A DNA stretch of 64,000 nt from the NCBI GenBank assembly GCA_028753945.1, contig JAPNXP010000012.1:3472001-3536000 (forward strand), in the 5' to 3' direction. A program made the position numbers and the translations under genes. Positions 1 to 64,000 of this stretch are shown here, one piece after another; positions within the stretch are counted from its first letter, which is position 1; each line of letters starts with the position of its first letter. This stretch comes from Hexactinellida sp. DTS-2022. Its lineage: Eukaryota > Porifera > Hexactinellida. Under the pieces are notes generated by a model, which saw nothing but the letters and a program-made list of their open reading frames with translations, searched no databases and was not told where the DNA came from.

Positions 1-440
1 GGACTAAAGTCCTGGATCCCCGGATTTGAAAGACTGGGACTGGGAATTAAGTCCTATCTTAGGGAATGGAAATGGGACTTAAGTCCTATCTTAGGGAATG
101 GGAATGGGACTTAAGTCCTATATTAGGGAATGGGACTTAAGTCCTGGAATCCCGAATTTGAAAGACTGACTGGGAATTAAGTCCTATCCTAGATTCCTAG
201 GGAATGGGAATGGGACTTAAGCCCTGAATTCCAGGATTTGAAAGACTGTGACTGGGAATTAAGTCCTATCCTAAGGAATGGGAATGAGACTTAAGCCCTG
301 TTTCCCGAAATTGAAAGACTGTGACTAGGAATTAAGTCCTATACTCGGGAATTGGAATGGGACTTAAGTCCTGAATTGACGAAAATGAAAGACTGCGACT
401 GGGAATTAAATCAGGGAATCCCATTAAGAATGGGAATTCA
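1..440. repeat. Minisatellite rich in GGGACTTAAGTCCT
   Basis: Irregular tandem repeats built from two alternating modules: 'gggaatgggacttaagtcct' and a module around 'gaaagactg..actgggaat'. At least eight degenerate copies run from the window edge to about 440. The CTTAAG core is palindromic, and related CTTAAG-rich repeats occur inside the elements at 9.34-9.46 kb and 11.8-12.7 kb. It may be the interior of a larger element cut by the window edge. No coding potential is seen. Confidence 0.8.
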
Positions 441-781
441 GGGAATTAAATCGGAATTGAACCCATATAAATAAATTACAAACACTTCAAATATGTACAT
501 GTATTTGGAATACAATATTCATTAAGGGCCGTCGTAAGTGAATTTTCGAATATCGAATATGATAAATTTGAAATAGCCATTAATTTTCTCTATTTCTATG
601 TAGTTTATATCCTTAATCCAAGTTCTTTAAATTTAATGCGGCAATCTATACCAATTTGCATGTCTACAGGGTCTGAAAAGTAATTTCGTTTCTCGTACCT
701 TGAAATAAACATGCAAATGTGTATTGTAATTTGTAATCATATTAATATAATTGATATTAATTAAGAATTTACTTATACAGA
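441..781. other. No feature recognised
   Basis: AT-rich sequence between the minisatellite and the next inverted-repeat element. No coding region, RNA gene or repeat end could be supported. Confidence 0.5.
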
Positions 782-1255
782 GATCATCTGCGTTTGTATT
801 AAAAAACCTGGCTACTTTATACCGATTGTTTTTTTATGTTTATAAAATAAGTTGTTTAATACGCGTATAATACGTATTATACGTATTATACGTAATACGC
901 TATCCACCAGTACGTATTATACGTTAAATCTATGATCAACCAGGTATGTTTTCGAAGTAAAGTCAATCGAATATTAGTAATTCTTGTTGTAAATACAACA
1001 TCTAGCAAATAATCATATTTATACTATACAAACTAAACTACGAGTCGATTAACAATAAAAGAACAACGATTAAACCAAAAGTTGTTCAAAGCAAATTCCA
1101 TGAGCTCGATATTATTTGTAAGATATGCGTATAATACGTATTACATTATACGTATTATTCGTAATACGTAACCAATAAAAGAGTATTAAACAACTTAGAT
1201 AAAAAACACCATCGGTAGAAACTAGGCATGTTATTTAATACAAACGCCGATGATC
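782..1255. mobile_element. Inverted-repeat element with TACGTATTATACG palindromes
   Basis: The left end (from 782, 'gatcatctgcgtttgtatta') is mirrored at the right end (to 1255, '..cgccgatgatc'). The arms then continue through 'accgat' and 'aagttgtttaatac' before meeting palindromic 'tacgtattatacg' runs near 860-910 and 1125-1170. The arms are diverged but collinear for roughly 80-90 bp. No open frame and no convincing target duplication is visible. It is best described as a MITE or foldback element of unknown superfamily. Confidence 0.6.
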
Positions 1256-1790
1256 GATGTATAATTAAATTCTTCATATAATCTTTGGACAGGTGCGAAG
1301 TCAGCCCTAACTATAGTGGGTGTCAAGTGCGAGGAGTAAGTGTAGCCAGCGACCGTAATGGGTGCTCAGCAGAAAACCTCTTTACACACTAAGAGGCCTT
1401 GTTAAATGTTAATTCAGGAGCACTCTCTATAAAAAGGTGCTATGTAACGACTGAAAAAAATAGCACAGTAACATATATTGACTGTGAAAACTAACTAATA
1501 TGATTACATTCTTGACTGAGCTTAGCTGTGGACGTAATTGCATCTCTCACGAAAAAGAGCACAAGCCTTAGTATATTGATCATCTTTCTTTTGGATACAA
1601 ACAACTTGTGACATTCAGATGTTCTATATATTTGAACAGCGATTTTATATGTATTGAGCCAAAGTAAAATCCATGTTAATTTAAATATCAATCACTAAAT
1701 ATCATTAATCGCATTAATATATTTATTAGTAACACGTATACTATTATTAGCCAATATATCATGTTTAAATTAACACAATATCTGAAAAGT

Positions 1791-2289
1791 GGGAGCCAGT
1801 CAACTCGTACCTATTTCAACTCGTCCATAATTATTTGGTCAACTCGTACCTATTTTTTAGGTCAACTCGTCCCTAGTATTTTTAGTGAACTCGTGCCTAT
1901 TTTAGGCACTAATGGTCTTTATTTTTGGTCAACTCGTACCAATTCTTTTGGTCAACTAGTACCTCATATTTCGGGCAACTCCTATATATTTTTTGAGGTC
2001 AACTCGTCCCAGTATTTTGGGCAACTCTTACACGTACCTATTCTATAACAACCTTGTTCATCAACTTATTCCCCATTTGATTAATAAATAACTTGATATA
2101 AATATTAAATAATGAGATCGTTTTTATATAATGATGAGAAACAATTTGGTTAACTAAGCCAAGCCCTGTTGACCAAGACATAGTACAAATACAAGTTGGT
2201 ATTTGGGACGAGTTGACTGGGACGAGTTGATATTTGGGACGAGTTTATGTATGGTACGAGTTGAAATAGGTACGAGTTGACTGGCAATC
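1791..2289. mobile_element. MULE-like MITE with 9-bp target duplication
   Basis: The left end carries tandem 'ggtcaactcgtacctatttt' motifs (about 1796-2040). The right end carries the reverse complement (about 2195-2284), giving termini of the form GCCAGTCAACTCGTACC..GGTACGAGTTGACTGGC. The element is flanked by the direct repeat 'ctgaaaagt' at 1782-1790 and 2290-2298. A 9-bp duplication is the usual signature of Mutator-like elements. A small open frame at 1761-2048 is only the tandem repeat read through and is not a gene. Superfamily assignment is inference from duplication length. Confidence 0.7.
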
Positions 2290-2299
2290 CTGAAAAGTA

Positions 2300-3017
2300 G
2301 ATATACTATCAACAAATATTGAGTTGAGATAAAAGATAAATAAATTACAACTGTTATTGAATACTCACATTACGATAATTACTAAACAGTCGGAGAAATG
2401 CCAGCAAAAAACATAGAGACAAAGAAGTAGAAATTTTTTAAACATTTGATATTTGGAATTTTGGACAAATGCCGACATACGGAGTCGGACAAATGCAGGC
2501 CCCTAGTTAGTTTTTATCTCAAACAGAGATGCGTTTTTTATCTCCGAATTACTTTAATGTAATCCGGACAAACACACACACACTCACAAAGAACTATCGT
2601 GCTTTTAATATAAAGATTATTGTGGTCTGCTTAAGCACTGCCGGATTTGGTAGCCCGCGAGATAGGCGGGCTAACAATAGTGCAATCTTAAGGATTAGGT
2701 TATCTACCAGTTGTAATTCTGGCAGTTCAATAATTGTTTTTCTATCTCGTAACCCTTCTTATTCAAGAGGTTTTGATCCGGGGTCCCGGCTGTCTGTTAA
2801 TGGCCACCCCGAATAATATTATGAGGGGCGAAATTATATCTATTTTAATTTGAACATACAGACTAGACTCAATTCACAGGTCTAGACTAAATTCGGTTCG
2901 CCGAGTGACCGCTTAACCGCTGCAAATATTGGTTAACTGGTACAGATTTAATTGAGCAGTAACCGGTCTGTTAATCTAGTTAAATAATATCAATGTAATT
3001 GCGTATATAAAACACTA
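2300..3017. other. Intergenic, transposon-like debris
   Basis: Contains short recurring motifs ('gacaaatgcc' near 2465-2500) and fragments with AACCG-rich text from 2895 onward that resemble the element at 3018-4081. No gene is supported. Confidence 0.4.
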
Positions 3018-4081
3018 ACCGTTCTGGGGCTACAGGTATGATTCGTTTTGTTTATACTACAGTGTAGGACTCAGTAATATAAAGTATTACCTCATAAGTA
3101 TAAGTAGTACATTAACTAATACATTTCGCAATTTGGGCAAGTTAGAAACAGTGTAGTTACAGAAAATATATAATGTGGTCATTGTGGTGATGAGAAATGG
3201 ATTTATGATCATCTTTTCCAACAAAATTCACATATTTTTAATTATTTAAATGTATTTCCTCGCTAATCCCAACAGAGGTATTCCGATTCAAAAAAAATCT
3301 GTTAAAATTAGTGAATTCGTTCGGATTAGTGAAGTGTAAATACATTTCTATTGGCCTCTATAACATGAGATTCCGATAATTTGGATCAAACTTGTTCATA
3401 CCTTTTTAAACCAAACTAAACATGTAGTATACTACCTAAATACTTGTCTGAGACTTATTAATTTATAATTCCATTGTAATATACATTGGATCTCCTGTTC
3501 GGACTAGAGAGGATGACTGTAAGATAACTTCCAAATAATACTGCTGATTATCAACAGACCGGCTAACTGGTTAACGAAATCTGTAACCGCAAACCGATAT
3601 TTAATAGCAACAGTTAAGCGGTTAGCCAACCGGTTAACAAATCCAGCTTTGTATAAACAATAGTTAAGGGTGGGATTGGTTAATACATACAGGTTTATCA
3701 CTTCAGGTTACTTCTACACTGTCGCCAAAATATATATTGTTACTATGGGTAAAAAGATAAACAATTAGTATATTCTGAACAAAATGCGTGCAAATTCACA
3801 CTTTTATCCAAAAATTTGTACTTCGAATTGTAATATTAACATATTAGTTAACTGATCACTAAAATCCGTAACAGTTAACCGGTATTAACGGCGATTAACC
3901 GAATCCAGCCTTGATTTAATATTTTTTAGAAGGACGAAATGTAGCAGTAGTAAGGAATAAAAGCAAAGCTGAACCTTACTAATTAGGTAGTATAAATAAT
4001 GTTATACTGTGTTGATCAGCATGGACGGTTAACCGGTTAACCGTGGCGAGAAATTGAATCGTAACCGTAGCCCCAGAATTT
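3018..4081. mobile_element. AACCGGTTAACC-rich element with short terminal inverted repeats
   Basis: The left terminus 'accgttctggggctac' (3018-3033) is mirrored by 'gtagccccagaattt' at the right (4067-4081). Inside are many copies of ACCGGTTAACC or related text, often near 'agaccggctaactggttaa' (around 3557). Related fragments occur at about 8545-8930 and, inverted, at 10995-11075. No transposase frame is seen, so the element is non-autonomous. Confidence 0.6.
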
Positions 4082-4857
4082 ACCATTGAATAAAATATTG
4101 GGAACAAGAAGATACTCTCTCTCCCCTCCACCTGACTTGAGGGATGGGGTCGACACCTCCCTCCTGACGCTATACAGTATGTGGCTTAGAAATTAGTACG
4201 TATTTCAAATACAAGTGTCATGAATTCCCCAACTTTAACAACAAACAGCCCTTAGTTGCAAGTAGATAATTCTAAATTCGTATTTAGCATATGCAATTAC
4301 TTAAAATAACCGTCTAATCTCTATGTAAATTCTAATATTTTACAAACTTGTTTACCTATATTGTCAATAACGACAACAAATAGACATAATAGAAATTTGT
4401 GAGTGTGAAATTCGTATTCAGCATACTTGTTTACCTAGTAATCACATTTAGAAGTGAACAAATAATTGGATTCGATCTGGGATATAATTAATTTTTAACA
4501 ACCCATAATATTGATTTAAACATTTTCTATAAGTATGACTCAATCTCGCCTAGACGAAAATGAGACTCAATTTGGACTGAAACTCATATTCGCCTACAAC
4601 AATGACATCGTCAAAAAAATGTGTATTTACAATTTTGTGGATTTTATAATTCGAAGGGTTGGTTTGTTGGGTGAACACCCAACACGCATATAAAAAATGC
4701 TGACTCATCAATTATTATATTCAACTGAAACTTGAATATCTTTGAAATGAAGTGAGCTAAAACGAAACTTCCAACTCACTAAGGGTCGTTGCCTTTAGAA
4801 ACACCTTTCTGAAATAATTTAACACCTTCATAGTGATGATGACATGGCGGAAAAAAA
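4082..4857. repeat. Body sequence of the hairpin repeat family, minus orientation
   Basis: From about 4590 to 4857 the sequence ('acatcgtcaaaaaaatg', 'gttggtttgttgggtgaaca', 'tgctgactcatca', 'caccttcatagtgatgatg') recurs at 5790-6045, 40700-41195 and, reversed, at 11455-11760 and 23890-24200. It is the module that borders the hairpin on one side. The part from 4082 to about 4590 shows no recognisable feature. Confidence 0.6.
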
Positions 4858-4972
4858 TACAAAATTGCAGCTGTACCGAAAGCACGTTCCATTGGAGGCA
4901 CTATCAATAAATCACCACCAAAATATAGTGCCACCAAAGGAACATGCGTCGGCACAGCTGCAATTTTGGATT
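4858..4972. repeat. Hairpin repeat, copy 1
   Basis: Imperfect palindrome with ~48-bp arms. The left arm ends in 'ggaggcactatca', the loop contains 'ccaccaccaaaat', and the right arm starts 'atagtgccaccaaaggaaca' and ends 'ctgcaattttgga'. The left arm is the most mutated of all copies. It is followed by (TAA)-type sequence and 'ggtccgtagcctctct', the reverse of the unit tail. Confidence 0.85.
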
Positions 4973-6049
4973 TTTTTATTATTGGTCCGTAGCCTCTCTA
5001 CTGAACAGAGTTTTACTAACTAAAAGCCCAAAATTCAAGATATGTGTCTCATGGGTTACAGATGTGCACCTGGGGTCAGGATTTTGATTACAAATATTTG
5101 GCCACATTTTTGCACCTGTTTAATGTTAGAAAAGGACAATAAATAGTGCGCGAATATTTAATTTATAATATTATATGCATTCGATAGAGAATTAAATTCA
5201 ACACCTTTTCACAGAATTTGCAAATTGGGCTTCGTTTGTGCCACAATTAAGTTGCAAATTTCCTTTGTTTACTAACACTTCAGTTCAATTAAAGTGTTAA
5301 ATCTAATTCTATTGTTTCAACTTGTGATTATTATATTGATTCAACTTGTGAGATCGGTTAGGCTTCTATTTTCTAATTGAAAACTAAGACTTTACATTCC
5401 ATAACAACGACAGATTATGTGATTATATTTATTTCTGCTTAGAATATTCTTGCACAATGGATACATGACATATTTAATTCGAATAAATTCGCTCTGTGTT
5501 TAACTTATAGAGACTGTTCGAAATAGATTACTGGGGTTATCGAGTGCGCTGAATTCAATTATGATAGTGAAATTAAATTAAAATTAATAATAATTGCAAA
5601 TAATTGAATTTAATTTATTTTGCTGTACATAATAATGGTGTTAAATAATCAAAAATTAATTAAATATTTATACTAATTAGCTAAATTTCATTAATCTCAG
5701 AGATGATACAAGATAGAAACAAACTTTCAATTAATCAATTGGTCCTTATGCCAGGTACCACCTATACAAGTGGGTCTTGACACCTTGAGGTGATTATGAC
5801 ATCGTCAAAAAATTTTATTTTACAATTTTGAAAATAAAATAATTCGCATGGGTTGGTTGGAGTTGGGTGAATACACAACACGCACTCAAAAAATGCTGAG
5901 TCATCACAGATTATATTTACTGAAACTTGAATATCTCTCAAATGAAGTGAGTTAAATAGAAACTTCCACCACTCTAAGGATCGTGGCTTTCTGAAACACC
6001 TTTCTGAAATAATTTAACACCTTCATAGTGATGATGACTTGGCAAAAAA
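4973..6049. repeat. Hairpin-family body sequence and AT-rich spacer
   Basis: 4973-5120 is the reverse of the unit tail ('gtccgtagcctctctactg', then 'gtgcacctggggtca'). 5200-5700 matches other bodies ('cctttgtttactaacacttca', 'ttgcacaatggatacatgac'). 5760-6049 repeats the hairpin-proximal module. No coding region is supported. Confidence 0.6.
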
Positions 6050-6167
6050 ATCCAAAATTGCAGCCTGTGCCGACAGCATGTTCCTTTGGAGGCACTATCA
6101 ATAAACCACCACCAAAATATAGTGCCACCAAAGGAACATGCGTCGGCACAGGCTGCAATTTTGGATT
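6050..6167. repeat. Hairpin repeat, copy 2
   Basis: A well-preserved copy. Both arms contain 'gcagcctgtgccgac' or its mirror around a loop with 'accaccaccaaaata'. Both arms share the 'gcagcct/aggctgc' variant, a matched change suggesting arm-to-arm homogenisation. An open frame across the copy on the minus strand (5952-6311) is the repeat read through. Confidence 0.88.
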
Positions 6168-6439
6168 TTTTCGTGCGGAAATTTTTTGGACAAAATGACG
6201 GCGATATTGACCTTTAGTGACGTCAAAAATGTAAAAAAATGTCCGAATCAAACTTTTCTTTCGGAATTGGATAGATAGTATATCAAAGTATAGTTGGGAG
6301 TGCTTAAACATTAATTTTTAATTTTCAACAATATACATTAATGTGAGACTCGATCACGTTAACAATTGATCCTGTGGCATTTAAGTGAAGAACAATTCTT
6401 GTATCTTTAAACAATTTCAATATTTGATTTGATCTTCAG

Positions 6440-6690
6440 ATATATGTACAATAAAAGGGAAACGCGGAATTTGTCCTACAGAAATCGGATTGTGGACTAG
6501 ACTTTTGAGTTAGGAATTTGTCCTACGACCAATTCCGGAATTTGTCCTACACTATATTAAAGATAGGAACTTGTCCTACAAAGAATTCCGGAATTTGCCC
6601 TACACTATATTAAAGATAGGATTTGTCCTACAAAGAATTCCGCTATTTATCCTACACTATATTAAAGATAAGAATTTGTCCAATGAACAC
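6440..6690. repeat. Minisatellite, GGAATTTGTCCTACACTATA family
   Basis: About four tandem copies of a unit containing 'gaattccggaatttgtccta' followed by 'cactatattaaagatagg', with a period near 57 bp. Copies degrade toward 6690 ('aagaatttgtccaatga'). Confidence 0.75.
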
Positions 6691-6846
6691 TCATTTAGCA
6701 ATAATTATTAATTTTGTAATTATAGAAAGAATTATTAATTTTGTAATTAATGTAACACAGTTTGATAAGAGATTAAATGCAATTAAATATATGGAAAAGT
6801 AGAGAATTTGTATCATGGGATAAATTGTGTCTATTAGACTGATACA

Positions 6847-7520
6847 TCACTGAAAAATCTGTAAAACTTCTTTTATGTTTTCTCTACAGATAGGACATGT
6901 AACTTTAAGATTTAATAATTGATTGGCACATGCCTCACAGAATCCTCCATGCACGCAATTATCGTGTAAGAGTGCAAAATTTGTCACTCTTGGTAGTAGA
7001 CAAACGTGACATTGACTGATATTGTCTTCTTCATTCATGTCATCTGATATATCACCTAAATTGTCAGCACTTTCAAAGGATCCTGGTGCTAATTCAGCAT
7101 TTACGCTTGCATGCACTATTGTCAATGATATGGCATTGAGGTAGTCGACTGCAGTATAAGTACCATTCAAATACTTATCTTTACACTGGTTTCTGCGTAT
7201 CTGTTTATCCCTTGTAGTCGCATTAGGACCTCTTGTAGTGGCATGCCCATTCAACAACCTTTGCAATTCAAAATCGTTATCGGAAATAACATTCTTCAAA
7301 CATTCCATGAACTTCCAAATGTTTGGATGGGAGCTCTTTATATATGTTTTTTAGAGATTTGTGATATGTTTCTGCCCCATTATTGGTCGCGGTTTCATGA
7401 TAAAAACTGATATGTTAACATGTCCATCCAACAATGTGGTATTAAAATACCTTCGAAATCTTTTGATAAGTTCGTTGTCCGAATCGATTACGCCATGTGG
7501 TGTTTCTAAAGATATATATG
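6847..7520 (-). pseudogene. MULE transposase C-terminus fused to a RING finger (decayed, copy A)
   Basis: The longest intact frame, 7308-6847, encodes 153 residues ending in a C3HC4 RING: CHVC, then NCVH, FCEAC and CPICR. Just upstream on the same strand, in a shifted frame, the sequence reads TNNGAETYH near 7390-7365 and then HPNIWKF at about 7330-7310. These are conserved C-terminal blocks of Mutator-like transposases. A one-base slip in the T-run at about 7345-7352 separates the blocks, so the copy is broken. Upstream of ~7520 the similarity is lost near a palindromic 'ggcgaaacgcgtttcgcc'. A copy with the same block order lies at 63200-64000. Family recognition is by motif only. The RING implies an E3-ligase-type fold, but no activity is claimed. 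Confidence 0.72.
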
Positions 7521-8137
7521 TTGCAGGCCATATGCGTTTCCAGGCGAAACGCGTTTCGCCTAGGCCAAACGCGTTTCCATTTTAATATAATCCTCATGGG
7601 TGTCTATTATTAGATATTGAAATCACTATATGCTATTTATCGTTGATGTGGTAATTAGAGGCTATTATTAAGCAGTTAATTAAGATCATCCAAGCTCTTC
7701 CTTTTCATTCATACACGTATTTAATTATTATTTATTTATACGAATTAACCTAACCTTCGTTATAGTATAGTATTTTATTATTATAATTCATTATTAATTA
7801 AGGATCAATACAATTTACACAAATTCTAATACTGAGTACTGTGAGTAGCGAATTTGTATATCTAAGTGGCCGATTTTGTGATTAGTATCTTATGTGACTT
7901 ATTAACTTATTAATTTTCCAAGTTTGGTTGATTGCTTGTTATGCTAAATGTTTGGAGCAATTGGGGCCGTCGACATTTTAAAAGTGGCCTGCATATTCCT
8001 ACCATGTTCCACTTGTGGCACAGGTGGCACAAATTTAAAGTGACTAAGTTAAAAACTAATTGTAGGAATATTTATTGTAAGGTGTCTCCTCAAGTAATTT
8101 CTTTGTCAACAGTATGACATTTAATGGGTGTACAACA
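7521..8137. other. Unassigned AT-rich stretch with a short palindrome
   Basis: Apart from 'ggcgaaacgcgtttcgcc' followed by 'taggccaaacgcgtttcc' at about 7541-7577, nothing is recognised. The small open frame at 7932-8117 has no supporting features. Confidence 0.4.
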
Positions 8138-8300
8138 GTGGCGTAGCCAGGGAGGGCCCAGACGGGACCAGGCCCCGGTTAGCGCGGCTGAGGCTTGGGG
8201 CCCGACCGGCTCAGTATTTCAACCCTGGGACCCTGCTGAAATACATAGTCAGGGCCTGCTGCAAAGGCGCATCTAGGACAAGGATGGGGTGCAAACATAT
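8138..8300 (+). mobile_element. hAT-like 5' end, truncated
   Basis: Begins 'cagtggcgtagccagggagg', a terminus resembling the CAGTGGCG-type ends of complete elements at 40024-40187 and 49839. GC-rich interior ('ggccccggttagcgcgg'). No matching right end was found nearby, so the right boundary is approximate. Confidence 0.45.
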
Positions 8301-8744
8301 TCTTCGTGGTTAACGTTACTTTACTGTCCTATTATTGTTCAAACCAAATATTCTCGTTCAAAATCTAATTACTCTCATACTTTCTCGAGCTTTTCTTTTC
8401 AAAAGTGTGCAACCTCTATTATCCGAACTATGTACACTGTACAGTGCCCTACCAAAAGTATTCGTACGCCGCCGATAAATTCTGAATTTGAATTATAGAT
8501 TTGCTGTCGAATTAAATCATACAATTAGCTAAAGGCTCGCACAAGGGTGGGGTTGGTTAACCGATGAGGCTACGGTTACAATTCGATTTCTCGCCACGGT
8601 TAACTGGTTAACCGCCCATCCTACTCAATACTATAAATCCTTTATAAATTTTGATCATAGTACTACAGAATAAGACTCAGGCTCAGCTGTATATAGTATA
8701 ACCGCATAAGTATATTAACTGATACATTTCTGCTTTAGATAAAT
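8301..8744. repeat. AACCGGTTAACC-type repeat fragment
   Basis: 8550-8620 ('gaggctacggttac', 'ctcgccacggttaactgg') is the reverse complement of the right end of the 3018-4081 element ('gtaaccgtagccccag'). The rest is unassigned. Confidence 0.5.
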
Positions 8745-9293
8745 TTAAATCAATGTTTTCTAAGAAAATTTATAAGTGGTGATGAGAAAAAGATTTTGGA
8801 CTACATATTCTGATAAAATTCAAAAAGATTTAATACTTTATCCATTAATTTCCCAATAACTCTGCTGATATTCAACAGACCGGCTAACTGGTTAATAAAA
8901 TCTCTAACCGTTAACCGAATCCAGCCTTGCCTGCAGGAGCAGGTGCGGCAGGTGTGGCCTTGACCGCAACAATATTTTAGAAAGCCGCATCAATATTCGG
9001 GTACCATTTTGAGTCAAACTGAGATTCAATAACTCGACGTCACTTTGCCGCACCAATAATAATTTCCTTGCTATGAGCCTGTATGAGATTGTGCTTAATA
9101 ATGGAAGTAAATTAATGTATCTAGAACAATGGCACACTATCTACGAGAATTGTTGAGATTAGTACCACAGAACAACCGTGAAGCGGTTGTTCTGTGGAAA
9201 TTAGAGGTGTCGAAGCGACCGAGCAAGCGTTGTACGGTAGTATTATATAATATTATAGTTAAAATACTTTGTTGTGTGGGATGCCATATGCCC

Positions 9294-9338
<45 letters not shown>

Positions 9339-9897
9339 CTTAAGACCGATCTTAGTTAAGATCGATCTTAAGACCGAACTTAGAGCTATTCACTAAGAAT
9401 TAAGATCGAACTTAAGATCGATCTTAGTTAAGATCGATCTTAAGACCGAACTTAAAAATAACGTTAAGGTAAATATGATTAGAATACAGCATTATCCTAA
9501 TTAAATACAAAACTAATGTATAATTTAGTTATTGTTTATTTATTATTGATCTAGTAAAAATATATATTTCTATATTTTTATTTTTGAGCGCAATTAATGT
9601 CAAATTATTAGGAACAAAGAAGAAACATTTAAAGTTTATTTGAAGTCAAATATCAATCAAGGTAGATTAAATGTTCGATAGAAGCAGGGTTGCCAATCCA
9701 ATCCAATCGAGAAGATTTCGATTGCCGATTGCTGCATTTTTCATCGATTGGATTGTCGATTTGATTGCTTCGATTTTTTTCGATTGGATTGCAATCGATG
9801 AATTTTCATCGATTTTTTCGATTGTTTGTTTTTTCAATATCTAAATAATGCCAAAATTTAAAATGCTCAATTGCTCGTCAATTTAACCCAATGATAT
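8745..9897 (+). repeat. Left arm of a 1.15-kb inverted repeat
   Basis: Collinear and, in every block compared, identical to the reverse complement of 10030-11182. Starts 'ttaaatcaatgttttc' and ends 'tttaacccaatgatat'. It contains an (ATT)n run at 9294-9338, a CTTAAG/GATCGATC-rich block at 9340-9460, and an 'atcgattggatt' cluster from 9690 that starts 'gcagggttgccaatcc'. Open frames in the arm (8904-9137, 9129-9359) recur unchanged in the other arm but include repeat sequence and show no domain. Confidence 0.9.
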
Positions 9898-10029
9898 ATG
9901 GTTTAAGTTTGAACATATGATGAAACATAACTCTTTTTGATATAATACTGAGGAGTAAACGATCGAAAAAATCGGAGAAACAAACCAAAAAATCGATGAT
10001 ATTTTGGTTTGTTTCTCCGATTTTTTCGA
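9898..10029. other. Spacer of the inverted repeat, with an inner hairpin
   Basis: The 132-bp loop between the arms. Its second half is itself a hairpin: 'cgaaaaaatcggagaaacaa' at about 9963 pairs with 'ttgtttctccgattttttcg' at about 10008-10027, around 'aatcgatgat'. The first half is unique. Confidence 0.8.
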
Positions 10030-10589
10030 TATATCATTGGGTTAAATTGACGAGCAATTGAGCATTTTAAATTTTGGCATTATTTAGATATTGAAAAAAC
10101 AAACAATCGAAAAAATCGATGAAAATTCATCGATTGCAATCCAATCGAAAAAAATCGAAGCAATCAAATCGACAATCCAATCGATGAAAAATGCAGCAAT
10201 CGGCAATCGAAATCTTCTCGATTGGATTGGATTGGCAACCCTGCTTCTATCGAACATTTAATCTACCTTGATTGATATTTGACTTCAAATAAACTTTAAA
10301 TGTTTCTTCTTTGTTCCTAATAATTTGACATTAATTGCGCTCAAAAATAAAAATATAGAAATATATATTTTTACTAGATCAATAATAAATAAACAATAAC
10401 TAAATTATACATTAGTTTTGTATTTAATTAGGATAATGCTGTATTCTAATCATATTTACCTTAACGTTATTTTTAAGTTCGGTCTTAAGATCGATCTTAA
10501 CTAAGATCGATCTTAAGTTCGATCTTAATTCTTAGTGAATAGCTCTAAGTTCGGTCTTAAGATCGATCTTAACTAAGATCGGTCTTAAG

Positions 10590-10634
<45 letters not shown>

Positions 10635-11182
10635 GGGCATATGGCATCCCACACAACAAAGTATTTTAACTATAATATTATATAATACTACCGTACAACG
10701 CTTGCTCGGTCGCTTCGACACCTCTAATTTCCACAGAACAACCGCTTCACGGTTGTTCTGTGGTACTAATCTCAACAATTCTCGTAGATAGTGTGCCATT
10801 GTTCTAGATACATTAATTTACTTCCATTATTAAGCACAATCTCATACAGGCTCATAGCAAGGAAATTATTATTGGTGCGGCAAAGTGACGTCGAGTTATT
10901 GAATCTCAGTTTGACTCAAAATGGTACCCGAATATTGATGCGGCTTTCTAAAATATTGTTGCGGTCAAGGCCACACCTGCCGCACCTGCTCCTGCAGGCA
11001 AGGCTGGATTCGGTTAACGGTTAGAGATTTTATTAACCAGTTAGCCGGTCTGTTGAATATCAGCAGAGTTATTGGGAAATTAATGGATAAAGTATTAAAT
11101 CTTTTTGAATTTTATCAGAATATGTAGTCCAAAATCTTTTTCTCATCACCACTTATAAATTTTCTTAGAAAACATTGATTTA
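10030..11182 (-). repeat. Right arm of the 1.15-kb inverted repeat
   Basis: Mirror of 8745-9897, including the microsatellite (about 10589-10634) and the AACCGGTT fragment near 11000-11070. The repeat stops sharply at 'cattgatttaa'; beyond that the two flanks are unrelated. Confidence 0.9.
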
Positions 11183-11339
11183 ATAATAGCCTCTAAGCAA
11201 TTCGTCGAACCTCTCCATAAACCTAGCTATGATAGCTTCGATACTGTAATAAGTTGTTAGAGATGCTTTGAACAATCGGAGACAAACATAAGCGAAAATC
11301 TGTAATCGGAAAATTGTCATTTACTCTTTTTGGAAAAAA

Positions 11340-11450
11340 AATTGCAGCCTGTGCCAACGCAAGTTCCTTTGGAGGCACTATATTTAGTTGGTTGGTTAAT
11401 TGGTAGTGCCTCCAAAGTAAATGCTGTCTGCACAGCTGCAATTTTTGATT
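11340..11450. repeat. Hairpin repeat, copy 3 (variant loop)
   Basis: Arms as in other copies ('gcagcctgtgcc', 'tccaaagtaaatgctgtc'), but the loop is 'agttggttggttaattgg' instead of the usual tggtggt run. The same loop variant occurs in the interrupted copy at 41200. This marks a subfamily. Confidence 0.82.
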
Positions 11451-11796
11451 TTTTTTAACATGTAATCATTAATATGAAGATGTTAAACCATTTCAGAAAG
11501 GTGTTTCGGAAGGCAAAGACCCTTAGTGAGTTGGAAGTTTCCATTTAGTTCACTTCATTTTAGAGAAATTCAAGTTTGAGTAGATTATAATAGGTGATGA
11601 CTCAGCAATTTTTATGTGCGTGTTGGGTATTCACCCAACTCCAACCAACCCATTCGAATTATATAATTCTCAAAATTGTAAAAACACATTTTTTTGCGAT
11701 GTCATCATCACCTCAAGGTGTCAGGACCCATTTGTAGAGGTGTCACGTGGCATAAGGAACAATTGATAAATTGGAAGTTTGTTTCTAATAATAATT
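11451..11796 (+). repeat. Hairpin-proximal body module
   Basis: 'tcatttcagaaaggtgtttc'-type text followed by 'tgatgactcagca', 'cacccaactccaaccaaccc' and 'tcatcatcacctcaaggtgtc'. This is the module that follows hairpins in plus orientation elsewhere (for example 23890-24200). It is interrupted at 11797 by a hAT-like element. Confidence 0.65.
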
Positions 11797-12706
11797 CAGA
11801 CATGGGGTCAAGCCCTTTCAAAAGGGCTTAAGTCCAAGCCCATCCCTAATTAGAAGGGCTTAAGCCCAAGCCCTTTTTCTAAGCCCTTTTTGAAAAAGGG
11901 CTTAAGTCCAAGCTCAAGCCCTTAATAAAGGGCTTAAGTCCGGACTTAAGTCTTTTACACTAATTATTTAGAAATCCATACAATATTTTATTGAATAAGT
12001 ATCTTGAAAAGGGCTTGAAGCTCATCTATAAAGGGCTTAAGTCCAAGCCCTTGTGGAATGTGGAGTTGTTGATTAAGAAACTGGAGAGAACAGACGGTCA
12101 GCTCAGAAGGCTGCAAACAGAGAGGGGACAGCTGGAGCAGATACAGGTAAGAAATAACCATTCGCTCTTACCAGATAGAGCTAGCGATATTAGGCAAAGA
12201 CCTAAATTCAGATTGGTTTATTTGGTAACTCAAATGCAAGTTGGATGCTAGTTTATTGATACATGTAAAAATATTAGTACATGTATATTTATTTACAGTA
12301 GAACCTCGTTAGTGCGAAATTCTGGTTAATACGAACACTATTTCAGTCCATTTCAAAGCTTTTCAATACAAATTACACCGGTTAACACGAATTTCGGTTA
12401 TATGCATAGGGCAATGGCACTTTTTCTAAGCCCTTTTTGAAAAAGGGCTTAAGTCCAAGCTCAAGCCCTTAATAAAGGGCTTAAGTCCGGACTTAAGTCT
12501 TTTACACTAATTATTTAGAAATCCATACAATATTTTATTGAATAAGTATCTTGAAAAGGGCTTGAAGCTCATCTATAAAGGGCTTAAGTCCAAGCCCGGA
12601 CTTAAGCCCTTTTATTAAAGGAGGACTTAAGTCCGGATTTAAGCCCTCTCAAAAATGGGCTTAAGTCCAAAGGGCTTAAGCCCTTTGGGGCTTGGCCCCA
12701 TGCCTG
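11797..12706 (+). mobile_element. hAT-like element of AAGGGCTTAAG repeats carrying a host gene fragment
   Basis: Ends 'cagacatggggtcaagccc' and, mirrored, 'gggcttggccccatgcctg'. The interior is dominated by AAGGGCTTAAGTCC repeats in both orientations. A block of about 175 bp (11876-12050) is repeated directly at 12421-12596. Between these copies lies a piece of CFAP157 (12051-12406) with a ~15-bp unrelated tail. The right flank 'gtttctat' resembles 'gtttctaa' at 11781-11788, but about 8 bases separate the latter from the left end, so the target duplication is not clean. No transposase is present. Confidence 0.72.
12051..12406 (+). pseudogene. Copied exon 3/intron 3 fragment of CFAP157
   Basis: This segment is essentially identical to the reverse complement of 15508-15855: the last ~92 bases of CFAP157 exon 3 (residues NVELLIKK..LEQIQ), the GT splice donor (ATACAG|GTAAGA at about 12148), and the first ~250 bases of intron 3, including the half Tigger/pogo-like element with 'gtagaacctcgttagtgcg'. 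No other exon is present, so no CFAP157 product can be made. It sits inside the hAT-like element 11797-12706 between two direct copies of that element's own sequence. The near-identity indicates a recent event. The joined open frame 11991-12251 begins in transposon sequence and is fortuitous unless transcribed. Confidence 0.93.
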
Positions 12707-14738
12707 GTTTCTATCATGTATCATCTCTAAGATTAATGCCATTTAGCAAATTAGTATAAATAATTATTCAAATTATTAATAATTTAACACCATTATTATG
12801 TACAGCAAAATAAATTAAGTTCAATTATTTGTAATAATTATTAAACAAAATTGAATTTCACTATCATATTTGAATTCCGCTCACTCGATAAGTTATCCCC
12901 AATAATATACTTGAAACTATTCCTATAAGTTAAACACAGAGCGAATTAATTATGTCAGTGTATCCATTGTGCAAGAATAGAATGAGATTTAATAACAGTT
13001 TTACTTAAATTGAAGTGTGAGTAAACAAAGAAATTTCAACCCCCATTTATGGCAGAAATTAAACACATTATAAAGATTTGTCTTCTCCCATCAGACGCAG
13101 AATTATATGGAGAATCTAATAGTTAATAAAATTGAGAGTTTAGTATAACATTTTTTTAGTTATGGATGAGATAAATTTGAAAGGTGTCAAAAATGTGTCC
13201 AAAATTTGTTAATCAAAAATTGTAACCCCAGGTGAATATTTAATTTTGAAATTTACATGACAGGTTGTCATAGGTGAGATAGACATGTGATTAAAAGGAA
13301 AATTTGATATAATGAATAATTTTTGAGTTATTATGGAAAAACCGAGGTCTAATTTGAGCGAAAATTGCTAAGTCATCTTCAGGAATTTTGGCATTTTGGG
13401 TTGTCACAACTTTAATCTTTCCGCTGATGTGATAATTTTTAACGTACAGTGTAAACTCTTTGCGTTATTACCATAAACGTGAGGTCTGCGAATCCGCCGC
13501 TAAGATAACACTCGTCATCATTAGTATAAAACTTAAATATGTTATAAATAGAGTTCAACCATCTTTGTTAAATTACATTCAATTTACACTTGTTCCTTGA
13601 CACTAATTATACTTGTTCACATTCATTGTTTGCACTTCTTATTTTTGCTGTACAACTTATCTGAACTGGGTATCCTTTATTTCTATAAATTTAATTAATC
13701 TTCTTACCGGACTTATTCAAATCGTAATTGTACTTGATTCGGCTTCCCGTAAGAAATACCATAAATTTATTTCGTAAATAGTAAATTTAATCATCAACAA
13801 TTTAAATGAATATAATAGCAAATTAGCAATGTATTTATCACAAACAAAAATTAAAAAAATCCTATAATAGATTACTCGTACCTTGTGTTAAAGAGAAGTG
13901 AAGAGATGCGAGAGGAAATAAAATTAAACAGTAAAATCTGGAAAATGAGTAGTTGACGGTGTAGTGTTTCCTAGCGAACATAGAAACTATTCGCAGCTGT
14001 ATCGTATAACTAGTTTAACAAATAAAATTATTAGAAGTAATTCAATGATTCGAAATAATCAGAGATATGAGCGAGAGCTAATCTCTATAATCAGGTCTGG
14101 ATGTATTGGAATCTTAATCCAGCCAGCCCGCCCATAAAGCATAGCGAATTTACATATCTTGAAATTTAAAGTTGAACAATAATCCACCAAAAATTCTTAT
14201 TTTATTGATTTTTCGAAATAATTTCAGATAAATTTCAAATCCAATCCATTGTCCATCGGCTATCAATAATATTATAGTAGAGTATATAGCTATTAATTTA
14301 TTAAGTATATGTATTCACACTACAGATTAATTTCCGGTGATATTATACAAGCAATTTGTCCTTCAAATTTGTCCTGTAAATTACAACTAAGCCCCAGTCT
14401 CAGCTGCAATATTATTTTCCAGTCTGTAAGTTTGCCTTGTAAGAAAACCTAATACGACTAATTTCACAGTTATAATACAAGTGCCTAACGGCCCTAACCT
14501 ATCAGTAGGGAATAATGATTTTATCACAACTTTTGGTTAAAACTGTCCTGCATAGTGCGCTGATTTGTAGGTTGCCTATTTTAGAGGTTCAGTCTATAAT
14601 TATATGTATAATAATCAGAATATTATGTAAGAATTAATAAGAAAGTAAGTTCGTTCGATATAAGTTCGTTAAATCAGTGCTGTAGACAGGACTGTGTAGC
14701 TAAGTGAGAGGGTTACAGAGGTATAATAATGTCCTCCC
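12707..14738. other. Intergenic, partly hairpin-family body
   Basis: 12715-13260 resembles hairpin-family bodies ('cacagagcgaattaatta', 'gagtaaacaaagaaatttca', 'ccagacgcagaattt'-like text, 'gtaaccccaggtg'). From about 13300 to 14738 no repeat, RNA gene or coding region was recognised. Confidence 0.5.
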
Positions 14739-16832
14739 TCAAATAGGCGGGAGGATAGGAAGAGTGGACTGAGACACAAATCCTAGACTGCCGGGCTTAT
14801 ACTGAGCGCTCTCAGCACTAGAGAGGGGCACAGAAAACAGAGCTGGAGCAACCCTGCTCTCAGGTTGCTGCTCAGACGCATCCTTCTTCCTGGGGTGCAG
14901 CTTTGCGGTTTCCAAAATCTCCAACAAACTGACCATGAAGTCCTCTCTCTGAGAGAAGGAGTAGGCCGGGTCGGGGCTGGGGCGGAGAGCCGAGTCCACC
15001 AGGGTAGCAGCTCGAGATATAACCCTCACAAGATGATCGTTCTGAGCTGAAGCAGCGTATCTCTCATCATAGGCGGTCTCCAGTTGCTTACGGGAAGCGG
15101 CTATTAGCTGATAGCCGTTCTGGGCATCTGACGCAAGTTCCGAATTAATCATCTCCAGATCTGTGTAATCCATCTGGGAATAAAGGACAATTAATATAAT
15201 CGATAAACTAGTATTTGTTCGATCAGTTTAAGATTTGAGTATCAGTCAATAGCGCCAGCTTCGACCCTGCTTGTAACCTGGTACGTAGAGCTTAAGAGCT
15301 AGGAATGACCCATTGGCGCAATAAGATTTAAATAAACTAATTTTTATTGAAAATCGAATAAATTAAAAAATATGTCTAGAATGCTATGGTCTAACTCTAA
15401 AGTAATCGAGTTTATGTTTGTCGTTCTAGATTAAATTAAAGCTAGTCACAAATTTCCACAACAGATTATTCAAAAGAAATGAACACCAGGGGATCAGCAA
15501 AATTCGTCCGAAATTCGTGTTAACCGGTGTAATTTGTATTGAAAAGCTTTGAAATGGACTGAAATAGTGTTCGTATTAACCAGAATTTCGCACTAACGAG
15601 GTTCTACTGTAAATAAATATACATGTACTAATATTTTTACATGTATCAATAAACTAGCATCCAACTTGCATTTGAGTTACCAAATAAACCAATCTGAATT
15701 TAGGTCTTTGCCTAATATCGCTAGCTCTATCTGGTAAGAGCGAATGGTTATTTCTTACCTGTATCTGCTCCAGCTGTCCCCTCTCTGTTTGCAGCCTTCT
15801 GAGCTGACCGTCTGTTCTCTCCAGTTTCTTAATCAACAACTCCACATTCCGCAGCTGACTGACATTCTTACGCGTCACCTCGTGCAGGCTATTCTCCAGT
15901 CCCGACTTGTCAAGCCCCATTCTGTGCAGTCTCTGTTTCAAGGCGTCATTATGTGCTAGTAACTCTTCGTTCTTCGCGGATATCCTCACCAGTTGGTTAG
16001 AGATTGAGATATTCTCCCTGATTGCTCGCTTTGTAGTCTCAGACATTTGCTTCTCACTTGCTCTCTTGAAATCCTGAGAAGCTTCTTTGACTCGCTCCAC
16101 CATCTCTTTCTTCAGTCGCTCTTGATTTATTACTTTCTTCTTTTCTACGTCATACAGGCTGCATACACAAATCGATATAATCATATGAAATGAGGCATGA
16201 GCAATGGTTTATGACTCTACCTCTCTTCAAACTCTTTCTTCTGCAGCTCCACTGTATCCTCCAGCTGCAGCAGCCGATCTTCCATCCGCTGCTTGTTTTC
16301 TCGGAACTCCTCCATCAGTTCGTTCTGCCTCTGCACAGTCCGCAGTTCCGCGAGGAGGAGCTCTTTCTCCTCCTGACTCTTTTGGTTGACAGAGATGAGC
16401 TGCTGTTCCGCCTCCCTCTTCTCCTCTTCCAGTCTCTGGCTCAGGTCCTGCACCTGCTCAGTCCCTACCATCACCTACACACATTGTAAGTGTACCCAAT
16501 CCTAGCTAACCACGGGCAGCATGGATATTCCGGCTGCAATGGCTGATCACCTGTGAGGTGAGTCTCTCATTCTCGTCACTGATAGTAGAGATGATCCCCT
16601 TCATGTCCTGCTCGCTGCTCTGCACGCTCTCGCGCAGGTCCTCATTCCGTTGCTTGAGCAGGTCGCACTGTCTCCGGTACCGGCCCAGCCTCTCCTCCAG
16701 GTCCTGTATCTGCAGGAGGTAGAACTCCCTGCTGTTCTGCGGCACCGCCTCCGACTCCTTGGGGCCCGCGTCCCCCGGAGAGGTGTCGGCCGCCGCTTTT
16801 TCCTTCTTCCCTCCCTTCTTCTTCTTAGGCAT
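14739..16832 (-). CDS. CFAP157: CFAP157, cilia- and flagella-associated coiled-coil protein
   Basis: Four exons read from right to left: 16832-16551, 16474-16221, 16158-15759 and 15173-14739, with GT..AG junctions at every intron. They join in phase to 456 codons plus stop (the human protein is about 520). The start is a lysine-rich MPKKKKGGKKEKAA, followed by REFYLLQIQDLEERLGRYRR, then long coiled coil. Exon 3 has the family block SETTKRAIREN. The C-terminus PGSLGFVSQSTLPILPP fits the conserved PGDLG tail. In other animals CFAP157 acts at basal bodies and is needed for sperm flagellum assembly; that role is known of the family, not shown here. Intron 3 (15174-15758) holds half of a Tigger/pogo-like MITE, and its 5' part plus the exon 3 end was copied to 12.05-12.41 kb. 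Assignment rests on collinear motifs recalled from the family. Confidence 0.88.
15508..15609. mobile_element. Half of a Tigger/pogo-like MITE in CFAP157 intron 3
   Basis: Ends 'cgaggttctactg' followed by TA at 15610-15611, matching the right terminus of the complete 56995-57179 element. The other terminus is missing. The left boundary coincides with the end of the copied block at 12051-12406, so position 15508 marks the duplication edge; the element itself may start slightly earlier. Confidence 0.65.
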
Positions 16833-16993
16833 CGCTGGCGAGCTAGCTGCTCAGTTAGACTCATTAATTCACAGGCCAGATAGAATCAGTCATTATAGTA
16901 CGTAGTATACAGCATAAATAATAACCAAAATATACAGAAGAAATCCTTTTTAGACAGCAATAAATACAAATGCACACAAAGCTGATGTTGCTA

Positions 16994-18292
16994 CTAGACC
17001 TGAGAAAGGACAGATCCAGTGCCGATGTCAGGAATCGGAGTGGGGAGGAGCTCTCCCTCCTTGAACTCGGACAAGAAGTTAGAGATAACTTCAGAAGAGA
17101 GTATACCGTCTATGAGCACCTTGTTATAGGTAGCGTTGAATGGAACATCTATTATGAATAGGGTAGGGAACTGAGTTGGCAGCTGCACGAGCCTCTCCAG
17201 CTCTGCTACTGAGTCCCTGTAGACGTAGAAGAATAAGATGTTATGCTCGCGGGCTATGGTGCCGAACTTGTACTGCTTCTGCTGGTGCCGGGCGATGGGC
17301 CCCAGCAGGGAGAGGATGAGGGAGGGCGGGAAGGAGGAGTCATCTTCGCACACGAGAATAAATGCTAGACTATCATTAAGGGACAAAATATGCGAGCTAG
17401 AAAACTCAGAAATTATCTCATGAGGCCAGGGATAATGTTTGCCTTCCGGGTCGGACAGAATTCTAGAGGCCGCCTCTCTCGTGATTAGGCGGCCTTCTTC
17501 GTCGAGAATGAGTGTAGTGGGTATTGTATGGATTCCTCCAAACTTGGCGAAAGGGAGCGTCAGTTCCTTCTTGAAATCCAGAGCCAGCCAGGGCATGGCC
17601 TTGTAGTTCTCGAGGAATGATGAGTAGCTGTAGTCGCAGCTGGAGAATATCACCTCGAACTTCTCGCCTCGGGCGCGTATCTTGTGGTAGGCCTTAATCA
17701 GTGCTTCAGTTACCTTAGCGCATGGGGAGCACCACAGGGCCGAGAAGTAGATCGCGAGCTTTATTCCGAAGAGATGCGACTTATCTTCTAACACTCCCGA
17801 TTTGGAGATGATAGTCGAATGTGAGAGTATCTCAGTTATAGTCACGTTTTTGTAGGGGAGCAGGTGCCCCAAGGGGTCTACCAACATGATCACGCGTCCG
17901 TCCTTGTCGATGATCTCACCTGATTGGTTCACATAGACTAAGCGAGGAATCTGAGGCACGCGGTACTTCCGGGATAGATACTGCTTCTTGTCTCGCAGCT
18001 GGTAAGGGATGGCGTACCAGGGCATCTGCTTGAAGAAAGAAAGAAAGTCCGATTCGGTCAGATCACAGCTGACGTAGATGATGAGAATGTCTTTGAACTT
18101 ATACACGAGCTCTTTGTACCATTTGATGAAGTAGTTCACGAACAGCTGGGAAGAGGAGCACCACTTCCCAGCAAACAGCAGCCCGGCAGAAGTGTAGCCC
18201 TCTTCCAGTAGCTTGCTTAGCTGGACAGGATTAAGTTCATTGTCCACGAGCTCGCAACCTAAGATGTTAATCAGTCCCTCACTAGTTGCCAT
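16994..18292 (-). CDS. NXN: Nucleoredoxin-like thioredoxin-fold protein
   Basis: Single exon, 432 residues from MATSEGL (human nucleoredoxin has 435). An upstream in-frame ATG at 18343 would add 17 hydrophobic residues; the internal start fits family length and alignment better. Three thioredoxin-like modules are visible: an N-terminal one with GKWCSSS at 43-49, where the active-site pattern is lost; a central one with WCSPC at residues 187-191; and a C-terminal degenerate one. The repeated MPW blocks (90-92, 233-235) and IPTTLILDEEGRLI are typical of the family. Vertebrate nucleoredoxin has WCPPC and binds Dishevelled and other partners in a redox-dependent way. The Pro-to-Ser change at the first intervening position is the one notable difference. 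It follows CFAP157 on the same strand, 161 bp apart (18292-16994 is upstream of 16832). Confidence 0.9.
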   Translation of the reverse strand: MATSEGLINILGCELVDNELNPVQLSKLLEEGYTSAGLLFAGKWCSSSQLFVNYFIKWYKELVYKFKDILIIYVSCDLTESDFLSFFKQMPWYAIPYQLRDKKQYLSRKYRVPQIPRLVYVNQSGEIIDKDGRVIMLVDPLGHLLPYKNVTITEILSHSTIISKSGVLEDKSHLFGIKLAIYFSALWCSPCAKVTEALIKAYHKIRARGEKFEVIFSSCDYSYSSFLENYKAMPWLALDFKKELTLPFAKFGGIHTIPTTLILDEEGRLITREAASRILSDPEGKHYPWPHEIISEFSSSHILSLNDSLAFILVCEDDSSFPPSLILSLLGPIARHQQKQYKFGTIAREHNILFFYVYRDSVAELERLVQLPTQFPTLFIIDVPFNATYNKVLIDGILSSEVISNFLSEFKEGELLPTPIPDIGTGSVLSQV

Positions 18293-18656
18293 TCTATCAC
18301 ACTCTAATAAAATATTCACTGATATAGTGATTAGTATAGCCATAATTTAACTTCTTGGTAGAAATTCAAGTTTTGAGTTAACTTAAACTAGTCTGGTACT
18401 TAAAGTAAATTGTTAAATTTTGGTTTCTAATAATCAACGGTGTTCAGAACTATTTGACTGGCAACCAATATATAATTAATTAACCATGGCATTAACTTAA
18501 GGGTGATTCCAATCGCGATTTGTAATTTAATATAGTAACTTTTTACTGCTTAACCTAATGATTGGTAAGGGATTTGAACTTATTAATAATTAAGACAAAG
18601 AAATAATGAATCAATAACTGTCGATATATAAAGGAATAATTCATTAAAATCAAATA
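18293..18656. other. Upstream region of nucleoredoxin
   Basis: AT-rich; likely contains the promoter of the minus-strand nucleoredoxin gene, but no specific element could be identified. Confidence 0.4.
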
Positions 18657-18829
18657 CAGTGGAAGCCGCTTAATCGGGAGACGGTTAATCGGGAAATTCG
18701 GTTATTCGGGACAAGGCTTTGGAAACCAATTCGTATCAATAGTATAAAATATATCGGTTAATCGGGAGAACCGGATAAACGGGACTAAATTCCTACTCCC
18801 GAGGCGTCCCGATTAAGCGGCTTCCACTG
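18657..18829. mobile_element. Tc1/mariner-type MITE (173 bp), TA duplication
   Basis: Termini 'cagtggaagccgcttaatcg' and mirrored 'cgattaagcggcttccactg', flanked by TA at 18655-18656 and 18830-18831. TA duplication and CAGTGGAA ends are typical of Tigger/pogo-type mariners. Internal text repeats 'ggttaatcggga'. No coding content. Confidence 0.85.
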
Positions 18830-19900
18830 TATTAGAAAGAAAATAAGACTAAATATCTTCTAACAAGAAATATCTCAGTAAATAAAGATAACTTCATCAG
18901 AATTGGTTTTAGTAATGGTTTTGGCACTTCGATCTCGGTCGCTTTGCGACGGTTCTGCGATTCACACCTCAATTGACGGCCGCTACGAAACTAATCATTT
19001 AGAATTATACATTTTGTGGTGTATTAATTACTAATAAATATTCGTATTGCTCATAAAGTCCCTTTAATTAATAAGAATGTTATATGTACTACGTACAATA
19101 AATTTATTTGGGAAATTCAAATTCTCCTATTAGAGCTCAATAAAATTCAGCAGAACTTTCGATAGAGCTAACTAAACTGAATCATGCTGAATCATGTGCA
19201 GTGAATTTAAAGAAATATGCAATATAATCTATTTTAGAATGTGACATCCCAATTAGTTCCCACGTGACGTCATAAACACATAAATTGGTATACATGTGTC
19301 TCATTTTCATGTTGTCTTGCCATCTAAAATTGTGGGCGAATCGGATAAAAAGTATTAAAAACTGAAGGTTATTCCCAATTATGTGCTTTATGACGTCATG
19401 ATCCCGTTATTTCGTTTAGGAAACCAATAGATCGTTGTCAGCGTGTAAAATACAACTGCATGACAATCTTCAGATCTCTATAGCATATGGTATTTCCTAT
19501 TAATTCTGGACAAACACACAAACAAACAAACTAACAAATTAGCACAAGAACAATTGTGCTTTTAAGTTTTAATATATAGATGTACTCAAGTTGACTCAAC
19601 CCTGCCGGGACATAAATTTGTAATCGCAAACGCTTATAATTCTATAATATAACGTCCCTTTCTACCAATTTTCATGGCAGAAATAGGAGTAAGGCCGCAT
19701 AGCGGCCGTTAACCTGAGGTGCGTAGCACCGATCCCTCGCAAAGCGACCGAGACCGAAGAACTCGTATGTATACACAGTTAATTCTTGTAAGTAACCACA
19801 CTGGTGCAAAACATTAAGATTTCCATAGTTTTAACTTGTTTTTCATATTCTAAATTTATAGATGCGAAATTCGTGTTCAGCATACTTGTTTACCTATAAT
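18830..19900. other. Intergenic with GCGGCCG-type fragments
   Basis: Two patches around 'tcggtcgctttgcgac' (18935-18960) and 'cctcgcaaagcgaccgagac' (19735-19755) are reverse complements of each other and could be ends of an unrecognised element. Otherwise featureless and AT-rich. Confidence 0.4.
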
Positions 19901-20400
19901 ACCCGTTGAAAGCTAACTTCTAAGTTGATTTTGAATTTCCATTAATTTGGTTACTTATTTGTATAAAACAACAACAATAGTAGGGCAGATTAGCTAATGG
20001 ATGTGGACATCCGGACAAAGCACCAAAATTTTTCCAGGTACAGACCATTGCTTGGTAGGATCCACTTCCGCCGGATGCATTATGGCCTCCATCATGCATT
20101 TTCAAAATGGTCACTTAAATATTATTCGGACAAAAGTCCGCATTCACGAACTCATGTCAAATGACTAAGTGTAAGGTTATTATATACATAGTTGTTATCA
20201 GGATAGTGTGCGCTGTCGGAAGATGGGTCACTCGGTAGAGTTGCTATCATTTTTGAGAATGGAATGTTCAACATTCCACCGTTGTCAGGGAAACTTTCTT
20301 AATCTAATATGGTCATGTGACCCCTCTAATAATGGAAATTTCATGCTGATTACGAATCAGCCTATTTATAGATTGGATTAAGTATCACTTTAAAAGTTAG
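19870..20400 (-). repeat. Dispersed ~0.5-kb repeat, copy 1
   Basis: Matches 33780-34380 in the opposite orientation: 'tgaaaatgcatgatggaggc', 'agtggatcctaccaa', 'gggtcactcggtagag'/'actgagtgaccc', 'ttccaccgttgtcagggaa' and the 'tttacctataatacccgt' border. A small open frame (20114-19920) covers it but is interrupted in the other copy and is not treated as a gene. Confidence 0.75.
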
Positions 20401-20439
20401 ATTACATTTAGTGGTCCCCATGAGCACCAAAGAATATAC

Positions 20440-20610
20440 TAGAGAAAAGAGTGGTAAAGCAAGGTTTAATTCCTCTCGAACCGAATATCAGTATTCATGA
20501 ATAGTTGCCCTACCGAATACGAATACTGATATCAGGTTGGCAACCAAATATCAACTATTCGGCAAATAATATTCGGTCCAACTAAATATATAAGTACTGT
20601 ATTCGGTTTC
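20440..20610. mobile_element. Small GAATAT-rich inverted-repeat element
   Basis: 'gcaaggtttaa' near 20459 is mirrored by 'tcaaccttga' near 20610, with GAATACGAATACTGATAT-type palindromic text between. Target duplication not found. Confidence 0.4.
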
Positions 20611-21195
20611 AACCTTGAGGTAAAGGTTTACGGAGAAAGGTTGCAATTAAGAATAAGCTCCCAAGAAATTGGGCTGATTTCTTACGTGATCCAACTAAGA
20701 AACAAGAACTGTTTGCATTTTTTTCCAACATGATAGCCAATGTGAATTGTCCCGGAGGCAAATAAATAATCATCACGACTGGTGCCACAGCTATTCTTCG
20801 AGGATTTGATCATTCTATGTCACGATGTGATCATGGGAAAGATGACACCAGACTGCTGATCCATTTACAGAATGCCCTTCTCAATAGCTGTAGTGCGCAC
20901 AATTGACACGGATGTAGTATTGGTGATCCTTGTTGGAAAGTTACACCACTTGATTACCATAAGCAAAGATGTGAACATTTGGGTTAGCTTTGGTAAAGGA
21001 AATAACTTTTACATACTATCATATCAATGCAATCTACGAAGAACTAGGAAGGGAGAAATCTCTGGCCCTTCCTGTTTTCCATTGTTTCACGGGATGTGAA
21101 ACTACATCTGCATTCTTTGGGAGAGGCAAGAAGTCAGCATGGGATGCATGGAACTGTTATCATGATGTGACAGTTGCCTTTACCTACATGGCAGG

Positions 21196-21370
21196 CAGGG
21201 TTGTATCAACTCAATTTGAGTTGGCAGAATCAACTCATTTTCTTGAATGAGTTGAATGAGTTGGTAACAGCAAAATGAATGAGTTGAATGAGTTGGTCAA
21301 GGAAATTTGAATGAGTTGGTAGCAAAAAATGAGTTGTTTTGCCAACTCAAAATGAGTTGATACAACCCTG
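21196..21370. mobile_element. Small MITE, AACTCAATTTGAGTTG type
   Basis: Termini 'cagggttgtatcaactca' and mirrored 'tgagttgatacaaccctg'. The interior is 'aatgagttgaatgagttggt' repeats. It splits the surrounding pseudogene between FTYMA and VMALIP. A clean target duplication was not found. The CAGGGTTG ends resemble other hAT-like MITEs here. Confidence 0.75.
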
Positions 21371-21663
21371 CCGGGCAGTGATGGCACTCATCCCTTATAC
21401 AATAGTAGAATTCGATGTTAAGCATTTCCAGCTGGTGGAACGCTTCACTGTTATTCTTTATGATAAAGTAAGTAATTTGCAGTATGTGGATGAAGCAACA
21501 AAAGAAAAGTATTATCAAGAGAAAACAATGGAGAGAATACCGCTTACCCGGTAAGCACTACTACAACAATCAAAACGAGACGAGTTGCATATCAGTCTGG
21601 AATATGGTGCACTAGTAAGCAAATTGAACAACGGGTTACTACTCCAAAAGGTTGGGGCTGGAC

Positions 21664-21918
21664 CAGAGATGCAGCGGTCCGGAAATTTCATGGACCGGAC
21701 CGGAAAATCATGATTTTATTCTGGATAGTCAGGACCGGTCCAGACTGCATGATCAAAATATTGGATCGATCTGGACGATCCAGACCGTTATAGTATAGTT
21801 AATTTGGACCGGTCCAGAACGCACTTGAAAATAAGCGTACCACAGTCCACACCGACATGAGACCGGTCGGTCCGGTCCCGGTCTGGACCGCAGTCCTGTC
21901 CAGACCGCTACATCTCTG
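21664..21918. mobile_element. hAT-type MITE (255 bp) rich in GGACCGGTCC
   Basis: Termini 'cagagatgcagcggtcc' and mirrored 'gaccgctacatctctg'. Flanked by 'ggctggac' (21656-21663) and 'ggctgaac' (21919-21926), an 8-bp duplication with one mismatch. It interrupts the pseudogene 20630-22110 within a GWGW-coding block, giving a clear insertion site. Confidence 0.85.
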
Positions 21919-22110
21919 GGCTGAACTCTTTATGATAAAATCCAATAATGGGTTCCTGTATGGAACAGTTTACCTGTGACTTTAAAGGCATGCAGTGAAT
22001 TAGTAAATGTAGCTTCAAGAGTAGAAGTGACTGTGGCGGTAGATGCGAGTGCAGAAAAGCGCGTTGGAAAAAGCACATAATTTTGTAGTTGTAACTGTGA
22101 GAAGCAATAT

Positions 22111-22791
22111 TTTTAGTGACATGGTACGAACCATAATTTTAGTATACCATTACAATCTTCACACAATTCTCACTATATTACTTTTAGTAGGTAATCATTA
22201 GCAAAAATAATTATTAACCACTAATTAGTAAATGTAATCTAACTATTTAAGTGATATTTAATCCAATCTAGAAATGAGATATTCGTAATCAGCATGGAAT
22301 TCCCGTTAATTAGAGGGGTCACATGCAGGGGCGTAACTAGAGGGTTGGCCTGGGGGTGGCACAGGGGGGGGGCCCAGAAAAAAAGACGATTTTTAGTAGT
22401 GTAAAACCTGATGTAAAATATGTATTTTATAGTAGTATAAAATCTGTATACGCTGTATTTACAGGCGCGGCAAGTCCTTCCGGAAAGTGGTACGGCGGAG
22501 TATTTTACAATATTTGTATGTGGTCCGACGAGGCTGCACCATGTATTCGTATATGTTCCAGCGACGCTACACCATGTATTCGTATATGTTCCAGCGACGC
22601 TGCACCAGTTATTTGAATATCATTCGGCTATTATTTTTCATTAAATCATAAAATTATCATTGAATTGTTAATTTAGGTGGTATAGCAAAGCTGACCATAC
22701 TGAAAAGTGGCACGGCGCTCGCCGCACCAGCCGTACCGGGTATGCCGCCCCTGATTTATATTCTCGGGGGACCGATATAGGTTATAAAAAA
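22111..22791. other. Intergenic with a possible hAT-like element
   Basis: 'caggggcgtaactag' at 22326 and 'gccgcccctg' ending at 22753 could be the two ends of one element, but the flanks (gtcacatg and atttatat) do not match. Two nearly identical 36-bp blocks ('tcgtatatgttccagcgacg') lie at about 22550-22605. No gene is supported. Confidence 0.4.
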
Positions 22792-22909
22792 GATCCAAAA
22801 TTGCAGCCTGTGCCGACGCATGTTCCTTTGGTGGCACTATATTTTGGTGGTGGTTTATTGATAGTGCCTCCAAAGGAACATGCTGTCGGCGCAGGATGCA
22901 ATTTTGGAT
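22792..22909. repeat. Hairpin repeat, copy 4
   Basis: First hairpin of the array, in plus orientation with loop 'ttttggtggtggtttattg'. Preceded by non-array sequence, so it marks the left edge. Confidence 0.85.
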
Positions 22910-23642
22910 TTTTTTTCGCCAAGTCATCAACGCCCAAGGCGTGAAGAACCATTTGTTAAGTGGTCGGAGTCACAAGGAACGATTGTTGAATTTGAAGTTT
23001 GTTTCTATCATAAACCATCTAGAGTTTAATGCCATTCATTCATTTTGTATTGATAATAAAATATATTAGCAGTAATTTATTTTAGCAATGTTATCCACGG
23101 TTGGTTGAGTTGAGTCAACAAATTCCTTATATAATATTATTTTATTTAATCCATTGTATAGTAATACTAGAATTAAATAGAAGCCAGCTGGAATTTATAA
23201 GTTGAATCAATATAATTATCGCAAGTTGAATCACTAGAGTAGGATTTAACAAGTTAAATCAATATAATTATTACAAGTTGAAACAATGGAATTAGATTTA
23301 ACACTTTACAGAAATTGAAGTGTGAGTAAACAAAGAAATTTCAACCCCCATTTATGGCAAAAGTTAAACCCATTTTTGAAAGTTTTCTTCTCCCAACAGA
23401 CGCAGAACTTTACGGTGAATCCAAATATGAAATAAAAATTGGGGGTTTAGTAAAACATTTTTTGAGTTATGGACCAGACAAATTTTGAAAGGTGTTAAAG
23501 ATGTGTCCAAAATTTGTTAATAATAAATCGTAACCCCAGGTGCAAATTAGACGCTCCATCCGCACCTACATGCCAAGTTACAGCCCATCAACTACACAGC
23601 TCTGGCCAGGGCACCGTCTACGGAGAAAAAATAATAATATAC

Positions 23643-23756
23643 AATAAAGGCAGTGATTCCAATACTGGGCCACTATACTATAGTATAGTCGGCACAGTAA
23701 TAAAGGCAGTGATTCCAATACTGGGCCACTATACTATAGTATAGTCGGCACAGTAA
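23643..23756 (+). repeat. Array linker in two tandem copies
   Basis: A 57-bp block ('aaaggcagtgattccaatac', then tgggccactatactatagta and tagtcggcacagt) occurs twice in a row. Each copy holds the perfect 16-bp palindrome ctatactatagtatag. Confidence 0.85.
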
Positions 23757-23769
23757 AATAATAATAAAA

Positions 23770-23885
23770 ATCCAAAATTGCAGCTGTGCCGACGCATGTT
23801 CCTTTGGTGGCACTATATTTTGGTGGTTGGTTTATTGATAGTGCCTCCATAGGAACATGCTGTCGGCTCAGCTGCAATTTTGGAT
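23770..23885. repeat. Hairpin repeat, copy 5
   Basis: Well preserved, plus orientation. Followed by the long body module shared with 11451-11796. Confidence 0.87.
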
Positions 23886-24984
23886 TTTTTTTAGCCATGT
23901 CATCATCACTATGAAGGTGTTAAATTATTTCAGAAAGGTGTTTCAAAAGGCAACGACCCTTAGTGAGTTGGAAGTCTCCATTTAGCTCACTTTATTTGAG
24001 AGATATTCAAGTTTCAGTAGAATGTAATCTGTGATGATTCAGCATTTTTTAAGTGCGTGTTGGGTGTTTACCCAACTCCAACCAATTCATGCGAATTATT
24101 TAATTCACAAAATTGGAAAAATACATTTTTTTTACGATGTCATCATCACCTTAAGGTGTCAAGATCCACTTGTATAGGTGGTACGTGCCATAAGGACCAA
24201 TTGATAAATTTAAAGTTTCTTTCTATCTTGTATCATTTCTGAGATTAATGAAATTTAGATAAGTAGTATAAATATTTCATTAATCTATTAATAATTTAAC
24301 ACCAATAGTATGTACATCAAAATAAATTAAGTTCAATTATTTGCAATAATTATTAATTTAAATTGAATTTCATTATCATATTTGAATTAGCGCACTCGAT
24401 AACCCCAATAATCTATTTGGAACCGTCTCTATACGTTAAACACAGAGCGAATTAATTAGAATTAAATATGTCATGTATCCATTGTGCAAGAATATTCTAA
24501 GCAGAAATAAATATAATCGAATAATCTGTCGTTGTTATGGAATGTAGAATCTTAGTTTTCAATTGGAAAATAGAAGCCTACTCGATCTCACAAGTTGAAT
24601 CAATATAATAATCACAAGTTGAAACAATAGAATTAGATTTAACACTTTCAATTGATCTGAAGTGTTAGTAAACAAAGAAATTCAACCCCCATTTATGGCA
24701 TGAATTACCAATTCTAAAAATTTAAATTTTTTTCCATCAGACGCAGAATTTTATCGTGAATCCAATAGTGAAAAAAATTGTAGCTTTAATATAACATTTT
24801 TTGAGTTAAGAACCAGGCAAATTTTGAAAGGTGTTAAAAATTTGTAAAAAATTTGTTAATAAAAAATCTTAACCCCAGGTGCACATCTGTAACCCATGAG
24901 ACACCCATCCTAAAAATTTGGGCTTCTAGTTGACGAAACTCTGTTGTGTGTAGAGGATACGGACTAATAATAATAATAATAATA

Positions 24985-25101
24985 AATCCAAAATTGCAGC
25001 CTGTGCCGACGCATGTTCCTTTTGTGGCACTATATTTTGGTGGTGGTTTATTTATAGTGCCTCCAAAGGATCATGCTGTCGTCACAGCTGCAATTTTGGA
25101 T
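24985..25101. repeat. Hairpin repeat, copy 6
   Basis: Plus orientation, directly after (TAA)n. Followed by the MKSYQ-type body. Confidence 0.87.
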
Positions 25102-26405
25102 TTTTTCGCCATCTTATGAACGCCTCATAGTGTTTAGACTCATTTAACAATTTGTATGGTACAAAGGAACGATTGTTGATTTTAAATTATTTCTATCTTG
25201 AACCACCTTGAGTTTAATGCCATTCATTCATTATGTATAGATAATAATTTATATAAATAGTTAATTATTTAGCAATGTTATCCACTGTGATTTGAGTTAA
25301 GTAAACAAATTCCCAATATAATTCACTTTGCTTTAATCCATTGAATATTAATATACTGTTAAAAATTGGAAATAAGCATACTTGTTTACTTAGAATGACA
25401 AAAGGATTAAGTTTATATTTCCATTATAAATGCGTTATAATTATCCCCCCCTATCACTCTAATACAATTCGGACACCAAACACGCACACAGACGAATAGT
25501 CATTTAATAGATATTCCATTTCATTAATCCATTGTTTGTATATCTGTCATCGTTTTAAAATTGAAATCAGCATACTCGCTTACTTTGAATGATATATGGG
25601 GATTAAGTTTATATTTCCATTATAAATGCGTTATAAACCCCCCTTACACTCTAATACATTTCGGGCACCAAGCATACACATAGACAAATATTTATACAAA
25701 TAGATATTCCATCTCATTAATCCATTGTTTGAATATCAGAATCGTTCTGAAATTGAATAACTGTTGAATTAAATTGAATTTTCTTATAGGAGAAAACTTT
25801 AATACAACTATTGTATTAGAAATCGATTTATATAGTAGCAGCTATTGAATCAAATTGAATTATTCATATACACTAGAATACTTTATTGTAACTATGATAT
25901 CAGAAATTGATTTGTATAGTAATAGCTATTGAATGTAAATTAACTATTCATATATTCTAGAATTCTTTATTGTAATTATGATATCAACAATAACTTGAAT
26001 CGAAATAACACTGAATCTAATTGAATTATTCATAAATATAGTTATTCATTGAACCACGAAATAATTGCATAATTGAATATTAATGAATTTATGATTTTAG
26101 AAAGTTAAGGGTGAATTGTGGCAACTTTGAGCCTAATTATTGGGAAAATGAGGACAGATTAAAAAGATCGTGAAGAGCTATCAGTTGCAAAATACTTTTC
26201 TGATACTAATGATTCTAAATTTTTTCTTGTTATTGCATTTATTTTCTTATGGGACAAAAAAAGCTAAAAGTCCCGTTAACAATTTGTCCAAATCGAAATT
26301 AATAAATTGTGACCACAGGAGCACATCTGTAACCCATGAGACACCTATGCTGAAAATTTCAGTTCTTAGTTAATAAAACTCTGTTCTGTAGAGAGGCTAC
26401 GGACC

Positions 26406-26435
<30 letters not shown>

Positions 26436-26436
<1 letters not shown>

Positions 26437-26551
26437 TCCAAAATTGCAGCTGTGCCGACGCATGTTCCTTTGGTGGCACTATATTTTGGTGGTGGTCTAG
26501 TGATAGTGCCTCCAATGGAACATGCTGTCGACACAGGCTGCAATTTTGTAT
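26436..26551. repeat. Hairpin repeat, copy 7
   Basis: Plus orientation after (TAA)n; loop 'ttttggtggtggtctagtg'. Confidence 0.87.
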
Positions 26552-27737
26552 TTTTTTCGCCATGCCATGAACGTCACATGGTGTTTACACCCATTTATTA
26601 ATTTGTTACGGGACAAAGGAACGTTTGATAACTTTTTTGCTTCTTCTATCTTTATAAGTTATAATAAGTTATATAAGTAATTAAACAATCTTGAGTTTAA
26701 GTTTATATTTCATTATAATGCGTTTAAGACCCCCCTATTACTCTAATACAATTCGGGCACCAAACACGTACACATACGAATAGTCATTTAATAGATATTC
26801 CATTTCATTAATCCATTGTTTGCATATCAGTCATCGTTTTAAAATTGAAATCAGCATACGGTACTTGTTTACTTAGAATGACATATGGATTAAGTTTATA
26901 TTCCATTATTAATGCGTTATAAATCCCCCTTTGCACTCTAATACATTTCGGGCACCAAGCACACACATAGACAAATATTTATATAAATAGATATTCCATC
27001 TCATTAATCCATTGTTTGAATATCAGAAATCGTTCTGAAATTGAATAACTGTTGAGTGAAATTGAATTTTAATATAGGAAAATACTTTAATACAACTATT
27101 TATTAGAAATCGATTTATATAGTAGCAGCTATTGAATCAAATTGAATTATTCATATAATAGAATACCTTATTGTAACTATGATATCAGAAATCGATTTGT
27201 ATAGTTATAGCTATTGAATGTAAATTAATTATTCATATATACTAGAATTGTTTATTGTAGTTATCGAAATAACACTGAATCTATTGAATTATTCATAAAT
27301 AGTAGTTCTTCATCGAAACCACCAAATATTTGCATAATTGAATATTAATGAATTTACGTTTTTAGAAAGTTAAGGGTGAATTGTGGCAACTTTGAGCCTA
27401 ATTATTAGGAAAATGAGGACAGATTTAAAAAATCGTGAAGAGCTATCAGTTGCAAAATACTTTTTTGATACTAATGATTCTAAAAATTTTCTTGTTATTG
27501 CATTTATTTTCTTATGGGACAAAAAAAGCTAAAAGTCCCGTTAACAATTTTTCAAAATCGAAATTAATAAATCGTGACCCCAGGTGCACATCTGTAACCC
27601 ATGAGACACCTATCCTGAAAATTTCAGTTCTTAGTTAATTAAACTCTGTTCTGTGGAGAGGCTACGGACTAATAATATACCAAAACACTAAGACCATTAC
27701 TGGGCCACTATACTATAGTATAGTCGGCACAGTAAAA

Positions 27738-27853
27738 ATCCCTAATTGCAGCTGTGCCGACGCATGTTCCTTTGGTGGCACTATATTTTGGTGGTGGTCT
27801 ATTGATAGTGCCTCCAATGGAACATGCTGTCGACACAGCCTGCAATTTAGGAT
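27738..27853. repeat. Hairpin repeat, copy 8
   Basis: Plus orientation, immediately after the palindromic linker. Both outer arms carry a T not seen in other copies (left 'ccctaattgcag', right 'ctgcaatttagg'), consistent with exchange between arms. Confidence 0.87.
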
Positions 27854-28428
27854 TTTTTTTGCCATGTCATGAACGTCACATGGTGGTTACACCCATTTAT
27901 CAATTTGTTACGGGACAAAGGAACGTTTGATAAATTTCATGCTTCTTTCTATCTTAAACCATCTTGAGTTTAAGTTTATATTTCCATTTTAAATGCGTTT
28001 TAGACCCCCTATCACTCTAATACAATTCGGGCACCAAACAAGCACACAAACGAATAACATAAACTAGAAATTACATCTCAATAATCCATTGTTTATATAT
28101 CAGTATCGTTCTGAAATTGAAATCAGCATACTTTGTTTACTTAGAATGACATATGGGATTAAGTTTATATTTCCATTATAAATGCGTTATAAACCCCCCT
28201 TACACTCTAATACATTTCGGGCACCAAGCACACACATAGAAAAATATTTATACAAATAGATATTCCATCTCATTAATCCATTGTTTGAATATCAGAAATC
28301 GTTCTGAAATTGAATAACTGTTGAGTGAAATTGAATTTTCATATAGGAGAAAACTTTAATACAATTATTGTATTAGAAATTGATTTATATAGTAGCAGCT
28401 ATTGAATCAAATTGAATTATTACTGTGC

Positions 28429-28477
28429 CGACTATACTATAGTATAGTGGCCCAGTATTGGTCTTAGTGCCTTGGAT

Positions 28478-28513
<36 letters not shown>
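28429..28513 (-). repeat. Inversion point of the array: palindromic linker plus poly-T
   Basis: The plus-orientation body stops at about 28428 and is joined to the reversed linker 'tactgtgccgactatacta..' followed by 35 consecutive T (28479-28513). Downstream units are all in minus orientation until 32890. Confidence 0.8.
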
Positions 28514-30299
28514 CTCCGTGTCGCCTCCCCAGGCTAAACCATAAGTGCTAGAGCTATGAGATTTTCAGGATAGGTGTCTGGTTGTTGATTAATGTGCACT
28601 TCGTGGCCTGATTTTTCAATTTCGACTTGGAAAATCTTTTAACGGGACTTTTAGCTTTTTTTGTCCCACAAGAAAATAAATGCAATAACAAAAAATTTTT
28701 TTGAATCATTAGTATCAGAAAAGTATTTTGCAACTGATAGCTCTTCACGATTTTTTTAATCCGTCCTCATTTTCCTGAGAATTAGGCTCAAAGTTGCCAC
28801 AATTGACCCTTAACTTTCTAAAATCGTAAATTCATTAATATTCAATTATGCAATTATTTCGTGGTTTCGATGAATAACTACTATTTAATATTTATGAATA
28901 ATTCAATTAGATTCAGTGTTATTTCGATTCAAGTTATTACTGTGCCGACTATACTATAGTATAGTGGCCCAGTATTGGTCTTAGTGCCTTGGATTTTTTT
29001 TGTTTTCTCCGTGTCGCCTCCCCAGGCTAAACCATAAGTGCTAGAGCTCTGAGATTTTCAGAATAGGTGTCTGGTTGTTGATTAATGTGCACTTCGTGGC
29101 CTGATTTTTCAATTTCGACTTGTGAAATTTTTTAACGGGACTTTTAGCTTTTTTTGTCCCACAAGAAAATAAATGCAATAACAAAAAAAATTTTAGAATC
29201 ATTAGTATCAGAAAAGTATTTTGCAACTGATAGCTCTTCACGATCTTTTTAATCCGTCCTCATTTTCCTGAGAATTAGGCTCAAAGTTGCCACAATTGAC
29301 CCTTAACTTTCTAAAATCGTAAATTCATTAATATTCAATTATGCAATTATTTCGTGGTTTCGATGAATAACTATTATTTAATATTTATGAATAATTCAAT
29401 TAGATTCAGTGTTATTTCGATTCAAGTTATTGTTGATATTATAATCACAATAAAGAATTCTAGTATATATGAATAACTAATTTACATTCAATAGCTATTA
29501 CTATACAAATCTATTTCTGATATCATAGTTACAATAATTTATTCTATTTATATGAATAATTCAATTTGATTCATTAGTATATAAATCGATTTCTAATACA
29601 ATAGTTGTATTAAAGTTTTCTCCTATATGAAAATTCAATTTCACTCAACAGTTATTCAATTTCAGAACGATTTCTGATATTCAAACAATGGATTAATGAG
29701 ATGGGATATCTATTTGTATAAATATTTGTCTATTTGTGTGCTTGGTGCCCGAAATGTATTAGAGTGTAAGGGGGGGGGGTTTATAAAGCATTTACGTATA
29801 ATGGAAATATAAACTTAATCCCATATGTCATTCAAAGTAAGCGAGTATGCTGATTTCAATTTTAAAACGATGACTGATATACAAACAATGGATTAATGAA
29901 ATGGAATATCTATTAAATGACTATTCGTCTGTGTGCGTGTTTGGTGGTCGAATTGTATTAGAGTGATAGGGGGTTATAATAGGAATATAAACTAGATCCC
30001 TTTTGTCATTCTAAGTAAACAAGTATGCTGATTTCCAATTTTAAACAGTATATTAATATTCAATGGATTAAAGCAAATTAAATTAAATTGGAAATTTGTT
30101 TACTTAACTCAACTCAACTCACATTGCTAAAATAATTAACTATTTATATCATTTATTATCTATACATAATGAATGAATGGCATTAAACCCAAGATGGTTC
30201 AAGATAGAAATAATTTAAAATCAACAATGGTTCCTTTGTCCCGTACAACTTGTTAAATGAGACTAAACACTATGAGGTGTTCATGACATGGCGAAAAAA

Positions 30300-30413
30300 A
30301 TCCAAAATTGCAGCTGTGCCACAAGCGTGTTCCTTTGGAGGCACTATCAATAAACCACCACCAAAATATAGTGCCACAAAAGGAACATGCGTCGGCACAG
30401 CTGCAATTTTGGA
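30300..30413. repeat. Hairpin repeat, copy 9
   Basis: Minus orientation. One arm has 'gtgccacaagcgtg' rather than the usual 'gtgccgacagcatg', a change shared with copy 11 but not copy 10. Confidence 0.87.
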
Positions 30414-31786
30414 TTTTTTGTTACTGTGCCGACTATACTATAGTATAGTGGCCCAGTATTGGTCTTAGTGCTTTGGTTTGTTTTTTGTTTTTTTTCTCCG
30501 TGTCGCCTCCCCAGGCTAAACCATAAGTGCTAGAGCTCTGAGATTTTCAGGATAGGTGTCTGGTTGTTGATTAATGTGCACTTCGTGGCCTGATTTTTCA
30601 ATTTCGACTTGTGAAAATTTTTAACGGGACTTTTAGCTTTTTTTGTCCCACAAGAAAATAAATGCAATAACAAAAATTTTTTTAGAATCATTAGTATCAG
30701 AAAAGTATTTTGCAACTGATAGCTCTTCACGATCTTTTTAATCCGTCCTCATTTTCCTGAGAATTAGGCTCAAAGTTGCCACAATTGACCCTTAACTTTC
30801 TAAAATCGTAAATTCATTAATATTCAATTATGCAATTATTTCGTGGTTTCGATGAAGATCTACTATTTATGAATAATTCAATTAAATTCAGTGTTATTTC
30901 GATTCAAGTTATTGTTGATATAATAATCACAATAAAGAATTCTAGTATATATGAATAACTAATTTACATTCAATAGCTATTACTAAACAAATCTATTTCT
31001 GATATCATAGTTACAATAATTTATTCTATTCATATGAATAATTCAATTTGATTCATTAGTATATAAATCGATTTCTAATACAATAGTTGTATTAAAGTTT
31101 TCTCCTATATGAAAATTCAATTTCACTCAACAGTTATTCAATTTCAGAACGATTTCTGATATTCAAACAATGGATTAATGAGATGGGATATCTATTTGTA
31201 TAAATATTTGTCTATTTGTGTGCTTGGTGCCCGAAATGTATTAGAGTGTAAGGGGGGGGGGGTTTATAAAGTATTTACGTATAATGGAAATATAAACTTA
31301 ATCCCATATGTCATTCAAAGTAAGCGAGTATGCTGATTTCAATTTTAAAACGATGACTGATATACAAACAATGGATTAATGAAATGGAATATCTATTAAA
31401 TGACTATTCGTCTGTGTGCGTATTTGGTGGTCGAATTGTATTAGAGTGATAGGGGGTTATAATAGGAATATAAACTAGATCCCTTTTGTCATTCTAAGTA
31501 AACAAGTATGCTGATTTCCAATTTTAAACAGTATATTAATATTCAATGGATTAAAGCAAATAAAATTAAATTGGAAATTTGTTTACTTAACTTAACTCAA
31601 CTCAACTCACATTGCTAAAATAATTAACTATTTATATCATTTATTATCTATACATAATGAATGAATGACATTAAACCCAAGATGGTTCAAGATAGAAATA
31701 ATTTAAATCAACAATGGTTCCTTTGTCCCGTACAACTTGTTAAATGAGACTAAACACTATGAGGCGTTCATGACATGGCGAAAAAA

Positions 31787-31901
31787 ATCCAAAATTGCAG
31801 CTGTGCCGACAGCGTGTTCCTTTGGAGGCACTATCAATAAACCACCACCAAAATATAGTGCCACAAAAGGAACATGCGTCGGCACAGCTGCAATTTTGGA
31901 T
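31787..31901. repeat. Hairpin repeat, copy 10
   Basis: Minus orientation. The following unit lacks the first ~490 bases (linker and MKSYQ-type part) and restarts at 'gatattataatcacaataaa'. Confidence 0.87.
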
Positions 31902-32774
31902 TTTTTTTGATATTATAATCACAATAAAGAATTCTAGTATATATGAATAACTAATTTACATTCAATAGCTATTACTATACAAATCTATTTCTGATATCAT
32001 AGTTACAATAATTTATTCTATTTATATGAATAATTCAATTTGATTCATTAGTATATAAATCGATTTCTAATACAATAGTTGTATTAAAGTTTTCTCCTAT
32101 ATGAAAATTCAATTTCACTCAACAGTTATTCAATTTCAGAACGATTTCTGATATTCAAACAATGGATTAATGAGATGGGATATCTATTTGTATAAATATT
32201 TGTCTATTTGTGTGCTTGGTGCCCGAAATGTATTAGAGTGTAAGGGGGGGGGGTTTATAAAGCATTTACGTATAATGGAAATATAAACTTAATCCCATAT
32301 GTCATTCAAAGTAAGCGAGTATGCTGATTTCAATTTTAAAACGATGACTGATATACAAACAATGGATTAATGAATTGGTATATCTATTAAATGACTATTC
32401 GTCTGTGTGCGTGTTTGGTGCCCGAAATTGTATTAGAGTGATAGGGGGTTATAATAGGAATATAAACTAGATCCCTTTTGTCATTCTAAGTAAACAAGTA
32501 TGCTGATTTCCAATTTTAAACAGTATATTAATATTCAATGGATTAAAGCAAATTAAATTAAATTGGAAATTTGTTTACTTAACTCAACTCAACTCACATT
32601 GCTAAAATAATTAACTATTTATATCATTTATTATCATCTCATAATGAATGAATGGCATTAAACCCAAGATGGTTCAAGATAGAAATAATTTAAAATCAAC
32701 AATGGTTCCTTTGTCCCGTACAACTTGTTAAATGAGACTAAACACTATGAGGTGTTCATGACATGGCGAAAAAA

Positions 32775-32889
32775 ATCCAAAATTGCAGCTGTGCCACAAG
32801 CGTGTTCCTTTGGAGGCACTATCAATAAACCACCACCAAAATATAGTGCCACAAAAGGAACATGCGTCGGCACAGCTGCAATTTTGGAT
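32775..32889. repeat. Hairpin repeat, copy 11
   Basis: Last minus-orientation hairpin; nearly identical to copy 9, showing recent unit duplication. A plus-orientation body fragment follows directly. Confidence 0.87.
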
Positions 32890-33449
32890 TTTTTCATTTA
32901 CAATATAATACTTTATTGTAAGTAACTAAGATATCAGAAATTGATTTGTAAAGTAATAGCTATTGAATGTAAATTAATTATTCATATATACTAGAATTCT
33001 TTATTGTAAATATGATATCAGCAATAACTTAAATCGAAATAACACTGAATCTAATTGAATTATTCATAAATAGTAGATCTTCATCGAAACCACGAAATAA
33101 TTGCATAATTGAATATTAATGAATTTACGATTTTAGAAAGTTAAGGGTTAATTGTGGCAACTTTGAGCCTAATTATCAGGAAAATGAGGACGAATTAAAA
33201 AAATCGTGAAGAGCTATTAGCTCCAAAATACATTTCTGAAGTTAATGATTCAAAAATTTTGTTTATTATTGCTTTTATTTTCCTATGGGACAAAAAAAGC
33301 TAAAAGTCCCGTTAAAAATTTTCCCAAGTCGAAATTAATAAATCGTGACCCCAGGTGCACATCTGTAACCCATGAGACACATATCCTGAAAATTTGGGCT
33401 CTTAGTTAGTAAAACTCTGGTCAGTAGAGAGGCTACGGACTAATAATAT

Positions 33450-33568
33450 ACCAAAGCACTAAGACCAATACTGGGCCACTATACTATAGTATAGTCGGCA
33501 CAGTAATAATATACCAAAGCACTAAGACCAATACTGGGCCACTATACTATAGTATAGTCGGCACAGTA
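33450..33568 (+). repeat. Array linker in two tandem copies (right edge)
   Basis: A 59-bp block ('accaaagcactaagaccaat' then the tactgggcc..acagt palindromic part) occurs twice. Right after it comes a short hairpin 'agccagcgaagctggct'-like motif at about 33575-33597. Confidence 0.8.
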
Positions 33569-33779
33569 AAAATTAGCTACCAGCGAAGCTGGCTATATAC
33601 TAATTTCAGAAATATTGTTTCGCTATTTTCTTGTAGAGTTAGTAGTATGCGTTCTAGTAGTACCCGACAAATCCGGTCCCAAGGGATCTCTGTTAAACTT
33701 GAGTAAATCATAAATCTGGCCCCCCCGGCCCCCACCGTTGGCGGGGGGGGGGGGCAGAAGCCTTGAGTAGGGAGGCCAT

Positions 33780-34380
33780 GCGCCCCCCCCTGGTCACATG
33801 ACCATCTAGATTAAAAAAGTTTCCCTGACAACGGTGGAATGTTGAACATTCCATTCTCAAAATGATATCAACCCTACTGAGTGACCCATCTTTCGACAGC
33901 GCGCACTGTTCTGATAACTACTATGTATAAAATAACCCTATACGAAGTCATTTAACAGGAGTTCGTGAATGCGAACTTTTGTCCGAATAATATTAAAGTG
34001 ACCATTTGAAAATGCATGATGGAGGTCATAATGTATCCGGTGGAAGTGGATCCTACCAAAAATCGAGTGTCCAAGCAATGGTCTGTACGTGGAAATAATT
34101 TGGTGCTTTGGTCAGGGATGTCCACATCCATCCAAAATATGGGCTTAAGCTGCCCTACTACAACAAATATTCATATTATAAATTTAAAATTTGTAACTGC
34201 GAAATACCTATTTTGCATAATTGTTTACCTATAATACCCGTAGAAAACAAACTTCTAGATTGATTTTGAATTTTCATAAATTTATTTACCTATTTGTTGT
34301 GTAAACAACAACTACAAATATTCATATTTGAAGTTAGTAATTGGGAAATTCGAAATCAGCATACTTGTTTACCCCTTATA
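33780..34380 (+). repeat. Dispersed ~0.5-kb repeat, copy 2
   Basis: Opposite-orientation partner of 19870-20400, with the same block order. The preceding 33720-33790 is a C/G homopolymer-rich patch. Confidence 0.75.
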
Positions 34381-34440
34381 ACATTTGTTTTCTAGAATCT
34401 AAGTCTCTATCTCAATTATAAATGCGGTTTCTATACCCCA

Positions 34441-35222
34441 TGACCTACTTAATATACGGCCGTGTATGTCACCGAGAAGGCCAAAAAATAGAAGGCCAGT
34501 TTATAAATTTAATTCTAGGATAAACTATGCCTCATATTGTTATTATTAGGGTTGTATATGGGGTAATCAACCATTGCCAGTCCAATGAAATCACTTTTGA
34601 GAATCTCAGATTTGTGGTTAAGCTGTTTAGCCGCCATTTAATGATGACACAACAAATATTTTATATATACAATTCAAGTCTAAAAGAACAACGAGAAAAT
34701 GAAGATATTTTGCTAATATGCTTAGTTTACATTTCCGAATAGATAATGAGAATAATTATATGTAAACCAGCAATTATAAAAGTTTTATGGACGAAAATAG
34801 TAAGTTGTAACTCGGATACTACTTATATTTTAGCATGTGGTTGCATTATAAATTTTAGAATTTTTAGAATGTCGCCATTTTGTGATTTAGTAGCCTTGGG
34901 AGTGTGAAATAAGTCCCTATTTTAGTATTCCTGTTATAAAATTATCAGAAAGTATGAAGAAAATAAAATTATGATATTTGAATTTTTTTCATTTTATCAT
35001 AAATTGTTATCGTCACCATGAAATGGCGCCTAAACAGCTTGACCACAAATCTGAGATTCTCAAAAGTGGTTCCATTGGACTCGCAATGGTTGATACCCCA
35101 TATACAACCCAAATAATAACAATAGGAGGCATAGTTTATCCTAGAATGAAATTTATAAACTGGCCTTCTATTTTTTTGGCCTTCTCGGTGACATACACGG
35201 CCGTATATTAAGTAGGCCATGG
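34441..35222. mobile_element. Element with ~207-bp terminal inverted repeats
   Basis: 34441-34647 ('acctacttaatatacggcc', 'gtcaccgagaaggcc', 'tgagaatctcagatttgtgg') is mirrored at 35016-35222. The arms are about 90% similar by eye. The ~370-bp interior is AT-rich without a coding region. Open frames in the arms are mutually inverted shadows of the repeat. No target duplication was recognised. Confidence 0.75.
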
Positions 35223-35812
35223 CCTACTATAATAATACTATTCAATTAATAAATTAATAAATAATGTTTTATTTGAGTTTAATTAATAAACTATTTTACA
35301 GGTTCAACCCAATCTTATCAATCGTATTTTTGGGCATTGATTGGTTCAAATCGATGGAACTTTTTTAATCAACTATTTCACGATTGTCAGAACATTTGCC
35401 TAATACGTAGTAGGAAAGCGGGTGAGATTTGTAGATTATCTAATTCAGGAATTTGGATGAAATGTTTATGAGTACCGTATTTCCCCTAATAAGCGCCCCG
35501 GCGCTTTTGTTTTCGTGGGCCAAATTTGCCCTCAATTTTTTTAAAAATTCCAGGAAATGGTATTTAGGCGGACTTTAATGATTCTCATCGATAGTAAACA
35601 TACAGAAATTGCCTAAATCAATGTATTTCACTTCAGTTATCAACTAATGGGCATTAATAATTTTATAATAGAAATGCCATATATATTAACCCGGTACTTA
35701 TTCATGAAAATAGGATGTTGAGATTGCCTACAACTATTCCATGCATGCCTGAATAGTTGTATTCTGATGAAGAAAACTTTACTTTTTACAGTTTGTCCAG
35801 ATATAATATACT
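35223..35812. other. Intergenic with a GCGCCCCGGCGC motif
   Basis: 'accgtatttcccctaataag' followed by 'cgccccggcgct' at 35473-35510 looks like a transposon terminus of a widespread type, but no partner end was found. The rest is unassigned. Confidence 0.4.
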
Positions 35813-36895
35813 CTAGGGTGCGACCCGTGCGGGCTTTATTGTAAATCACGGGCTGCGGGCCTTTTTCCACAGGCCGCGGGCCCAAAACGGGCCGAAAAGA
35901 GTCAAAAAGATCAATTGTTAATTTTAAAAGCTACTAATTTCCACCATTAATTAGAAATAAAAATCCAAAATTGCAGCTGTGCCGACACATTCTCCTTTGG
36001 TGGCACTATATTTTGGTGGTGGTTTATTGATAGTGCCTCCAAAGGAACATGCTGTCGGCACAGCTGCAATTTTGGATTTTTTTCGCAATGTCATCAACGC
36101 CTCATGGTGTGAAGAACCATTTGTTAATTGGTCCGAGTCACAAGGAACGATTGGTAAATTTGAAGTTTGTTTCTATCTTAAACCATCTTGAGTTAATGCC
36201 ATTCATTCATTATGTATAGATAATATATACTATAAATAGTTAGTTCATTTAGCAATGTTATCCACGGTGAGTTGAGGAAAATTCAACAAATTCCTTATTT
36301 AATTAATTTAATTTGATTCAATCCATTGTAGTATAGTATTACTACTGCGATTGAATAGAAGCCAGCTCGAATTAGATTTAACAGTTTTACTGAATCTGAA
36401 GTGTGAGGAAATACAGGAGATTGGCACCCCAATTATGGCACAAACCTAGGCAAATTGAACATTTTCAATTTGCCAAAAGGTGTAGAATTTAATTCTCCAT
36501 CCGTACTGACCGTACATGTAAATTTTATCAAGCTCAATATTAATTATTTCATGTTATGAGCCATAATTAGTTTAAATAGGTGTTAAAATAATTTGATCAA
36601 AAATCGTAACCCCAGGTGCAAATTAGGTGGTCCATCCGCACCTACATATGCCAAACCTATAAAGCTCGGGCCAGGGCACCGTCTACGGAGAAAGAATATC
36701 GATAATAATAATAAAGGCAGTGATTTCAATACTGGGCCGGAAATTATATGAATTCTCAACTCCTAGAGAATTTTTTCACGAATTCAGCCAACGGTGCCAT
36801 AAAATAAACAAATTTCCTAAATCGCGGGCTGGCGGATTAAATAAGCGGACGCGGGCTTTGAATAGCGGGCCACGGGCTTACGCGTCGCACCCTAG
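35813..36895. mobile_element. hAT-type element (1083 bp) hosting a hairpin unit
   Basis: Termini 'ctagggtgcgacccg' and mirrored 'cgcgtcgcaccctag', flanked by the perfect 8-bp repeat 'aatatact' (35805-35812 and 36896-36903). The outer parts are rich in GCGGGC. A hairpin-family unit (hairpin 35963-36077, body, tail 'ctacggagaaagaa', (TAA)n, linker start) lies inside and must have inserted later. No transposase is present. Confidence 0.87.
35963..36077. repeat. Hairpin repeat, copy 12
   Basis: Plus orientation, inside the hAT-type element. Its unit runs to about 36740 and is truncated within the linker after 'actgggcc'. Confidence 0.87.
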
Positions 36896-37044
36896 AATAT
36901 ACTGCCTAACATGCAAATTTCGTGATTAAATCGATATTCGATGGATGCGAATCATGTAATTGTCGATAAGGATCGATTTTTATTGCACTAAAAATTGTTT
37001 AAATGGGATCGATTGGATTGGATTGCTAACTCCATAGTTGAAAA

Positions 37045-38037
37045 CTAATCTTTAGAGCTAATTGAAGCGTGGAGTGAGTTTATAATATCAATGTATTGCA
37101 GTGGTGTTATGTGTTGAGGCTTCATCATCTGTATATGGGATGGTAAGGTAGATGAAGAATTCGGATAAAGTTCATTTATGACCTGTTTTATTGTAATGTT
37201 CCTCTTCATGAAACAGGCACGCAAGAGCTTATCTACCAAACTGTTGCTGGCATCCAGAGGATGGGTTTTCTTGGGTACCAAGCGGAGGGCACTTAAGAAC
37301 TCTCCGGTCTGACGGAACTTCCTCTTGAGAGCAGGATAGAGGTGCCAGGATGGAATTTTAACAGGTATTACCGTGACGTCACACAATATGTTCGTAAGGA
37401 CGGCAAACCGGCTGTATTTCAAACTACCTGGTTTAGCTGTCACTTTACGCAGATGGAATTGATTGTGTAGAATTAAATAATCAATTCTGCCAATTTGGAA
37501 GAAGTTAGATCGAAGTAGGAGAGCGGAGATATACTGTGTTAGGAGCTGCTGAGCACTGTGGTCATCCTGACAAGCTCCTAGTAGCACGCCTGCGCTTTCC
37601 TCGTGCCATTCTCTCTTCATAGCGTTTAGTTTGGTACTGTCCACGTTCTCTAGAACATTTGCGAATAACCCATTGAGTACTGTTCTACCATCTCCTGACT
37701 TTCGTCTGTGTGCTCGGATAACCTCCAGCTGATCAGGACATAATTTCTGAACAAGTTTATTCAACTCTATGCATTCAGGGTTATAATCTAGTGCAATGAC
37801 GCTCTCCACTCCAGCTCTGAGCAGCGCCGTAGTGACAGCGCCAGGTCCCGAGCACAGCTCAAATACTGGCAATTTGGGAGACAAGTGTTTCGCTATGGAG
37901 TCTGCACTCTTAGACGATATTATAGCTTGGAGAGGAGGCCGCTCAATGAAAGGGACAGTGTCTTTGTTGAAAACTTTAATGGTACAACTAGACTGTGTAT
38001 AGTTTATGCTCTTCAAGCCTTCCAATAGATTCTTCAT
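37045..38037 (-). CDS. TFB2M: Mitochondrial transcription factor B2 (rRNA dimethyltransferase family)
   Basis: Single exon, 330 residues. The SAM-binding block FELCSGPGAVTTALLRAG is at 59-76, and the acidic strand end is IALDYN. The central GRIDYLILHNQF and the C-terminal RLVPKKTHPLD..LLRACFMKR and PQHITPLQYIDIINSL blocks follow TFB2M rather than TFB1M. In the family this protein melts mitochondrial promoters with POLRMT and TFAM. The first ATG is preceded by an in-frame TAG, and the protein is shorter than the human one (396), mainly at the N-terminus. A targeting peptide is not obvious, so a small upstream exon remains possible. It lies 201 bp downstream of DNAJC3 on the same strand. Confidence 0.83.
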   Translation of the reverse strand: MKNLLEGLKSINYTQSSCTIKVFNKDTVPFIERPPLQAIISSKSADSIAKHLSPKLPVFELCSGPGAVTTALLRAGVESVIALDYNPECIELNKLVQKLCPDQLEVIRAHRRKSGDGRTVLNGLFANVLENVDSTKLNAMKREWHEESAGVLLGACQDDHSAQQLLTQYISALLLRSNFFQIGRIDYLILHNQFHLRKVTAKPGSLKYSRFAVLTNILCDVTVIPVKIPSWHLYPALKRKFRQTGEFLSALRLVPKKTHPLDASNSLVDKLLRACFMKRNITIKQVINELYPNSSSTLPSHIQMMKPQHITPLQYIDIINSLHASISSKD

Positions 38038-38238
38038 AACGAACTACACGAAGTCCTTATTAGCCTCAACTAGTTTAGAAGCATCAGTGGTTAACATTAA
38101 ATCAGTAAATGCTAACAATCTCTACTATTAATTAATATTTATATGTAACAATTGAATAATTTATACCTCCAATAATAATGAGACTAGCCCACAACTCTCA
38201 AGCCTGGATGAAGGACGGGAGAGAGAAGTGAAATAAAA

Positions 38239-39672
38239 CTAAAAGTTGAATTTAAAAGTGAATCCACCCCCTCCACCAAAAGGAAACCCATGAGGTCCCT
38301 GGTGCCACTGCTGTCTCCCCTGCTCGGGGTCTAGAGGGTCCTCTCCTCGATCGTACTTCTCTCGCTTCTCCGAGTTAGTAAGCACCTCTTTAGCTGCTGC
38401 TATATTAATAAATTTCTTTTCAGCACGTTCCTTCTCTACAGGGTCTGGGAACATGTCTGGGTGCCATACATGCGCAAGCTGTCTGTACGCCTTCATAATC
38501 TCCTTCTTATTAGCTGTCCTCTTCACCCCCAGGATCTTGTAGTAGTCTCTCTTGCTCGCTTGCTTCTGAAGCTTTAATACTCGGTCCATACCATCTTTTG
38601 CCCGCCTAAACTCAGGATGGATTTCTTTAGCCTTCCTAAAGTCCTCAATCGCTTCCTCCAGCATGTCGCTGTCTATGTACAGGTCGGCTCTGTCGCACAG
38701 CACATTCAGGTCGGTAGGGTCTAACGCCAGTGCCTCTTCACACCACTTCTTCGCCCCTTGCAGATCTCCCAACTTCCCACTCACGTGACAGAGCTTAGCT
38801 TTTATTCTGAACACAAACAGTAGCACTTCCGTCTCAGTGGAGAGACTTCGCTTTAGCTCATCGGCCGCAGCTGAGTACTGCTGCTGATCCACGTGCTCGT
38901 CAGCGGTTTCCAACTGCTTGTTCAGCTTCTTGGCTTTTTTGTAATGCTTGAAACAAGCTCCGTGATCCTGGTCCAGTCTGAGGCATTCTCTAACTGCACT
39001 CAGAGATTCCACTAAGTCTCCTAGCGAATAATATAGGATAGACAGTTTGAGCAGGACCTCAGTGTCTCCGGGCAACATCGCCCTGGCCACACGCAGGTCG
39101 GCTATTGCATCCCCACTCCGTTCCAGCCGCTCATTGGCTATCGCTCTCTGCAACCGCAGAGTTATGTCCCATGGACTTATGTCCAGGACGGAGCCAGCGA
39201 TTTCTCTGAAAGCCTCAGGGTCCGACTCGGGTGTGTTCGAGAGGGCCATACGGCGCTCATTCAATGCGTCTAATTTACTGACCAATTCTTCAAGTCCTTC
39301 ATGCCTGTCTGAAATCAGATCTATATCTCCTCTGGCCTCTCCAATCCTACCCTGCTTCAAGAATAGTGATGCTCGCTGGAAGCGGGCCTGCTTGAAGTCA
39401 GGGTTCAATTCGAGGGAAGCGGTAAGGTCGAACATAGCCTGCAAAACACGTCCCATGGCTAGATATACAGTAGCTCTTCGGTAGTGAGTAAGAAAACTAT
39501 TCGGATCTCCATCAATGGCCAAGTGGAAGTGTGACAAGGCTTCATCCAACTTGCCCTGGGCAAGTGCATCTTTTCCTCGCAACAAATGCTCATCTATCTC
39601 ATTGGGGGATACAAGATTGTAATATTGAAACAACGCTGTAAAGGAGAGACAGAAAAGCAATAGGCTGTTCAT
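38239..39672 (-). CDS. DNAJC3: DNAJC3 (p58IPK), ER-lumen TPR and J-domain co-chaperone
   Basis: Single exon, 477 residues (human 504). A hydrophobic signal peptide (MNSLLLFCLSFTALFQYY) is followed by TPR units from about residue 25 to 365, including YYRRAT-like HYRRATVYLAMGR and VRECLRLDQDHGACFKHYKK. The C-terminal J domain starts near 375 with DYYKILGVKR, the catalytic HPD is at 404-406, and a glycine-rich tail ends FTFKFNF. In vertebrates it stimulates BiP and dampens PERK signalling during ER stress. All key features are present and the gene appears intact. Because the TFB2M start is only 201 bp away, the two may share regulatory sequence or be read together. Confidence 0.95.
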   Translation of the reverse strand: MNSLLLFCLSFTALFQYYNLVSPNEIDEHLLRGKDALAQGKLDEALSHFHLAIDGDPNSFLTHYRRATVYLAMGRVLQAMFDLTASLELNPDFKQARFQRASLFLKQGRIGEARGDIDLISDRHEGLEELVSKLDALNERRMALSNTPESDPEAFREIAGSVLDISPWDITLRLQRAIANERLERSGDAIADLRVARAMLPGDTEVLLKLSILYYSLGDLVESLSAVRECLRLDQDHGACFKHYKKAKKLNKQLETADEHVDQQQYSAAADELKRSLSTETEVLLFVFRIKAKLCHVSGKLGDLQGAKKWCEEALALDPTDLNVLCDRADLYIDSDMLEEAIEDFRKAKEIHPEFRRAKDGMDRVLKLQKQASKRDYYKILGVKRTANKKEIMKAYRQLAHVWHPDMFPDPVEKERAEKKFINIAAAKEVLTNSEKREKYDRGEDPLDPEQGRQQWHQGPHGFPFGGGGGFTFKFNF

Positions 39673-40023
39673 TCAAAGGGAGAAAGTTCTGAATAAGGTA
39701 TCACCTACAAAATAACTTCAAATAACAAATTTATACTTGTGTATTGTATATAATGCAAATTGCTATGTATAAGATTCAATAGTATCGTGTCTCTATTTGA
39801 TTGGATAACTATGAATTATCAAAGGATGGTTAATTAATTAAACCCCGATTTAATGGTGTTTATAAAAATTTAATGGTATATCTAATCTCACTGCCTTGGT
39901 ATTATAATAATAATAATTACTAGCCACTGACCCGTCGCCTTGCGACGTATTAGTCGGCATAAAATAATCGGAAAAACTGGAGGGATGCGAGTCATGCGAC
40001 CCCCAATTATAGCCTCTTCCAAT
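39673..40023. other. Upstream region of DNAJC3
   Basis: AT-rich sequence with short (TAA) runs near 39903-39915 and 'gacccgtcgccttgcgacg'. No promoter element or ER-stress motif was recognised with confidence. Confidence 0.4.
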
Positions 40024-40187
40024 CAGTGGCGTGCTGGCTAGGGACGAGACAACGAGAACTCGTTGTGGGCCCCTAGCATCATGGGCCCCTGGCATCATGA
40101 CATGGGCCCCAATTTCTCCATCCAGGGATGGGGCCCCCTCAGACTTTGATCATTCGTTGTCCTTTTTGAAAACCCAGCACGCCACTG
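40024..40187. mobile_element. hAT-type MITE (164 bp)
   Basis: Termini 'cagtggcgtgctgg' and mirrored 'ccagcacgccactg', with the perfect 8-bp repeat 'cttccaat' at 40016-40023 and 40188-40195. The interior has two 'gggcccctgg/agcatcatg' repeats. Same family as 60483-60636. Confidence 0.92.
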
Positions 40188-40257
40188 CTTCCAATGCTAC
40201 GGGTTGCAGCTTGCCTGTTTAATACTTCCTAAAATACAATATTAGTCGTATAGAGCC

Positions 40258-40380
40258 CAGAGATGGAACCGGTCGGGATTTTCATGACCCGACCCTACCG
40301 GTGCAGTTGGAAATTTGACCCGACCCGACCGGCCGATCGACCGGTCAATCATAGCTAGCAATAATTTATAAATAATAGAA
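40258..40380. mobile_element. Truncated hAT-type MITE, ACCGGTCGGG family
   Basis: Starts 'cagagatggaaccggtcggg' and follows the right half of the complete 55252-55491 copy in reverse as far as 'agctagcaataatttata'. The other end is missing. The right limit is approximate. Confidence 0.7.
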
Positions 40381-41199
40381 TAAGAATCTACTGCAGTGTC
40401 ATATCATATAATTTTAAAAATTTTAGGAATAAATATTATGGCCATATCCCATTTAAGGAAGCCTCCTTTAAGTGAATATATTTCCTTCTGCAAGAATACT
40501 CTGGTACGTACTAATAATATACTGACGTAATTATAATTACACGTATACTTAATACATAATAATAGTGTTAAATTATTAATAAATTAATTAACTAAATTTC
40601 ATTAATTTCAGAAATGATGTAAGATAAAAACAAACTTCCAATTTATCAATTGATCCTTATGCCCCGTAACACCTCTACAAATGGGTCTTGACACCTTGAG
40701 GTGATAATGACATCGTCAAGAAAATGTGTTTTTACAATTTTGTGTTTTCGATATTTCTAAAGTATTGGTGTTGGGTGAATTAAATTTAATTAATTAAATA
40801 TTTATACTACGTAATTACTACTAATTAGCTAAATTTCATTAATCTCAGAAATGATATAAGTTAGAAACAAACTTTCAATTTATCAATTGTTCCTTATGGC
40901 ACGTACCACCTATACAAGTGGGTCTTGACACCTTGAGGTGTTGATGACATGGTCAAAAAAATGGGTTTTACAATTTTGTGAATTATATATTTCGAATGGG
41001 TTGGTTGGTGTTGGGTGATCACCCAACACGCACATAAAAATGCTGACTCATCACTTATTATATTAACTGAAACTTGAATATCTTTGAAATGCAGTGAGCT
41101 AAAACTAAACTTCCACCACTCTAAGGGTAGTTGACTTCTGAAACACCTTTCTGAAATGGTTTAACACCTTCATAGTGATGATGACATTGGAAGAAAAAA
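40381..41199. repeat. Hairpin-family body, minus orientation
   Basis: 40560-41199 repeats the body modules twice in part ('atcaattgatccttatg'/'atcaattgttccttatgg', then 'caccttgaggtg'), ending in 'caccttcatagtgatgatg' before the hairpin. Confidence 0.6.
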
Positions 41200-41981
41200 A
41201 TCCAAAAATGCAGCTGTGCTGTGCCGACAGAATTTTCCTTGGAGGCACTACCAATTAACCAACCAACTAAATATAGTGCCTCCAAAGCAGTCATGTGCTC
41301 CGTTACTAAATCTTCCGTTACTCCGTTACTCCGTTACCGTTACTCCGTTACCGTTACTTTATATCTCCCGTTACCGTTACTCCGTTACCGTTACTTTATT
41401 TGTTCCGTTACCGTTACTCCGTTACCGTTACTCCGTTACCGTTACTTATTTTTCTACCGTTACTTTACTCCGTTACCGTTACTTTATTTCTTCCGTTGCC
41501 GTTACTCCGTTACTTTTGTTAATTTTATCCGTTTACCTTTATTCAGTACAGTTACCTTAATTTAACGGTAACTGATTTAAAATGACGTTGTAATGGCAAT
41601 GGAATAAGTTTAACGTAGTAACGGTTACTGTGTTACAGTATTGTAATGGTAAGAGTAACTGATTAAAGATAATGGTAACTAGTTAAAAGTAACGAATGTC
41701 CGTTACCGTTACTTTTTTTCCGTTACAGTTACTCGGCGATGCCCGTTACCGTTACTTTTTTCCGTTACCGTTACTCCGCGACGCCCGTTACCTTTACTTT
41801 TTTCCGTTACCGTTACTCCGCGACGCCCGTTACCGTTACTTTTTTCCGTTACCGTTACTTTTTCCGTTACCGTTACCGTTACCGTTACCGTTACCGTTAC
41901 CGTTACCGTTACTCCGTTACTAGTAACGGAGCACATCACTGCTCCAAAGGAACATGCGTCGACACAGCTGCAATTTTGGAT
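41200..41981. repeat. Hairpin repeat, copy 13, interrupted
   Basis: Left arm and loop (41200-41287, loop variant as in copy 3) and the rest of the right arm (41942-41981) are separated by the 654-bp element at 41288-41941. Confidence 0.85.
41288..41941. mobile_element. hAT-type element made of CCGTTA hexamers
   Basis: Termini 'cagtcatgtgctccgttact' and mirrored 'agtaacggagcacatcactg', with the 8-bp duplication 'ctccaaag' at 41280-41287 and 41942-41949. The interior is mostly (CCGTTA)n with CCGTTACTTT variants, an inverted AACGGTAA patch at 41560-41690, and three 'ccgcgacgcccgttac' modules. It is inserted in the right arm of a hairpin repeat. Frames through the array are low-complexity and are not genes. 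Confidence 0.92.
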
Positions 41982-42082
41982 TTTTATAACCATGGATATT
42001 CTAGCCTACAGTTTAACTACCAATGAAGTATTCTACAACTTTGTATGACTTCCTCAACTTGTAGTTCCTATTGCAGTATGAC

Positions 42083-42291
42083 CAGTGATGTTTTGGGGGG
42101 GGGGCTCGGGGGGGCGCGCCCCCCCACTTATTTCGCGAGGGGGGGCGCTTATATCCCAGGGGGGGCGCTCCTTCCTATCAGTTATCTATAGAATTCATTA
42201 TTGGGGGCCGTTTTCACCTATGTTTTCTAAGAAAATGCTAAATTTGAAAATGGAGCGCCCCCCCACTTATTTTTTTGGCAAAACACCACTG
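42083..42291. mobile_element. hAT-type MITE (209 bp), G/C homopolymer-rich
   Basis: Termini 'cagtgatgttttggg' and mirrored 'ggcaaaacaccactg', with the perfect 8-bp repeat 'agtatgac' at 42075-42082 and 42292-42299. The interior has several runs of seven or more G or C. Confidence 0.9.
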
Positions 42292-43284
42292 AGTATGACG
42301 CATTCTTTCTCACATGACGTATAAAGTCTAATAGGCTTTTATGATTGTGTTCGTTACATACATTATCATTTGTTTCTCAGCGATTTATACCTGTATGATG
42401 ATGTATTAGCGTTGATTGAAAGAATACTATTTTTTATAAAAGAATGCATCATCCTGCAACTGCAAGTTGAGGAAGTCGTACAAAGTTGTAGAATTGTCAT
42501 GGTAGTTTTAACCCCCAGATGCAGGGGTAGAAGGTATAAATAGAAAAATCCCATTTTCACTTTCAATTTGAATTGAAAGTGAATTAACTTCCGGTTTTAC
42601 TTTCACATTCCAGGGCATTGGAGGGTTTAATTAAATTAAATTAAACTATCATGGCTATAATATCCATGGTTATAATAATACAAAGTAGTCAAGGGCCGTA
42701 GCCACTGGTCAGGTTTCAACCTGACCACTTTTGGTTGATGAATTTTCCCAATATGGCACCACTCGGTCAGGTTGGTCAGATTAACTTGACCACTTTTTGT
42801 ATTTTGGTGGCTACGGCCCTGAGTTTAACTGGCATGGTAGTTGAGCTGTCATACAACAGTACTATTACGTTGTTAACCTAAATATATCGGTATTGCTCCT
42901 GTTTGAAGTCCTTATTGTCCTACAAGCAACAGTTAGTGATTCTATTATTGATAGTATTTGATCTTAACTAACAAATTTGCCCTCGTGTTTTAGGGAGTAG
43001 CCCCCTTGACCCCAAGATCTAACCTATACAAATACTGGATAATTAGTAGTCATTATACGGATAAATTAATTGTAGGAGGCTAATCAATTTGATGGTCATA
43101 TCGCAAAGCTACGTAATTAAGAAGAGTTTTCAGGCATTGTCTTTGCTACCTCCAGAACATATAAATAGGCCAAGTTGTTGCATGCTAATTAGCTTCAAAA
43201 TTAATTTGTCAATGAAGGGACCGTTGAAACGCTACGTAGCGCCCTATGTCACGTTTTACCATTTGTAGTACAAAAAGATGGTCT
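42292..43284. other. Intergenic with an inverted-repeat element at 42690-42830
   Basis: 'gggccgtagccac' at about 42693 is mirrored by 'gtggctacggccc' ending near 42829, with 'ggtcaggtt..aacctgacc' text inside. The flanks give no duplication. The remainder is unassigned. Confidence 0.5.
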
Positions 43285-43292
43285 GTCACACA

Positions 43293-43663
43293 CAGAGGCG
43301 GCGCCACGCTGGGGCAAGGTGGGGCAAATGCCCCACCTGGCCTTCGGCTTGCCCCACCACTGGTGGGGCAAGCCTTATCAATAGCTTAGAATTTATTTGG
43401 GCGCTTTTGAAGTTTTTTTTCGCTCGTCTTCTTAATAGGACGATTTTTGAACCCAATTTTGTAGCATGGATTACGTTTGAATTGGTTTTCATGTTTTAAA
43501 CCTTGTTGTTACTGTTAGTCTTACCATGAAATTTCACCATCCCACTATTGTGTGTCTACCTATATTTTTTGATAGTGGTTTTAAAGTTAAACATTTTGCC
43601 CCATCTCAAATGTCCCTTGCCCCGGCCAGCCCCATCGCTCATTTTGGTCTCGCGCCGCCACTG
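43293..43663. mobile_element. hAT-type MITE (371 bp)
   Basis: Termini 'cagaggcggcgccacg' and mirrored 'tcgcgccgccactg', with the perfect 8-bp repeat 'gtcacaca' at 43285-43292 and 43664-43671. Near the left end are repeats of 'ggggcaaggtggggcaa'. Open frames at 43278-43499 and 43526-43789 cross the element and are not supported as genes. Confidence 0.92.
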
Positions 43664-43671
43664 GTCACACA

Positions 43672-44521
43672 TTTGTCAACTTTCCCGATATATCGAAATG
43701 CTTGGAAAATTACTTTGATTGAAGCGAACGCGAACTTCGATCGTATAGGAACTTTCCAACTTCCAAGCTATTTGACTATTTCGATATAAACAGTATGTTT
43801 ATTTTTTCAGAACATCAGTTAATTGTGTCAAACTATCAGGAAGCCGATTTGAACTATTCTGAATTCTTCTGATCGTATCGAGCGAGACTTTTGATGAGAG
43901 AAATAAATTTCGGAAGTAATAAGTGCAATTATGATAGAATTAATTCAAATAAAGTATGTATATAGTACTGTTCAGGAAATGCGTCTTTCCGTCAAATCAT
44001 ATCTAGTTATCGGAACTTTAATATAGTCATTCGATTAATCTCCTTACATAATTATATTAAAAAGAATAACGATGATATTTCAAACGAGTACTACCCTAAT
44101 ACAATTCATATATGCAGAGGGTCCGAATAAAACTTTCGGTGACAAATTTAGCACCAAAGTGCATGACAATATGTTGACACCTCATCTCCTTCCTCCAGTT
44201 TTATGCTTAATAGATAGGTCATTTAATTTTAATTAAGCCACAAAATAATCCATTTGTAATAACAGTACCTCAGGAAGATCGCCATTCTAATAAAGGAGCA
44301 CTCTCCAGACTCCTACTCTGCTAATATTACCGAATTGAATTATTCAAATAACGAGAAGCTCAGTAACTAATTGCAAAATTACGGTATAATACTTTATAAT
44401 TATAAACTAGTATATAATGTCACATATCACAAATGATAGTATGAAATACTCGAAAGTAAACTGACTAACAAGAATTTTCAAAGCTGAATCAAATACACAA
44501 GCAGATTCTATTAAATAAGGC
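43672..44521. other. Downstream flank of Piwi, no feature recognised
   Basis: AT-rich sequence that should contain the 3' untranslated region of the minus-strand Piwi gene. No canonical polyadenylation signal was identified on that strand near the stop. Confidence 0.4.
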
Positions 44522-47470
44522 TCAGAGAAAGAATAAACGATCCGAAAGCTCTAAATTTGGGGACTTGTGCAGACTCTGTCCAACTAAAAATGCTAATTTG
44601 TGGGCATATTGGCAAGGCGCGGGAACACGCACTGTCCCTGGCCAATTGTAGTACAGATGTGTAAGTTTATAAGCCAGTCTCTGCATGTGGTCCGGCTTAA
44701 GACACGAGTTGTCATAAACTACGTTGTAATGCGTGGGCGTAACTGTCCCCTGCCGCACATGTTGACTAACCAGAAAGAAGTCGTACCAGCCCATCCGGGT
44801 GATGGTGTGGTCCACAATACTGCCGGGAGGGGCGTTGTCAGCTGCACCTTCACTCTGAATGAAAATACGAGTGTTGATCCGTTTTTGAACAACTACTGTG
44901 GCAAATTTGGGATGATAGTCTGTGAATGTTTCAAAGCAGGAGAGCAGCTGGGGGACTTCGTAATCGGATACAGTGGCCATCTGTCCGTCCCCGACCCCGT
45001 CTCGGTACACGATTATTCTCTCGGGAAGAGCCCCGTTGCACTCATGGTACTTCCGCAGAGCAGCGACGAGGCAGGTCTTCAGCCCATCGACCAGCTCCTG
45101 TCCTTTCATCTGAATCGTCACGCGGGAGTACCAGCGGGTGCAGATGTGGTTGGAGGAAGCGACAAATGCGCCGATGGAGTTACGGCCCTGTGCCGTGTCG
45201 TGATACACGTCAATTCCGATAACCATGAGGTTCTTGAGCGGGATATCAAGAGCCCACAACTCTCCACCAAGTTTACAGTTAATTTGCAGAGCTATCTTTT
45301 GAGCCACGCTCTTCAGCTTATTCGGGTTAGAGATTGTCCTAGAGTTGATTACTTGAGAGGGAATAGGCGAGTCTATACAACAAAGCTTTTTAATTGCGCT
45401 ATAGCGGTCATCTCTCTGAGTGGGGAATATCGCTACCACTAGTTGTAGGGTGGACATCATGTTTTCTCGAATTCCTCTCAGATAGCTGTCTGTGCGGTCA
45501 TCCATCAATTCTACTATTTTAGGCTGCTCTATTTTTATGCCCATTGGGGCGCTAACTCGAGACATGGTAGAATAAAAGTCGAAAGCCTTCTGGCTGTCTC
45601 GCTTGGTGAATATGAGCAGCCACTCATTAATGTCCACAGGAGTGATTACATGTTCCTTGGTCAAATCTCTACCCCAGTCAGCCTCCCTACCTGCACTCAC
45701 ACTGGTATTTCTGAAATTTATCTTTTCCACCGGTAGGATCCTAGCATCCAGGTCGATCATGTGCTTGTCTAGCTGGAGACCCCACTTCTCGAGCTCCGCC
45801 CTCGCGTCTGGCGTGTTCTGAACGTTAATGACGAATTTCTCCAGGGCTTTGATCCTGTCTCTGGCGCTGAGACGCGTGTAGATAGCGACGTCTTTCATGA
45901 CCTTAAAATCAGACCGCGCGTTGTCTGTGAGGCCTGTCATGAAGCAGAGCTCTGGGACCAGACAAATGATCTGTTCAACCTGTTCCCCCACTGTCTGACC
46001 CGGCAGAGGCGGGGCGCGTCGCTTCTTCGCCCTGTGGATAAGCAGGGGTTGTTCTTTGTCAATTATTTCTATCTGGTACTGTTTCTTGTAGTACTCCTCA
46101 AACGAAATAGTCTCACCAGTGTGGGAACTCGTAAAAGTGCTTTGAGGATTCATGTTCCATTCGATGTCATCCACCCGGTATGTGTTGTTGTTATAGCGAG
46201 TCAGCACCACCGTGCCCACCAACTGTTTCATGGCCTGCTCCTGGAAGTTATGTGTCTGCGTGTGGTACGTGTCATAGAGGAAGTCCAGAGCAGAGTCGGT
46301 GCGGAGGAGCTTGTGCGAGACATCGAGCATCAGCAAGAGCTGGTCCTCGTAGGCGTGAATTGAAGTGATATACCCCGGCCACAGTTCCAACTTGTGTTGG
46401 GGGATAATGATGGGATGAACGGGGTCATAGTAGTGTCTCCCCACCTGTCTCAGTTGCAGCTGTCTCATCACCCGCCTAAATATAACGTTGAACAATTGGA
46501 GAGAGTCTTTGGCTTGCAACTGTCGAATCTTCTCAATTTTAACTTTTATAGGAACTCCGTCAGTAGGGCGAACAGACTCTAATTCGATCTTCGACTCTGT
46601 AATTATTTTAGGCGCGTAAAGAGTGGTCCCATCAAAAGCCCGTGTCTCTCCAATCACTTCCCTGTGTATGTTCAATAGCTTGTACCGCATATTCTTGCTG
46701 TCTATCTCGGGAGAGAATGTAACCATGTAGTGGTACACCCCCTGCGATATAGTCCTGACTCGGATGTAGTTTGAATTCAATTTAGCTGGAGTTCCAGCAG
46801 TGCCCATGGAGGTGCGGGCATCGGTAGAAGCGAGTCCTACGTACCTCTCCCTCCTGGGGGGGACGGACTGGGCGGCAGCTGGGTCTTGCGGCGAGGAGCT
46901 ACTGTGGGTGGCTGCCTGGTGGGGAGTGAGGCCAGAGGGAGAGGAGCTCCCGGCAAAGGTGGGAGAGAACATTTGGGATGAAGTCGAGACCGAGAGAGTG
47001 CCCACGCCAGAGCTTGGCGTTTCAACGAGTGAACTTGGTGTTTGGTCCAGAGACATTTCAGCCAAACGCTCAGTAGCCCCTTTGACAGGAGGGGCTGTCA
47101 TCCGAAGAGCCCCCCTCCCGAATCCGTGTACAGGTGCGCTGTAGGACTCGAGTTGAAGCATGGCGGGAGGCGCCGGAGGTGCGGGCAGGGTAGGGAGGGA
47201 GGGAGCCTGAGGGTAGGAAGGCTGTCCCTGAATAGGAGGCCTTTGGTATTGCGTCAACTGTTGAGGAGCACCCGGATAGACCGGCTGGATACCACGTATC
47301 GGTAGGATGGAAGGTGGAAAGGGCTGGAGGGGCGCTATCGGAGTGGAGTGAGGTTGTTGCTGGGGAATTGATTCGCCAGGACGTCTGAGTTGAGTCTCGG
47401 CAGCCTTGGAGAGAGCCTCGCCCCTGCCACCTCTTCCGAAACCTTGGGCACTGCTCCCATTTGGATGCAT
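44522..47470 (-). CDS. Piwi-clade Argonaute
   Basis: Intronless, 982 residues. The N-terminus has GRG sites (GFGRGGRGE near 11-19, GFGRGALR near 116-123), the kind of arginines that PRMT5 methylates for Tudor binding in other animals. A proline/serine-rich stretch follows to about residue 225. The PAZ region is near 370-500 (FLYDTYHTQTHNFQEQ, then YRVDDIEWNMNP). The MID/PIWI part begins around 640. The RNase-H tetrad is complete: D754 in VIGIDVYHD, E792 in GQELVDGL, D824 in VYRDGVGDG, H957 in CQYAHKLAF. The last residues RLFFL are the usual Piwi C-terminus. It should bind piRNAs and be able to slice targets, acting against transposons in germ or stem cells. Its position in a transposon-rich neighbourhood is noted without implying function. 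Which Piwi paralogue it is cannot be told. Confidence 0.95.
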   Translation of the reverse strand: MHPNGSSAQGFGRGGRGEALSKAAETQLRRPGESIPQQQPHSTPIAPLQPFPPSILPIRGIQPVYPGAPQQLTQYQRPPIQGQPSYPQAPSLPTLPAPPAPPAMLQLESYSAPVHGFGRGALRMTAPPVKGATERLAEMSLDQTPSSLVETPSSGVGTLSVSTSSQMFSPTFAGSSSPSGLTPHQAATHSSSSPQDPAAAQSVPPRRERYVGLASTDARTSMGTAGTPAKLNSNYIRVRTISQGVYHYMVTFSPEIDSKNMRYKLLNIHREVIGETRAFDGTTLYAPKIITESKIELESVRPTDGVPIKVKIEKIRQLQAKDSLQLFNVIFRRVMRQLQLRQVGRHYYDPVHPIIIPQHKLELWPGYITSIHAYEDQLLLMLDVSHKLLRTDSALDFLYDTYHTQTHNFQEQAMKQLVGTVVLTRYNNNTYRVDDIEWNMNPQSTFTSSHTGETISFEEYYKKQYQIEIIDKEQPLLIHRAKKRRAPPLPGQTVGEQVEQIICLVPELCFMTGLTDNARSDFKVMKDVAIYTRLSARDRIKALEKFVINVQNTPDARAELEKWGLQLDKHMIDLDARILPVEKINFRNTSVSAGREADWGRDLTKEHVITPVDINEWLLIFTKRDSQKAFDFYSTMSRVSAPMGIKIEQPKIVELMDDRTDSYLRGIRENMMSTLQLVVAIFPTQRDDRYSAIKKLCCIDSPIPSQVINSRTISNPNKLKSVAQKIALQINCKLGGELWALDIPLKNLMVIGIDVYHDTAQGRNSIGAFVASSNHICTRWYSRVTIQMKGQELVDGLKTCLVAALRKYHECNGALPERIIVYRDGVGDGQMATVSDYEVPQLLSCFETFTDYHPKFATVVVQKRINTRIFIQSEGAADNAPPGSIVDHTITRMGWYDFFLVSQHVRQGTVTPTHYNVVYDNSCLKPDHMQRLAYKLTHLYYNWPGTVRVPAPCQYAHKLAFLVGQSLHKSPNLELSDRLFFL

Positions 47471-47991
47471 TATTCAATTCAATATTCAGGAATTCGCTAA
47501 ATTTGTAACTAAGCAAAGTTATAAATTATATAAGCATACTAATTATATTGTATTGTTTTATAAAGCATGGATTATATAATAGTGACGTAATTTATGTGGC
47601 TTAGGTTTCAGTTTGCATCTTTAACTCTCCAAATAATTGTATTATTAATTAATTCTATACCTTTTAACAGTGCACGAATTTTCAAATTGGGCTTAGTTTG
47701 TCCATAATAAAGTGTTAATTTCCTTTGTTTACTAACACTTCAGTTGAAAGGAGCATACCTAATTTCAGGAACGGAACGGTTTCATTCCGGGAAATTTAAG
47801 TACAATTATCTAAATTACGGAGCAGAATAGCCACCCAGGGTGTTGGCAGAGCATTAAAAGAGCGGCGCGCCAGGTGCGCGCTCCATTTCCAGAAGCGCAA
47901 AGTGGAGCACGCTCCGTTTATTTTAGGAGCGCGCTCACTGGAGAACCTGCTTTTCAAATATCACTAATCCAATACAAAATTACCTAATTAA
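47471..47991. other. Upstream region of Piwi with repeat debris
   Basis: 47640-47755 is hairpin-family body text ('cctttgtttactaacacttca'). 47865-47960 contains GC-rich inverted motifs 'gagcggcgcgccaggtgcgc' and 'ggagcgcgctcactgg'. Promoter elements were not identified. Confidence 0.45.
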
Positions 47992-49120
47992 ACAGTAGCC
48001 CCGGGGCCCGTGGGTCTAGGAGGGCCCGTAAAAATTCCTAAACAAAGTTATTGGTTTAAGAATGTAAGTATAATGTTACCGCCAAATGCTGCCTTCAGAT
48101 AATAAAATTGAATGACATATAGTTAACTTAAACTTTAATTATAAAGAGATAAGGAAATCGTGTAAAATGAACATTTGGGTTTGGGAAAGGTTCCAGAGGG
48201 GCTTGTCAAAGGAAATTGATCTCCGAAAAAACTGGTCCTAAGACCATTTTCCCTGGAATTTTGTTCCAGGATCAATTTTTTGGGCCCAATTTCCAGTGAC
48301 AGGCTTATTCATAAAAATTTTTGGGTCCCAATATGGCGAAAAATCGCCTAGGTTACTATTCTAGTAAATACGGTAACTAAATAAACACAAACCTCAGAGG
48401 GACCAATTTTCCACAGAAGGACCAGATTTCCATGAAAATTTTGGTCCCCCCGGACCAATTTCCCAAGGGGGCCAAATTTTCCGTGACAGGCTCACCATTA
48501 TTGTTTGCCCTGGGGCCCGAAAAACCTCTCGGCGGCCCTGATTAGCATGAATGACAAGTCAAATTTAGCACTTTATACTTTGATATCTACGTCAGAGCCG
48601 GTTCGAGAAACAAATCTGAGGGGTTGGTCAGAGACTATTTCAGGGGGGCTGCATCTCAAATTCCTAACTAAAATTCAACATACTAAAATCTTATTAATCT
48701 CAAATAATCAAATCTCAAATATGTAAATACAATAATGTATAGTGAGGGAGTTAGATCTATCTGTAATTATACTAAAGGTATATAATTGGTGACATATGCG
48801 AAACTGAACTTTCAGGTCTGGGTGGGCACGGATCTTGTGATGCGGATGTTACCAACTAAACACGATACAATAACTACATCAGGGCCGGCGGAAGAGGGGC
48901 GGTTGGGGCGGCCCAGGCCCCCCCACTTTTTCTATTATTTTTTTGGTACTCTGAAATTTCTCGGGCGTGTTTTTGACTCTGTAATCCTCACAATTATCAT
49001 CATAATACAAGGCCGCCCCACCTCTCACGAGCTTCCGCCGGCCCTGAACTACATAACTAGCTAAGGATAAGTAGCTTGTCTATTATCTCAGTTTAGAGAT
49101 CTCCATAACAGGAGTATTAC
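47992..49120 (+). repeat. Left arm of a large inverted repeat
   Basis: Starts 'acagtagccccggggccc' and ends 'ccataacaggagtattac'. The mirror is 50096-51387. Differences between arms: a 167-bp MITE present only here (48880-49046); an extra ~200-bp block here (about 48290-48490) bounded by similar 'gtgacaggct' motifs; a 510-bp MITE only in the other arm. A 73-codon frame at 48505-48726 recurs in the other arm but has no domain. Confidence 0.88.
48880..49046. mobile_element. hAT-type MITE (167 bp)
   Basis: Termini 'cagggccggcggaag' and mirrored 'cttccgccggccctg', with the 8-bp repeat 'aactacat' at 48872-48879 and 49047-49054. The opposite arm at about 50145-50170 lacks it, giving a near empty-site comparison. 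Confidence 0.9.
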
Positions 49121-49578
49121 CAGGGTTGCCAACCTCTGAAAACAAAAAAGCGGGAGATTTTGCCAATTTTGGCGGGAGTTTCACCAAAAAGCGGGAGGTC
49201 GAAGATGAAAAAGCGGGAGAAAAGCGGGAGACTCAATATATATGCTATTTTTTAAAATCTATCATGAATAGAACGATATAATATGATTATTTAGTATGTT
49301 TTGATATCTACAATTAGGAAAAAAACTTGGTACTCGAAAAAAAACTGAAAATTAAAAACAACTAAAAAACTTGAAAAAAAAACTAAAAAGAAAAAACTTG
49401 TTGCTCGTAGGTTGACTAATTTACTTGAATAATTTAAACAAATCCCGTTATTTTACTTAATTATCATAAAATCTAAATATATAAACAATTTCCAAAAAGC
49501 GGGAGTTTTAAAAGTTTGGCGGGAGGTCGGGAGGATGAGAGAAAAAAAGGCAAAAAAGCGGGAGGGTTGGCAACCCTG
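49121..49578. mobile_element. hAT-like element with AAAAAGCGGGAG repeats
   Basis: Termini 'cagggttgccaacctc' and mirrored 'gagggttggcaaccctg'. The interior has repeated 'aaaaagcgggaga' near both ends and A-rich text between. It begins exactly where the left arm of the large inverted repeat ends. Flanking duplication not found (agtattac and ataaggtc differ). Confidence 0.7.
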
Positions 49579-50095
49579 ATAAGGTCCCCCCGACCAAACA
49601 TGGCACCTTATAAGCAGTGGCGGCGCTAGCACATCAAAAAGGGGGTGCAACTGGAGGTGCTGTTGCATTTCAGGGGGTGCAATCATTTGTCCAGTTACAA
49701 CCTGCCAGAATGTTTGAGTGATTATTGTGTCATGTTATAACGGTGGTCTTTTATAGAAAGTAGCTATTACTTTGGGTTGTTACTCAAATCTAATATTCGG
49801 AAACTAAACATATTAGCAATAAGGCGAACTCACGTAGATCAGTGGCGGATCCAAGGGAAGGGGAGGGGGGGCATATGCCCCCCCCACTGCCCCCTTCCTC
49901 TATTGCCCAACGGCAGGATCTTTGTTCGGCGAGAGACCAAAACAACAAATGCGGTAGGCTTATTTGCCTTTTCCTTTAGGAATTACATCAGAAGGTCGTT
50001 AGTACAAATACGGTAAATGAGAATTTCGGGATAAGGGGAACAAATAGCTTCACAAAATCAGGTTCATAGATTTGCTATTCAATGGGTAATACTCC
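49579..50095. other. Centre of the large inverted repeat with MITE ends
   Basis: Contains two isolated hAT-like termini: 'cagtggcggcgctagcac' at 49616 and 'cagtggcggatccaaggg' at 49840 followed by G and C runs. Neither has a matching second end in this spacer. Confidence 0.5.
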
Positions 50096-51387
50096 TGTTA
50101 TGGAGATCTCTAAAACTGAGATATTAGACAAGCTACTTATCCTTAGCTAGTTATGTAGTAATTGTAGTTATTGTATCGTGTTTAGTTGGTAACATCCGCA
50201 TCACAAGATCCGTGCCCACCCAGACCTGAAAGTTCAGTTTCGCATATGTCACCAATTATATACCTTTAGTATAATTACAGATAGATCTAACTCCCTCACT
50301 ATACATTATTGTATTTACATATTTGAGATTTGATTATTTGAGATTAATAAGATTTTAGTATGTTGAATTTTAGTTAGGAATTTGAGATGCAGCCCCCCTG
50401 AAATAGTCTCTGACCAACCCCTCAGATTTGTTTCTCGAACCGGCTCTGACGTAGATATCAAAGTATAAAGTGCTAAATTTGACTTGTCATTCATGCTAAT
50501 CAGGGCCGCCGAGAGGTTTTTCGGGGCCCAGGGCAAACAATAATGGTGAGCCTGTCACGGAAAATTTGGTCCCAAAAAATTGATCCTGGAACAAAATTCC
50601 AGGGAAAATGGTCTTATGACCAGTTTTTTCGGAGATCAATTTCCATTGACAAGCCCCTCTGGAACCATTCCCAAACCCAAACCCAAATGTTCATTTTACA
50701 CGATTTCCTTATCTCTTTATAATTAAAGTTTAAGTTAACTATATATCATTCAATTTTATTATCTGAAGGCAGCATTTGGCGGTAACATTATACTTACATT
50801 CTTAAACCAGGCCTGGGGTAATAGTAATATGTAATAGTAATTGTATTAGTAACGATTACATTTTAGAAGTAATAGTAATAAGTAATAGTGTTTCAAATAG
50901 GATGTAATAGTAATAGTAATTGTATTGTAATAGGAATTATCTATTACAATTCTACAACTTCGGACTGGCTTATTTGATTTTTCGTGAAGAAATAGGAAGT
51001 TGTTAAAATAATTTTAAGGCAAGATGATTATCGATTTGAATTTGTCATTATATTGAAATTAGTTGTTTTATTGAAATTAGTTGTTTTCTTAGGTTAGATA
51101 ATATGTTTTTGTTTGTGTGGGATAATCAATTAAAATAATAAACTTCAGACATTCTGAATCATAGCAGAGTCTTAGTAAATGTCTAGTAATTTGTAATAGT
51201 AATAGTAATATATTACATATTCTAATAATGTAATTGTAATAGTAATAGTAATAGGAAGAAATATAAGTAATAGTAATAGTAATATATTACATTTTAGAGT
51301 AATTGACCCCAGGCCTGTCTTAAACAAATAACTTTGTTTAGGAATTTTTACGGGCCCTCCTAGACCCACGGGCCCCGGGGCTACTGT
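50096..51387 (-). repeat. Right arm of the large inverted repeat
   Basis: Mirror of 47992-49120, from 'gtaatactcctgttatgg' to 'gggccccggggctactgt'. Single-base and short differences are visible (for example 'gtttgggaaaggttcc' against 'ggaaccattcccaaac'), so the arms have begun to diverge, unlike the arms at 8.7-11.2 kb. Confidence 0.88.
50808..51317. mobile_element. hAT-type element (510 bp) with TAATAG repeats
   Basis: Termini 'caggcctggggtaatagta' and mirrored 'ttgaccccaggcctg', with the perfect 8-bp repeat 'tcttaaac' at 50800-50807 and 51318-51325. The interior ends are (TAATAG)n. The left arm at about 48045-48065 is uninterrupted there ('ggtttaagaatg'), which shows the pre-insertion site. 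Confidence 0.94.
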
Positions 51388-51621
51388 CCCCCCTGCCCCC
51401 CTCCCCCCCCCCCCTCTTGGCGGCCCTGATGCTAATTCTTATATACGTATTGAAGTGGGCTAGTTCATAACTGCCAACCGCACAGGGATTCCCTGTACAG
51501 TACAGGAATTTAAGGCACAACTTGGTTTATATATATTATCTATTCAAGGGTTTAGGGAATCCCTGTACAGTATATATCTAATTGCTTTACCTTCCAAAGT
51601 AATAATTTGGATATGTCTTTC

Positions 51622-54170
51622 CATAGCCTACTATACATAAGGCCTCACAGTAAAATATGATATCTGGACCAGGGATGCGGTCGCCGCCAGGAAACGAAAT
51701 TGCAATTTTTTATCAAATTTAGTGACATTCCGCTTGAAAACAGATATTCCGGTGACTAGCAACTGTAATAAAGTAATACGTATACTCTCATTATACCATT
51801 AATCTTATTACTTTGTGAGTTTGAATAACATACACAATACAAAACTACTAGAAAACCTCTATTTAGGTAGATATAGTTACTTCACATAAGACAACTAACT
51901 CGTATCTAAATAATCAGGAATCGAACTTTTTCAATTTCCGCTTTTCTAATCCCTTTAAAGTAAGGCTCGAATTGTAATTCTTGACAAGATTTGCAATTAG
52001 ACAATTTGCTCACTCCGAACGAGACTTGATAGAATGGTTGAACCTTTCACATTACAAGAAGGACAAGTAGTTCTCCAACCTTCAAAACCACTATCAAGAC
52101 CAGTTAGGGAGCCAAAAGCAAGTGTTACTAAAATCTTTCTAGTTTGACCTTCTATCAACAGGGACATAAGTTCACTATTACTTTGGATTATAGTTAGAAT
52201 CTTCCAAACAATAATTAACGATTCCAATGCAAGCTCTGAAGGATACTTTAGACCACCACGATCAGAAAGCTGCAGTAGTTGGTACCGGAATTCGAAGGAT
52301 TCCTGTTAGGAACACAAGGATGAGGTACACATGTTTCAAGCTTACCAACAGGAGAGAATAGTTTGAATAACTTGACGTTAAGAGGATAGTTATCTGTTGA
52401 GATTACATCCACACATAAACCACAAGTTTCGATATCTTTAATACAAGCGAGTATGATGGGGAATATCTCCTCAGCGGAAAGAGAGGCACATGGTAATAGA
52501 CGAACTATAGTAGACCATTTTTTCTGGAGACTTGATACCATAATCTTTATTGGATCTTCTGGGCTTAGACTAGAGCCATATATCTTGCCTCCTTTATATG
52601 TGACATCAGATTTTACGTGAATTTCGTCCATTTGCATAACGATATGTTTCTCAGCTTCAGTGAAAGAATTTGTCGCTTGCTTGAGGAAAGGAAAGAATTC
52701 ACACTCAAGTCCGAATGAAGAATACAACTTCTCCAAAGTGTTGACATGAGGCAGAGATAGACAAGCCATTTGTTGAAGATACTTATAACATGCTGGTGAA
52801 ATTAAATGTGCTTTAAGTGCCATAAGCTGTGTGAGGATGTTGTACCTCCGCCTGTTTTTGGGTACAATACTGTTTTCAAGCTGACATTGGATGAAATGAA
52901 GCCTGGATATTTCGGGGGAATCAGTTAGTTAATAAGTTATCTCTAATTCACCATTAGATGAAAGTACTTTGTTAATGAGTAGTTGGATATTGTCCTTCGC
53001 TAAAGATAAAGTCTCATTAACGGTCTTTGAAACAGATTCAGTGGACAGAACAGGACGAGGGGATATAGAAATCTCACAGAGAATTGATTCAAGGTGTCGT
53101 ATATCGCTGATTGAGCAAATTGGAATTGGTAAAATTTCTCCATTACGATAAGCTCTAACTGACAAATCGAAGGACACTAATATATGGGTGTTGACAATGA
53201 TATTGTGTTCTGTCAGTAGAGGTAGCATATAAATTAGACTATGATCATCTGGGTACCATAAAGACCATGTTTTAGGTAGGGAAATCAAAGGTAACTTAGC
53301 TTGGGTATCCTGGAAACAATTGATCTGATATTTATCTTTCTCTTCGCTCTCAGATGCCAGGCTAAGTGTTAATGCTTCATTGAACATTTCCTCATCTTTT
53401 GATGTAGGTGACACACATCTGCGCTATTTGGAGCTAATAGATTGAGAACAGATTGAAGGGTGTCCTGGTAGAAAAACTGGAACGGCACCATCTTTTAGCT
53501 TTGGGTTGACTCTTGGAATTTCACGATAAGTACCATCTCCGTTTGGAACTTTGTGAGTATACTCAACATCCTCCTGGCGAAAATGATTTACACTCACGTA
53601 AACCCCCTTGAATGATAGTAAATCGTCTCTCCGAAGAACCTGAAGCCATCTGTGTCTTAGGTCATCTGGTTTCGTAGGTAGTTTAAAAACTGGGACACGG
53701 TGATCGTCGTTGTAGTTGATTTTGCATCCGAAAATGGCACAACTGTTGGGCATCGTTAGAAAAAAACTAATAAATTAATGGTAGTAGCATAAATCAAATT
53801 ATAAGGTTAATTTTTAATAGGGAAATGGGCTCTGTAGGGGTATTGTACTAATGAGAATGAGATAAATAAATAACAAGATGGATTATTTAGCTCTAGAGCG
53901 TAATAAAAGTATAAATTTGCTATGTATGTTATATACCATAAACCACTTATTTATATTATGGGTGAATAACAACACAAAATTCTAAAATTAGCTTTGTGGT
54001 TAATATGCATATTTTTCGATATATATCGACTGCTAGTCACCGGAATATCTGTTTTCAAGCGGAATGTCACTAAATTTGATAAAAAATTGCAATTTCGTTT
54101 CCCGGCGGCGACCGCATCCCTGGTCCAGATTTCATATTTTACTGTGAGGCCTTATGTATAGTAGGCTATG
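51622..54170 (-). mobile_element. P-superfamily (THAP) DNA transposon, defective
   Basis: Terminal inverted repeats of about 140 bp (51622-51761 and 54031-54170) starting 'catagcctactatacataag' and nearly identical. The direct repeat 'gtctttcc' at 51615-51622 and 54171-54178 fits the 8-bp duplications of P elements; it overlaps the first inverted-repeat base, so the exact edge is ambiguous by one. The interior carries a broken THAP transposase on the minus strand. Ends CA..TG as in P elements. Confidence 0.9.
51997..53753 (-). pseudogene. THAP/P-element transposase, degenerate
   Basis: One frame runs from 53753 to 52248 with two in-frame stops (TAG at about 53424-53426, TAA at 52929-52931). 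It starts with a THAP zinc finger: MPNSCAIFGC holds the first cysteine pair and AVPVFLP is the THAP signature, but the C-x2-H position reads SVNH, so the third ligand is Ser. After the second stop come a helix-rich part (NRRRYNILTQLMALKAHL) and the RNase-H-like core with likely first Asp in QMDEIHVKSD and second in ISTDNYPLN. At HPCVPNRN (about 52300) the GTP-binding insert and third acidic residue are missing. A shifted frame resumes at SDRGGLKYPSELALE and ends with a TTCPSC motif near 52040. Internal deletion plus frameshift. Confidence 0.85.
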
Positions 54171-54339
54171 GTCTTTCCTATTTCTCTGAATAATAATCCA
54201 CGGGACGAGCGAGCGCAGCGAGCGAGAAATCTTTGGGTGGTGTACACGGATTTTTGGCCAATGACAGGGGAAAATTTGAGCCCTATGAGGGATATGACTC
54301 AAATAGGTTGGCAGGTATGCTAGTTATGCTATTCAACTT

Positions 54340-55080
54340 GAATACTATAAATTCTAAGCACACCTTGAATTTTCTGAGCACCCCCACTGGGGGTGCTGAC
54401 GGAGTTCAGGAAGTGCCGTAGCACCCCCTAGCACCCCCTTGGCGCCGCCCCTGCTTATAGGGTCCCCCGGACCAAACATGGCGCCATATAAGGTGATAAG
54501 GTCACCCGGACCAAACATGGCGCCTTATAATGTCCCCGGAGCCCGGACCAAACATGACAGCTGTCACTGGAAAATTGGTCACCGAAAAAATTGGTCCCGG
54601 GGACCAATATTCCATGGATAACTGGTCCTAGGACCATATTTTCATGGAATATTGGTCCCCCAGACCAATTTTTTCGGGTAAGTTTGGTCCGGCGGACCAA
54701 TATACATTTGAAAAATGGGCCTAGCCTGAAATTTTTGGTCCCACCATGAGACCAATATTCCATGGAGTATTGGTCCTAGGACCAATTTTCCCCTAAATAT
54801 AGGTCCCGGGGACCAAAATTCCATGGAAAAATGGTTGGAATTTTGGTCCCCCGGACCAATATTTCTGGGCCCAATTTACCAGTACAGGCTTATTCATAAA
54901 TTTTTTGGTCCCAATATGGCGAAGAATCGCCTAGGCTACTATTATAGTAAATACGTTAACTAAATAAACACAAACCTCAGAGGGACCAATTTTCCACAGA
55001 AGGACCAAATTTCCCTGAAAATTTTGGTCCCCTCGGACCAATTTTCCAAGGGGACCAAAATTTCCGTGACAGTTGCCAAG
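54340..55080. repeat. GGTCCCCxGGACCAA palindromic repeat region
   Basis: Dense short inverted motifs such as 'ggtcccggggaccaa' and 'attggtcctaggaccaat'. 54880-55080 matches 48290-48490 ('aatatggcgaa.aatcgccta', 'cacaaacctcagagggacca'). 54345-54453 ends in 'gcgccgcccctg', a hAT-like terminus. Open frames here only reflect the repeats. Confidence 0.65.
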
Positions 55081-55149
55081 TCATTTTGTATAATTGTCAC
55101 TACATCATTGTTTTGTTCAAGTAGCCTTTACATTATTGCAATGACAATG

Positions 55150-55243
55150 CAGAAATTTATAAGGGGGTCATTTTCTCACGGGGCTTGCATAATGAAACGA
55201 CCCCCGTGAGAAAATGACCCCCTAAACGGTACCCATGGTTCAT
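55150..55243. repeat. Inverted motif around GGGGGTCATTTTCTCACGGGG
   Basis: 'agggggtcattttctcacgg' at 55163 is mirrored by 'ccgtgagaaaatgaccccct' ending at 55223, a 20-bp-arm hairpin. The same text resumes at 55500 ('ggtgtcattttctcatg') after the hAT MITE. Confidence 0.7.
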
Positions 55244-55251
55244 ATGAAGGG

Positions 55252-55491
55252 CAGAGACGGAACCGGTCGGGTCGGTTACCGGTCGAACCTTGACCGGCCG
55301 TTCGAACCCTGACCGGCCGGTCGAGATCTCTATATGATCTATTCGATATCATAATATCATAATTTGTTTTCTATTATATATAAATTATTGTTAGCTATGA
55401 TTGACCGGTCGACCGGCCGGTCGGGTCGGGTCAAATTTCCAACTGCACCGGTCGGGTCGGGTCATGAAAATCCCGACCGGTTCCATCTCTG
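55252..55491. mobile_element. hAT-type MITE (240 bp), ACCGGTCGGG family
   Basis: Termini 'cagagacggaaccggtcggg' and mirrored 'cccgaccggttccatctctg', with the perfect 8-bp repeat 'atgaaggg' at 55244-55251 and 55492-55499. The truncated copy at 40258 belongs to the same family. Confidence 0.94.
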
Positions 55492-55499
55492 ATGAAGGG

Positions 55500-56860
55500 G
55501 GGTGTCATTTTCTCATGCAACAGCGCCCCAAGCCAAGGTGGGGGCTCCACAACTTCAGCTCCGACGAGTTTATATTAATCCAAAGTCAAGGTTACATAAT
55601 AGAGTTTTACTAACCAAAACTACTCAAAATATATTGTGGTGTACTAAACACATTTCAAATGATATAAATGTTTAATACATTAACATATTTTCACGGTTTT
55701 TATGATGCGAAAATGAGTTGATGAGGTCATCTATTCGATTTTCAATGATGAATTCAGTAATATTCCTTTCAATATTCAGAATTGCAATGTTTAGACTTAT
55801 TTATCAAAAAGATCAAATTGATCATTCTAACTTTTTACACCCTTTCTTACTTTCCCCCCTGAACTTAACTATTATTTTCTTTCCTTCCTTCTTACTCTAT
55901 TTCCTCCGACGAGATCCAGTGGAGCACCGACTTGGGGCTCCGTGGAGCCCCAAGTCCAAAGTTGTACTTCATTTTTCACTGGACAATTGTAGCGGAAGGA
56001 GTTAGGGGCCTCCACAACACTGGTTGCCCCAGGTCCTCCACCTCTGTTAATCCGACCCTGCCAGAGCTATGTACTAAAAATTCTACGACACCTGGGAAGT
56101 TATGATATTCTAACTTTCCTATAATGAATGCCCACGAATAATGATTTATTGATTTCTTATTCGACAGTTGAGTAAGACAATTTAATTCCAAAGAAGATGT
56201 CCTTATATTTGACAAGACATATTTTGAGGATGACAATTCGACCAAAATCCGATCACCTCTCCTAATTAGCTCTCAATGATCTCTACTAAATCTATTGACT
56301 CAATTAGATTGATGAGCAAAGCCATATCTTTCTTTGGCTTTTCATCAAGTCTCGTAATATATAGGTCCAGATTTTTAAAGAGTTCAGGGAAGTTGCCATG
56401 AAATCTGGTGACATGAACTACGCAAACATCGACTATAAGTAAGGATTATTTATTGTTTTCTCTCATTTGCAAGCATTAGTAGGGCTAAAGTTAATATTAA
56501 AGACAAAACGAATCGAATCTTCTCGAAACGAACGAATATTCGAATATTTTATAACTAATCTTACTACCCGTAGTACTGACAGTTCGATACACGGCATTTC
56601 TTTAGATTTTATATTCAAATATTGTCTAGCTGAATGTCGGTGTTCGCTAATTACCCTGACACATTTGGAATGTAGATAATTTATTGAATTTTGATACTTT
56701 ATATCCACTAAACACTGTTGAATCTACTAAATGAATATTTTTAAATAAATTTTTGACATCTTTCACAATATTAAATCAACCATACTTAACTCACAAATAC
56801 ACAATTATCAGGTATTTGTATCCGTTTTATAATATTTTCACATTTGATGCAAGGTTTACA
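55500..56860. other. Intergenic, no feature recognised
   Basis: AT-rich. A 'ggggctccgtggagcccc' palindrome lies at about 55934-55951. Open frames at 55976-56245 and 56463-56708 have no domain or homologous copy here. Confidence 0.4.
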
Positions 56861-57440
56861 AATATCGATATCGGGAAAAATCCCCGATATCGATACGATA
56901 TATTGTAAAAATCCTACATATCGATAAATATCGCGATATATTTTTAAAAAATCGAAATATCGGGATTCTTTCGATTTTTTTTCAGACCAATATACAGTGG
57001 AACCTCGTTAATACGAACACCAACGGACGGTAAAAATTTTGTTCGCTTTATCCGGATTTCGTATTAACCGGAGTAATACCCATTCAATAGCCATTGTAGG
57101 GACTTGATTTTGTGGATCTGTTTGTTCGTCTTATCCGGAAATTCGTATTAAAGGTGTTCGTACTAACGAGGTTCTACTGTATCAATGTCAATCCTTGTCA
57201 GTTAGCCAGACAATGACAGCAACCTTTATTAACCAACTATAATTAGTTTAAAACGTGTTCATAATGTGTAAGAACGAATCTCGGAAAATATCAAGGAAAT
57301 ATTCAGATATTTTCGATATTTAAAAATATATCGCAATATATTTTGGGGAATTTGCGATATCGATATTTCTGATAAATATCGGGATTTCCGATATTTTTTC
57401 AATATTTTTGAAGACCGATATATCGATGTCAATCCTTGTT
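56860..57440. mobile_element. ATATCG-rich element split by a Tigger/pogo-like MITE
   Basis: Both outer parts repeat 'gatatcgatat' and 'aaatatcgggat', and both inner parts run into 'gaccaatat/caatgtcaatccttg'-type text (56985 with 57182; again at 57412-57437). It appears to be one palindromic element interrupted at 56993. Ends not defined. Confidence 0.6.
56995..57179. mobile_element. Tigger/pogo-like MITE (185 bp), TA duplication
   Basis: Termini 'cagtggaacctcgttaatac' and mirrored 'gtactaacgaggttctactg', flanked by TA at 56993-56994 and 57180-57181. Complete relative of the half element in CFAP157 intron 3. Confidence 0.88.
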
Positions 57441-57524
57441 TGATGTCTACGAATGTAGAAAAGAACGACTTAATATATCAAATGCAGTAGAACTTCGTCA
57501 GGCCCAGGGGGTTTAGGGGGCTCA

Positions 57525-57805
57525 CATACCTGCCAACCTATTTGAATCATATCCCTTTTACAGTGCTCCAATTTTCTCCTGTACCACTATACAGTATAGT
57601 ACAGTACAGGGAATCCCTGTACGATTTAATAATTATATAAACCAAGTTGTGACTTTATGTAGTCAATGCAGAATTGGCAGAATATACTATCATCACTGTA
57701 GACATTTTAGGCATTATTTGACTCATAATTAGTAAATTAAAAATCCCTGTACTCCTGTACAGAACAGCCAAAATGATTAAAATCCCTGTACGGTTGGCAG
57801 CTATG
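57525..57805. mobile_element. MITE with 6-bp target duplication (281 bp)
   Basis: Termini 'catacctgccaacc' and mirrored 'ggttggcagctatg', flanked by 'ggctca' at 57519-57524 and 57806-57811. The interior carries 'acagggaatccctgtac' palindromes near 57605. Confidence 0.85.
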
Positions 57806-57811
57806 GGCTCA

Positions 57812-58578
57812 GCCCCCCTTGATAATTCTTATTGTCCAATTAAGATAAATAATTGTTATGGCCATGACCCAGCCAATCCTACTGGATCCTACGTCTATGC
57901 TATAACGAACTGTTTGGATTATCCAAGAGTTTATCACCTTTTGTTAACACGTAAACATCAAATAATCTCAAAATATCCAACTGAATGGCCTTTGCCCCAA
58001 TCCTATGTCCAAAGCAATCTATATTTAAGTAGTAGTTATCCTCCATTATTCCTAACTAGCGTGCTTCGCTTGCTAGGTCGTTTCGCGGCTTAAATCATCG
58101 GAATTTTATCTCATAGAGGCTGAGTGATTATAACAAGGCGGAGAGATAGATTTGTTTATATGTTCCGAATTGACTGAAGAAACTGGTTGACGGTTTCCAA
58201 ATCTGATTTTGGCATATAGCGTAACTTTTGTCCCCCGACAAGAAGTTGAGGTTTCCACTAAAAATTCCTCACTCCTCTCCAAGTTATGACGTCAATCTCA
58301 CATGTTAAGAAGCGTGAATTTTAATTTAATAGTGAAGATAAAAGTTCAGGTGTGTGACGCACAAAAATGCTTTTGTCCACTTAAGTGCATATTTTGCCTG
58401 CATTTGATTGTTGGTAGCGTATATTTTTAATTCTATAGAATAAATATGGGAACCTTTTGTTATAAATAACTGGGACTGTCCTATTTTTTATTTCTTCTAC
58501 TTTATAGTTGCACTGTTCCATTTCCAGTAGACAACTTTTATTTAATTTCTGAGTATTAGCTAGCTTTAACTTTCCTCC
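57812..58578. other. Upstream region of MFSD12
   Basis: Contains 'ctagcgtgcttcgcttgctag' at about 58056, a short palindromic motif seen in several genomes at Helitron-like ends, but no partner was found. No defined promoter element was recognised upstream of the ATG at 58579. Confidence 0.4.
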
Positions 58579-60024
58579 ATGGAGGATAATAACGAAACAA
58601 CTGCAGATACGAAATCTCCCCTCATAGGTGGGTCCAAAAGATCAAATGCATGCAAATGGATGGAGTTCATTGCTTATGGGTTTGGTCACTTTTTTAATGA
58701 CCTCTGTGCCAGTCTCTGGTTCACCTACTTGCTCCTCTTCTACCACTCAGTTATAGAACTGGAGAACAGCTACGCGGGGTTGCTAATTCTCATCGGACAA
58801 GTCGCTGACGCTATCAGTACGCCTATTGTTGGGATGGCGTCTGATCGCACAAGGTTCCGGTTCTATGGACGCAGAAAGTTTTGGCACTTATTAGGCACAG
58901 TCTGTGTATTCAGTTCATTCAGTTTTATCTGGTACCGATGTATCCTCTGCGATGTCACCCATAAGGACTCCCTCGCTCTTACTATGGTATATTACTCCGT
59001 ATTCATTATAATATTCCAGTTCGGATGGGCCTCTGTTCAGATCTCTCACCTCTCTCTCATTCCTGAGATTACGCCCAACGAGAGTGAGCGCGTTTCTCTC
59101 AACTCAATTCGCTATTTCTTCACTATCTTGGCCAATCTCTGCATATTTGGTGTGTTAGCCGCTTTGTTTGGGATCAGCGGTGACTCCGACATATCCCCTA
59201 AAGACCTGGATAATTTCTGGTACCTCTCGCTCGGCACTATAGGAGTGGGTGCTATATTCTCAATAGCATTTCACATTGGAGTTAGGGAATCAACCGATTA
59301 CAAAGCTAAGGAACAGTCATCTCCTCTTGATAAGAATGAGAGCTCTGTCACGCGGAAGCTTACGTGGTATCAATGGTTCCTTAATCCAGAGTTTTACCTC
59401 GTAGCTCTAGTGTACATGTGCACTCGCCTAGTTGTGAACATATCTCAGGTCTACATATCTCTATACCTAATCGACAGTCTTGATCTAAACAAACTGAGCG
59501 TTGCTTTCTCTCCCCTCGTAATTTATATCTCCGGACTGGTTACTACTGCCCTGATGAAATATATTAACAAACTGCTGGGGAGGGAGCTCACCTACTTTGT
59601 CGGACTTGGGTTTATTTGGGCAGCCCTTGAGACGTTTTGGGTGATCCAAAGAGGAAACTTGGCTAATATAGCTTACCTGGGGTCTTCTTTCCTGGGAATT
59701 GGAGGCGCTGCTATTCTGATCACAGCTTTATCGATGACGTCAGACCTTATCGGCAGCAATACTGGTACAGGGGCTTTCGTGTACGGAGCTATGAGCTTCA
59801 CTGACAAGTTGTCAAACGGAGTGGCTATCCAGGCGATCCAATTGGTACACCCCTGTAGGGGACAAGGCGAAGCGGCCTGTTGCTCTCTGTGCAATCCCTT
59901 CTACCGCAACGTCATCGTGTCTGTTCCCGGGGTCTCCTCTCTCCTCGCTTACGCTGGTTTATGCTCACTTGTGCTTCTCAGGTTTTTCACTCGAAAGCGT
60001 AAAGGAGAGCAGGTAATCCAATAA
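58579..60024 (+). CDS. MFSD12: MFSD12-like lysosomal transporter
   Basis: Single exon, 481 residues (human 480). A hydrophilic N-terminus includes SPLIGG, followed by twelve predicted hydrophobic spans. Diagnostic family blocks include FGHFFNDLCASLWFTYLLLF (about 35-54), LIGQVADAISTPIVG, the loop motif DRTRFRFYGRRKFWHLLGT, FQFGWASVQISHLSLIPEI, LVVNISQVYISLYL and GAFVYGAMSFTDKLSNGVA. In vertebrates MFSD12 imports cysteine into lysosomes and melanosomes; here that is inferred by family. All of these match collinearly with no break. An AATAAA at about 60180 downstream is a plausible polyadenylation signal. The gene stands alone on the plus strand. Confidence 0.94.
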   Translation: MEDNNETTADTKSPLIGGSKRSNACKWMEFIAYGFGHFFNDLCASLWFTYLLLFYHSVIELENSYAGLLILIGQVADAISTPIVGMASDRTRFRFYGRRKFWHLLGTVCVFSSFSFIWYRCILCDVTHKDSLALTMVYYSVFIIIFQFGWASVQISHLSLIPEITPNESERVSLNSIRYFFTILANLCIFGVLAALFGISGDSDISPKDLDNFWYLSLGTIGVGAIFSIAFHIGVRESTDYKAKEQSSPLDKNESSVTRKLTWYQWFLNPEFYLVALVYMCTRLVVNISQVYISLYLIDSLDLNKLSVAFSPLVIYISGLVTTALMKYINKLLGRELTYFVGLGFIWAALETFWVIQRGNLANIAYLGSSFLGIGGAAILITALSMTSDLIGSNTGTGAFVYGAMSFTDKLSNGVAIQAIQLVHPCRGQGEAACCSLCNPFYRNVIVSVPGVSSLLAYAGLCSLVLLRFFTRKRKGEQVIQ

Positions 60025-60482
60025 ATTTCCAGCATCTCCTTTGTTGTATATGTTCGCTTTAACCGTTTAATTTCTTAGCTTACCCAATAGATTGATGCTT
60101 GATTGATATGTAAATTTGAATTATGCTGGCTAACGAACAGAGTTATTTCATGGATATTTAGTCTCTAAATTTATTGACATAATAAATTAATTCATTGTAT
60201 TCAATATTATTCCTACATTTTTAAGGTTTAGGCTTTAGGGAGATAAACCCATTGTATTTTATATCAAGAAGCCCAGTTAGTGACTCCTATCAATTGGCAT
60301 AATTATTCTTTAATTCGATTCATTTACTTCTGCCGAATATTATTGCACGGTACTACTCGGCTAGCTAGTGCTTACCTGGTTTGTCTCTGTGTTTGTCCAG
60401 AATTAATTGAAAGAAGATAAGGTGCTGAAATATTGTATATACGTGTACTTTGTCATAACGACAAAGGAATATTAGTTTCTAA
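60025..60482 (+). other. 3' flank of MFSD12
   Basis: Likely 3' untranslated region to about 60200 (AATAAA at 60180), then unassigned AT-rich sequence. Confidence 0.45.
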
Positions 60483-60636
60483 CAGGGGCGTGCTGGGGTT
60501 GGGAGGCCCATGCGGGATTCCATTCAGAAAGGATTCGCTGTGGGGCCTGCGGTCCCACAAGTGTGCCCCTATGGCGGCCTTCAAAGGGGGCCCCGAGCGG
60601 GAATCCCGCATCGATTGTATGGCCAGCACGCCCCTT
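60483..60636. mobile_element. hAT-type MITE (154 bp)
   Basis: Termini 'caggggcgtgctgg' and mirrored 'ccagcacgcccctt', with the perfect 8-bp repeat 'gtttctaa' at 60475-60482 and 60637-60644. Same family as 40024-40187. Confidence 0.9.
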
Positions 60637-60644
60637 GTTTCTAA

Positions 60645-61767
60645 GAAATTAACCACTTACCGACATTTAACACCAGTTGATTAATTGTCTGGCGACACAA
60701 TTAGTTTATGAATCTCGTTAATTGACTTTCAATTGATTTATATAATTTTATACTCGGCTTCATTTAAGTTCAGAACATTTCTAAACAATCACACATCAAC
60801 GGTGTTTTCAATATTTATTTATTCAATTATTTGGTGTATTGTTAATTTATTACACCTTTCTTGGCTTCTTTTAATATTCAGTCTGCATCTGCAACTCGAT
60901 TCCTCAAGGAAATCAAAAATCTGTTCGAGTTAACGAATGTTCGAAATAACTGATGCCCCATTTTGATGTAACAAGAATGTTAATTTAAAAATAGCATAAC
61001 TTAGTCCCAGTTTGTCTATTTTATACTGCTGACATAAATTTCATTCGATGCCGTGATACTTTAGGCGAAAATGATGTAACTACTTCAGAGTAGGCAAATT
61101 AGATTCGAACTAATCCGTGCATTACTACTGTATAAGATATAGAAAAAATTCTTGTCTTTTTTTGTTCAGTCTAAATGCAAAAATCTTAAAAGTTTGAGTT
61201 AAAAGATTAATTTTTAGGGAAAACAGAAAAGCGTTCGAGATAGCGGTCATTGCAAATAGAGAACAGTCTTACCAGGCTTTCATCAGGCAAAATTTTCTGC
61301 GCGCCTAGATTATGTTTGAGCTCGCTCACACGCGCCTAAATTACTCAATTTGTATTACGTATATGGGAGTATCTCTCGATTTATGCGCACCTAGACAATT
61401 TTCCTTTTAATACTACGCGCCTGGATGCGCGTCGATGTCTGGATGAAACTCTGAGTGTTTCTATATAAATCCTAATAGTTAACTAGATAAAAATTTAAGC
61501 GATTGTTAACTGTACTATCAATGTAATTAACGAGACCCCTTTATAAAGAAGCAACTGATGGTGCAGTTAGAGTTATTACGAAAAATATGGGATTGATAAG
61601 CATTCCTAAAAATTATGATTATGCGTGACCTTCGATATAAAAGGCCTAAGTGCTGTTGTATGAGATTCTTACTACTTTGTATACAAGGACCATGGATGTT
61701 ACATTGCTATGAGATTCTTACTACCGAGGCGCATGCATTTGTTCGAATTTTGAGAGATATTTTGATT
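60645..61767. other. Intergenic, no feature recognised
   Basis: AT-rich. 61310-61440 has scattered 'gcgcgcctag' and 'gcgcctaga' motifs of uncertain origin. No coding region is supported. Confidence 0.4.
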
Positions 61768-61972
61768 GATTTTTGTAAGTTCTGCACATGTCCGAATTGA
61801 TTTTTGTAAGTTCTGCACATGTCCGAATTCATTTTTGTAAGTTCTGCACATATCCGAACTGATTTTTGTAAGTTCTGCACATGTCCGAACTGATTTTTGT
61901 AAGTTCTGCACTTGTCCGAATTGATTTTTGTAAGTTCTGCACATGTCCGAATTGATTTTTGTAAGTTAAATA
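61768..61972. repeat. 31-bp minisatellite, 6.6 copies
   Basis: Unit 'gatttttgtaagttctgcac' plus 'atgtccgaatt', starting at 61768, 61799, 61830, 61861, 61892, 61923 and 61954, so the period is exactly 31. Because 31 is not a multiple of three, the same text is read in all frames, which explains two overlapping repetitive open frames on the minus strand. Confidence 0.93.
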
Positions 61973-61989
61973 TCGAATTCAACTTACTA

Positions 61990-63120
61990 CAGTGGTTCTC
62001 AAACTGTGGTACGCGAGCCCCTTCTAGTGGTACGCGGAGGTACCTCATTTGAGGTAAATAAATCAAAATTTTAATATACATAATACCTTCTCACTGATTA
62101 GGACTGTAGGTAACCATGTCGATGTAGACCAACATATTTACGTACATCAGTGTATTTAATTAACCTAAATATCGGTCATACAGTAGAAACCGGTTTTTCT
62201 AACCAATTATTTTCAGGTAACTATAGTTAGACTAAACCGATAGTTAGCATACCTGCCAACTGTACATTGACTTTAACCATTTTGGCTGTTCTGTACAGGC
62301 GTCCAGGTATTTTAGTTGGGTCAAAATTACTGATTGTGAGTGTAATAATTAATACATGCAAAATGTCTACACCCTCAAAATGTAGCATTATGTTGTATAA
62401 ATTAACAGTTCCAATTGAAGCGTACAAGGATTCTCTGTACAATTATATAATTCAATGTTTTCTCCTTCAGAAAGTTATTTGAATTATGTCAACATAAATA
62501 ATTATAAATTTAAATAACATGATAGTATATATTGCTATGCATTCTGCATTAACCACATGAATGGAATGACTTGGTTAGTGTAATTTATCCTAGCATAAAT
62601 GTGCAAAGATTCCCTAGATAAGTGAGCGAGAAAAAATCTGAGGATTTCCAGGGATTTTGGCCAATGTACAGGGGAAGATTGGAGGAATATGACTCAAATA
62701 TGTTGGCAGGTATGAGTTAGAATAGACCGAAGTTAAATAAAACGATAGTTAGAAAAAAACAATGGAAATACTAGTCAAGTTGGAATTTATTACACCACAA
62801 AGTTATCATCAACGATAAGTTAGAATAACCCGAGTTCGAAAAAAACGATAGTAATTAATTATAATAACGAATTAAATAATAAGTTCATTCAAATTCGTCG
62901 GAAAAAACGATAGTTTGAATACTGTTAGAAAAATCCCGTTGCAACTGTATTCTATGAATTGGATTATACCTAAATATACTGGTTATTTACAAGTGTTTTT
63001 GATATGGTTATTATTCGGGTGTGTATTTAACTATCGGTTATTATGGTGGTACGCGGAGACCCTAATAATTGCAGAAGTGGTACGCGTGTAAAAACGCTGT
63101 AAAAAGTTTGAGAACCACTG
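61990..63120. mobile_element. hAT element, non-autonomous (1131 bp)
   Basis: Termini 'cagtggttctcaaactgtgg' and mirrored 'aagtttgagaaccactg', subterminal 'ggtacgcg' repeats at both ends, flanked by 'acttacta' (61982-61989) and 'ccttacta' (63121-63128), seven of eight matching. These ends are the classic Charlie-like hAT type. The interior has no transposase and contains a nested MITE (62248-62714) and repeated 'aaaacgatagttaga'. Confidence 0.9.
62248..62714. mobile_element. MITE with 6-bp target duplication (467 bp), nested
   Basis: Termini 'catacctgccaac' and mirrored 'gttggcaggtatg', flanked by 'agttag' at 62242-62247 and 62715-62720. Sits inside the hAT element 61990-63120 and is therefore younger. 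Confidence 0.88.
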
Positions 63121-63199
63121 CCTTACTATATCTAATAGCTTTAATAATAGCCTTCATAAATATAATTTACTCATATTTAATCAATTAGCTTTTAATCAA

Positions 63200-64000
63200 T
63201 TAAGTAAATATTTGAAACCTTTCACTGATGCTATTACGGCATATGGGGAAGGTTTGTCGCATATCTATTATTTGTTGACTGCAATCAGGGCATGAAAATC
63301 CATGTTGTTATTCGCAGACTGAGGCACACAGAGCATTGGCTTCCTCCCATGTTTGAGTCCGGACCTTCCAGCTCTTCTTCAGTATCTTCGGAGTAGCTCA
63401 GAACAATTTGAGAATATTTCTGGGATCCAATTGTGTTGCTCATATGCTGTAAATACTGCCATGGTGTATACTCTCCATTACGTAATTTTTCTTTGAATAA
63501 TTTTCTTTGGTCATCGATTTGCACACAGTTAAATTTCCTTGCGCGACTGATCTCCCTTACTTGTCGTATTCTGCCAATATCATTGTCAGTATCTATGATG
63601 ACATCGTTTAAATGTGACGTAAATGTCCAGATCCTAGGGCAAGAACTCCTGATTCGAGCTTTCAGTTTTGCTGATAACTTTCTGCCCCATTATTTGAAGA
63701 GATACTCAGTTCAAAGATAGATAGTTCTTCCGGGGATATATTGGTAAGCAAGTGTCTCTTAATGTATTTATTTAGCTTTTCCAGCTTTAGTCCTACACTG
63801 CTATCCAATGTTGGTGTCGTAATTAAATTGAACGTTGGATAGATCAGTGAGGCAGGTAGAAACGGAATCGCCATCAACAATCGTGTGAACTTTGATATCT
63901 CAACGTTACTTTTGAAATCCTGAACAAGACCCAATTTTTGAGCATAATGGAAGAAACATCCGTAAATGCGAATATGTGGGAAAACTTGTTTAATGGCATT
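63200..64000 (-). pseudogene. MULE transposase fused to a RING finger (decayed, copy B, partial)
   Basis: Runs in from the window edge. From about 63995: HIRIYGCFFHYAQK, KFTRLLMAIPFLPASLIYP and NNGAESY (about 63690-63670), conserved MULE blocks. One missing base near 63670 shifts the frame, after which ARIRSSCPRIWTFTSHL (about 63650-63600) and KLFKEKLRNGEYTPWQYLQH follow. Then CSVC at about 63330 begins a RING that has lost its middle ligands. A frameshift at about 63290 leads to CPDCSQQIIDMRQ, then FPICR, ending QIFT and a stop at 63200. Compared with copy A the block order is the same, but the RING lacks its central Cys/His and one later Cys. Start is outside the window. Confidence 0.78.

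Follow-up and report, generated by a model that had tools for sequence, protein, structure and literature searches.

We conclude that the focal element at 11797-12706 (forward strand) of the window, i.e. the whole 64,000-bp stretch analyzed (G000:C4:3472001-3536000), is best read as a hAT-like, non-autonomous transposon (MITE) that was already at the site, broke or had a fork stall within its hairpin-rich interior, and would then have been mended by serial copying repair of an SDSA- or MMBIR-like kind. We give this reading a probability of roughly 80%. The evidence for it comes from an exact inverted copy of part of a neighboring gene, a short second piece matching another contig, and a direct duplication of the element's own sequence on both sides of this foreign DNA.

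Anatomy of the focal element

The genome comprises 112.4 Mb in 18 contigs, and the window contains 0 N. The focal element is 910 bp long, versus the ∼360-390 bp usual for its relatives, which are contiguous, and it has the ends CAGACATGGGG...CCCCATGCCTG. Read along the forward strand, it is composed of a single-copy 5' part, B (11797-11872), a first copy of a 178-bp stretch, A (11873-12050), four bases, TTGT, at the left junction to which no template could be assigned (12051-12054), a long filler 1 (12055-12397), a 25-bp filler 2 (12397-12421), a second copy of A (12420-12597), and a single-copy 3' part, C (12598-12706). The right edge of the first A coincides with the 3' boundary of a predicted 6-nt hairpin loop. 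Altogether, the extra DNA amounts to 547 bp, and 369 bp separate the two A copies. As assessed by direct comparison, the two copies are identical at 178/178 positions, far beyond chance. Direct copies of ∼175 bp of the transposon flanking the filler had been proposed by a sequence-only reading of this DNA, and we confirm them with an exact length of 178 bp.

The neighboring gene as donor of filler 1

Filler 1 is the exact reverse complement of 15508-15850, with 343/343 bases identical and an E-value of 9.2e-177 for the donor in a genome search. The inverted identity of ∼350 bp noticed earlier is therefore real, but its edges lie at 12055-12397 and 15508-15850 rather than at 12051-12406 and 15508-15855, differences of no more than ∼10 bases. 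The filler consists of the end of an exon (12055-12146), a splice donor (CAG/GTAAGA at 12146/12147) followed by ∼250 bp of intron, and part of a MITE that we take, from its ends, to be mariner-like; the original description of this content is borne out. Its source lies on the minus strand, in a neighboring gene (14739-16850, minus strand) that we outlined as four coding pieces from open frames, with approximate edges, and the distance from donor to focal copy is 3,110 bp. This gene is presumably CFAP157, the name that the sequence-only reading had also used; searches of Pfam and PDB gave no naming hit and returned only a weak DUF1310 match, below cut-off, and a weak TRIM45 match. An Rfam scan of the window found nothing at gathering scores.

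The direction of copying can be read from the edges of the shared sequence. In the gene, the MITE runs on past 15508, whereas in the focal element it ends, as seen in the alignment, at the copied edge. Because of this, and because the exon is continuous with the upstream reading frame, it is the gene that supplied filler 1. The converse, in which a chimeric element or a repeat carrying the fragment moved in and the gene was the recipient, could draw on the last ∼100 bp of filler 1, which are repetitive MITE sequence with relatives 83-92% identical (best 40 of 1681 candidates scored). However, the remaining 231 bp (12055-12285) were found at 2/2 genome places, namely the donor and the focal copy, which, together with the continuous exon and the extended MITE, makes such an origin extremely improbable. 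The sequence-only reading had itself named occurrence of the fragment at many loci as the sign of a repeat, and no such spread was seen for the non-MITE part; the same count rules out that the filler is a multi-copy Pack element. The unspliced copy argues against retroposition, but the word "excludes" was too strong, since an RNA template, if unspliced or antisense, is conceivable in principle.

A second donor and the junctions

At first sight, the 22 bases that link the inverted copy to the second A seem arbitrary, yet in a search allowing up to 3 mismatches they have one other genome place, on contig C2; the reversed control pattern had 0 genome matches. With the shared junction bases included, 12397-12421 is identical to C2:6255859-6255883 at 25/25 bases; base-composition and third-order models put the expected number of exact 25-base chance matches at ∼2e-7. 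The 301 bp around the C2 site are single-copy (1/1 places), and the match is apparently intronic, lying directly behind a splice donor when read by eye. We also considered whether the 22 bases are the remainder of the donor's MITE, and rejected this, as six other aligned MITE copies read differently there. Judging from these matches, two donors contributed to the chimeric filler, the second of them on another contig. The C2 donor is new relative to the sequence-only reading, whose local donor holds for the 343 bp of filler 1 and not for filler 2.

Adjacent pieces overlap by one base (G) between filler 1 and filler 2 and by two bases (CT) between filler 2 and the second A, and no overlap is assignable at the left junction. 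Microhomology at the junctions is thus weak, and TTGT has no known template; both points count against our preferred reading.

The element family and the timing of the capture

When searched genome-wide, the two parts of the element have many relatives (best 40 of 219 candidates for the left part and best 40 of 196 for the right part). Over its full length, the joined 363-bp element can be aligned with loci on many contigs, in which the sequence preceding the filler directly meets the sequence following the second A. Ends of the family read CAGACATGGGGTCAAGCCC...GGGCTTGGCCCCATGCCTG. hAT elements are characterized by 8-bp target site duplications and CAG...CTG terminal inverted repeats. Flanks matching at 7/8 bases or better (best of offsets 0-5) were found in 16/30 distinct full-length copies compared with 5/870 mismatched flank pairs, which leads us to call the family hAT-like MITEs, with the flank match falling below 7/8 in 14/30 of the copies. 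No clean 8-bp target duplication flanks the focal copy (best 4/8), which shows GTTTCTAA 8 bases further out on the left versus GTTTCTAT on the right; the account of its own insertion is therefore incomplete. In addition, hAT dimerization domains are abundant in the genome (best 150 of 638 candidates scored), some of them in open frames of 600-800 aa. From these sequences, hAT transposase activity in the genome is plausible, the domains being not linked to the focal MITE family.

The 521 bases compared across the two duplications contain 0 differences, which by the rule of three corresponds to a divergence of at most ∼0.6%. Both A copies carry four substitutions (positions 187, 205, 206, and 252 of the joined element) that are absent from all 30 full-length copies, the nearest of which differs at 8/349 sites. 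As these four changes are common to both A copies, the capture seems to be younger than the insertion of the element, an order that is supported but not proven, since the shared changes could also stem from relatives beyond the 30 or reflect gene conversion of one A copy by the other. A post-insertion capture fits the transposition-independent gap filling described in Tan 2021 (PMC8277862).

Survey of other family copies

Pattern counts gave 169 left (5') ends and 125 right (3') ends, 100 of each of which were examined further. These listed ends form 59 pairs, of which 55 are 154-395 bp long, the focal copy is 910 bp, and the others are 951, 1689, and 2714 bp. Unpaired were 41 of the listed 5' ends and 42 of the 3' ends; sequence was examined for 40/41 and 7/42 of these, respectively, and for some others. 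In the fragments of unpaired ends that were compared, there was no directly repeated element stretch of >12 bp around foreign DNA, and no second capture was seen among the listed ends surveyed. The focal copy is thus no evidence of gene capture as a habit of the element family. Flank duplication as a family feature was rejected, as among the paired listed ends and fetched fragments it is confined to the focal copy; the 30 full-length copies used for timing were chosen as uninterrupted and carry no weight on this question.

Several candidates for further captures were inspected and set aside. The 951- and 2714-bp pairs (C14:1733265 and C1:3171911) are nested insertions with ends CAGGGTTG...CAACCCTG and apparent 8-bp target duplications. 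The 1689-bp pair (C14:1732527) is a pairing artefact, because its right end belongs also to the 951-bp copy. The 301-bp insert at C11:8282376 is multi-copy (best 40 of 369 candidates scored), and the copy at C17:709898 looks like a length variant of a sub-family. Three further arrangements came to our attention. At C1:11312239-11312840, ∼120 bp of foreign sequence replace ∼35 bp of a family copy, with no duplicated flank seen. Three hAT-like MITE copies lie in one orientation within ∼3 kb at C14:1732300-1735900, one of them with a nested insertion. Finally, two loci, C3:1602600-1603700 and C3:1629200-1630300, each hold family left ends that are inverted relative to one another and point toward each other ∼140 bp apart, in a foldback-like manner.

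Proposed repair path

What can be read directly is how the pieces are ordered, where else they match, and that the matches are exact; from this, we infer a break, an order of copying, and possible sources of the 178-bp overlap. In brief, the path would be as follows: (i) a break or stalled fork strikes the hairpin-rich interior of the resident hAT-like MITE, (ii) the left 3' end stops at the edge of a hairpin loop, at element position 254, (iii) this end is extended by 343 nt on the opposite strand of the neighboring gene, (iv) copying moves to the intron-like stretch of contig C2 for ∼24 nt, and (v) the product is rejoined to the element at position 77, 178 bp upstream of the point of departure. 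Leaving the element at 254 and re-entering it 178 bp upstream would place the same 178-bp stretch on both sides of the filler. The overlap itself may come from filled-in staggered nicks, from overlapping gap-repair tracts (e.g. after excision), or from copying that returned to the sister chromatid. In one ViennaRNA fold, the uninterrupted single-stranded element is predicted to form long hairpins, and position 254 falls at the 3' end of a 6-nt loop within a 14-bp hairpin. The claim that template-switching repair took place inside a transposon copy gains support from the exact inverted copy, the flank duplication, the two donors, and the junctions. The proximity of the first donor fits the cis bias reported in Tan 2021 (PMC8277862) and Pace 2009 (PMC2671141).

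Two more specific versions of this repair path differ in what would have started it or in how the copying would have run. In the first, which is a sub-case of the preferred reading with a different trigger, hAT transposase excises the element, both flanks copy the sister inward over tracts that overlap by 178 bp, and filler is added before end joining, as an abortive gap repair. Since hAT domains are common in the genome, transposase activity is plausible and excision is possible as a trigger, and two overlapping inward tracts would yield the flank duplication directly. However, animal breakpoints favor breaks within the element over excision, according to Tan 2021 (PMC8277862), and after abortive gap repair larger deletions would be expected, whereas here no element sequence is missing. 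We regard excision as a somewhat unlikely trigger. The second version, also a sub-case, is FoSTeS/MMBIR, in which a fork stalls at the palindromic element and the nascent strand visits two templates before re-entering 178 bp upstream. Such a single continuous copying path would account for the order of the pieces, the inversion, the second donor, and the back-step, and it agrees with the strong predicted folding of the uninterrupted element, with the left break at a hairpin loop edge, and with a perfect 1,155-bp inverted duplication that ends 614 bp upstream. Microhomology is nevertheless minimal, and no sequence feature distinguishes this course from SDSA plus end joining, so that we hold it as a tentative option, credible but short of an even chance.

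Comparison with known systems

Tan 2021 (PMC8277862) describes 370 animal Pack-TIRs, which are mostly single-copy, with 160/281 unique ones lying ≤15 kb from their donor. The gap filling described there resembles the focal case, which is likewise a single-copy TIR element with foreign DNA, a nearby donor, a capture that appears to postdate insertion, and short or no microhomology. When set against the definition given there, the focal element has an internal stretch whose length falls within 100-5,000 bp, and the two flanking parts belong to one TIR element and preserve its terminal 10 bp. It has a unique best parent within the limits of ≥90% identity and 80-120% length (343/343; 369 bp internal versus 343 bp parental), and it retains an intron (splice donor plus ∼250 bp of intron) and is no intronless retrocopy. 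By contrast, the parent is expected there to have transposon-free 100-bp flanks, and our donor ends in a MITE that continues beyond 15508; with a donor holding a MITE, the case would probably be discarded by that screen. Two further differences from those Pack-TIRs are that the focal copy duplicates 178 bp of the element where they leave a small gap, and that part of its filler comes from a second donor, located on another contig.

Pace 2009 (PMC2671141) describes 1,136 interrupted transposons, 824/1,136 of which lie within 5 kb of their donor, and also 20 chimeras of two donors, in 15 of which another chromosome supplied the second piece. These repair-mediated duplications share with the focal case an interrupted transposon, a donor <5 kb away, filler bases, and two-donor chimeras, and the focal junctions, with 1 and 2 common bases and a 4-base insert, are of the same kind. 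The focal parts, 254 and 287 of 363 bp, match the description there of an element interrupted by ≥50 bp with neither part exceeding 95% of the consensus. For the non-MITE part of the filler, the insert occurs at one other place, with a donor >50 bp off and proximal (<5 kb), whereas the MITE tail has many relatives. In that screen, however, the two parts must abut within 30 bp on the consensus, and the 178-bp overlap of the focal parts means that it would be missed. Small tandem duplications at staggered breaks, as presented in Schimmel 2021 (PMC8355091), are alike in that fill-in of overhangs duplicates the stretch between two nicks; they differ in being end-joined tandem duplications at Cas9-made breaks, whereas the focal A copies are 369 bp apart. 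MMBIR templated insertions share serial template switches and inverted pieces.

Because it departs from the 30-bp abutting rule of Pace and from the transposon-free donor flanks of Tan, we classify the focal case as a variant of Pack-TIRs and repair-mediated duplications rather than a member. It works like both; two-donor chimeras have already been described, and it is the anatomy that is unusual. Such captures may be undercounted, since a 178-bp overlap escapes the screen of Pace by design and a donor MITE probably fails that of Tan. The focal copy is a nearly unmutated record of a broken transposon gaining an exon end and a splice donor, which is a raw step behind exon shuffling. Taken alone, it amounts to one mutation, and nothing points to a function.

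Neighboring repeats

The 1,155-bp inverted repeat upstream of the focal element is perfect and has a 129-bp spacer (8745-9899 and 10029-11183). Its spacer is transposon sequence. A related transposon on C3 extends leftward beyond 8745; the right arm thus corresponds to a truncated and inverted copy of part of the interior of the left copy, and the repeat is, on this comparison, another recent local inverted duplication. The capture and this duplication, both free of differences, might together record one recent complex replication event with its center in this hairpin-rich region, resembling germline chromoanasynthesis at a 7-kb scale, an idea that we put forward as speculative and improbable.

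Two perfect inverted structures so close together also bear on whether the focal copy is a chimera of assembly, amplification, or library preparation, as whole-genome amplification is known to produce inverted local chimeras. Yet the consensus would have to contain pieces from several templates and then come back to the same element, the genome is assembled in 18 contigs with 0 N in the window, and in 97 distinct loci (210 kb; the ten loci of the focal and donor regions were left out) there were 0 local duplications of ≥80 bp at ≥99% identity, these loci being mostly 0.6-4 kb, a size at which widely spaced duplications would escape. We accordingly consider an artefact to be distinctly unlikely.

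The repeat list for the window holds 48 pairs. These include two inverted 411-bp copies that are 99.5% identical and lie ∼1.3 kb apart (48468-48878 and 50163-50573), and another inverted pair, of 141 bp at 98.6% identity (51621-51761 and 54031-54171). Long direct and inverted repeats with 90-99% identity are clustered at 24977-32898, which is probably a transposon array.
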